From NCBI GenBank assembly GCA_947632405.1, contig CANRPE010000015.1:1-37598 (forward strand): a DNA stretch of 37,598 nucleotides, in the 5' to 3' direction. Positions within the stretch are counted from its first letter, which is position 1. The number at the start of each line of letters is the position of its first letter. The notes below the pieces were generated by a model. That model saw only the letters and a list, made by a program, of their open reading frames with translations, searched no databases and had not been told where the DNA came from. This DNA comes from an uncultured Bacilli bacterium (lineage in GTDB: Bacteria > Bacillota_I > Bacilli_A > RF39 > UBA660). Made by a program: the position numbers and the translations under genes. Positions 1 through 37,598 of the stretch are shown one piece after another.

Positions 1-87
1 TCCAAGATTTTCATCTTGGGTTTTCGCTTGCTTTTTAATTATAGATTTTTGCTTTAATTTCCTATTATACAAAAAAATTAAGATTGG

Positions 88-1019
88 CTATCTTAATTTT
101 AATTTTTGACCTATAGATAATAATGTAGTAGGTAGATTATTTAATTTAATTAAAGCATCTACTGTAGTATTGTATTTTTGAGCTATTTTATATAAACTAT
201 CTCCACTTTGTACTATATATATGTCATTTGAACTACTTGATGTTGGAACTTTTAATACTTGACCTATACTTAAGTTGGTGTTATTTAGATTGTTTAATTT
301 GATTAAGGCATCCACTGTGGTATTATATTTTTGGGCTATTTTGTATAAACTATCTCCCTTTTCAACTACATATGTATCTCCTGTACCACCTGGAACTGGT
401 ATTTGTAATCTTTGACCTATACTTAAATTAGTATTAGTTAAATTGTTTAATTTCATTATATCACTAACAGTAGTATCAAAGTTCTGGGCTATTTTATATA
501 AGCTATCTCCCTTTTTAACTATATAAACATTTTCCATTGGTTCTTCTTTTTCTTCAGTAGGTATTTTTAATACTTGACCTATACTTAGCATTGAACTTGT
601 TAGTCCATTTGCTTCTTTCAAATCTGCTACTGTTATATTGAATTTTTTAGCTATACTCCATAAACTATCTCCACTTTTAACTGTATAATAATTTTCTCCT
701 TCAACAGGTACATAAGTTAAATTTAAATATTCTATTACTGCTCTAACTACAGCTTCTGCATAATTTTTCCAGTTGTTTTTAAGTTGATTTACATCGTCAC
801 CCTTGCTATCTAAAAAACCATATTCTACTGTTATTGATTCAGTATTACCTGTGTCTCTTTGCATAAAATAATAATCTTTGGCGGTGTTGCTCGGTAACCT
901 TCGCTGGTATGCTTTTCTAATATTTTGTCCTTCTTTTTCTAATTCAGTTAAAATTAATTTAGATAATGTGTCCTTATTTCGAAGGGCATATATTACCTCA
1001 GCGCCATCACCACCTCCTG
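88..1019 (-). pseudogene. 3' part of a split N-acetylmuramoyl-L-alanine amidase (amidase_3 C-terminus plus four LysM repeats)
   Basis: This is the downstream half of a chromosomal cell-wall amidase cut by the element. From the att core the frame reads GGGDGAEVIYALRNKDT, then the C-terminal amidase_3 region with the catalytic Glu in VEYGFLD. Four LysM repeats follow, each with a GDSL(W/Y)xIA core and an (L/M)SIGQ-type end, which bind peptidoglycan. The frame runs open back into the element as far as a TAA near 1034. The first internal ATG (862-864) lies inside the catalytic domain, so a product from there would lack the zinc ligands. The missing 5' half is at the right edge of the window. Excision would rejoin SNHINAGG to GDGAEV exactly. 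Confidence 0.9.
1011..1019. other. attL core
   Basis: CACCTCCTG occurs here and again at 37300-37308. Left of it is amidase coding sequence; right of it is element DNA beginning AGTGCCCTTGTGTA, whose inverse (AAGGGCAC) flanks the core on the element side of attR. The recombinase stop codon is only 26 bp away, as is usual for large serine recombinases beside their att site. Confidence 0.9.
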
Positions 1020-1044
1020 AGTGCCCTTGTGTATAGTAATTTAT

Positions 1045-2721
1045 TTATGTTTCCGTTTGTTTCTTCTTTCTTGGTTTTGTTTCCTTTCTACGAGAAAATG
1101 GTGGTTTTACATACATAAATTCTGTTTGAGGTATAACACCAAATTTATAATTTATTACTATTTTTCTATCATTATTTATTACTATTTTATCTATTAACAA
1201 TTCATATATTTCTTTTTTTGATTTTTTTAAATCTAATAGTTCCTTTATTTTTTTTGTATAATCAGGAATTACATTTGGTTCGTTTTTAATTTTAAATTTT
1301 TCTATTTGTTTTTTTTGTATAATTTCAGTTAGTTTTTTTAATTTTTCATCACATTCTTTTGACAATTCTTTATACATTTCAGTAGATATAATTTCATTAA
1401 CTCTATCCTCATATAAAATTGATAATTTTCTTGTAATTTTGTTTTTTTCAATTTCATATTGAGAAATAATTTTATCAATTTCATTTGTATTTTGGTTAAT
1501 TCTTTTTGTTAATTCATCATTTAACTTTTTTATACTTAATTTCCTTATATGAACATTTAAATCATTATCTATTTTTTCAATTAATTGTTTCTCTAGATGA
1601 TCATAAGGAAAAAAATGAGCACCACATCTTTCTCTAATTGGATCTCTAGAATATCTATTACAATTAACAGTCCAAACATCTGCTTTTTTATGATATTGAA
1701 CAGATAATCTATTTCCACATTCTTTGCAAAATAATTTTCCTTCAAATAATCGTATAGGTCGATCTAATTTCCTTTTACATTCCCTAGTATGACTTTTTCT
1801 TATATTGACACAATATTCAAAAGTTTCTTTATCAACTAATGCTTCGTGGGTATTTTCAACAACATACCATAATTTTTCATCTAATGTTATTTTCTTTTTA
1901 GATTTATAATTCACTTTTGTTTGAGTATGTTGTATCATATCACCAGTATATATTCTATTACTTAATATTTTTCTAACAGTAGATATATTCCAATTATTAG
2001 CATCAATTAATCTAGTAGAATATGCTGTTCCCTTATATGCACTAGGAGTTGGTGCTCCCTCATTGTTCAACCTTGTTGCTATTTCTGAAGGTCCTATACC
2101 ATCCACTCTCCATTTAAAAATTTTTTTAACAATAGGAGCTGTTTCAGGATCTGGTATTAAATGTCCTTTATCTTCTGGATCTCTCATATATCCATAACTT
2201 GGTAAACTACCAATAAATTTCCCTCTTTTTCGTTTTTCATTTAATACATTTCTTATTTTTACTGAGTTTTGTTTACTATAATAATCATTACAAGCAATTA
2301 TAAAGGTTGAAGAGTCATTACTAGCTTGATTTTTAAAACTATCATATGATTCAAGAATGGATATGAATCTTATTTTATTTTCTGGAAAAAATGTTTCTAT
2401 ATAATACCCTGTCATAACATGATCTCTTCCAAGTCTAGATAAATCTTTAACTATTACACAATTTATTTTCCCACTTTGAATATCTTCCATCATTTTTTGA
2501 AATCCAGGTCTATCAAAATTAGTTCCAGAATAACCATCATCCACATATTCACTAACTAAATTAAAATTATTTTTTTTGACATACTCTCTTAATAACTCTT
2601 TTTGATTAGCAACACTTTCACTATCAGATTCATATTTTTTGTCTTTATCTTTATCTTCTTGAGATAATCTTATATAAATTCCTGCATAAAAATTTACATC
2701 AGTTAAGTAATTATTATCCAT
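1045..2721 (-). CDS. Large serine recombinase (ICE integrase/excisionase)
   Basis: This site-specific recombinase of the TndX/TnpX-like large serine family integrates and excises the element. The protein has 558 residues from the chosen ATG. A resolvase domain comes first (about 10-160) with the catalytic Ser in YIRLSQED (S20) and conserved VIVKDLSRLGRD. A recombinase domain follows (about 180-300), then a zinc ribbon with CKECGNR and later Cys residues (about 333-370), and a long charged coiled coil (about 385-485). The start is ATG at 2719-2721, preceded by GGAGGT; the upstream in-frame TTG overlaps that ribosome-binding site and is unlikely. The gene ends 26 bp from attL. No separate directionality factor is recognised, though small genes lie just upstream. 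Confidence 0.95.
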   Translation of the reverse strand: MDNNYLTDVNFYAGIYIRLSQEDKDKDKKYESDSESVANQKELLREYVKKNNFNLVSEYVDDGYSGTNFDRPGFQKMMEDIQSGKINCVIVKDLSRLGRDHVMTGYYIETFFPENKIRFISILESYDSFKNQASNDSSTFIIACNDYYSKQNSVKIRNVLNEKRKRGKFIGSLPSYGYMRDPEDKGHLIPDPETAPIVKKIFKWRVDGIGPSEIATRLNNEGAPTPSAYKGTAYSTRLIDANNWNISTVRKILSNRIYTGDMIQHTQTKVNYKSKKKITLDEKLWYVVENTHEALVDKETFEYCVNIRKSHTRECKRKLDRPIRLFEGKLFCKECGNRLSVQYHKKADVWTVNCNRYSRDPIRERCGAHFFPYDHLEKQLIEKIDNDLNVHIRKLSIKKLNDELTKRINQNTNEIDKIISQYEIEKNKITRKLSILYEDRVNEIISTEMYKELSKECDEKLKKLTEIIQKKQIEKFKIKNEPNVIPDYTKKIKELLDLKKSKKEIYELLIDKIVINNDRKIVINYKFGVIPQTEFMYVKPPFSRRKETKPRKKKQTET

Positions 2722-2766
2722 TTCAACCTCCAATCTAATTACTTGACCAAAGATTAAGACAATAGA

Positions 2767-2795
2767 ATAATAACACCATATTTTTTATATAACAA
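2767..2795 (-). promoter_or_regulatory. Recombinase promoter
   Basis: On the minus strand, TTGTTA (2790-2795) is followed by a 17-bp spacer and TATTAT (2767-2772), with TG one base before the -10 (extended -10). It lies about 45 bp upstream of the recombinase start, so the recombinase can be transcribed separately from the long leftward operons. Confidence 0.6.
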
Positions 2796-2810
2796 AACTG
2801 CGATTGTAAA

Positions 2811-2897
2811 TCATGCATTTTTTGTAATTAATTGTTCTATAAGATATCCCAAAATCAAATCTTCAAATGATATTTTTTTATTTTCATTTTTTTTCAT
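2811..2897 (-). CDS. Possible 28-aa peptide upstream of the recombinase
   Basis: A short frame starts at ATG 2895-2897 and encodes a peptide with a charged N-terminus (MKKNENKK) and an amphipathic Leu/Ile-rich remainder. The ribosome-binding site is poor (GGTG at a fair distance). It lies directly before the recombinase promoter. It could be a regulatory peptide or chance, and no family is recognised. Confidence 0.25.
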   Translation of the reverse strand: MKKNENKKISFEDLILGYLIEQLITKNA

Positions 2898-2984
2898 ATT
2901 AACACCATTATAAAATTATGCAATTAACAATATCATTATTAATGACAATTTACCTTTCTTATTAGTTTTAGTGTACTATCAAAA

Positions 2985-3191
2985 TTATTCTAAATTTATG
3001 TAATCACCATTTATGTAAATTACTTCTTTTAAGTATATTTCAAAATTTCTATAATCTTTTATCTTATTTGTTTTCATAAAAAAATCAGTTAACTTTTTTG
3101 TTACTGACTTTTTACTTTCACCATCAATAATCATTGTTGTTACCTCACCATTATTATAAATAATAGTTCTATAAATCTTCTTTCTCATCAT
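2985..3191 (-). CDS. 68-aa hypothetical protein
   Basis: A small soluble protein with no recognised family. It is basic in the first half (MMRKKIYRT, SKKSVTKKL) and rich in Tyr/Ile at the C-terminus. It starts at ATGATG with an upstream AGGAAGTGG. Its first 23 bp overlap the end of the 47-aa lipoprotein-like gene in another frame, so the two are probably translationally coupled. It ends the small operon that begins at the promoter near 4000-4027. There is no membrane segment. A partner or immunity role for the exported neighbour is possible but unproven. Confidence 0.6.
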   Translation of the reverse strand: MMRKKIYRTIIYNNGEVTTMIIDGESKKSVTKKLTDFFMKTNKIKDYRNFEIYLKEVIYINGDYINLE

Positions 3192-3312
3192 TATCCACTT
3201 CCTTTAAATATTCTTCCATCTCTTGATCAGACCAAGAAGCTACTTTGCATGAGCAAAAAGTAAATAATGCAAGTAATAAAAATAAAATAATACCTAATAT
3301 TTTATTAATCAT
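3169..3312 (-). CDS. 47-aa small exported or lipoprotein-like protein
   Basis: This short gene has a very good ribosome-binding site (AGGAGG, 6 bases before ATG 3310-3312). The product begins with a hydrophobic stretch (about residues 2-18) ending in FTFCSC, which could be a type II signal peptide with a lipidated Cys, followed by an acidic tail (DQEMEEYLKEVDNDEKED). It lies just after an intrinsic terminator with no room for a promoter, so it is probably expressed by readthrough. Its end overlaps the following 68-aa gene. It is reminiscent of the small lipoproteins in entry-exclusion or lysis modules, but there is no family match; the function is unknown. Confidence 0.6.
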   Translation of the reverse strand: MINKILGIILFLLLALFTFCSCKVASWSDQEMEEYLKEVDNDEKEDL

Positions 3313-3333
3313 AATATTCCTCCTTTTTGGCAT

Positions 3334-3356
3334 AAAAAAACACATCATAAGATGTG
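3334..3356 (-). terminator. Intrinsic terminator or attenuator before the 47-aa gene
   Basis: On the minus strand CACATC, loop TTAT, GATGTG, then seven U. It lies 12 bp after the stop of the HTH-like gene and 22 bp before the ATG of the next gene, with only that gene's ribosome-binding site between, so some readthrough is required. Confidence 0.75.
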
Positions 3357-3367
3357 CAATAAGATCA

Positions 3368-3799
3368 TTATTTTAATACAGCTATGTTAAGTGCTAATGC
3401 AAATTTTATAATACAACTCTTTTTGATTTGTTCTAAAGTATTATGAGTTATTCCAAGTTGTTCCTCCAATACAAATTCAGTATTTCCTAAAAAGAAAATT
3501 CCTTTAAAAAGTTGTTGCTCTGCATAAGTAAAATTATCTACAATTTTTAATACAATATTAAGATATTCTATAAATTCTTCTTCAGACTCTATTTTTTTTA
3601 GAACATATCTCTCTATTGGAGAAGTAGATATATTACTCATCTGTACTTTTATTTCACTTAAATGAGATGTTATACTAGGTGGTAATACATTTAAATATTT
3701 GAAATAATTTTCTTCAAATTTTTCCATAAATTCATTAACTTTTTTTCTGGTTTCCTTGTAATCATACTTCTTAATCACTTCACCACTCAATATTTTCAT
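3368..3799 (-). CDS. 143-aa putative transcription regulator with C-terminal HTH (ArpU/sigma region 4-like)
   Basis: The C-terminal third (TYAEQQLFKGIFFLGNT, then EEQLGITHNTLEQIKKSC) has the spacing of a region-4/ArpU-type helix-turn-helix: an acidic helix, a turn around GIT, and a recognition helix ending in a basic KKS segment. The N-terminal two thirds are helical and charged with no known domain. The start is ATG 3797-3799 behind GGAGGT; an upstream GTG in frame overlaps that site. It is flanked by terminators on both sides, in an operon of small genes near the recombinase. A role in controlling excision or transfer promoters is inference. The family call is tentative. Confidence 0.65.
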   Translation of the reverse strand: MKILSGEVIKKYDYKETRKKVNEFMEKFEENYFKYLNVLPPSITSHLSEIKVQMSNISTSPIERYVLKKIESEEEFIEYLNIVLKIVDNFTYAEQQLFKGIFFLGNTEFVLEEQLGITHNTLEQIKKSCIIKFALALNIAVLK

Positions 3800-3815
3800 A
3801 ATGACCTCCACTGAT

Positions 3816-3861
3816 TAAAAAAGAAGAACAGAAAATATTACTTTTATTTTACTGCTCTTCT
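3816..3861 (-). terminator. Intrinsic terminator overlapping the end of the 35-aa gene
   Basis: The minus-strand stem GAAGAGCAG / CUGUUCUUC (3852-3860 with 3823-3831) has a 20-base loop and is followed by six U. The stem begins in the last codons of the 35-aa gene (stop 3849-3851), so a terminating ribosome would cover the 5' arm. It precedes the HTH-like gene by about 17 bp. Confidence 0.65.
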
Positions 3862-3956
3862 ATTTTACTATTAGATTTTTTAGAGTAAAAGGCCTCCATG
3901 AAACTTTTTGACTTCATTTGAGATAAAGTGTATACTTCATATTCAATCATTTTCAT
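3849..3956 (-). CDS. 35-aa small protein or leader peptide
   Basis: A short frame from ATG 3954-3956 has a good GGAGATGG ribosome-binding site. The product (MKMIEYEVYTLSQMKSKSFM, then a basic, polar end) has no recognised family. It is the first cistron after a strong promoter (4000-4027), and its stop codon lies inside the 5' arm of an intrinsic terminator. That arrangement suits a leader peptide whose translation affects transcription of the downstream HTH-like gene. It may also simply be a small protein. Confidence 0.5.
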   Translation of the reverse strand: MKMIEYEVYTLSQMKSKSFMEAFYSKKSNSKIEEQ

Positions 3957-3999
3957 ATAGACCATCTCCAATCTAACAAAAACCATTAAATTGTTATCT

Positions 4000-4027
4000 A
4001 TAATATCACTTTTTGAAAATAAGTCAA
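4000..4027 (-). promoter_or_regulatory. Promoter of the small-gene operon
   Basis: Minus strand TTGACT (4022-4027), 16-bp spacer, TATTAT (4000-4005), with TG one base before the -10. It is about 45 bp upstream of the 35-aa gene and is one of the best consensus matches in the window. The likely transcript is 35-aa gene, HTH-like gene, 47-aa gene, 68-aa gene. Confidence 0.65.
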
Positions 4028-4125
4028 TAACAATTAATGAAAAACAAAATAACTAACTCTTCAGCTAATTATTTCATTTTACTACATTTTATCACTATGA
4101 AATTTATTTTCAATACCAATTTTTA

Positions 4126-4158
4126 TACCAAAAAAACTACCAAAAAAACTACCAAAAA
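4126..4158. repeat. 12-bp tandem repeat, about 2.7 copies
   Basis: TACCAAAAAAAC is repeated at 4126 and 4138, with a partial copy from 4150, directly after the stop of the 105-aa gene. On the transcribed strand it is a U-rich tract, which may help end transcription although no hairpin is present. Confidence 0.7.
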
Positions 4159-4476
4159 TTACTTAAAAGATTTAATTTTGCTTATAATATAATTAATATT
4201 TTCATTATTTATCATATTATTAAGTTCTTCAAAATACTGATCAGCCTTATCTTTATTTAATTTTCCTTTATACATTAATGGAGATGCGATTTTATCTTTT
4301 TTCTTAATATATAAGTATCCCTCATAAAGATTTGCGCCTAAAAGCTTATTAAGTATTATTCCAATATTTCCATCCTCTAATTCAAGTTGTGATGTCTTGT
4401 ACAATTCCTTATCAATATCTTTTTCAATTGGTGTTATATAATTATTTAAATCAATAACAATGTTTTCTATATTCAT
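4159..4476 (-). CDS. 105-aa hypothetical protein
   Basis: A soluble, highly charged small protein without recognised domains. The centre contains LYEGYLYIKKKDKIASPLMY and the C-terminus is helical and Asn/Ile-rich. It starts at ATG 4474-4476 behind GAGGTGG and has its own promoter (4509-4536), so it looks like a single-gene unit. No homolog is recognised and no function can be given. Confidence 0.6.
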   Translation of the reverse strand: MNIENIVIDLNNYITPIEKDIDKELYKTSQLELEDGNIGIILNKLLGANLYEGYLYIKKKDKIASPLMYKGKLNKDKADQYFEELNNMINNENINYIISKIKSFK

Positions 4477-4508
4477 AATTCCACCTCTATTGATTCGTGT
4501 GTATTAGT

Positions 4509-4536
4509 ATTATAACAAATTAAAATTCATAATCAA
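4509..4536 (-). promoter_or_regulatory. Promoter of the 105-aa gene
   Basis: Minus strand TTGATT (4531-4536), 16-bp spacer, TATAAT (4509-4514) with an extended TG. It lies 33 bp upstream of the start codon. Confidence 0.65.
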
Positions 4537-4849
4537 CACATTTATCAAAAATAAATTATTTTTCTATAATTCACTAGATTATAACTTCATAGTATAAGTA
4601 TATGTTACTTCATCTATATTATACTTTATTTTATAATACCAATTTGTTAATACTTTTTACTATTTCTATTGAGGAAAACTCACTATATTCTTTCTGTTCT
4701 AATAGGATTATTTATAAATTAATGAAAAGAAATAATCAATTAAAAATTATTCTGCGATAATTATGTTTATTCTTAGTCTAATAAAAAAGTTATCTATAAG
4801 TTTATTACTCATAATTACTTACATTCACTTATTTCAATTATATCACTAT
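4537..4849. other. Non-coding stretch of about 310 bp
   Basis: No supported gene on either strand. It is very A+T-rich with many stops. A 20-codon minus-strand frame near 4800 lacks a ribosome-binding site and was not called. No clear hairpin with a U tract was found, so where the transcript of the membrane-protein gene ends is not visible. Confidence 0.5.
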
Positions 4850-5146
4850 TTATAAATATATCTCGATAAAATTGAAGAATTTTCTAAAAATATTTATTTT
4901 TTTTAAATTTGAAACAAGTAAATATATAATAACCATTTCTATTACATAAAAAACAACGGTAAAATCAATAGCCAAACCTGAACTCATTACACTAAGAGCC
5001 AAATCTATTGGAACATTCAAACTATTGCAAATCAATACTCCAACATGATAATTAACAAATCCAAGTACTAATAAGAAAGCAATAATAAATGTTAAAATTA
5101 ATGACTTTACTATTATTAAAACAATGTCTTCTAAATCAAAATACAT
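4850..5146 (-). CDS. 98-aa small integral membrane protein
   Basis: There are two or three strongly hydrophobic segments: about residues 8-32 (IVLIIVKSLILTFIIAFLLV), weakly 45-60, and about 60-80 (FTVVFYVIEMVIIYLLV). A basic C-terminal tail (KKINIFRKFF) predicts a cytoplasmic end. The start has GAGGAGT upstream. An extended -10 promoter lies at 5203-5211, and the gene diverges from the dual-HTH regulator, which may control it. No family is recognised. Size and topology suit an immunity, exclusion or small toxin protein, but nothing in the sequence decides this. Confidence 0.65.
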   Translation of the reverse strand: MYFDLEDIVLIIVKSLILTFIIAFLLVLGFVNYHVGVLICNSLNVPIDLALSVMSSGLAIDFTVVFYVIEMVIIYLLVSNLKKINIFRKFFNFIEIYL

Positions 5147-5202
5147 TCCAATACTCCTCTCTTTATATCATTTTAATATTGTAATTAAATAACTACAAAA
5201 AT

Positions 5203-5211
5203 ATTATATCA
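5203..5211 (-). promoter_or_regulatory. Extended -10 promoter of the membrane-protein gene
   Basis: Minus strand TGATATAAT, 57 bp upstream of the start codon and within the divergent intergenic region shared with the XRE regulator. There is no good -35. Confidence 0.5.
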
Positions 5212-5287
5212 CATTTTTACAATATGACCCACAGATTTAATAGTAAACCAAAATTTAATGGGAAAATTAATAAGGGTGATAGATATT

Positions 5288-5710
5288 ATGTTAGATAACA
5301 ATATTAAATACTGTAGAGAAGAATTAGAAATGACACAAGAGGAATTAGGTTATGTTTTTGGTGTTACTGGATTCACTGTTTCAGGATGGGAAAATAATAA
5401 TGATACAATGCCTCTTCCTAAAATGGTTAAATTTTCAAATTTATATCATTACTCATTAGATTTTATAACTGGTCTATCTAAAGAAAATAAGTATATAAAA
5501 ATTGATAAACTAGATAAAATTAATATAGGAAATAAACTTAAAGAAATTAGATTAAAGTTAGGATTAACACAACAACAAATTGCTAATGAATGTATGATAA
5601 CTCAGCAATCTTATAGTTTATATGAAAATGGTAAAACTTTAATTACATCATTAGTTTTATACACTATTTGTTACAACCATAAATTATCATTTTATGATAT
5701 TCTAAATTAA
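5288..5710 (+). CDS. Dual XRE-type helix-turn-helix regulator
   Basis: This is the only convincing plus-strand gene. It encodes 140 residues with two Cro/C1-type HTH domains. The first (about 5-65) contains REELEMTQEELGYVFGVTG and VSGWENN. The second (about 80-140) contains KEIRLKLGLTQQQIANEC and QQSYSLYENGK. Such proteins are repressors of mobile-element promoters or of restriction-modification genes. The start is ATG 5288, seven to eight bases after AGGGTGAT; an upstream in-frame ATG at 5258 lacks a site. It diverges from a membrane-protein gene and converges on hsdS, separated from it by a shared terminator. It could be the C-protein-like controller of the hsd genes or the element repressor; the sequence does not decide. 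Confidence 0.85.
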   Translation: MLDNNIKYCREELEMTQEELGYVFGVTGFTVSGWENNNDTMPLPKMVKFSNLYHYSLDFITGLSKENKYIKIDKLDKINIGNKLKEIRLKLGLTQQQIANECMITQQSYSLYENGKTLITSLVLYTICYNHKLSFYDILN

Positions 5711-5744
5711 AAATAAGAAACATACTGCTTCTTATTTTTATTTT
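5709..5744. terminator. Bidirectional terminator between the XRE gene and hsdS
   Basis: AAAAATAAGAA (5709-5719) pairs with TTCTTATTTTT (5729-5739) around a 9-base loop, with T-rich sequence after it on the plus strand and A-rich before it, so it can end both converging transcripts. Confidence 0.75.
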
Positions 5745-5749
5745 TTCTA

Positions 5750-7168
5750 TTAATTTTGAATTAATTGTTCTATATCATTACAAAGTGGTAATAACTCTTC
5801 TATTTTATCAATTATTCTTTGTTGTTCTTCAATTGGAGGAAGTGGTATTAATAGATTTTTTAGACTTTTAGAGTTTAAGGTATCTCCTTTTATTGCACCC
5901 TTTTTATCTCCATATTTTGTAATAAATGGTAGAACTTTCATCAAATATTTTTTCAAAATTTCCGATTCAATGTAAGGAAAAATTGATATAATGCCCTCAT
6001 TATGAAACGAATCAATGTTTAAAATTGAACATCTACCAACTGTTAGTTTAAAACTCATAATCAATGTACCCTTTGGTGATATTTTGTTTTTAAAAACATC
6101 GACTGCAGCTTTTGATGAAATTTTTTCCTTTGTTTCATCAATTACCCCATCATCCACCATATCCGAAATCGATACCCAATTGTAATCATTTTCCCAATAT
6201 GTCAAATCAGCTCGTGGAGGAGTTTTACCTATATTAAAGTTTACTAAATCATCAAATTTAATCCAACACCAATTTTGAGGTATTGAAAACGGTGTATTCT
6301 CGTATTCTGTTTTAATTCTATGATTTATCTTTTTTTCAATTTTCTTTATCAAATCAGATGCACTTTCCATTTCTCTTTGAATAGATAATTTTCCAGAACA
6401 TCCACTTTGTATAATTGATTTTTTCATTTCTTTTGGAAACTCTTCTTTAATTTGTATCAGTTCTTCTTCTATAGGTTTTAATTCATCTAATTTAGCAAAT
6501 AATTCTTCTATTTTATCAACTATTCTTTGTTGTTCTTCAATTGGTGCCAATGGAATTAAAATATTTTCTATTCTTTTAATAGCTAATTTAGGTTGACCTA
6601 CTTTTGTGATCATATCTAATATTTGATTTTGAACTATCGGGGATTTTAATAAATAAAGCAACCATACCTTGTTTATATTTTTGAAGACAATCTTATTAGC
6701 ATTTTCTGTTAAATTAGCTCCATCAAGTTCTGGTGGTATATATCCAATTTTACCTATTGTCCCAGCTACTGTTATATATAAATCTTCCTCATTTATAATA
6801 TAGTTTTTTATTAAAGGATATATATCGTTAGGAACATATTTTATATTATCTAATTCGACTGTATAATCATTCATGTCAGCTACTCTTATATATTTATGCC
6901 CAGTATCAATATCTGATAATTTTCTCCCAGCTGGAATTCTCTTTCCTCCATAAATTCCAGCAATGTCGCCAAGTTGTACCCATTTCCAATTACTTGGTAC
7001 GCTAAATAAAGGCAAAAATTCTTTAGATAGATTTTTTCTCTTTATTAAGTCAAAATTTCTAATTTCATTTAAATAGGTATCAATATTAATATCCGTATCT
7101 TTACTATTAGTTAAAAGTCCTTTAAATGCATAGTCTAAAATGCTATTTTTTAATTCACCAGTTATCAT
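5750..7168 (-). CDS. hsdS: Type I restriction-modification specificity subunit
   Basis: HsdS chooses the bipartite DNA site for both methylation and restriction. The 472-residue protein has the usual two-repeat layout: a target recognition domain (about 50-210), a central conserved helix with PIEEQQRIVDKIEELFAKL, a second target recognition domain (about 285-440), and a second helix with PIEEQQRIIDKIEELL. The N-terminus (MITGELKNSILDYAFKGLL) is a half helix that completes the circular arrangement. The start overlaps the hsdM stop by 4 bp (ATGA), giving translational coupling. The two conserved helices are also similar at DNA level (near 5815 and 6525), which would allow domain exchange. Confidence 0.95.
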   Translation of the reverse strand: MITGELKNSILDYAFKGLLTNSKDTDINIDTYLNEIRNFDLIKRKNLSKEFLPLFSVPSNWKWVQLGDIAGIYGGKRIPAGRKLSDIDTGHKYIRVADMNDYTVELDNIKYVPNDIYPLIKNYIINEEDLYITVAGTIGKIGYIPPELDGANLTENANKIVFKNINKVWLLYLLKSPIVQNQILDMITKVGQPKLAIKRIENILIPLAPIEEQQRIVDKIEELFAKLDELKPIEEELIQIKEEFPKEMKKSIIQSGCSGKLSIQREMESASDLIKKIEKKINHRIKTEYENTPFSIPQNWCWIKFDDLVNFNIGKTPPRADLTYWENDYNWVSISDMVDDGVIDETKEKISSKAAVDVFKNKISPKGTLIMSFKLTVGRCSILNIDSFHNEGIISIFPYIESEILKKYLMKVLPFITKYGDKKGAIKGDTLNSKSLKNLLIPLPPIEEQQRIIDKIEELLPLCNDIEQLIQN

Positions 7169-8652
7169 TTTATATCACCTATTAAAGACATTATTTCAAC
7201 TAATTTTTCATCCAATTGCTTTTCTAAATTTTCTCTTTTTGATATAAAATTATCCATTGTTTCTTTTGGTGACAATATAATTTCCTCTTTCGTTGGATAT
7301 CCACATTGATCCAAATTATAATTTAAATCTATTATTTCATTTATGGAATACTTTTTGGATTTCCAAGTTTCTGTTAAAGATTCATCATTTTTTTCATCTT
7401 TAATTTCTACTCTTTTATTCCACCAATTAATCACATCTTCAAAATGTTTTAATTCAACAGGTTTAGTTTTGCTAAATGCTTTATACCCATTTGGTAAATC
7501 CATTCTATAAAACCAAATCTCATTAGTTGGACCTATTTTATCAAAAAATAATAAATTGGTAGCTATTGATGTATATGGTGCAAATATTGATCCAGGTAAT
7601 CTAATAATAGTGTGCAAATTACATTCTTCTAATAATTTCTTTTTTATGGCTACTTTAGTATTATCAGAACCAAATAGGAATCCATCTGGAAGAACTATTC
7701 CAACTCTACCATTTTGTTTTAATCTGTATAGTATTTCTACCATAAATAAATCTGCTGTTTCAGAATCTCTTAATTCAGTTGGAAAATTTTGTTGAACAGA
7801 CTTCTTTTCTGTGCCACCATACGGAGGATTCATTAGAATAACATCGAATTTATCAATTTCTTCATAATCTCTTACATTTTTTTCAAGTGAATTGCCTCTT
7901 ATTATTTGTGGCTCATTAATATCATGTAACAACATATTAGTAGTACATAATAAGTAAGGCAAAGATTTCTTTTCTACACCATAGAAAGATTGTTGAAGTA
8001 ATTGGTTACTAGAAGTATTACTTACACTTTCTTTCATATGATTTAAAGCAGATACTAAGAATCCACCTGTTCCACAAGCGAAATCTGCAATTGATTCTCC
8101 TACTTTTGGATCTACCATTTTTACTACGAAGTCTGTTACTGCTCTTGGAGTATAAAATTCTCCTGATTTACCCGCAGATTGTAAATCTTTTAGTATTGTT
8201 TCATATATTTCATTAAATGCATGCCTTACTTTAAAATCAGTTAAGTCTATTTCATTTAATACATTTACAACTTGGCGAATTAAAACTCCGTCTTTCATAT
8301 AGTTATTTAAATCTGTAAATACTTCTTTAACCAATCTCCCTCTCACATCTGTATTTTCATCTACCTCAAGATCTTTTAAAGTGGAAAATAATTGGATAAT
8401 AAAGTTACTCATTTCTTCACCAGTAATTGCTCTACCATCTTTATTATCTATTGCCCAATTTCTCCATCTATATTCTTCTGGTATTATTGATACATAATTA
8501 TCTTCTACTATTTCCCACTCTGATTCTTTGGCATCATATAATTTAAGAAATAGCATCCAAACAATTTGTTCAATTCGTTGTGCATCTCCGTTTACACCAG
8601 CATCTTGCCTCATTATATCTTGCAGTCTTTTAATCATTGTTCCTATATTCAT
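7165..8652 (-). CDS. hsdM: Type I restriction-modification DNA adenine methyltransferase subunit
   Basis: The 495-residue protein has an N-terminal helical HsdM domain (about 5-150), then GEFYTPRAVTDFVVKMV, the S-adenosylmethionine-binding motif DFACGTGGF (190-198) and the N6-adenine catalytic motif NPPYGG (275-280). It methylates adenine within the site picked by HsdS and protects the host. The start ATG follows GGAGGT. It sits 10 bp after hsdR and overlaps hsdS by 4 bp, so hsdR-hsdM-hsdS form one operon. All expected motifs are intact. Confidence 0.96.
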   Translation of the reverse strand: MNIGTMIKRLQDIMRQDAGVNGDAQRIEQIVWMLFLKLYDAKESEWEIVEDNYVSIIPEEYRWRNWAIDNKDGRAITGEEMSNFIIQLFSTLKDLEVDENTDVRGRLVKEVFTDLNNYMKDGVLIRQVVNVLNEIDLTDFKVRHAFNEIYETILKDLQSAGKSGEFYTPRAVTDFVVKMVDPKVGESIADFACGTGGFLVSALNHMKESVSNTSSNQLLQQSFYGVEKKSLPYLLCTTNMLLHDINEPQIIRGNSLEKNVRDYEEIDKFDVILMNPPYGGTEKKSVQQNFPTELRDSETADLFMVEILYRLKQNGRVGIVLPDGFLFGSDNTKVAIKKKLLEECNLHTIIRLPGSIFAPYTSIATNLLFFDKIGPTNEIWFYRMDLPNGYKAFSKTKPVELKHFEDVINWWNKRVEIKDEKNDESLTETWKSKKYSINEIIDLNYNLDQCGYPTKEEIILSPKETMDNFISKRENLEKQLDEKLVEIMSLIGDIK

Positions 8653-8662
8653 AACTTACCTC

Positions 8663-10981
8663 CTAGCTATATAAAGCTTTTTTAATATTAGAAATAACAT
8701 TTAAATATTTATCTTTACCACCAAATAAATTTACTATAGGAACAAGCCCTCCGAATTTATTGAAATTTTTAACTTCTAATATTCTAATATTTTCTAATTC
8801 TACAATATCTTGATTTTTGTATGTATTTAATAGTTCTTCAATAACATCTTTTTGAGAATCACTATATTCATTAATAAAATCACTATTCTTTACTTTTTCA
8901 ATTCTATCTTCTTTAGATACAACTTCTTCACCATAAGCCATATTAGATAAAATATCAAATATATCTATATTATCATTAGCTTTGTCATATAAAGCATCAA
9001 TCATAACACCTTCGTTATACAAATAATTTAAGAAGTCTTTTTTTGAATCAGCTCTATACCACTCTTGTTCAAAATCTTCATATTTTTCATAAACTCTTTT
9101 TAAATTCTTACCAGAATATTCAACAATTGATTCTGTTATTAATTTTCCATCTGCATCATAGTATTTAACTGTTTCATTTAATATTGATACAGGAACATCT
9201 TTTATATAAACTTTTCTTGATTCACCATCTAAAACTTCACCACTAAGTGGTGGTTCTACTGGATTGACTCCAACTCCAAAATCAGTACCTGTTTTTGGTT
9301 CAGATCCGTTTCCACCATCAACATCTAATACAACCTCTGCTGGACCGTTAAAGTTAGGATCAGCAAATTTTTCAGAATTATTTCTAAAATCCATTATAGT
9401 AAAGTATTCCTTACCTTTGTTTGGTAAAAGTCTTGTACCTCTACCAATAATTTGTTTAAATTCTGTCATACTTTGAATTTCTTCATCTAGTACAATTAAT
9501 TTAACTGTTTTTGTATCAACACCTGTTGATAATAATTTTGAAGTTGTTGCTATAACAGGATACACAGTATTTGAATCTATAAAATCATCTAATTTTGACT
9601 TTCCAACAACATCATTGCTAGTTATTCTAATAACATAGTTTGGATTAACTTGCATCATATCTTTATTCTCTTCTGCAAGTGCATTTCTCATCCTTAAAGC
9701 ATGTTCTGTATCAACACAGAAAACAATTGCTCTAGCCATTCGATCAGTTGATTTCATGTATTCAGTAATTCTTTTAGCAACTACTTTAGTTCTTTCATCA
9801 ATAACTATTGTTCTATCATAATCATGTAATGTATATTCTCTATCTTCTACCTCATATCCATCTTCATCAAGTTTTCCTCTTTCAGGTCTATAACCCTCTA
9901 AATCTTTATCTAAACTAACTTTTACAACTTTATAAGGAGCTAAGAATCCATCTTCAATTCCTTGCTTTAAAGAATATGTATAAATCGGTTCTCCAAAGTA
10001 AGTAATATTAGATACATCTACAGTTTCTTTTGGAGTTGCTGTCATACCTATTTGTGTTGCACCACTAAAATAAGTTAATATTTCATGCCAGTTTGAATCA
10101 TCTTTTGCACTACTTCTATGACACTCATCAACAATTATTAAATCAAAAAAATCTGGTTTAAATTGTTTATAAACTTCTTCTTCATTACTTCTCAACTGAT
10201 GATATAAAGACATATATATTTCATAAGATGAATCCATATTTCTATGTTCAACTTTTGTCATTACTTTTTGAAAAGGTTTAAAATCATTTTGCATGGTTTG
10301 ATCTATCAATACATTTCGATCTGCTAAATATAAAACTTTTCTCATTTTGCCAGATTTATATAATCTATGAATTATTTGAAAAGCTGTAAATGTTTTACCT
10401 GTTCCTGTTGCCATAACAAGTAAAATTCTCTTTTGTCCTTTTGCAATTGCTTCAATTGTTTTATTAATTGCTATTCTTTGATAATATCTAGGAGTTTTAT
10501 TTATATCCATAAAATAATATGGTTCAGTTATTAGTTGTTCCTGTTCAGGAGTTATTTGTTTTTCTTTTAAATATCTTTCCCATAAATTTTGTGGAGTTGG
10601 AAATTCTTCTAGATTTAATTCTCTTTCTTCACCAGTTATCATATCATGCTCATAAAATCCATCACCATTAGAAGAATATGCAAAAGGAATATCTAAATCA
10701 TAAGCATAATCCATTCCTTGCTGAATTCCATGAGAAACAGGGACTTTATTATCTTTTGCTTCTACAATTGCAATTGGTATATTTGCTTTATAGGATAATA
10801 AATAATCTACTTTTTTACCTTTTCCTCTCTGAGCAACATTTTCTCTAACATTTATTTTCCCTGCTGTATAATAATATTCACACCTAATTTGATTCTTTAT
10901 ATCCCAATCTGCTTCCTGCAATGCAGGTGTTATATATTTTAACTTTATATCTTCTTCTGTTAAATCCGATTTATTAATCAT
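8663..10981 (-). CDS. hsdR: Type I restriction endonuclease/translocase subunit
   Basis: HsdR cuts unmethylated DNA after ATP-driven translocation. The 772-residue protein has an N-terminal nuclease domain with Asp in KKVDYLL (D59) and EAK (E74, K76), and a superfamily 2 helicase core with Walker A ATGTGKT (191-197), DECH (285-288), GMTATP (312-317) and the motif VI region IIGRGTRLLP. A C-terminal EcoEI-type domain follows. It is shorter than the 1000-residue EcoR124 type but normal for EcoEI-like proteins. The start is ATG 10979-10981 behind TAGGAGTG, not the upstream in-frame ATG at 11005. An extended -10 promoter lies just upstream. Confidence 0.95.
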   Translation of the reverse strand: MINKSDLTEEDIKLKYITPALQEADWDIKNQIRCEYYYTAGKINVRENVAQRGKGKKVDYLLSYKANIPIAIVEAKDNKVPVSHGIQQGMDYAYDLDIPFAYSSNGDGFYEHDMITGEERELNLEEFPTPQNLWERYLKEKQITPEQEQLITEPYYFMDINKTPRYYQRIAINKTIEAIAKGQKRILLVMATGTGKTFTAFQIIHRLYKSGKMRKVLYLADRNVLIDQTMQNDFKPFQKVMTKVEHRNMDSSYEIYMSLYHQLRSNEEEVYKQFKPDFFDLIIVDECHRSSAKDDSNWHEILTYFSGATQIGMTATPKETVDVSNITYFGEPIYTYSLKQGIEDGFLAPYKVVKVSLDKDLEGYRPERGKLDEDGYEVEDREYTLHDYDRTIVIDERTKVVAKRITEYMKSTDRMARAIVFCVDTEHALRMRNALAEENKDMMQVNPNYVIRITSNDVVGKSKLDDFIDSNTVYPVIATTSKLLSTGVDTKTVKLIVLDEEIQSMTEFKQIIGRGTRLLPNKGKEYFTIMDFRNNSEKFADPNFNGPAEVVLDVDGGNGSEPKTGTDFGVGVNPVEPPLSGEVLDGESRKVYIKDVPVSILNETVKYYDADGKLITESIVEYSGKNLKRVYEKYEDFEQEWYRADSKKDFLNYLYNEGVMIDALYDKANDNIDIFDILSNMAYGEEVVSKEDRIEKVKNSDFINEYSDSQKDVIEELLNTYKNQDIVELENIRILEVKNFNKFGGLVPIVNLFGGKDKYLNVISNIKKALYS

Positions 10982-11016
10982 ACCAATCACTCCTAAACAA
11001 GACATATTTCTATAAA

Positions 11017-11025
11017 ATTATACCA
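11017..11025 (-). promoter_or_regulatory. hsd operon promoter (extended -10)
   Basis: Minus strand TGGTATAAT. The six bases of TGACGA fall inside the upstream terminator hairpin and are the best -35 candidate (16-bp spacer). It lies directly after the U tract of the terminator, so the cassette is insulated and independently transcribed. Confidence 0.6.
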
Positions 11026-11026
11026 T

Positions 11027-11057
11027 AAAAAAAGCATCTCGTCATCATCGGAGATGC
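11027..11057 (-). terminator. Terminator of the YaaC-like operon
   Basis: Minus strand GCATCTC, 10-base loop, GAGATGC, then seven U. It lies about 210 bp beyond the YaaC-like gene stop and immediately before the hsd promoter. Confidence 0.85.
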
Positions 11058-11265
11058 TTAAAAACATTTTGTATTGTAATTTATTGAATACAAATACTAT
11101 GTATTTAAAAGATCATCAAATTCAATTTTAAAAGTTAATACTTTTGCCATTTAATATTATTTAAATCATTCAATATTCATTGTGCATTTAGCATGGTTTT
11201 TGTTGTGCAAATAGCAAAAATTATAAAGTACATTTAACACTAAAATTATCATTCATTTGTGAAAG

Positions 11266-12372
11266 TTATCTATAATTTTTAGACCATGGAAGAAAATCAT
11301 GGCTATTATAACGAAAATTATGTTCTTCTATTTCATTAATAATATTATTCATTATATCAGTTGTAGAATTCTTAATAACTCTTTTAACATCCAAATCATT
11401 ATATGAATCTTCTTTGTAGAAATATCCAAATAAAATAAAATGTGCTTGATAATAAAAATGTATAACAGCATTATATATAGATAATTCTATTAAAGTTGCT
11501 TCTTTCGATGATCTCCTATCTATATACTTTTCCCATTTGTCTGCATTATATCTTACTAACATTCCATAAGCCATTATTAACAAATAACAATACACCATCA
11601 CATTTATGTCCTTTATTCCTTCGTTAAATTTTTCTGGTAAAATTAAATATTGTTTATAAAGAATATTATCTTTCTTGAATTCCCCATTACTTATTTTTCT
11701 TTTATATGACATATTTAAATAACAATAATAATTATTATCTCTACTATTTAATTGCCCTACTAAACCAAATTCTTGTGTAATTTCTTCTATTTCTGGTGTC
11801 AAATTATCTCCAATAATTACAAATTCTGAATCATCATTTTTATCTTGCCTTGATAGAAGAGATACTTCTCCTGTAGTTTTATAATAAACTTCTTCTAAAC
11901 CTGGTATATGTCTTAACAATTTATATAATTCAATTTTTTGAGGTGTTATTTCATTATTAAATATTTTTAAAAGTGATATAACTGCACCATGTGATTTAAG
12001 ATTAATTTTTAAATTTAAAACATTATCTACAATATCTTGATTTTTGACTTCAAAACCATGCTTACTAAAATTACCTAAAATTTTTTCATCAAAATATTTT
12101 AAATTGCAAATACCTTTTAATATATTATTAAAAGCATAAGATAGTAATAATGGCTTTGTGCTTAAAGTAACAGTTTGTGAAGCAATATAATATTCATTTG
12201 CCTGTCTAAAACATGCTGCTGATATTTCTGCATGTTCCTTTATTTTATCTTCATTCTCACTTGGAAATATATTTTTAATATAATTATAACAATATTGATT
12301 TTGTTCAAACATCTTTAAATCATTAAGTGTTGATTCAAAAGAGTTACTTGTAATTTTATAATTATAGTTCAT
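11266..12372 (-). CDS. YaaC-like protein, 368 aa
   Basis: The pattern ACFRQANEYYIAS followed by KPLLLSYAFNNILKGIC and then KHGFEV resembles the YaaC family, a group of mostly helical Bacillota proteins of unknown biochemical role. This was judged by eye, with no search. There is no nuclease, helicase or NTPase motif. A second helical half (about 250-365) contains VMVYCYLLIMAYGMLV and many aromatics but no clear membrane span. The start is ATG 12370-12372 behind AGGTGA; the in-frame GTG upstream overlaps that site. It directly follows an 83-aa gene with 9 bp between them. Sitting beside restriction-modification and ADP-ribose enzymes, a defence role is plausible but inferred only from position. 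Confidence 0.6.
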   Translation of the reverse strand: MNYNYKITSNSFESTLNDLKMFEQNQYCYNYIKNIFPSENEDKIKEHAEISAACFRQANEYYIASQTVTLSTKPLLLSYAFNNILKGICNLKYFDEKILGNFSKHGFEVKNQDIVDNVLNLKINLKSHGAVISLLKIFNNEITPQKIELYKLLRHIPGLEEVYYKTTGEVSLLSRQDKNDDSEFVIIGDNLTPEIEEITQEFGLVGQLNSRDNNYYCYLNMSYKRKISNGEFKKDNILYKQYLILPEKFNEGIKDINVMVYCYLLIMAYGMLVRYNADKWEKYIDRRSSKEATLIELSIYNAVIHFYYQAHFILFGYFYKEDSYNDLDVKRVIKNSTTDIMNNIINEIEEHNFRYNSHDFLPWSKNYR

Positions 12373-12381
12373 ATTTTTCAC

Positions 12382-12633
12382 CTATTTTAAACCTATAAAT
12401 TCATGATTATACTTTTCTGCAATTAAATCACATAACTCAGATAGATACTGTAAATTGCATTGATAAACAACTTCTGGGGATGGACAAATTATCTCTATAT
12501 CTTCATTTGTTTTTTTATCAATATTTTTTTCAAAGTTTATTATCTCTTCTAATAAACTCTTTCTTTCATTTAAAAGTTCCTTATATGTCTTATGCTCTTG
12601 CTCTTTTCTATATGAATAAGAACTAATCATCAT
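12382..12633 (-). CDS. 83-aa helical protein paired with the YaaC-like protein
   Basis: A small protein with a long charged helix (about 8-45, KEQEHKTYKELLNERKSLLE) and a C-terminal segment PEVVYQCNLQYLSELCDLIA. No family is recognised. The stop codon is followed directly by the ribosome-binding site of the YaaC-like gene, so the two are co-transcribed and probably coupled. ATG 12631-12633 is used here; AAAGG is 11 bases upstream, and a second ATG follows immediately. It may be a binding partner of the larger protein. Confidence 0.6.
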   Translation of the reverse strand: MMISSYSYRKEQEHKTYKELLNERKSLLEEIINFEKNIDKKTNEDIEIICPSPEVVYQCNLQYLSELCDLIAEKYNHEFIGLK

Positions 12634-12689
12634 ATTTACCACGACCTTTCTTTAGAATAAAAGGATTATTTTCATCAATTTATGTATAA

Positions 12690-12842
12690 TTATATCATTT
12701 GCTTCCAAATGTTTTTTACTAAGATAAATATAAAATGCATAATTTTTTTAGCAATGTTTTCAACTACCACAGTTAAAAATTTTTGTTCATTTTCTTTAAT
12801 AAGAATCTTTTCTAATTTATTAACTAATTCCCTCTTTTCCAT
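12690..12842 (-). CDS. Possible 50-aa small protein or gene remnant
   Basis: A short minus-strand frame starts at ATG 12840-12842 and reads MEKRELVNKLEKILIKENEQ, then a hydrophobic, basic C-terminus. No good ribosome-binding site is seen. It lies in the gap between the tandem ADP-ribosylglycohydrolase and the 83-aa gene and reads like coding sequence, but it may be the remnant of a larger gene. No family is recognised. Confidence 0.3.
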   Translation of the reverse strand: MEKRELVNKLEKILIKENEQKFLTVVVENIAKKIMHFIFILVKNIWKQMI

Positions 12843-12880
12843 AAGTGTCCATTTTTATAATTGCCATTTATTCCAATTTT

Positions 12881-14626
12881 TCAAATAACACCATACTTTT
12901 CCCAAAAATTTGAATGAATATCCTTCAAATAATCATCTAAAAATTCTAGTGAATGATTATATATATCATCTGGTATTCCATAATAAGCAGAAGCAATACT
13001 TCCTGTAATTGCACCTATTGTATCACTATCTCCACCAATACAAATAGCGTTACGAATTGCATCTTCAAAATCATAAGATTCCAGGAAAGCAATTAAAGAG
13101 TTTTTTACCGTTTCAACACAATTAATAATTGCTTTATCTGAAGACTCACTCAATTCTTTAACACTACTATCCAATTTAAAATAATTTTCTTCAATATACT
13201 CTTTTATTTCTTCTTTGGTTTTATTATTTAACGCCATATTTATTGCAAAACATACTGCTTCAGTTCCCTTTATACTATCTTCGTTATTATGAGAAACATT
13301 AGTAATTATAGAAGATGCTGCTTTTAATTCATTTATGTTTTTTATAACTACTGGAACAGCACTTATTCTCATCGCAGAACCATTTCCAAAACTTCCATAA
13401 GGTTCATGATTATCAGTTTTTATCCATTGGTAAAAACTAGGACCAAAACCACAATTCAAATATTTTCTACCGACTTCTACCATTGAGTTAATTGAAAGAT
13501 TCTTTAAATTATCCAAAGTACCATTGTATTCCAATAAAGCTTTTGCTACTGCAAAAGTCATCACAGTATCATCAGTAAATCGACAATATTTATCGTGAAG
13601 CAATATAAAGTTTTTCTTATCTTTACAATTATTAATTTCAAATCTTGAACCAGCTATATCACCTATAGCAGTACCAAGAATTACATCTTTTTTTAAAGTA
13701 GAAAATGTTCTTTCAAAATTAATTGACAAATCAATCAAATAATCTCTTTTTTTCAAAGAATTAAGCCATTTTTCTGGTATTGAATTATATCCATATATAA
13801 TCCCAGCCATTGATCCAACAATTGCTCCTATTGTATCAGTATCATTTCCTATATTTGTAGATGCTATAATTGCTTCTTTATAGCTTTTAGAATTTAACAA
13901 TATCCATAAGGCACATTCCCAAGTATCTACCACATAACCTGTTGACTTTATATCATTAATTTTTAAATCAGAAATATCTTCCTTTATCAATCTATCATAT
14001 TTAGAAATTGATTCTTCATCATATTTACTATAATCATCTAGTTTTAAATATTCGTATGCACTTTCTTTAGACATTCCGTTTAATAAATTAATTAAAAATT
14101 TAACATACATATAACATGCAATCTTACTGATATTGTGTGAGTGTGTAAGTGATGAAACCTCATTAGATAAGCTCATAATTTTATCATTGCTAAGATGTTT
14201 TGAATAAGAATATAAAGCCACAGGTAATATTCTCATTAATGAACCATTTCCATTTGAATTAATATCTGATAAACCACATTCTGTTGGATTATCTCCATTT
14301 GTATAATTTCTACAGGCTTTTAAGCATGTTCTTCCAACATCAAAAGTCACACCATTTGGAGTATATTCACCATTATTTAACCAATCACACCATCTGGACA
14401 TTATATCAGAATAATCAAATTTTTTATTTTTAATAAGAGATTCTATAGTTGCTATTTCCATTGAAGTGTCATCTGACCATGAACCAGCAGGCTGCCCTAC
14501 TTTTTTTGATCCAATCATTTCTACTACTGGATTCTTTAATAAATGTTCACGAATACAAAATTCTGTCGGAACACCCATAGCATCACCAACTGCATGTCCT
14601 AGTATACTATCAACAAATTTCGACAT
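12881..14626 (-). CDS. Tandem ADP-ribosylglycohydrolase (two DraG-type domains), 581 aa
   Basis: Enzymes of this family remove ADP-ribose from proteins, nucleic acids or small acceptors using two metal ions. Two complete copies are fused. The first (about 1-295) has GHAVGDAMGVPTEF, SDDT (51-54) and GNDTDTIGA (260-268). The second (about 310-581) has GTAIGDIAGSRFE, TDDT (351-354) and GGDSDTIGA (531-539). The metal-binding Asp residues are present in both, so both could be active. Family members usually have one domain of about 300 residues. The start is ATG 14624-14626, about 10 bases after AGAGGTGA; an in-frame GTG further upstream has no support. It has its own extended -10 promoter and follows the macro-domain operon after a terminator. 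The substrate is unknown. Confidence 0.9.
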   Translation of the reverse strand: MSKFVDSILGHAVGDAMGVPTEFCIREHLLKNPVVEMIGSKKVGQPAGSWSDDTSMEIATIESLIKNKKFDYSDIMSRWCDWLNNGEYTPNGVTFDVGRTCLKACRNYTNGDNPTECGLSDINSNGNGSLMRILPVALYSYSKHLSNDKIMSLSNEVSSLTHSHNISKIACYMYVKFLINLLNGMSKESAYEYLKLDDYSKYDEESISKYDRLIKEDISDLKINDIKSTGYVVDTWECALWILLNSKSYKEAIIASTNIGNDTDTIGAIVGSMAGIIYGYNSIPEKWLNSLKKRDYLIDLSINFERTFSTLKKDVILGTAIGDIAGSRFEINNCKDKKNFILLHDKYCRFTDDTVMTFAVAKALLEYNGTLDNLKNLSINSMVEVGRKYLNCGFGPSFYQWIKTDNHEPYGSFGNGSAMRISAVPVVIKNINELKAASSIITNVSHNNEDSIKGTEAVCFAINMALNNKTKEEIKEYIEENYFKLDSSVKELSESSDKAIINCVETVKNSLIAFLESYDFEDAIRNAICIGGDSDTIGAITGSIASAYYGIPDDIYNHSLEFLDDYLKDIHSNFWEKYGVI

Positions 14627-14654
14627 ATAACAACATTCACCTCTTTTCATTAAT

Positions 14655-14663
14655 ATTATACCA
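14655..14663 (-). promoter_or_regulatory. Promoter of the tandem ADP-ribosylglycohydrolase gene
   Basis: Minus strand TGGTATAAT, about 30 bp upstream of the start codon. The surrounding ATGGTATAAT is identical to the hsd operon promoter core. Confidence 0.6.
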
Positions 14664-14727
14664 TGAAAAAGGCAGACCACCTATATGACTTGCTCATACA
14701 AATTTAAAAATTTTATGTTTTTTTGAA

Positions 14728-14759
14728 AAAAGTTATTACGGTTGAGAGTAATAACTTTT
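14728..14759. terminator. Bidirectional terminator after the macro-domain operon
   Basis: AAAAGTTATTAC (14728-14739) and its inverse GTAATAACTTTT (14748-14759) form a perfect 12-bp stem with an 8-base loop, followed on the minus strand by a T-rich run. It separates the macro-domain operon from the tandem hydrolase gene. Confidence 0.85.
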
Positions 14760-14804
14760 GATTTTTAAAAATTATTACGCCAAGATTACCACAAACAATC
14801 ACTG

Positions 14805-15389
14805 TTAATATTTTCTAGGAAAATATTCTTTTCCAGCAATCCACAAATATTTATCAATATCTCTTAAATTATATTCATCTATATTATAATACTTTTTAAA
14901 ATCAATCAGTATTTTTTTAAATTTTGCATAATCTTTTAAATCAGCTTGTTTAAAAGAAGCAAACTTATCTTTTGTTTTAAAATACATTAACATTCTATCT
15001 ACAAAATAATCATAAATAGGAAACTCAATATTGTTATGATGACTACAATATTTTGTAGCAAATGAATAGAAAAACTTATCTTTATCATTTATAGTTATAT
15101 GAGCTATATCATTTACTAAAGTAGGATCTCCTTCATTTAATCTTTTATCTATTTTTAATTCAAATATCTTTTTTGCAACAGGATATATTGAAAAAATATT
15201 TGTGCTATAAAAATCATTTAAACAGCTACACTTAATTAAAATTTCATTCAAATCAGTATTATATTTATAAACTTCGTGAAAAAGTTTATAAAGACTACTT
15301 TCTTGCCATACATAATGCTCTTCTAAGTTATCCCATTTATCTAAATATTCTTCCATAATTTTTTCATTTGGACTTGGTATATTTTTCAT
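14805..15389 (-). CDS. 194-aa helical protein of unknown function in the macro-domain operon
   Basis: The protein is rich in helices and aromatic residues, with a striking conserved-looking core FYSFATKYCSHHNN followed by FPIYDYFVDRML and a C-terminal LWIAGKEYFP. The [F]SxASKYC...YPIYD pattern reminds me of helix-hairpin-helix DNA glycosylase-like or similar helical proteins, but no catalytic Lys/Asp pair can be assigned, so no function is given. The start is ATG 15387-15389 behind AGGTGATG; two in-frame codons upstream overlap that site. It follows the macro-domain gene by 11 bp and ends before a strong terminator, so the two form one operon. It lacks the visible signatures of DarT-type transferases. 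Confidence 0.65.
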   Translation of the reverse strand: MKNIPSPNEKIMEEYLDKWDNLEEHYVWQESSLYKLFHEVYKYNTDLNEILIKCSCLNDFYSTNIFSIYPVAKKIFELKIDKRLNEGDPTLVNDIAHITINDKDKFFYSFATKYCSHHNNIEFPIYDYFVDRMLMYFKTKDKFASFKQADLKDYAKFKKILIDFKKYYNIDEYNLRDIDKYLWIAGKEYFPRKY

Positions 15390-15400
15390 ATTCATCACCT

Positions 15401-16141
15401 TTATAAACTTTCTATCAATATATTTAATTGTTCTTTCGTAACATTACAATTATAAACTAAATATTGTAAGCAAATTAGTTTTTGAGATAAGCACAAATCT
15501 TCAAGTTCTAAATCCTTAACAAAATCTTTATATTTATTTATAATATCAATTTCATTTAAACTATTAGATTCTAAATATTTTTTAATATCAGTAATATTTA
15601 AGTTTTCTAAATCTTTTTTTAAATCTATTTTTTTAATGTTTAAATAACATTTTAAATAAATATCTTTACATACTGGATTTATATTATTTAAATAAATTTC
15701 TACTTCGTTATCATTACAAAATTTATATAATAAATCTATTAGTGGCTTAGCAACTTCTTCATGTTTATATCCATGAACTCCTGTTCCTAAACTACATAAT
15801 AATATTTTCTTGTATTTCTTCTCTTTAATTTTTTCTAATAAATTCTTATAACAAATTATTAAAGAATTGATAGGATCTTTTTCTTCAAAATACTTTGGAG
15901 CTAAGATATGTATAATATCCATATTTAAATGAAATCCCGAAGTAATACGAACTTCGCCATTGACCATATTATCTTTAAAATTTTGTTTACAATATTCTAA
16001 TAATTCAGGACCACTTGCTCTATATATTGCACCACAAATACCACTACCATTTATCATATACTTATTTGAAGCATTTACAATAGCATCCATATCATTTGAA
16101 TTTAAAATATAATCTCCACAAATCAAATACAATTTTCCCAT
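15401..16141 (-). CDS. Macro-domain protein (ADP-ribose binding/hydrolysis), 246 aa
   Basis: The N-terminal macro domain (about 1-165) shows DAIVNASN (19-26), GSGICGAIYRASG (32-44) and the phosphate-binding loop SLGTGVHGY (117-125). Macro domains bind ADP-ribose, and many remove it from proteins, DNA or O-acetyl-ADP-ribose. The C-terminal 80 residues are helical and unlike known domains. The start is ATG 16139-16141 after GGTGAT. It is the first gene of an operon with the 194-aa helical protein, behind its own extended -10 promoter. In DarTG systems a macro domain is the antitoxin, but no DarT-like gene is seen here. Confidence 0.9.
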   Translation of the reverse strand: MGKLYLICGDYILNSNDMDAIVNASNKYMINGSGICGAIYRASGPELLEYCKQNFKDNMVNGEVRITSGFHLNMDIIHILAPKYFEEKDPINSLIICYKNLLEKIKEKKYKKILLCSLGTGVHGYKHEEVAKPLIDLLYKFCNDNEVEIYLNNINPVCKDIYLKCYLNIKKIDLKKDLENLNITDIKKYLESNSLNEIDIINKYKDFVKDLELEDLCLSQKLICLQYLVYNCNVTKEQLNILIESL

Positions 16142-16175
16142 TATTATCACCACTAAATTATAGATATTACTATTT

Positions 16176-16184
16176 ATTATATCA
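16176..16184 (-). promoter_or_regulatory. Promoter of the macro-domain operon (extended -10)
   Basis: Minus strand TGATATAAT, about 35 bp upstream of the macro-domain start and shortly after the virD4 terminator; a weak TTAAAA -35 lies 18 bp further up. Confidence 0.55.
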
Positions 16185-16209
16185 TATATTCAAGTAATAT
16201 TTTAACTAA

Positions 16210-16237
16210 AAAAAATAAGGTAGTCCGAAGACTACCT
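16210..16237 (-). terminator. Terminator of the virD4 operon
   Basis: Minus strand AGGTAGTC, loop TTCG, GACTACCT, then an A/U-rich tract with a run of U. The virD4 stop codon (16232-16234) lies inside the 5' arm of the hairpin. The UUCG tetraloop makes it very stable. Confidence 0.9.
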
Positions 16238-18229
16238 ATCATTATTTATACTTCTTAATAAATTCATATTTGGATTCTCATTATGAATTTCAATCAATGT
16301 TTTACTTTCTTTTTCTATTATTTGTAAATGATAATATTCTGCTTTTATTTTGGCATTTAGTAAAGACTTCTCTCTTTGTTTTAATTCTCTATCTAAAGTT
16401 ACACTCATATATGTTCTATGATTTGGACCAATAATATATTTTAATTGAAAACCATTTTTAAATATTTTACTAATTGATTCTTCTACTAATTTTAAATTGT
16501 CTTTATCAGCTTGTTCTAGAGATTGATTCAACTCTTTAACTTCTCTTTCATTTGGTCTCCTTTTAACTCTAATTTCATGCTTTATTTGTTCAACTGTAAA
16601 ATAAGTATATATTAAATCTTTTAATGGGTTTGATTTTCTCTCTACCTCACCAGATTCATAACAACAAAATTTATTATATAATACAGTATCTCTAAAAATT
16701 GGAAAACCTATTATAGGAAATATTATCGTTTTATAATGAAGTTGTTTTACTTCTTCTGGTGTCATTAAATCTCTTCCAATTAAATTGGTAGTTTTATCGC
16801 CATTATAATTTAATAACGATACTGATTGCCTCATACTATTTGATTCAATTGTTTTTTTACCTAATCTCTTTGATATAGCTTCTGCTGTTTCTTGAGTGTT
16901 TGTTTTTAAATAAACTAAACCACAGTTATCTAAAATAATTTGTGCCACTTCTTTTCCATATACATTATCCAATTGAGAGAAAGATTGAATAAAAAAATGA
17001 AAATGCATACCTCTTGATCTTGCTACTGAAACGATTGCTTCAATATCTGCAAGTGGAGGACAATTTGCAAATTCATCTAATATGAAATCAATTTCATATG
17101 GTAATTTCTTTTTTTCAGTACTATTTGCTAGTTTAACAAGTTCTCTATATAAAAGTCCTACAATTATTGTAACTAAAGTAAAATATGTTTTATCTTCATC
17201 TGGTACTATTACATATAAAGCAACTGGTCCTTTACCTAAAACATTAAAATCAAAGTCACTAGTACTTGTTACATTTGCAACATTTATATCATCAAAAATA
17301 TTCATTTTTTGACCAAATACTGCTGTTATTGACTTATAAGTGTTATCACTAGCACTTAATATACTAACTAATGCATCCTTTGATTTGCTACCATAACTTT
17401 TAGTGTTAATATAATCTTTAAATTTTTTAAAATTATTTTCTTCCATAGAGCTATTTTGAAACTTTCTAATTGATGTCATAGTTATTTTTTCTCTTGAAAT
17501 GTTACCTAACTTATATTCTTCTAAAAAGAAACCAATTAAACCTTCCAAAAGATTTTTTGCCGATTCATTCCAAAACGGATCTTTTTGTTCTACTTTATCT
17601 TGCATAACCATCGTTGCAAGAGAAGAAATCAATCTATTAGTTTCTGCCAAACAACTCATTGCTTGATTATTATACTTTAGCTGTTCATTTTCACCTTTTG
17701 CTTCTATAGATAATTTTTCATAATTAATATAATTCTCATATTCATTAATAACAGGATCTAATATGTTAATCTTATTAGATAATTCAGGATTTCTAAAATC
17801 AATTGTCAATATTTTATATCCTTGATGTTCAAACATCTTCGATGTTGTATGATAAATCTCTCCTTTAGGATCGGTGATAAAAACACTTCGTTTCTTTTTT
17901 GCTCTTGCTATAAAAGTACAAGTTGGAATAACTGCTGTGACTGATTTTCCAGATCCAGTAGAACCCAAATATACATAATGTGGTGTTTCTCTGTCAAAAT
18001 AAATACTTTTTAAATTATTACTATATGATATTGGAAAACCTGCTTCTTTAATATGATATATATTTTCTTTTTTGAAATTGTTTTTTATTTCTTTTTTTGT
18101 ACTAAATCTAGCAGAACCATATTCATTATCATTTTTCACTTTATGCTTCATAATGATTGGTTCAATATACATAAATGCAATAATAAAAAGTGTCATAATC
18201 ACAAGTAAAAATATTAGTCCAATATTCAT
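16232..18229 (-). CDS. virD4: VirD4/TraG-type coupling protein
   Basis: This ATPase brings the relaxase-DNA complex to the type IV secretion channel. The 665-residue protein starts with a membrane anchor (about 3-26). Walker A is GSTGSGKS (89-96), followed by the PKGEIY motif, and Walker B is DFILDEF (381-387). The region VARSRGMHFHFFIQSFSQL is characteristic of the TraG/VirD4 family. The start overlaps the upstream 149-aa gene by 4 bp (ATGA). It is the last gene of a four-gene operon and ends in a UUCG hairpin terminator. All motifs are intact. Confidence 0.95.
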   Translation of the reverse strand: MNIGLIFLLVIMTLFIIAFMYIEPIIMKHKVKNDNEYGSARFSTKKEIKNNFKKENIYHIKEAGFPISYSNNLKSIYFDRETPHYVYLGSTGSGKSVTAVIPTCTFIARAKKKRSVFITDPKGEIYHTTSKMFEHQGYKILTIDFRNPELSNKINILDPVINEYENYINYEKLSIEAKGENEQLKYNNQAMSCLAETNRLISSLATMVMQDKVEQKDPFWNESAKNLLEGLIGFFLEEYKLGNISREKITMTSIRKFQNSSMEENNFKKFKDYINTKSYGSKSKDALVSILSASDNTYKSITAVFGQKMNIFDDINVANVTSTSDFDFNVLGKGPVALYVIVPDEDKTYFTLVTIIVGLLYRELVKLANSTEKKKLPYEIDFILDEFANCPPLADIEAIVSVARSRGMHFHFFIQSFSQLDNVYGKEVAQIILDNCGLVYLKTNTQETAEAISKRLGKKTIESNSMRQSVSLLNYNGDKTTNLIGRDLMTPEEVKQLHYKTIIFPIIGFPIFRDTVLYNKFCCYESGEVERKSNPLKDLIYTYFTVEQIKHEIRVKRRPNEREVKELNQSLEQADKDNLKLVEESISKIFKNGFQLKYIIGPNHRTYMSVTLDRELKQREKSLLNAKIKAEYYHLQIIEKESKTLIEIHNENPNMNLLRSINNDR

Positions 18230-18675
18230 GCTATTTCATAATCCTTATTTAAGTTTTTACAGTAATCCAAAATATCTTCTAATTTATCATTCGAATCAAT
18301 ACTAGACAAATAATCATTTAAATCTTCTTCTTGATTTTCATTAATTTTAATATCATTATTTTTCAAAAAAGAATAAGCAAAATATTTAATAATATCTTCT
18401 TGATTTTCATATAATTCTTGTTCATAAGCATAATATTGTCCTTGCTGTAATTGTTTCAATATATCGTGTGGATCTCCAAATTCTCTAGTTGCTTCATCAA
18501 TATAATGTAAATTGCTTTTGCCCCATTCAAATAGATCTGATGTATAAATATCAACATTACTGTCTGCTATTTCAGAAAATACATCACAGATATATCCACT
18601 ATCATATTGAGTAATATTATTACCATAAGTGAAGCTTAAATTTGATTCCAATTCCCTTAAAATTTCATCATACAT
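18226..18675 (-). CDS. 149-aa acidic accessory protein
   Basis: A soluble acidic protein with no recognised catalytic motif. It contains YICDVFSEIADSNVDIY and a Gln/Tyr-rich stretch (QQGQYYAYEQELYENQED). Genes of this size and character are common between relaxase and coupling protein in Bacillota conjugative elements, which is the only hint of a role in transfer or antirestriction. It overlaps virD4 by 4 bp and follows the DUF2958 gene after an 11-bp gap. Confidence 0.65.
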   Translation of the reverse strand: MYDEILRELESNLSFTYGNNITQYDSGYICDVFSEIADSNVDIYTSDLFEWGKSNLHYIDEATREFGDPHDILKQLQQGQYYAYEQELYENQEDIIKYFAYSFLKNNDIKINENQEEDLNDYLSSIDSNDKLEDILDYCKNLNKDYEIA

Positions 18676-18686
18676 ATTAAATTCCT

Positions 18687-19244
18687 CTATATTTCAAAAT
18701 CTTTTTCTTCAGAAACCAAATGTTCATCTATATCATATCCAAGATTATCACCAAAAAAATCATCAATTTCTGTTTCAGTTTCATAATCCATAGCACTATA
18801 TAATTCTAATTCTTCACCATCTAAAGATACAATTTTACCTGTATTTTTTAATCTATCTTCAAAAGGCAATTCATCTTTCTTTGCTGGTAAAAAATAGTAA
18901 CCTGATTTTAATGCAATATTTTTATCATAAGGATAATCAACAAAGTCTTTAATATATTTATTATTTCCTACATATAAATCTCTTTCTATTCCAAGTCCAA
19001 ATGGGCCTTTAAAGTTTTGTAACTCATTTAATGATACTGTTCCCCATTCCCATTCATTTATATTACAATAACCAAATAGAATCCAGTCATCATCTCTTTT
19101 TTCAGCTTCAGTAATAAGCCATGTCCCTGCTCCAGCTGGATTAAAATATTTAACCAGTACTTCAGCTTTTCCTCCTAAACCATCTTGTGATCTAAAAGGA
19201 TGTTCAATAAATTTTTTTTCTATTTCTTTTGTTAATAAATTCAT
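18687..19244 (-). CDS. DUF2958 protein, 185 aa
   Basis: The sequence fits DUF2958, a family frequent on plasmids and conjugative elements: N-terminal NLLTKEIEKKF, then AEVLVKYFNPAGAGTWLITE, DWILFGYCN, and GLGIERDLY. The biochemical role of the family is unknown. It overlaps the upstream 223-aa gene by 4 bp (ATGA) and lies in the virD4 operon. The C-terminal tail (about 145-185) is strongly acidic. The family assignment is by eye. Confidence 0.75.
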   Translation of the reverse strand: MNLLTKEIEKKFIEHPFRSQDGLGGKAEVLVKYFNPAGAGTWLITEAEKRDDDWILFGYCNINEWEWGTVSLNELQNFKGPFGLGIERDLYVGNNKYIKDFVDYPYDKNIALKSGYYFLPAKKDELPFEDRLKNTGKIVSLDGEELELYSAMDYETETEIDDFFGDNLGYDIDEHLVSEEKDFEI

Positions 19245-19912
19245 AATTCTATATCCTCCTTTGCTTTAGAATCAAAATATTTTTTGCAATCTTGCTCAGT
19301 AATTTCTTTTATTCCACATAACTTTAATCTATCATTAATCCAAAATATTGATGAATTTAAACTATCATCTATATCATCATCAATAAAATCTTTTAATGTT
19401 TCACCTGAAAAAGATAAACCACCAGTTGATGATTCATCATCTTCTAATTTGTAATCTAACATATCCTTTACATATATATTACTTAAATTAAAACTATTTT
19501 CTTTACTATTTTCAATCATTTTTTCTATAACATATTCATCATCAAATTTTCTAATCATAAATGGATATTCTAAATCTTGTTCTGATTCTTTATCACTTTC
19601 ATTATACATTTCTTCATAATCATCATATGATTCACCAATTCTAACATATCTATACGAAAAGTCTTTATCCTTTAAATAATTTAAACCTTCTATTATCGCA
19701 TCCACATCTTCATACCCTTCACAAGTTTCATACCACTTAATATTATTCCAACCAAAATATTTTGCATATTCTGTTTCCTTATTAAAATCTAAATCTTCTA
19801 ACAAATTCAAATATTCAAAATTTTTATTTTTTAAATATTTATTTGTAAATTTTTTTAATTCATTAAATCCTTTCTTTGTTGTCATTATCCTTACATCTGA
19901 TCTATATCCCAT
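19241..19912 (-). CDS. 223-aa conserved-type accessory protein (MGYRSDV start)
   Basis: The N-terminus MGYRSDVRIMTTKKGF is one I recognise from hypothetical proteins on phages and conjugative elements; the function is unknown. The protein is very acidic, with clusters such as DDYEEMYNESDKESEQDLE. It is the first gene of the virD4 operon. Its start follows GAGGAGGT and lies 29 bp after the hairpin that ends the preceding nuclease-like gene, leaving little room for a promoter, so readthrough is likely. Confidence 0.65.
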   Translation of the reverse strand: MGYRSDVRIMTTKKGFNELKKFTNKYLKNKNFEYLNLLEDLDFNKETEYAKYFGWNNIKWYETCEGYEDVDAIIEGLNYLKDKDFSYRYVRIGESYDDYEEMYNESDKESEQDLEYPFMIRKFDDEYVIEKMIENSKENSFNLSNIYVKDMLDYKLEDDESSTGGLSFSGETLKDFIDDDIDDSLNSSIFWINDRLKLCGIKEITEQDCKKYFDSKAKEDIEL

Positions 19913-19933
19913 ATTTAAACCTCCTCACTAAAT

Positions 19934-19960
19934 AAAAAAAATCAAGTTTTAAAACTTGAT
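19934..19960 (-). terminator. Terminator or attenuator between the nuclease-like gene and the virD4 operon
   Basis: Perfect inverted repeat ATCAAGTTTT / AAAACTTGAT (19941-19960) with seven U after it on the minus strand. It overlaps the last base of the upstream gene's stop and comes just before the ribosome-binding site of the next gene. Confidence 0.8.
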
Positions 19961-20658
19961 CAACTTTCACTATCTTTATATAAATTATCCATATACTCTT
20001 TATGTTTCTTTAAAACTTCTTCCCCTTCGTAAAGTGGACCAGAGTGCAAATCGCCTGCTATTCGTAACATTTCCTGTTTATTTATTATAGTAAATAAATA
20101 TATTCTTCTAAATGGTGATTTATCAATTGCATTCCATATTTTTTCTGATTTATCAAATTTTTTAAAATCTTCAATTTTTTTAAAAAAGAAAAAATTTTCT
20201 CTATCATCTATAAAAAGTTCTAGATAATCTAATTTTTTATATTTTTTTGCTTTTTCTGTTTTGGTATTAATGACATTAACCAAAGCATCAATATAATCAT
20301 CATACTTACCTAAATTATGACCAATACTATCAGTTAAATAAACCCATTCATCATCAATTGAAATGTATATTTTATGTACTCCTAAAGTTTCTTTGTCTTT
20401 TCTTGGAATTCCATTTTTAAGTAATTTTGCTTCATAATTTGGAATTTCTTTTAATCTAGCAGTTGATTGATTATAATATAATTTAGTTATTTCTACACCA
20501 AATGTTTCATTTGTTTTTAAATCTTCCAAAACAAAATCTGGTGCTTCTTTCTCTTCAATTAATCTGTACCTGTCTTCATTATCTACATTATAAACTTTAT
20601 TTAAAATTTCTTTTTCCTTTTTTTTCTTTTTATATTGTTTATCGTTTATTTTTGACAT
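19960..20658 (-). CDS. 232-aa nuclease-like protein next to the relaxase
   Basis: The segment APDFVLEDLKTNETFGVEIT has the D...ExT spacing of a PD-(D/E)xK-type nuclease or nuclease-like fold; the usual Lys is replaced by Thr in ExT. The N-terminus is strongly basic (KKKKKEKEILNKV). No other domain is recognised. The start is ATG 20656-20658 behind GGTGAGA. It follows the relaxase after 19 bp and ends in a perfect hairpin, so it belongs to the mobilisation operon. It could aid DNA processing or act against recipient or host DNA; this is inference. Confidence 0.6.
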   Translation of the reverse strand: MSKINDKQYKKKKKEKEILNKVYNVDNEDRYRLIEEKEAPDFVLEDLKTNETFGVEITKLYYNQSTARLKEIPNYEAKLLKNGIPRKDKETLGVHKIYISIDDEWVYLTDSIGHNLGKYDDYIDALVNVINTKTEKAKKYKKLDYLELFIDDRENFFFFKKIEDFKKFDKSEKIWNAIDKSPFRRIYLFTIINKQEMLRIAGDLHSGPLYEGEEVLKKHKEYMDNLYKDSES

Positions 20659-20689
20659 GTATCTCACCAATATTTATTATACTATAAAA

Positions 20690-21979
20690 TCACGAATATT
20701 CTTTATTAACATTGAATAACTTATCAAATTCATACTGTGCTTCTTCTAATTCTTCATTTATATCTTTAACAGCTTGTTTTATTTGATATTTATTTTTAAA
20801 CTGTTGCCTTCTTATATTAGAAGAAAGTGCATTAATTAAAATAGATGTTCTATTCTGTTTTATATTCTTCTTATGATTCTTATAAATCACTTCTTGTAAT
20901 AACTCATTTTCTGATAATTTAGGATTCTTATTTCTATAATTTGCATGATTAACAATTGCATTTAATACATAATTATCAAAATATTTTTCTTTATTTTTAA
21001 TTAAACTATTATCAAAACTTTTAATATTATTACTTTCTGAAATTGTACTAAAGTAATGGTTGATTTTATTTAAAGAATTTTTAAAATTTTCATAGTCATT
21101 TTTAAATTCAGAATCTTTTTTTGAAAAAATATGTCTTTTTATTTCATTAGTTAAATTTCTAATTTCTTTGTTTTTTATAGAATTAAATTTGATTCTATTA
21201 TTTTGGTTTATTTTCTTTTCAGAAATAAGTTCTCCCAATTTAATAATTTTTTCTTCAAGTAAAATATCATTTTTATCCCTAAGTAAAAAATTTCTTTCTT
21301 TTGGATTAAAATATTTCTTTAATTTTTCAATCTCTTCATTTGTTTCTTTAAGCAATGGTGTAAATACTTTTTCTTTATGAATATAATGTTCAATTTCATT
21401 TTTTAAAAATCCTAATTCTTTTTGATCAAGTTTACCTGCATGTCTATAAACGAGTTCTTTATTATTAGTTCTTTTAAAATTGGGTCCCTTTTCTGCAAAT
21501 GATAAATGAAAATGTAAATGTTCTGTATTGGTATGAAGTGAAAACTGATAGCTCATATTTTTCACATCATCGAAACCACATTTTTTCAAAAACATTGGTA
21601 TAATGTGTTTTGCTAAATCTTTTTCTAATTTTTTAATATCAACATTTTCCTCTAAATAATTTTTTGGGAAAGAAATAACTAATTTATAAATATTTGAATT
21701 CTCAATATATTTTTCATATTTTTTCTTTCTTTTCTCTATTTCATCCTTTGTTGCATATTCCCCATTTTCAAATATTATATTCATTTCTTTGTCTTTACCT
21801 ATTTTCCCACTAAAATAATCAAGCATAAAAAATGCTTTTTTCTTTTCACTTGCATAATAATCAAACATATTCATTGTTGCATCATGTATTTGTGATTGTG
21901 TCTTATACTTATTATTTAGATTTTTGAAACTAGGAGTAAACATATTTTTCACTATGACTTTTGGAACATTAGTCATCAT
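20690..21979 (-). CDS. Relaxase of MobP2/MobL type
   Basis: The relaxase nicks at oriT and leads the DNA strand into the recipient. The 429-residue protein shows the HUH-type metal site QFSLHTNTEHLHFHLSFAEK (H149, H154, H156, H158). The N-terminus KVIVKNMFTP and DYFSGKIGKD fits MobP2/MobL relaxases of Bacillota, where the catalytic Tyr lies in the N-terminal part. The C-terminal 250 residues are basic and coiled-coil-like. Two ATG codons are adjacent (21979, 21976); either could be used. The start overlaps the preceding 104-aa gene by 11 bp. The family assignment is by motif only. Confidence 0.88.
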   Translation of the reverse strand: MMTNVPKVIVKNMFTPSFKNLNNKYKTQSQIHDATMNMFDYYASEKKKAFFMLDYFSGKIGKDKEMNIIFENGEYATKDEIEKRKKKYEKYIENSNIYKLVISFPKNYLEENVDIKKLEKDLAKHIIPMFLKKCGFDDVKNMSYQFSLHTNTEHLHFHLSFAEKGPNFKRTNNKELVYRHAGKLDQKELGFLKNEIEHYIHKEKVFTPLLKETNEEIEKLKKYFNPKERNFLLRDKNDILLEEKIIKLGELISEKKINQNNRIKFNSIKNKEIRNLTNEIKRHIFSKKDSEFKNDYENFKNSLNKINHYFSTISESNNIKSFDNSLIKNKEKYFDNYVLNAIVNHANYRNKNPKLSENELLQEVIYKNHKKNIKQNRTSILINALSSNIRRQQFKNKYQIKQAVKDINEELEEAQYEFDKLFNVNKEYS

Positions 21980-22283
21980 ATTTTAATTTATCCCTATTTG
22001 TTTTGAATTTTTGTAAAGCTTTATTATTTTTAGGATTAAGTACTTTTTCAATCTCCATGTCTGAGTAAAACTGTTCTAGCAAATCACTAATATAACTAAC
22101 TTTAAACATCAATCGTTCTAATAATTTATTATTTCTATCTATAAGACTTCCTAATTGATTATTATAATCACCCATGACAATTAAATGCTCTACTGCTTCT
22201 GAATATTTATTATCAACCTTATATTTTTCTACAATTGAATTTGCTTCTTCAGAAATGGTAATATGCTTTCTATAATTAGCCAT
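21969..22283 (-). CDS. 104-aa relaxosome accessory protein candidate
   Basis: A small protein with an N-terminal ANYRKHITISEEANSIVEKY that resembles a short ribbon-helix-helix strand and helix, followed by a helical, coiled-coil-like region (LIDRNNKLLERLMFKVSYIS) and a basic tail. Position and size match MobC-like accessory proteins that bind next to oriT. It overlaps the relaxase by 11 bp and lies 1 bp from the preceding gene. The role is inferred from context. Confidence 0.65.
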   Translation of the reverse strand: MANYRKHITISEEANSIVEKYKVDNKYSEAVEHLIVMGDYNNQLGSLIDRNNKLLERLMFKVSYISDLLEQFYSDMEIEKVLNPKNNKALQKFKTNRDKLKYDD

Positions 22284-22284
22284 G

Positions 22285-22707
22285 TTATATCTCCCTACCC
22301 ATATCTAATGTTTTTTCATTAATATGCTTTTTTATCAAATCATTATATTCATCTGAATTTTCTATATCATATGAAATTTGCCAGATTTCATCTACTTCAA
22401 AATCTCTTCCAATTTCTTGTGCTGTATCATAAATTTTTTTATCTAGTTTACTAAATAAACCATCAAAATAAAATACCATATCAAATTCTTGCCTTGCCTC
22501 ATCATATTGAAGATCAGCTACATTTTCATTTTTATGTACTGCATCAATGATTTCATTCATATGTGATTTTATATAGTTAATTGATTCATCATCATAATCA
22601 TCTAAAAAATCATTTAGACTAACAATGTATTGAAAGCCTGTTGTCTTGTCCATTCCATAATTTACAATATCATTCGCTATCAACTTGTTTAGATTTAATT
22701 TTTCCAT
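22285..22707 (-). CDS. 140-aa acidic protein in the mobilisation operon
   Basis: The start is set at ATG 22705-22707 because GAGGAGG lies 7 bases upstream; the longer frame back to 22749 has no such site. The protein contains NDFLDDYDDESINYIKSHMN and a strongly acidic middle, with no recognised family. It overlaps the RHH gene by 38 bp in another frame, so the two are tightly coupled. Confidence 0.6.
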   Translation of the reverse strand: MEKLNLNKLIANDIVNYGMDKTTGFQYIVSLNDFLDDYDDESINYIKSHMNEIIDAVHKNENVADLQYDEARQEFDMVFYFDGLFSKLDKKIYDTAQEIGRDFEVDEIWQISYDIENSDEYNDLIKKHINEKTLDMGREI

Positions 22708-22852
22708 ACTTTGCCTCCTCATCATAAATTTTAAGTAATCCTTTTTCAATTAATTCAATTAACATTTCACTAATAAATAATCCTCTAGCTTCTGCTTCTA
22801 CCTTTACTCTTTTCCATAATATTTCTGGTATTCTTAATGTATATCTATGCAT
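22670..22852 (-). CDS. 60-aa ribbon-helix-helix (CopG/Arc-type) DNA-binding protein
   Basis: The N-terminus MHRYTLRIPEILWKRVKVEA is the beta strand and first helix of a RHH fold; the turn and second helix follow in ARGLFISEMLIELIEKGLL. Such proteins dimerise and bind short repeats, commonly near oriT, and repress their own operon. It is the first gene of the mobilisation operon with a strong AGGAGGT site. Three copies of a GGGGATTGTCT-type repeat lie just upstream and are the probable binding sites. Confidence 0.85.
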   Translation of the reverse strand: MHRYTLRIPEILWKRVKVEAEARGLFISEMLIELIEKGLLKIYDEEAKYGKIKSKQVDSE

Positions 22853-22859
22853 TTTTACC

Positions 22860-23105
22860 TCCTTTTTTAAATCACCAAAATGTGATAGACAATCCCAAAT
22901 TTTTATAAATATTTTAACAAATATTTAAAGAGCATAAGAGATTGATGTCACAACACATATTTTTACTAGATTTTATCTAGATTATGTGTGACATCAAACT
23001 TATTTTGCACTTGCAAAATTATCCCCTTTTTGGGGATTGTCTATTTATAATTTACTTATTTTATAATACTTTCTATTGGTATCAATTGGGGATTGTCTTA
23101 TCTTT
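22860..23105. other. Likely oriT / mobilisation control region
   Basis: The 280-bp gap between the M23 gene and the RHH gene is packed with structure. GATGTCACA...TATGTGTGACATC (22944-22995) is an imperfect inverted repeat enclosing a perfect hairpin CTAGA-TTTTA-TCTAG (22966-22980). ATCCCC-TTTTT-GGGGAT (23021-23037) is a second hairpin. A 13-bp element TTGGGGATTGTCT occurs at 23030-23042 and 23086-23098, with an inverted near-copy at 22887-22898 close to the RHH start. Location beside a relaxase operon, inverted repeats and iterons are typical of oriT; the nick site cannot be assigned by eye. Confidence 0.7.
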
Positions 23106-23134
23106 AATTTATTATTTTAAAAATATTTAGGGGA

Positions 23135-23983
23135 CTAATCATCATTTGAAAAATCAATCAAACTCATTCCATCAACACCAGTTCCATTTAATTCAACTTG
23201 ATAATGTAAATGGGGTCCAGTTGAGTAACCAGTAGTTCCTACACCTGCTAGTTCATCTCCTGCTTTTACAGTTTTACCTTCTTCAACTTTTGCTGAATTT
23301 GGATATAAATGAGCATATAGAACCGTATATGTAATGTCTTCATCTACTTCACATTCAAGATAAATTTGATTACCTCCTCCACCTGAAGTATTGGTCTTAT
23401 TTTCTTTATATGGGAAACTAACCTTTGTTATTTTGCCATCACATACTGCTTTTACTGGTGTATTATTACTAGTTGCTAAATCCCATCCACCGTGAACATC
23501 TGATTCTCCAAATACTACTCTTTCTTCCATAAAAAAAGATGTAACTGTTATTTTATGAAAATCAATTGGTGGTAAAAATGGTTTGTTTTGTTCACTATCA
23601 ACTTGATTTCCTAATTCATAGTCTTTACATCCATCAAAATTTTTATATTTTTTTAATTCACATACTTCACTAATTGGAAGCATTTTATTTGTATCCTTAT
23701 CTAAATTATCTACATAAATTTGATAAAACGATAAACTTTCATCTTCTAAATAAAAATACAATATTCTATTTAATGGTACATAACCTTTATTATTTTTTAA
23801 TGCCATATTTACTGCTTCTTTATATTTATCAGAATAGTCTGCATTATTATCTACATAATCATCAGTAATATTTGCTCCAAAAAAATCTAATACCATTAAT
23901 AATGGGATAAGCACTACTAAAAACATAGTAACTAATCCTACACTACTTCCCAGAACAAATTTTAAAATTTTACTTTTTTTCAT
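23135..23983 (-). CDS. Membrane-anchored M23 (LytM-type) peptidoglycan peptidase
   Basis: This is the cell-wall hydrolase of the conjugation machine, opening the murein for the channel as VirB1-like proteins do. An N-terminal transmembrane segment (about 8-35) is followed by an extracellular linker and a C-terminal M23 domain. The domain has HGGWDLA, YAHLYPNSAKV, GVGTTGYSTGPHLHYQVELN and the HxH zinc ligands (PHLHY). Two Cys in the linker (CELKKYKNFDGC) could form a disulfide. The start is ATG 23981-23983 behind GGAGG; the in-frame upstream codon lies inside the previous terminator tract. Confidence 0.92.
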   Translation of the reverse strand: MKKSKILKFVLGSSVGLVTMFLVVLIPLLMVLDFFGANITDDYVDNNADYSDKYKEAVNMALKNNKGYVPLNRILYFYLEDESLSFYQIYVDNLDKDTNKMLPISEVCELKKYKNFDGCKDYELGNQVDSEQNKPFLPPIDFHKITVTSFFMEERVVFGESDVHGGWDLATSNNTPVKAVCDGKITKVSFPYKENKTNTSGGGGNQIYLECEVDEDITYTVLYAHLYPNSAKVEEGKTVKAGDELAGVGTTGYSTGPHLHYQVELNGTGVDGMSLIDFSNDD

Positions 23984-23993
23984 AATATTTCCT

Positions 23994-24022
23994 CCAAAAA
24001 AAATCAACCTTAAAGTTGATTT
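23994..24022 (-). terminator. Intra-operon terminator before the M23 gene
   Basis: Minus strand AAATCAAC, 6-base loop, GTTGATTT followed by U residues that run directly into the GGAGG of the M23 gene 12 bp before its ATG. There is no space for a promoter between. Confidence 0.75.
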
Positions 24023-24032
24023 ATTAAATTTC

Positions 24033-24752
24033 CTATTTGGACTTAGATACTTTTAAGAGTATATCATCATTACTTTTTAAATACAATATTCCTCTTTTAC
24101 GAAATGTTTCTACTGATTCCATTATAAAATTTGATTTCAAAACTGTTATATCATTTATCTTCATAAAACATACAGTATATTTTTTATTATCATCTGAAGT
24201 TACTAATGAAATACTATTATCTTCTTTTATAAATAACTCTAGGCTTCCATTAATTTTTATCTTTTTATTTTGTGAAAATTTATTTGTTTTAATTTTAGCC
24301 CTATGAAAAATAGAAAACATACAAACCAATAATTCTTTTGCAATCATTGGTGTAATTTTGATATTAAATTGTTTTGATATATTTTTGCATTCTTCTAACC
24401 ATACATTATACTCTATTCCATTATAACCTTTGACTTTATTATTATCAGTTAATACACACATAATAGGTTTACCATAAGAATTACGCTTTAAACCAATTAT
24501 GTTACCTGTTTCATCTAATTCATAACATTCTAATTCAGCATTATACATACTATCATATATAATTCCTTGATTGCGAGTTCTATGAGCTGTTCCATTTGCA
24601 AAATCATGAAAAATAGGATTAATATTATTATTAATATGTTCCCTAATAAGAACCAAGAATCCGATTATATCATATTCTGTAAATTTTCTTTTTTCAATTT
24701 TTTCTTTATAATATTTTAAATTTAATAGTTCCTTATCAGTCATATTTGTCAT
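24033..24752 (-). CDS. 239-aa protein of unknown function in the transfer operon
   Basis: There is no recognised domain. The N-terminal half contains FHDFANGTAHRTRNQGIIYD and EYNVWLEECKNISKQF; the C-terminal half is beta-rich with VCFMKINDITVLKSNFIME. There is no membrane segment, although a secretion-operon neighbour might be expected to have one. It sits between virB4 and the M23 gene, isolated by a hairpin on its downstream side, and may be an insertion of cargo into the transfer operon. The start is ATG 24750-24752 behind AGGTGA. Confidence 0.55.
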   Translation of the reverse strand: MTNMTDKELLNLKYYKEKIEKRKFTEYDIIGFLVLIREHINNNINPIFHDFANGTAHRTRNQGIIYDSMYNAELECYELDETGNIIGLKRNSYGKPIMCVLTDNNKVKGYNGIEYNVWLEECKNISKQFNIKITPMIAKELLVCMFSIFHRAKIKTNKFSQNKKIKINGSLELFIKEDNSISLVTSDDNKKYTVCFMKINDITVLKSNFIMESVETFRKRGILYLKSNDDILLKVSKSK

Positions 24753-24793
24753 TTAAAAATCACCTATATCATTATATCACATTATAAAAATTA

Positions 24794-27247
24794 CTACTTT
24801 TCACCCATCATTTCTCTTTCAAGTTCTGTTGCTCTAATCCATATTCTTAGCCTATTCTTTGAATCTATATTAAGTAAAAATTCACCTCTTCTTGCAGACA
24901 TCAAAAAATTCTTTTGAGTATCCGTTAATGGATTCTGTTTAAATAATTCTAGATAAGCAAGTAGATCATCTTCTTTTAACATACCAATCATTTGATACTG
25001 ACAGTTATTGAAGATAGCTGTCGAATGCCTTAAAATAGACTGACTACCTACAAAATCCTTTACTGATTGTGTTGCAACTACAAGTGAACCTGAATACTTT
25101 CTAATTCTTCTTGCTAATTGTCCAAAATTTCTTAATACCTCAAAATTGTTTTCATCAATAAATAAGTGAAATTCATCAGCTATAATCATTACATGTTTCC
25201 TATCTTCTAGCTTTAATTTATCATTTAATATTTTATTTGAAACAATACTGTTATTTAAATAAGTTAAAAGATTCAATGTTTGAGTATTAATCAGTCTTTG
25301 ATTTCCACTATATAAAAGTTCTTGTAAATTAAATGCAATTAAATCATTATCTAAATTAATGGTTGTATAACCATCAAATAAATATGAATCTGTACCAGTT
25401 AAAAATCTTGATAATAAAATATCTAGTTGTTCTATGATTTTTGCTTTTTCTTTACTATCTACATCTTTTTTATATTCTGGTAAAAATTCATACAATTCAG
25501 AAAATATTGGATATTCTTCTGGTTTCATATTTTGAAGAGTATTAATAGAAGTATTCTTATAAATACCCTTTTTGTTATATAATTTTTCAACTATTGCTAA
25601 TAACATAACAAGTTCTTTTTCTGAAATACTTTCAAAAGCTGTTTTAAAAAATGCTTCTAAAAATCCTAAATGTTTTGCTAAAGGACAATCTGTTTCTTTT
25701 GTATCATGATTTTCATCATCCGATGGAATAAATCTTATTTGTAATGGATTTATTATTCCTCCTGTTTTTGAATAAAGATCTATGTATTCACCATTATTTG
25801 ATTCAACAATCTTTTTATACTCATTTTCAGCATCAAAAATAAAAATTTTTGTACCTCTTGCATATTCATTAACAATCATTTTTTTCATTGTATATGATTT
25901 ACCTCCACCAGTTGAAGATATGATTGCCATATTATGTGAAGTTCTTGAATTGTTTAAAACAAATGGATCATAAAAAATAGGTAGTGAAGTATGAATATCC
26001 ACACCAAACATATATCCATTTGAATCATTAAAATATGTTTTTGTAAAAGGAAAACCTGCACTTAATGTTAAGGTTGGAAGATAAAAACAATAATCTTCAA
26101 AAGTCTTAGTAGATATATCATAACTTTGCCATGCTTCCATTTGTCTTAATCTTGGAACATCTAATTTTATTTGATAAGAATCTGCTATTCTTTTTAGATC
26201 TCTAATTATTTCTTCTCTATGTTTTTTATCTCCTTCAACGATTAAAATTAATGATACTTCTTTAATCTTCTCATCACCATTTTTAATATCTTGCATTAAA
26301 GCTTGAAAGTTTTCTTTTTGGGTATCTAGTTCAGTTGCATCACTTAACTTTTTAGTCGTATTTCTATCAGTTAACAAAAATTGATATTGAGAATTCACCC
26401 ACCTTATAAGTTCTTCTTGAGTGATACATTCTTGTATCCCAATAGAAACTCTTACATCTGGATAATTAAAAATATCTTCAAAAAACAACTCACTTACGAA
26501 TGGTGGAACATTCTTAATAGTTAATATTTGAAAGTCTTTATCATCAAACTTCATTCTATCCGATTTTTCAGTAACATTCATTGGTGATACCAAACTTGGT
26601 AAATCACTCCAAACTAACTCATCAAGTGAATTAGAAGTGAGATAAAGATTCGATAAAAACTTATATATTTCTAACTTATTTGTAACACTTTCAATATAAA
26701 TTCTTGGTACGATATTTAATGTAATATCTTCTATCTCATCTAATTGTTTATTCAATACTGCTGTATCTTTTGCAATTAAAACCCAATAATAAATACTTGA
26801 TACCGTGAAATTTTTTTCTTCTAAATCATCTATTAACTTTCTTGATTCTTCTAAAAGAACTCTCTTCCCTTCATAATCCTGAAACCTTTCTATTTTTTTA
26901 TCTAAATTAACTTTATTTGCATTTAAATTAAGTTTTTCATTTAACTTATAACATTTTAAATTTAGATTGGGAACTTGATATAATGTTTTTAACATCGTAA
27001 AAAACAAGTTTTTTTCTTGATTACTTGTTAAAGATAAATCAATTGCTTTTACCTCTATTAAAGTTGCAACCTCACCTGATTTTAAATATATTAACCCATC
27101 TTCACCTATTTCTTTAACATTAGAAATAGTTTTTGAATTTTTTATTCGTTTTTTCATTTGACCTTTAGATGAATACTTTCTATTTGTTTTAGAATCCATC
27201 TTTTTTGCTTTTTTTAAATTTTTGCTATCTTTAGTTTTTCTTTCCAA
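24794..27247 (-). CDS. virB4: VirB4-type secretion ATPase
   Basis: This is the main energy-providing ATPase of the mating channel. It has 817 residues, with a basic N-terminus, an N-terminal VirB4/CagE region (about 50-400) and a C-terminal ATPase domain with Walker A SSTGGGKS (444-451) and Walker B VMIIADEF (686-693). VVATQSVKDF follows. The start appears to be TTG at 27245-27247, ten bases after GGAGATG; the nearest ATG (codon 17) has no ribosome-binding site. It overlaps the PrgI-like gene by 34 bp. All conserved residues are present. Confidence 0.93.
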   Translation of the reverse strand: MERKTKDSKNLKKAKKMDSKTNRKYSSKGQMKKRIKNSKTISNVKEIGEDGLIYLKSGEVATLIEVKAIDLSLTSNQEKNLFFTMLKTLYQVPNLNLKCYKLNEKLNLNANKVNLDKKIERFQDYEGKRVLLEESRKLIDDLEEKNFTVSSIYYWVLIAKDTAVLNKQLDEIEDITLNIVPRIYIESVTNKLEIYKFLSNLYLTSNSLDELVWSDLPSLVSPMNVTEKSDRMKFDDKDFQILTIKNVPPFVSELFFEDIFNYPDVRVSIGIQECITQEELIRWVNSQYQFLLTDRNTTKKLSDATELDTQKENFQALMQDIKNGDEKIKEVSLILIVEGDKKHREEIIRDLKRIADSYQIKLDVPRLRQMEAWQSYDISTKTFEDYCFYLPTLTLSAGFPFTKTYFNDSNGYMFGVDIHTSLPIFYDPFVLNNSRTSHNMAIISSTGGGKSYTMKKMIVNEYARGTKIFIFDAENEYKKIVESNNGEYIDLYSKTGGIINPLQIRFIPSDDENHDTKETDCPLAKHLGFLEAFFKTAFESISEKELVMLLAIVEKLYNKKGIYKNTSINTLQNMKPEEYPIFSELYEFLPEYKKDVDSKEKAKIIEQLDILLSRFLTGTDSYLFDGYTTINLDNDLIAFNLQELLYSGNQRLINTQTLNLLTYLNNSIVSNKILNDKLKLEDRKHVMIIADEFHLFIDENNFEVLRNFGQLARRIRKYSGSLVVATQSVKDFVGSQSILRHSTAIFNNCQYQMIGMLKEDDLLAYLELFKQNPLTDTQKNFLMSARRGEFLLNIDSKNRLRIWIRATELEREMMGEK

Positions 27248-27525
27248 TCTACTTCATCTCCATTTCTTTTATATGATAGTTCTTTACATCTAAATATGTA
27301 TCTGAATAAAAGTGCAACAACTTTATACATTCTATTTTTCTTTGATACCTTTACTGGTAGCATTAAAAATATACATATAGTTAAATAAAATATTGAAAAC
27401 AATTTATGACTTGAAAACGAAAATAACATTAAAAATGAAAACAACATAGGAAGCCCTATGTATAAATCTTGCATTTCAATATATTTTCCTAAAGTTTTTT
27501 TAATACTTGGTACTGTTATATACAT
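27214..27525 (-). CDS. PrgI/VirB3-like inner-membrane protein
   Basis: A 103-residue protein with two adjacent membrane segments (about 26-40 and 44-58), a basic loop (KVSKKNRMYKV) and the downstream helix FRYIFRCKELSY. This is the layout of the PrgI family that precedes virB4 in Bacillota conjugative systems, equivalent to VirB3. Its start overlaps the VirB6-like stop (TAATG), and its end overlaps virB4. Confidence 0.85.
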   Translation of the reverse strand: MYITVPSIKKTLGKYIEMQDLYIGLPMLFSFLMLFSFSSHKLFSIFYLTICIFLMLPVKVSKKNRMYKVVALLFRYIFRCKELSYKRNGDEVDWKEKLKIAKI

Positions 27526-28937
27526 TATTCATCTCTCCCTCTATATCTTCTTCTATACATACTTCTTGATGGAATAACATTAGACATTGCTTGTGCCATT
27601 GATTCTCTTCCAGCATTCATCATACCAGATCCAAATCTAGATAATTTACTAGATCTTTGATTAGTTGAATTGCCACTTCTAGACATTGAAGATGTCTGTA
27701 AATAATCACCCATCAATTTTAAGTTACTTCCAATGCTTCCAGATGAATAATCATTGCCACCGATTTTAGAAGCAAAACCAGATACTGCTTGTCCAACTTT
27801 ACCTAGTGCTGAATTTCCTGCCTTGCCAACTTTAGATCCAACTGCATCTCCACCTTTTGCAATTGCACCAACTCCCATAAGACCTGCTCCAACTGCTCCA
27901 AGACCTGCTGTTGATGTTATGCCACCCATAGCTTGACCAAAGCCCATCATTGCCATTAATTGTTCTCTTCCACTATTTGCAGAAACATTTCCACCTATAA
28001 ATTTATTTACAACTTGTGAACCAGTTAATAAGAATGAGCCACAACCTATATACATAATAGATTTAATTACAATATCCTTAAAAGTATTGTTAAAGAATGT
28101 TGTATCATTTATTTGTCCCATAACAATAGCTGTTAAAGAAATAATAAGCATAATTACTGCACCTTGTAACATTAGTGAAACAAGTTGTTGAATAACTGCA
28201 CTTCTTCTTTCCTTATTTCCTATTGAAGTTGCAAATATAATTGGACTTATTACAAATAAAAATAAAAATTCTATTTGCCTTCGTGCTAACATCATTCCAC
28301 AGAAAAATAAAGAATATAAGAAAAAGCCACCAACAATAACTGCCATTATCCAATTAATGCTATACTTATAATCTTTTTTATCTGGTAATATCCATCTAGA
28401 TGATGTTACATATTTATCATTGTACATTTCTTTTGCATCAAAATTCCCATTAGAAACATTTTTTGCTATATTCTCACTCTTAAATTCATCAGATGCCTCA
28501 TAACCATCTGAATAATCTATAAACATCGTTAACATAGAATCAGATATGGTTAAATTATTATTTGTAAATATATTGCCTGTGAATCCAGCAAGTTTTATTG
28601 AAAAAGTCGATGCTTGTACAAACAAAAAAGTACTCATAATAATAAATACACCACATTTAACAATTTCCTTTACCACTCCACCAGAGCTTAATCCCTCATC
28701 AGGATCAATGATTTTTTTAACAAATCTACTTATTGCAAATAAACCTAAAAGTGTTAAGGCAATTGTTATTATACCTTTTTGAAAAGTAATAAAGTTATTA
28801 TCTCCAGAAACAGAGTTGATTATATCAAAAGCATTTAATCCTTTTAAAATATCAAATAATGAATCAATCAAGTTATAAATAAAATGTATTAAAGCCCATC
28901 CAAGAGTCCTTAATAAATCTAATGCTTTTAATAACAT
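27525..28937 (-). CDS. VirB6/TrbL-like polytopic membrane protein
   Basis: This 470-residue channel component has about six membrane segments: near 60-80 (GIITIALTLLGLFAISRFV), 90-110, 205-220, 225-245, 255-275 and 295-310. The C-terminal 150 residues are rich in Gly, Ser and Ala (FGQAMGGITSTAGLGAVGAG) and end in a basic cluster, as in VirB6/TrbL-type proteins of Gram-positive elements. It stands between the VirB2-like and PrgI-like genes. Confidence 0.85.
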   Translation of the reverse strand: MLLKALDLLRTLGWALIHFIYNLIDSLFDILKGLNAFDIINSVSGDNNFITFQKGIITIALTLLGLFAISRFVKKIIDPDEGLSSGGVVKEIVKCGVFIIMSTFLFVQASTFSIKLAGFTGNIFTNNNLTISDSMLTMFIDYSDGYEASDEFKSENIAKNVSNGNFDAKEMYNDKYVTSSRWILPDKKDYKYSINWIMAVIVGGFFLYSLFFCGMMLARRQIEFLFLFVISPIIFATSIGNKERRSAVIQQLVSLMLQGAVIMLIISLTAIVMGQINDTTFFNNTFKDIVIKSIMYIGCGSFLLTGSQVVNKFIGGNVSANSGREQLMAMMGFGQAMGGITSTAGLGAVGAGLMGVGAIAKGGDAVGSKVGKAGNSALGKVGQAVSGFASKIGGNDYSSGSIGSNLKLMGDYLQTSSMSRSGNSTNQRSSKLSRFGSGMMNAGRESMAQAMSNVIPSRSMYRRRYRGRDE

Positions 28938-28949
28938 TCAAAACACCTC

Positions 28950-29228
28950 CTAGAATAAATCAATAATTAAATTTACAATTGAAATTGCTAATATAATTCC
29001 TACAATTCCAAACATAGTTTGTATAATTCTTTGTTTTACTTGTGCTTTTCTATCTACATCTACAACAGCATATAAAATAAATCCAACAATTAATGATACT
29101 CCAGCAGCTGCAATTCCAACTCTTAATGCCCAAGTTGAAAATGTTTGAATTGCTTTAATAATTGAATCAACATTATAACCTCCACCTTGTAAATGTTCTA
29201 TTTTTAAAAATTGTAAATACTTACTCAT
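28950..29228 (-). CDS. VirB2-like small pilin/channel protein
   Basis: The 92-residue protein has two hydrophobic helices (about 34-55, VGIAAAGVSLIVGFILYAVV; and 70-90, MFGIVGIILAISIVNLIIDL) separated by a short basic loop (DVDRKAQVKQR). This is the topology of VirB2/TrbC and of small proteins at this position in Bacillota T4SS operons. It begins the secretion-gene block, directly after the structured intergenic RNA, with a GGAGG site. Confidence 0.78.
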   Translation of the reverse strand: MSKYLQFLKIEHLQGGGYNVDSIIKAIQTFSTWALRVGIAAAGVSLIVGFILYAVVDVDRKAQVKQRIIQTMFGIVGIILAISIVNLIIDLF

Positions 29229-29275
29229 AAATATTCCTCCTATACTATTACTAACATTTCATTAAATATAAAAAG

Positions 29276-29351
29276 AAAAAGCAAAGATGTGATATAATTT
29301 CACTAGAGTTATTTTGCATGTCGGCGATTTAACTCTTTTTCTTTGCTTTTT
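29276..29351 (-). ncRNA. Structured intergenic RNA with three stems (possible attenuator or antiterminator)
   Basis: On the minus strand an outer stem AAAAAGCAAAG / CTTTGCTTTTT (29341-29351 with 29276-29286) encloses two hairpins: AGAGTTA/TAACTCT (29330-29336 with 29305-29311) with a GC-rich loop containing CGCCGACATGC, and GTGA/TCAC (29300-29303 with 29289-29292). The outer stem is followed by a U-rich run. It lies between ssb and the secretion genes. It could end transcription, act as a switch or yield a stable small RNA. It matches no riboswitch I recognise. Confidence 0.6.
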
Positions 29352-29358
29352 TCATAGA

Positions 29359-29733
29359 CTACATATCTAAATCTTCATCAGATGATTTATCAATGTCATT
29401 ATCTTTTTCTTTTTTTGAAGATAAGAAAGTTATTTTTTCAGCAACTACTTGAGTTGACTTTCTTTTTTCTCCAGATTCAGTTTCATAGGTACTTGTTTGG
29501 ATTCTTCCTTTAACTCCAAGAAGATCACCTTTTTGACAGTATTCTGCTGTATTTTCAGCAACACCACCCCAAAGAATGCAATCAACAAAATCTGTATCAT
29601 ACTCTCCATCAGCGTTCTTATAACTTCTTGGTACTGCTAAGGTAATTTGTGATCTACTATTTCCATCATTTTCTAATTTTTCTACTTTTGGTTTATCTAC
29701 TAGTCTTCCGACAATAACAATTTGATTCAACAT
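29359..29733 (-). CDS. ssb: Single-stranded DNA-binding protein
   Basis: The 124-residue protein has the OB-fold start MLNQIVIVGRLVDKPKVEK, then SQITLAVPRSYKN, TDFVDCILWGGVAENTAEYC and KGDLLGVKGRIQTSTYE. The tail is acidic (DNDIDKSSDEDLDM) but does not end in the usual hydrophobic tip. Conjugative elements carry their own SSB to coat DNA in the recipient. The start ATG follows GGAGGA. Confidence 0.95.
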   Translation of the reverse strand: MLNQIVIVGRLVDKPKVEKLENDGNSRSQITLAVPRSYKNADGEYDTDFVDCILWGGVAENTAEYCQKGDLLGVKGRIQTSTYETESGEKRKSTQVVAEKITFLSSKKEKDNDIDKSSDEDLDM

Positions 29734-29829
29734 AATTTCCTCCTTCTACAAATCAAATATTTAGTCATTTTATTTAATTCAGTTGACTATACCTGAATTT
29801 TTTTAGTTTATAAAATCACCACCTTTCAA

Positions 29830-30057
29830 TTATGTACTTTTACTTCGTTCATCAGCATCACAAAGTTTAAGTATAGTTTCTTCAATTTTTTCCCATAAAA
29901 TATCTAAGTAGTCATAACATCTTTGAAAATTTTTGAACTCTTTTCTATCTAGATATTCTCTATAAATATCCATATCAGATAAAACTAGACTAATATGTTC
30001 TTGAAAATCACTTAATGCTTCAATTTCCATAACTTTTATTCGTTCTAAATTTTTCAT
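29830..30057 (-). CDS. 75-aa helical protein
   Basis: A small all-helical protein with alternating charges (EALSDFQEHISLVLSDMD, FQRCYDYLDILWEKIEET). No family is recognised. It overlaps the end of the replication-type HTH gene by 4 bp (ATGA), so it is translated with it, between that gene and ssb. Confidence 0.6.
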   Translation of the reverse strand: MKNLERIKVMEIEALSDFQEHISLVLSDMDIYREYLDRKEFKNFQRCYDYLDILWEKIEETILKLCDADERSKST

Positions 30058-30842
30058 ATATCTAAATCCTCCTTTTCTTGATCATTTAACCAATCATAAT
30101 CAAATAACTCATCATCTTCATAAAGAGAGTCACTTACATTTTCAAATTTTTTTATATTTGAAAGTAGTGAATATTTGAAATATCCATATTTATTTTGAAT
30201 ATCATTATCATTTTCATCTTTAAAGTTTCTTTCTTTAGTTCTTGAAATTATATAATTAGACATTATTAATAAATCTTTATAATTGTGACCTTCTTTCATA
30301 AGTTCTTCAAATAAATCATCAAATAAAAAAGAACTACTATCATCTTCAGTAATATAGTTCCTTCTAATTAATTCTTTAGTTATTAAATTATGAGATATAA
30401 GTTCACTAGATTGTTCTAGTGTTTTATCTAATTTATCTTTTTTATTATTATTCTTTTGTTCTTGGGGGTTATCCGTTAACGGTTCTACCGATGTGGTAAA
30501 TCCACCTTCGGTTAATTTAGTCATTTCAAGCCATTTAGGATATGGTAAATAATAAACTGAATATTTATACCTAAATTGTCCATTTGGTTCTCTATATTCA
30601 TTAATTGATACATATTGAGCTTGTTTTAACTCGTTTAAAGAACTTTTTATAGAATCTCTACCATCCTTTGATAAAGTGACTAATCCATTTATGGAATAAT
30701 CCCAATCTTTTGGAAGACTTAACATTAATGATAAAAGACCTTTTGCTTTTAATGATAAACTTTTATCTTGTAAGTGATAATTTGACATTACTGTATATCC
30801 AGTAACACCAAAAATTTGAAAATCTCTAATCTTATCATTCAT
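30054..30842 (-). CDS. Replication-type HTH protein (RepA/DnaD-like)
   Basis: The N-terminal winged-helix domain GYTVMSNYHLQDKSLSLKAK, LMLSLPKDWDYSINGLV and SIKSSLNELKQAQYV is the one found in replication initiator A/DnaD-like proteins of Bacillota mobile elements. A polar linker (about 120-150) and a C-terminal acidic region (FDDLFEELMKEGHNYKDLL) follow. It probably supports replication of the excised circle or loads the helicase. The start is ATG 30840-30842 behind GGGAGGTGAG. It is in an operon with the 105-aa gene upstream and ssb downstream. Confidence 0.8.
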   Translation of the reverse strand: MNDKIRDFQIFGVTGYTVMSNYHLQDKSLSLKAKGLLSLMLSLPKDWDYSINGLVTLSKDGRDSIKSSLNELKQAQYVSINEYREPNGQFRYKYSVYYLPYPKWLEMTKLTEGGFTTSVEPLTDNPQEQKNNNKKDKLDKTLEQSSELISHNLITKELIRRNYITEDDSSSFLFDDLFEELMKEGHNYKDLLIMSNYIISRTKERNFKDENDNDIQNKYGYFKYSLLSNIKKFENVSDSLYEDDELFDYDWLNDQEKEDLDI

Positions 30843-30874
30843 TAACTCACCTCCCATATAAAAAAGAACTATTT

Positions 30875-31192
30875 CTAGCCCTTTACTTTTACAACATCTA
30901 GTGGTGATTCACATACAACTTTTAAATTATATTTTTCTAATAGTATTCTTTTTATATTTTCAAAATTACAATCTTTAATAGATATCTGAGCAAGATCTTC
31001 TACTGCTGTACTAACTTGATTGCTAAAATTTTGATCCCACATAGCATTTGCATTAAAATAAATTGCAAAATGATATGCTACATAGTTATCAAGAATATTA
31101 TCTACTATATAATCATGAAGTTGTTTTTCACATGGTTGTACTATATTCCAAAATTCTTCATCTGTTATATCATTAAAATCATTTCTAAGCAT
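30875..31192 (-). CDS. 105-aa hypothetical protein, first gene of the replication/transfer operon
   Basis: An acidic helical protein (DFNDITDEEFWNIVQPCEKQ) with an aromatic central segment (YVAYHFAIYFNANAMWDQNF). No family is recognised. The start has AGGAGG. It directly follows the promoter that carries the 19-bp shared motif, so it opens the operon for the HTH replication protein, SSB and secretion genes. Confidence 0.65.
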   Translation of the reverse strand: MLRNDFNDITDEEFWNIVQPCEKQLHDYIVDNILDNYVAYHFAIYFNANAMWDQNFSNQVSTAVEDLAQISIKDCNFENIKRILLEKYNLKVVCESPLDVVKVKG

Positions 31193-31204
31193 ATTTTCCT
31201 CCTA

Positions 31205-31254
31205 ATTATATTATATAAAAATATATCAAAGAGAAAAAATGTGCGAAATTACAT
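31205..31254 (-). promoter_or_regulatory. Replication/transfer operon promoter with shared operator
   Basis: The sequence AAAATGTGCGAAATTACAT (31236-31254) recurs identically at 37220-37238. In both places the -10 (here TATAAT, 31210-31215) begins 24 bases after the minus-strand CACA of the motif, and a TTTG sits at the same place between. The -35 region is poor. The motif therefore occupies an activator-type position. The site overlaps the sortase stop codon. Confidence 0.75.
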
Positions 31255-31866
31255 CAATTTAAATATAATAACTATTTGATTATTAGTACCATGTCTACAA
31301 GTAATAAGTGTAAGTGTTGTTGTATTTTTTTCTTTTATTATTTCTGCTTTACCAGTTTTATTAATGTCATAAATATCTACTACTTTATAATTGTATGTAA
31401 TTCCTTTATATATGATAGTTGCTTCATCACCTATTGTAAGTTTATCTAATTTCTTAAAATAAGACATTCTTGCATTACCAGAATGACCAGCAATTATTAC
31501 ATTACCATTTACTTCATCTGGCATAGATGACCCATCTACCCATTCAATATTATAATTAACATTATTTAAATAACTATTTGGATCTACTAAACCTCTCTCT
31601 AAATTAATTTTAGGAATTTTAAGTACTGCAATATAATTAACTTTTACTTGCTCTTTTACTTCTTCTTTTTCTTCTAGAGGTTCTTCAATAGGTACAATAG
31701 TTTCTTCTTCTACATTATCATAAAATTCTTCTAATAATTCTTCATCTGCTTGATTAAGTCTTTTGGTATAAAAATAATCATATGATATTAATCCTATACC
31801 AATAAGAAAGATAAAAGAGCCGATTAATATAAACCAGCTCTTATTTTTTTCTTTTTTTGCTTCCAT
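31249..31866 (-). CDS. Sortase (surface-protein transpeptidase)
   Basis: The sortase anchors the neighbouring adhesin to peptidoglycan. An N-terminal membrane helix (about 11-28) and an acidic linker (40-75) precede the catalytic domain, with His in IIAGHSG (H128) and Cys in TLTLITC (C190). The normal Arg a few residues after the Cys is not obvious: the sequence reads CRHGTNNQIVI, with Gln at the usual place and Arg next to Cys. The start overlaps the adhesin gene by 26 bp. It is probably specific for the VPNTD-type signal of that adhesin. Confidence 0.9.
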   Translation of the reverse strand: MEAKKEKNKSWFILIGSFIFLIGIGLISYDYFYTKRLNQADEELLEEFYDNVEEETIVPIEEPLEEKEEVKEQVKVNYIAVLKIPKINLERGLVDPNSYLNNVNYNIEWVDGSSMPDEVNGNVIIAGHSGNARMSYFKKLDKLTIGDEATIIYKGITYNYKVVDIYDINKTGKAEIIKEKNTTTLTLITCRHGTNNQIVIIFKLM

Positions 31867-34621
31867 AAATAATTACACCTACACCTGCTATCATTAATGT
31901 TATTCCACTAAAAATTAATTCTTTATAATCTGTTGCATCTGTATTTGGTACTTCAACAATCTTTTTATCCTTCATTACTGATTTAATTATTTCTCCATCT
32001 TTTGTTATTTCAAAAAACATTTTTTCAGGATTAATTTCGTATCCCTCTGGAGCTTCTTTCTCAATAATATAATATTTACCATATTTTAATTTTTCTATAG
32101 TAATCATTCCATTTTCATCAGTTCTTCCAGAAAATACTAATTCATTAGTTTCAGCATCATAAATTTCAATTAATGTATTTGGAAGAGGATTATCATTTGA
32201 AAAATCTAATTTAGTGAATTCTAATGTTCCAGTAATATCTTCATCTTTCATTGTTGACTTAACTATTTCTCCATTCTCCTTTATTTCAAATGGCATTTTT
32301 TCTTCATTAAGTTTATATCCTTCTGGTGCTTCTTTCTCAATAATGTAATATTTACCAATTGGAAGTCTTTCTATTGTTATTTTACCTTCTTCATTTGTTC
32401 TTCCAGAAAATACTAGTTGACCATCTTCTGTATAAATTTCAATTAATGTATTTGGAAGAGCTTTAGATTCAGATATATCTGTTTTAGTAAATTCTAATTT
32501 ACCAGTTTTTAAAATATTAAGTATTGCTTTAGAATAAAAAATAGTTGGTGTATATTGATCTTTATATACAAGTTCTACTTCATATTGATTTTCATCTAAA
32601 ACATAATTATCTAAAGTTTCAATTTCTTTGACATAATATTTTCCTAAATATAATTCATCAAAAACAACTTTACCTTCTTTGTCAGTAGTTTTAGTAGCAA
32701 CTAGAGAATCTTTTTGATAGATTACTTTTCCATTCCAAACAATATCTTCTTTAGCATATAATCCAAATTTTACTCCCTCTAAAGGTTTGTTTTTAAATTC
32801 AATACCTTCTTCTGTTATTTCAACTACTTCACCAGTTTTTTCTATTTGAATTTCACCTTTTACTCTTTGGTTTTCAAACTTAGTATCAAAAATAATTCCA
32901 TATTCAGAATCAGTTCTTAAATTTGAATTTTCATCAATAGTGAATTCGTGAGATTGGGTATTCCATAAATATCCATCTATAACTTGATCTACTTCTTCAA
33001 GTCTATAAGTTCCAGTCATTAATGGATATGCAGTAGTAAATTCACCATTCTCATCTGTTTCCCATTCGCAAATAGTAGTTTTATTTGGATATGTAATTGT
33101 TTGACACACATATTTATTATTTTTTACATCAAAAATTTTAAACTTTATATGACTCCTTTTAATTACTTCTCCTGTTTCAGAATCAATTTTGACTACTCTT
33201 AATTTAGCTTTTATTGGAGCATTTGAAATTACCTTTTTAACAACAGCTCCAACATTTTTTACTTCAATAGTAAAATCTGCAACTTTCTCATGACCTTTTG
33301 TTGTTGTTAATTGTTTTACTGTATATGTACCATAAGGTAAAGTGAATCTGAAAACACCTTGTGAATCAGTTATTACTTCTTTTACAAGTTCTCCTTTATT
33401 ATTATATACACCAAATTTTACTCCAACTTCTGGTGTCATTATTTTTGTTTCATCACTTGCATATACTTTAGTAAATTCAAAATCTAATTTAATTACTTGT
33501 TCAAAAACTTGTACAGTAGGATTTAGATTATCTTCTGTTATTTCAAAATAATATTTTGTACTATCTAATAAATATCCTTCTGAAGCTTTTTCTTCAAGTA
33601 AATAAAATCTTCCTAATTCTGGAAGATAATCAGATGTATTTGTTCCATCTGCTTTAGTTGTAACAGAACCCATTCTTGTTCCATCTTCTTTATAGATACC
33701 ATAAACAGCACCACCTAAAGTTGCTTCTCCTTGTGGTTTATTAGTTCTTGTTTCCATATCTTTTTTATTTGGTGTTACCCTACCACCTATTATTTTTAAA
33801 GTAAATTTACTATGAACTGGATCATAATTTCCAACTCTAAAAACATTTTGTGAATGATCACTAAAGTAAACAATTGGTGGTATTTCATATTTTGTTGCTT
33901 TCTTTTCAAATGTTATACTAGCTTCTCCTACTTTAGTAGCAGTTACTGATAATGTATTACCATTTATTTTAGCAGTAACATTATTTGTTCCAGTTATTTT
34001 ATATTCACTTAAAACATTATTATAATCAGTTAAATCTTTTGTACTTCCAATAGGTAAAACTACTCCACTTTCAAATTGTGGTGTTTTATAATGATTAGAT
34101 ACTAATCTTTCTAATTCAGCAATTTCAGAATTAAATTTTGAAGTTTCAGAACCATTTAATGTATCAGTAAAATAGATATTAGATTCAGGATTGGTTGTTC
34201 TCCAAATCATTACTTGTGTAACAGCATACCATTTGTTATCACTATGATCTATTCCATTATCATTATATTGATATCCATAATAAGCAAGTAAAGAAATTCT
34301 TTCCCATTGTTCTTCTGTAAAACCTAATACTTTTTCATAGTCTTCTCTAATAACATCATAATAAGGTAAAATATTATTAATATCAGCATATGGTTGAAGA
34401 CAATAAACAAATTTATTATCTTCACTTCTTCTTAAAAATTGAGCTTGTTGATATTTTTTAGAACCATCTGGTTTTACTTTTTGAATATAAATATTATCGA
34501 TATGTTCACTTGGCCAAATAGCTTGACCTGTGTACTTTTCAGCATGAACAACATTTGAATTAAATATTGTCATTAAAAAAAGTATGCTCATCATAGCATA
34601 CTTAAAAAGTTTCTTTTTCAT
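31841..34621 (-). CDS. Thioester-domain/CnaB surface adhesin with sorting signal, 926 aa
   Basis: A secreted cell-wall protein. The signal peptide (1-27) ends at VVHA. An N-terminal thioester domain is suggested by Cys in FVYCLQPY (C74) and Gln in AVTQVMIW (Q136), which together form a reactive bond that can covalently capture host or partner surfaces. About six CnaB/SpaA-like domains follow, with xFTK starts and EKEAPEGY ends that form isopeptide bonds; the last two are close repeats. The C-terminus has VPNTD (891-895), a hydrophobic helix and KKRKK, an LPxTG-variant signal. The sortase gene overlaps it. It may promote mating-pair contact or colonisation. A terminator-like hairpin lies in its first codons. 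Confidence 0.93.
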   Translation of the reverse strand: MKKKLFKYAMMSILFLMTIFNSNVVHAEKYTGQAIWPSEHIDNIYIQKVKPDGSKKYQQAQFLRRSEDNKFVYCLQPYADINNILPYYDVIREDYEKVLGFTEEQWERISLLAYYGYQYNDNGIDHSDNKWYAVTQVMIWRTTNPESNIYFTDTLNGSETSKFNSEIAELERLVSNHYKTPQFESGVVLPIGSTKDLTDYNNVLSEYKITGTNNVTAKINGNTLSVTATKVGEASITFEKKATKYEIPPIVYFSDHSQNVFRVGNYDPVHSKFTLKIIGGRVTPNKKDMETRTNKPQGEATLGGAVYGIYKEDGTRMGSVTTKADGTNTSDYLPELGRFYLLEEKASEGYLLDSTKYYFEITEDNLNPTVQVFEQVIKLDFEFTKVYASDETKIMTPEVGVKFGVYNNKGELVKEVITDSQGVFRFTLPYGTYTVKQLTTTKGHEKVADFTIEVKNVGAVVKKVISNAPIKAKLRVVKIDSETGEVIKRSHIKFKIFDVKNNKYVCQTITYPNKTTICEWETDENGEFTTAYPLMTGTYRLEEVDQVIDGYLWNTQSHEFTIDENSNLRTDSEYGIIFDTKFENQRVKGEIQIEKTGEVVEITEEGIEFKNKPLEGVKFGLYAKEDIVWNGKVIYQKDSLVATKTTDKEGKVVFDELYLGKYYVKEIETLDNYVLDENQYEVELVYKDQYTPTIFYSKAILNILKTGKLEFTKTDISESKALPNTLIEIYTEDGQLVFSGRTNEEGKITIERLPIGKYYIIEKEAPEGYKLNEEKMPFEIKENGEIVKSTMKDEDITGTLEFTKLDFSNDNPLPNTLIEIYDAETNELVFSGRTDENGMITIEKLKYGKYYIIEKEAPEGYEINPEKMFFEITKDGEIIKSVMKDKKIVEVPNTDATDYKELIFSGITLMIAGVGVIIYGSKKRKK
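34574..34603 (-). promoter_or_regulatory. Terminator-like hairpin inside the adhesin signal-peptide codons
   Basis: Minus strand AAGTATGCT, loop ATGATG, AGCATACTT followed by a run of U (34574-34580). It is a perfect 9-bp intrinsic terminator placed at codons 7-15 of the adhesin gene. A translating ribosome would prevent it from folding, so it may act as an attenuator. Confidence 0.7.
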
Positions 34622-34635
34622 ATTTCATCCTTCCT

Positions 34636-35226
34636 TTAATTTTTAACTTTGAGCATATCTCCTAAATATGCACCCGAATAACTATTAATATTTGTACAAG
34701 AAAAACTAATAACATCATCTAACTTATTTCCTGCATCAATACAAGCTTGATGTGTTGCATCATAAGTACCATAATCTTTTACAGAATAATCCACTCTTGC
34801 CCAACTCCACATTGGTGAATTGTAATAATCATATTCACTTATACCTAAGTCATCCCAAATTGTTTTTTCTTTTTTTACAGGTTCGGATTTTTCTTGTTCA
34901 ACCTTTTTAGGTTCTTCATTAGTTTTTTCTACTTTTTTATCAATAGTTTCATTCTTTTCTACGACATTAGAGTCACTAACAATATTGCTCTCCATATTGT
35001 TTTGATTATTATTAGAAATATTGTTATTGTTGTTTTCAACAATTTCATCATTAACTTCATCATTTTCAGTAATAGGTTCATCTTTAATTACCTCCATATC
35101 TTCTTCTTTCTTGACTTCATTATTTGAGTTATCAAGATTCAATTCTTTATTGTTATTCTGATAGCAATAAAATAAACAAACAATACTTGTTAAAAATATA
35201 AATGTAATTAGTATAAATTTTTTCAA
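34636..35226 (-). CDS. 196-aa secreted or membrane-anchored protein with Asn/Glu-rich stalk
   Basis: The N-terminal hydrophobic segment (about 3-21) ends near SIVCLFYC and could be a signal anchor or an atypical lipid-attachment site. A low-complexity polar region (25-130, rich in N, E, K, V) forms a stalk. The C-terminal 70 residues make a small domain with WDDLGISEYDYYNSPMWSWA and two Cys (HQACIDAG, SFSCTN) that may form a disulfide. The start is TTG 35224-35226, six bases after GAGGTGAA. It lies 14 bp upstream of the adhesin, so it is probably a surface partner. No family is recognised. Confidence 0.7.
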   Translation of the reverse strand: MKKFILITFIFLTSIVCLFYCYQNNNKELNLDNSNNEVKKEEDMEVIKDEPITENDEVNDEIVENNNNNISNNNQNNMESNIVSDSNVVEKNETIDKKVEKTNEEPKKVEQEKSEPVKKEKTIWDDLGISEYDYYNSPMWSWARVDYSVKDYGTYDATHQACIDAGNKLDDVISFSCTNINSYSGAYLGDMLKVKN

Positions 35227-35284
35227 TCTACTTCACCTCTTACTAAAATGATATATAATTTAAAGCAATATTTCTAGGGTGCAA

Positions 35285-36181
35285 CTATCCTAAATCATAG
35301 TCATCACCCCTTTCAATATTCTTATACTTAGAATAATTTTGTAATGCTTCTATTATATATTTTTCAATGTATCTTTTATCTCTTGTCAACAATTCTGGTG
35401 GTAATGCATTTTCAATATTTGCTTTATTAAAAGAAATTTGAGTATGTTGATTACCTTTTTCCTCACACAAAATCTTATCCAAAATTTCATCATTCAATTT
35501 ATTTTCATCTTCTAATTTTCTAATTCTTATGGCTTGTGCATGGGATGGAGTTGCTTGATTATAATCTATTTCATCTGCTACTAGTTGCTGACTTCCTTTA
35601 GATAAAAAAGATAATTCAACAGCTGGTTTAATTCCCATAGTTAATGGTTCATTTTTATTAATCACCGTTTTATCGACATATTCTAATAATTCTGGAATTA
35701 AATAAGTTAATCTAATATACCTTTTTACATTAGTAGCACTTTCTCCAAATTCTAATCCTATTTTTTCAGCAGTGCTCAGCTTTAGTTCCTCAGGGTCCAA
35801 AGTATCTATTTTTTTCCCTTGATGTTTCATTGCCTCTAATTTCATTTTATATGCAAATGCTTTTTCTGATGGTAGAATTTGTTCTCTTTGTAAATTAGAA
35901 TCAACCATATCTATTATTGCTTGGTCATTTGATAATTCTTTAACTATAGCTGGTATTTTAATTTCTCCAATTTGTTTCATGGCTAGTAATCTCCTATGTC
36001 CAGAAATCATCTCATATCTATCATTTCCTTTTTTTCTTATAACAACAGGATTTAATAATCCATTATTTTTAATGCTGGTTTTTAATTCAAAAAAACTCAA
36101 ATCTTCTTCTACCTTAAATGGATGATTTTTAAAACTGTCTATCAAAGAAATATCTATATCTTCAACTTTTAAATTTTTCAT
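35285..36181 (-). CDS. parB: ParB/Noc-type DNA-binding protein
   Basis: The 298-residue protein has the ParB N-terminal nuclease-like domain: LKTSIKNNGLLNPVVIRKKG, then the CTP-binding motif ISGHRRLLAMKQIG and DNLQREQILPSEKAFAY (written here with D for the visible S at one position uncertain by eye), followed by the central HTH domain (about 110-190) and a helical C-terminus. ParB clamps on parS and aids segregation or transfer control. No ParA partner lies in this window, which suggests a regulatory use. The start follows AGGAGGT, 23 bp after a terminator U tract. Confidence 0.9.
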   Translation of the reverse strand: MKNLKVEDIDISLIDSFKNHPFKVEEDLSFFELKTSIKNNGLLNPVVIRKKGNDRYEMISGHRRLLAMKQIGEIKIPAIVKELSNDQAIIDMVDSNLQREQILPSEKAFAYKMKLEAMKHQGKKIDTLDPEELKLSTAEKIGLEFGESATNVKRYIRLTYLIPELLEYVDKTVINKNEPLTMGIKPAVELSFLSKGSQQLVADEIDYNQATPSHAQAIRIRKLEDENKLNDEILDKILCEEKGNQHTQISFNKANIENALPPELLTRDKRYIEKYIIEALQNYSKYKNIERGDDYDLG

Positions 36182-36203
36182 TTTTACCTCCTTTCTAATC
36201 GCA

Positions 36204-36227
36204 TAAAAAAAAGCACATTTTTGTGCT
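36204..36227 (-). terminator. Terminator between the phosphoesterase and parB
   Basis: Minus strand AGCACA, loop AAAA, TGTGCT, then eight U. The parB ribosome-binding site follows within 20 bp, so parB must depend on readthrough or a promoter within the upstream gene. Confidence 0.8.
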
Positions 36228-36248
36228 CAAACATTATTTAAATCATTA

Positions 36249-37169
36249 CTATAATTCTTTCGGACAATTTGGTTTATATCGTACATCACTAAATCCATAA
36301 ACCTTTTTACAATCATTACAAATAATTGCTATTTCATCTAGTCCATAAATATCTTCACCATTTCCTTTTTGAATAATGACATTTTTCCCATTACATTTAG
36401 GGCAACATACTTCGTTTTTATGAACGGTTTCCTGACTACAGGAATCTCTTATTATCTCATAACCATTTCTATTATATTTAGGAACAAATTCATCTTTTAA
36501 AAATATTTTAATTCTTCCAAACATAAACTCCAATTTGTCAATTTTCTTCTCAGTATGATAATGACCACAATACCATTTATCATAAGAAATTAATTCTTCA
36601 ATTTCATCTAAAAATTTTTCCATAGATTTATCTACTTTTAATTGATCTACAAATGGCATAAATGTTTCTTTTGGCTCATATTTTAATGGGCAAGTATGAG
36701 ATAATACAACATCTATATGTTTTCCTTTATATTTATTTTTTATTTTAATTTTTTCACTATCTTTTAATTGTTCATCTTTAAACCATTGATACCCATTAAC
36801 TAATCTATAATCTTTATCTACCGAATATGCTCCTCCAATAACAAGAACCTTTTTATTATCAATATCATAACATTCACCATTTTTTGCAAAAATAATATAT
36901 GGATATTCATCCTCTATAAATACTTTGCCACCAAACATTTCTTTTTCTTTATAAGAATGTATATTTTCTGGTCTTTCTTCATGATTTCCTTGAATACAAA
37001 ACAATTTAATATTATATGATTTAATAAATTTTTTTAATTTTTCATCTCTTTCATTTAAATAATAATTTATTCCAACATCACCTAAAATTATTATCATATC
37101 ATCCTTTGTTGCATTTAAATGATTTAATCTAAAAAAATCACCATGTGTGTCACCTGTTATATATATCAT
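36249..37169 (-). CDS. Calcineurin-like metallophosphoesterase with C-terminal zinc ribbon
   Basis: The 306-residue protein shows the full dimetal phosphoesterase set: GDTHGD (6-11), ILGDVGINYY, IQGNHEERP, LSHTCP and GHYHTE. The C-terminus adds a zinc ribbon with CCPKCNGK and ICNDCKK, which is unusual for the family and may bind nucleic acid or a partner. It is the first gene at the right end of the element, behind a promoter carrying the shared 19-bp motif. The start is ATG 37167-37169, seven bases after GAGGTGAT; in-frame codons further upstream overlap that site. The substrate is unknown. Confidence 0.88.
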   Translation of the reverse strand: MIYITGDTHGDFFRLNHLNATKDDMIIILGDVGINYYLNERDEKLKKFIKSYNIKLFCIQGNHEERPENIHSYKEKEMFGGKVFIEDEYPYIIFAKNGECYDIDNKKVLVIGGAYSVDKDYRLVNGYQWFKDEQLKDSEKIKIKNKYKGKHIDVVLSHTCPLKYEPKETFMPFVDQLKVDKSMEKFLDEIEELISYDKWYCGHYHTEKKIDKLEFMFGRIKIFLKDEFVPKYNRNGYEIIRDSCSQETVHKNEVCCPKCNGKNVIIQKGNGEDIYGLDEIAIICNDCKKVYGFSDVRYKPNCPKEL

Positions 37170-37193
37170 ATTAAACATCACCTCACTTTAAAA

Positions 37194-37238
37194 AGTATAA
37201 TATTTCTTTTCAAATAAAGAAAATGTGCGAAATTACAT
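37194..37238 (-). promoter_or_regulatory. Right-end promoter with shared operator
   Basis: The second copy of AAAATGTGCGAAATTACAT (37220-37238) is again 24 bases (measured from minus-strand CACA) upstream of a -10 box, here TATACT (37194-37199). The -35 is weak. It drives the phosphoesterase and probably parB and beyond. Confidence 0.75.
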
Positions 37239-37262
37239 AAAAATCTAGCATAAAGCTAGATT
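37239..37262 (-). terminator. Terminator at the right border of the element
   Basis: Minus strand AATCTAGC, 5-base loop, GCTAGATT followed by a short U run. The stop codon of the truncated host amidase frame (37256-37258) lies in it. It would stop host transcription entering the element before the shared promoter. Confidence 0.65.
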
Positions 37263-37598
37263 ATCTTAATATCGGTCAAAAATATGTAAGGGCACACAGC
37301 ACCTCCTGCATTTATGTGATTAGATATAACTATCACATCACTATTGTTTCCAAAGGCATTAAGCACTCTATTAACTCTTTCACTTGGAGATAAAGTTTCA
37401 TCAGTAGTACGAGTCATCTTTACATCTAATCCAAGATCTTTTAATCTATTATATATATAATCAGATATTTTTAAAGTATATTCTTTCTCAATTATCCCAT
37501 TGCCACTAGCACCCGGATCATTTCCCCCATGTGCAGGAATAGGAAAAGTCCAAAAATATCATTATTTCTTAAAATTCAATGTTCCATTCTATTTCTAT
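37256..37598 (-). pseudogene. 5' part of the split amidase gene (zinc-binding half)
   Basis: The minus-strand frame reads HGGNDPGASGNGIIEKEY, then KMTRTTDETLSPSERVNRVL and SNHINAGG, which contain the first His, the Glu and the second His of the amidase_3 zinc site. After the att core the frame continues for about 13 element-encoded codons to a TAG. Upstream of HGG the frame has no start codon and meets TAA TGA; an ATG at 37560-37562 in another frame would give MIFLD. Removing ten bases (37538-37547) would join MIFLD to PAHGGNDPGA, so the gene may also carry a small insertion. Confidence 0.88.
37300..37308. other. attR core
   Basis: Second copy of CACCTCCTG. To its right the amidase frame SNHINAGG begins; to its left is element DNA with AAGGGCAC, the inverted partner of GTGCCCTT beside attL. 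Confidence 0.9.

Follow-up and report, generated by a model that had tools for sequence, protein, structure and literature searches.

What is a strongly structured stretch of 76 bp doing between a gene for a single-strand binding protein (ssb) and the first T4SS gene of an uncultured Bacilli bacterium? The window examined here (37,598 nucleotides) is contig 15 of a source genome of 1.35 Mb in 54 contigs and has a GC content of 25.6%. On its minus strand the gene order is ssb, the structured element, a T4SS pilin-like gene, genes for a 470-aa and a 103-aa protein for which no Pfam match was found, a gene for a TraG-like ATPase (PF19044) and an M23 peptidase gene. A relaxase-like protein of the window scores 25 bits against MobL, below the cut-off of 28.5, and the surrounding genes are read as a conjugative element.

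Several other features of the window were recorded alongside. The gap at 22865-23110, separating the M23 peptidase gene from the relaxase side, is a candidate oriT with large inverted repeats (TTGATGTCACA...TGTGACATCAA) and a repeated GGGGATTGTC. Upstream of ssb, a sortase gene (PF04203) lies beside a large, repeat-rich surface-protein-like gene (31249-34621). Positions 12881-16153 hold genes that we take to resemble ADP-ribosylglycohydrolase repeats and a macrodomain protein, and a type I restriction-like set (5750-11005) neighbours them.

Two interleaved signals in one fold

The three stems reported in the first-pass annotation are present as described, with 12 perfect pairs forming an outer stem that encloses two hairpins (hp1 and hp2; Table 1). 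For the 76 nt, the predicted folding energies are -26.3 (plus strand) and -20.5 kcal/mol (minus strand), with z values of -6.1 and -5.1, and on either strand none of 200 shuffles folds as well; with flanks included (29260-29370) the z values are -5.1 and -3.5, respectively. The structure with its three stems is real and well beyond what chance would give. The G+C-rich loop noted earlier in this A+T-rich region, CGCCGACATGC, likewise stands, occurring a single time in the window (29316-29326, minus strand).

On the evidence of sequence and fold, the outer stem and the U tract behind it constitute a predicted intrinsic terminator for the ssb mRNA, placed before the pilin gene and covarying among relatives. 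A simple terminator scan called no terminator at the element, as expected of a scan limited to short loops, and the whole-window terminator scan was too permissive for use. The earlier proposal of a termination or antitermination element is supported by the sequence, and its suggestion that the outer stem terminates in either direction stands in part: signals for both directions are present, but they belong to two stems, the outer stem with its U tract on the minus strand and hp1 with its T5 tract on the plus strand. In the window hp1 is predicted at -10.4 kcal/mol as plus-strand RNA versus -4.7 kcal/mol as minus-strand RNA. The first-pass annotation had missed the extended -10 box on the plus strand, the leader ATG after ssb and the variability of the loop. 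Together, the -10 box and hp1 outline a putative antisense RNA gene lying within the minus-strand terminator, its start near 29305 placed by the general rule of 7 nt past the -10 box; a conserved -35 hexamer for this -10 box was not found.

Table 1. Features of the element and its flanking genes (window coordinates, except for the last row, which refers to locus L054)
Feature	Position	Strand	Basis
ssb, single-strand binding protein	29359-29733	-	PF00436, E 1.6e-26
T4SS pilin-like gene, first after the element	28950-29228	-	PF18895, 26.7 bits vs cut-off 26.6
Outer stem of ssb mRNA (arms 29340-29351 / 29276-29287; inverted repeat I10)	29276-29351	-	Fold, covariation
U tract ending the minus-strand terminator, overlapping the outer arm	29270-29281	-	Sequence; T tract there in relatives too
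hp2, palindrome around the -10 box (GTGA/TCAC in the window)	29289-29303	.	Pairing in relatives
hp1, predicted terminator hairpin of the plus-strand RNA	29306-29335	+	Stem GAGTTA/TAACTC, inner stem TTGC/GCGA, G+C-rich tip
Extended -10 box TGTGATATAAT of the putative antisense RNA gene	29288-29298	+	TGnTAnAAT conserved; consensus match
T5 tract ending the predicted plus-strand RNA	29336-29340	+	Sequence; T4 to T7 in relatives
Predicted antisense RNA, ~36 nt, within the minus-strand terminator	29305-29340	+	Promoter and terminator signals
Leader open frame, M K K A K K K S stop	29329-29355	-	ATG, script on relatives
csp-antisense stretch, L054	1267-1396

Conservation and distribution among relatives

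Relatives of the pilin protein were found at 42 places in 36 of the 386 genomes of the family, and 37 of these places were used, one at a contig end and four distant ones being left out. With 58 further loci taken from named collections the set came to 95 loci, or 77 nonredundant loci once identical upstream regions had been removed; 43 of the 77 carry the short element, 4 a longer version and 30 neither. The related loci are named as uncultured Bacilli, Bacillales, Tenericutes or Erysipelotrichaceae, many of them from the rumen or gut. A model of the plus-strand core (R1) matches 56 of the 95 loci, 55 of them with E <1e-4; matches to the loci from which R1 was built hold by construction, and the remaining match (L101) is a partial copy. 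Across the 386 family genomes R1 finds 20 places in 19 genomes, 19 at the ssb-pilin spot and the twentieth (E 0.0012) in a coding gene, while six of the 395 genomes of the class have a match, four of these being family members already seen and two being weak (E 0.008-0.009) and unrelated. The weak R1 matches elsewhere (L152, L154 and L155), situated within coding genes or in an unrelated gap, were put down to chance. Because the R1 matches fall almost entirely at the ssb-pilin spot, the element is specific to this operon and, within the genomes searched, to the bacterial family. A dispersed repeat was rejected, as the element's own genome holds just one real copy. No DNA match of the element was found in phages or plasmids and no pilin match in plasmids; the viral contigs gave one pilin relative (L133), which lacks the element, and a search of them with the 470-aa protein found nothing.

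The stems are maintained by compensating changes. Among 27 hand-set versions of the outer stem, three of which (L051, L097 and L121) come from loci that lack the RNA gene, Watson-Crick pairs make up 281 of 286; three wobbles are possible on the minus strand only and none on the plus strand only, and the stem of L090 holds a wobble state intermediate between the L050 pair and the common pair. In 17 hand-set versions of hp2, 90 of 100 pairs are Watson-Crick, the rest being 4 minus-strand wobbles, 2 plus-strand wobbles and 4 other mismatches. Double changes occur at 7 of 11 positions of the hand-set outer stems, at 3 of 4 machine-aligned hp2 pairs and at 6 of 14 core pairs in the machine-aligned A5, a number that none of 500 shuffles reaches; the copies are related, so these counts are not phylogenetically independent events, and several arms were set by hand. 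The element core is 63-86% identical on average, compared with 49-60% at the 4-fold degenerate sites of the pilin gene, and core identity is the higher in 161 of 171 copy pairs grouped by pilin identity. A comparison across related elements at the same place was the check that the first-pass annotation had proposed, and with both covariation and conservation found the stems survive it.

The plus-strand signals are conserved as well. Of the 46 intact nonredundant copies (42 of the short and 4 of the long version, not counting the truncated L101), 44 retain TGnTAnAAT; in the remaining two, L058 and L124, TATAAT lacks the TG. The columns of the -10 box are invariant or nearly so in alignments A4 and A5, and the box is constant although its flanks differ among lineages; Gram-positive promoters favour extended -10 boxes. 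A repressor operator was considered and is not favoured, since the palindrome around the -10 box differs in sequence among lineages. hp1 is followed by T4 to T7 in relatives and is the more stable as plus-strand RNA in all 21 distinct versions. Twenty of these have plus-strand G.U pairs and one has them on the minus strand, a bias opposite to that of the outer stem. Measured from the -10 box through the T tract, short versions span 40-45 nt and long ones 76-84 nt; with hp1 beginning ~7 nt past the box, the 40-45 nt span would give a short RNA of roughly 34-39 nt. One relative (L067) has the -10 box and hp1 and no outer stem, from which it appears that the RNA gene can stand alone. The small RNA suggested by the earlier annotation is thereby supported by sequence signals and is located on the plus strand, antisense to the operon. 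Variants of the arrangement were also observed: a small helix-turn-helix-like gene separates the element from the pilin gene in L040-L045, L069 and L104, and L097 is a decayed copy in which hp1 is deleted, the -10 box now reads TATAAA and the outer stem is kept.

The 17 distinct tips of the hp1 loop differ even among close relatives, yet remain G+C-rich, with 54 of 97 bases (56%) being G or C versus 25.6% in the window. Variable but G+C-rich tips are expected for loop-loop recognition, and we infer that they speak more for an antisense RNA that contacts its target than for a ligand pocket. This bears directly on the suggestion that a ligand- or protein-responsive switch reads the loop. The stable, conserved three-way junction with a terminator would suit a riboswitch or protein-binding switch of this kind, but the tips vary freely, neither a curated covariance model match (Rfam) nor a conserved unpaired core (loop tips) was found for the element, and Rfam gives 0 matches at gathering score and only chance-level matches below it. 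The suggestion is therefore not upheld, and we regard such a switch as scarcely credible.

A candidate attenuator with a nested antisense RNA gene

The best explanation for these observations, held tentatively and at a little under an even chance, is a T4SS-gene attenuator in which an antisense RNA gene is nested, on the other strand, in the loop of the terminator. RNA polymerase would transcribe the ~36-nt hairpin RNA from the plus strand, and the G+C-rich tip of this RNA would meet the complementary hp1 tip in the nascent ssb-T4SS mRNA, a contact that would alter the frequency of outer-stem formation. If pairing extends fully over hp1 and the A-run, it may keep the arms of the outer stem apart and favour read-through, although this direction is a guess and the reverse sign is possible. 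A ribosome that reaches the end of ssb and starts again at the leader ATG would cover the 5' arm, with read-through favoured in this case as well. Two inputs would then tune T4SS expression, namely the number of copies of the element (through RNA dose) and ssb translation. Where the pilin gene comes directly after the element in short-type loci, just 21-41 nt separate the end of the extracted element from the pilin gene, which appears to leave little room for another promoter.

Several points count against the antisense-attenuator reading. The -35 is absent, as noted above, and the promoter is a match to a consensus. No alternative antiterminator stem was found by eye; a candidate in which the loop AGCAAA pairs with the outer 3' arm fits L055 but fails in L050, L057, L113 and L119. 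In addition, blocking hp1 and the A-run does not abolish the predicted outer stem, which retains -3.3 to -8.4 kcal/mol in 7 of 8 elements (the eighth, L067, has no outer stem and gives 0); the calculation is only indicative, as it cannot place hp2 beside a large loop and ignores duplex rigidity.

One alternative is a plain intra-operon terminator that is bypassed by processive antitermination of the conAn or canT kind, with a tiny functionless RNA and with the plus-strand promoter and hairpin merely insulating or colliding with transcription. The conAn system of pLS20 bypasses many internal terminators of Gram-positive conjugation operons (PMC8955417) and canT of Tn916 does so in its conjugation operon (PMC11658703), so that conjugation operons with many bypassed internal terminators are a precedent for this alternative. 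The element resembles these systems, as they are described there, in placing within a conjugation operon a terminator whose bypass would control transfer genes, but conAn and canT act from the operon start on many terminators, whereas the element is local and has a putative antisense promoter (PMC8955417, PMC11658703). Also in favour of a plain terminator are the simple hairpins without an RNA gene that occupy the same place in L051, L070, L106, L107 and L121-L123. It leaves unexplained, however, why the extended -10 box is conserved and hp1 favours the plus strand, why the tips are G+C-rich and variable and why the long version has the csp antisense insert described below, and we judge it somewhat unlikely.

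A further point against the antisense-attenuator reading comes from the relatives without the element (30 of the 77 nonredundant loci). An automatic scan found a terminator before the pilin gene in 15 of these 30, a count that includes some false or doubtful terminators and misses others that lie before an inserted gene (L051, L070), and at some element-free loci there is no clear terminator before the pilin gene either. As the element and sometimes a clear terminator are missing in relatives, the T4SS can evidently do without the element. In L051 a small helix-turn-helix-like gene separates the plain hairpin from the pilin gene. In the distant L064 and L072, which have no ssb here, a strong terminator precedes the pilin gene in the last 170 bases, and a stretch farther upstream complements the 5' half of this terminator, resembling a terminator/antiterminator pair.

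A second alternative places the whole control in the leader. The leader ATG begins 4 nt past the ssb stop codon, and its frame crosses the 5' arm of the outer stem. A scripted search for an ATG no more than 24 nt from the ssb stop gave one, usually at a distance of 2-7 nt, in 26 of 28 distinct short-type copies. For L116, counted among the 26, the ATG is located inside the stem; L105, counted as one of the two misses, owes this to a misplaced ssb stop; and the script did not find ssb in L119, L108 and L106. Among loci without the element the count is 1 of 8, there the pilin start itself. The 22 distinct linkers from ATG to stem, leaving out L058 and L116 (ATG in ssb), contain 0 in-frame and 14 out-of-frame stops. 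Were this a leader-peptide attenuator only, a ribosome reinitiating after ssb would decide terminator formation and the plus-strand signals would be incidental. The ATG and its open frame are what such an attenuator needs, but the peptides vary in sequence, frame and length, L058 and L116 carry the element without a leader ATG, and the frame is less conserved than the plus-strand signals, leaving the leader-only account quite improbable. Since the leader peptides, while basic, are not conserved, it is the position of the ribosome and not the peptide that would matter.

A third alternative treats the element as folded DNA. As a single-strand origin or ssDNA promoter, the outer stem and hp2 of a single-stranded minus strand would rebuild a double-stranded promoter, the primer made by RNA polymerase would stop at hp1 and DNA polymerase would then copy the strand. 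There is precedent in sso1 of ICEBs1, which has three stem-loops and is orientation-specific (PMC4595007), and in Frpo, a folded ssDNA promoter often found before ssb (PMC11541004). The element shares with them a folded multi-stem DNA with promoter features in a conjugative element, and with Frpo the proximity to ssb; its three stems, its promoter, a short predicted RNA adjoining ssb and the position of hp2 and the outer stem exactly over the promoter all agree with such a role. Against it, a folded strand of the sso or Frpo type would present a -35 and a -10, and here the -10 is conserved and a conserved -35 is absent. An Frpo drives a leading-region gene. The promoter here faces away from any gene and would run antisense into ssb, whereas SSB genes of leading regions are reported to be on the T-strand throughout (PMC11541004). 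Plasmids and phages give no DNA match, as stated above. The alternative loses further weight because L067 loses the fold and keeps promoter and hairpin, and because the promoter faces against ssb; we consider it improbable.

With these alternatives weighed, the element is a real, conserved and unusually compact regulatory element, and most likely serves as an attenuator in which an antisense RNA gene is nested, one that would work like RNAIII of pIP501 and be built differently. Antisense attenuation is established in the Gram-positive pIP501 (RNAIII/repR; PMC4981023). Points of likeness would be a Gram-positive element, an antisense gene (putative here) opposite the controlled mRNA leader and a conditional terminator (predicted here); in pIP501, loop contacts matter. 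The differences are that RNAIII has 136 nt and controls repR, whereas the element precedes transfer genes, and that the putative antisense gene of the element lies inside the terminator loop itself, with no antiterminator stem found (PMC4981023).

A parallel from transfer control is FinP/traJ of F-like plasmids. There an antisense hairpin RNA whose loops vary between alleles controls transfer genes, with FinP acting on traJ translation together with FinO. The element likewise would place an antisense hairpin RNA, here a predicted one, at transfer genes, but it contains a transcription terminator and occurs in other bacteria. A literature search, covering titles and the starts of abstracts of mostly open-access papers, found no antisense RNA or attenuator between ssb and T4SS genes.

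The long version and csp-antisense stretches

Four nonredundant relatives (L054, L108, L110 and L117; L111 and L112 share the upstream region of L054) have the long version, in which an insert lies between the unchanged promoter and the end hairpin. The insert is antisense to the start of the cold-shock gene csp, the minus strand of L054 reading M K S K V K W F N N, and in L108, L110 and L117 too the csp-antisense stretch lies upstream of the pilin gene. The element of the window has no csp insert, and no PF00313 match was found in the source genome. A mini-csp peptide in place of an anti-csp RNA is not favoured, as L108 and L161 have no start codon.

A pattern made from the csp insert, with 1 mismatch allowed, matches in 141 of the 386 family genomes. 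Inspection of 95 of the places gave 77 csp genes themselves, as expected, 14 cases of other sequence and 4 free-standing csp-antisense stretches (L160, L161, L187 and L213) with promoter- and terminator-like signals read by eye. L187 adjoins genes for a MobL relaxase and an M23 peptidase, L161 sits among MobL, coupling-protein and integrase genes, and L213 adjoins a cation-ATPase gene, with no conjugative element visible there. Predicted duplexes with the csp start regions of the same genomes reach -33 to -62 kcal/mol, these being raw energies for 7 duplexes of 6 RNAs, the csp of the L117 genome and one of the two csp genes of the L108 genome having escaped the script.

Cold-shock proteins are reported to be able to act as transcription antiterminators. 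It is conceivable, though unlikely, that in this family the conjugative elements are built on a 'gene inside a terminator' chassis, in some cases with a csp-antisense insert through which an incoming element would be able to shut down an RNA chaperone of its host, a reading that also takes in the separate anti-csp RNA genes in other conjugative elements (L187, L161). The csp-antisense stretches themselves are candidate mobile-element RNAs against host cold-shock genes, to judge by complementarity. Among titles and the beginnings of abstracts, mostly open-access, no anti-csp RNAs of conjugative elements were found.

Should the preferred reading of an attenuator with a nested antisense RNA gene be true, the element would be a very small conjugation switch, a single 76-bp stretch serving both strands, with an antisense promoter, its RNA and its terminator all packed within the terminator of the other strand. 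If the csp reading is true, the long version would point the way to RNAs with which mobile elements target an RNA chaperone of the host. The -10 box, the loop tip and the leader ATG would, if the attenuator is real, provide a handle on when the elements of uncultured Bacilli build their transfer machine.
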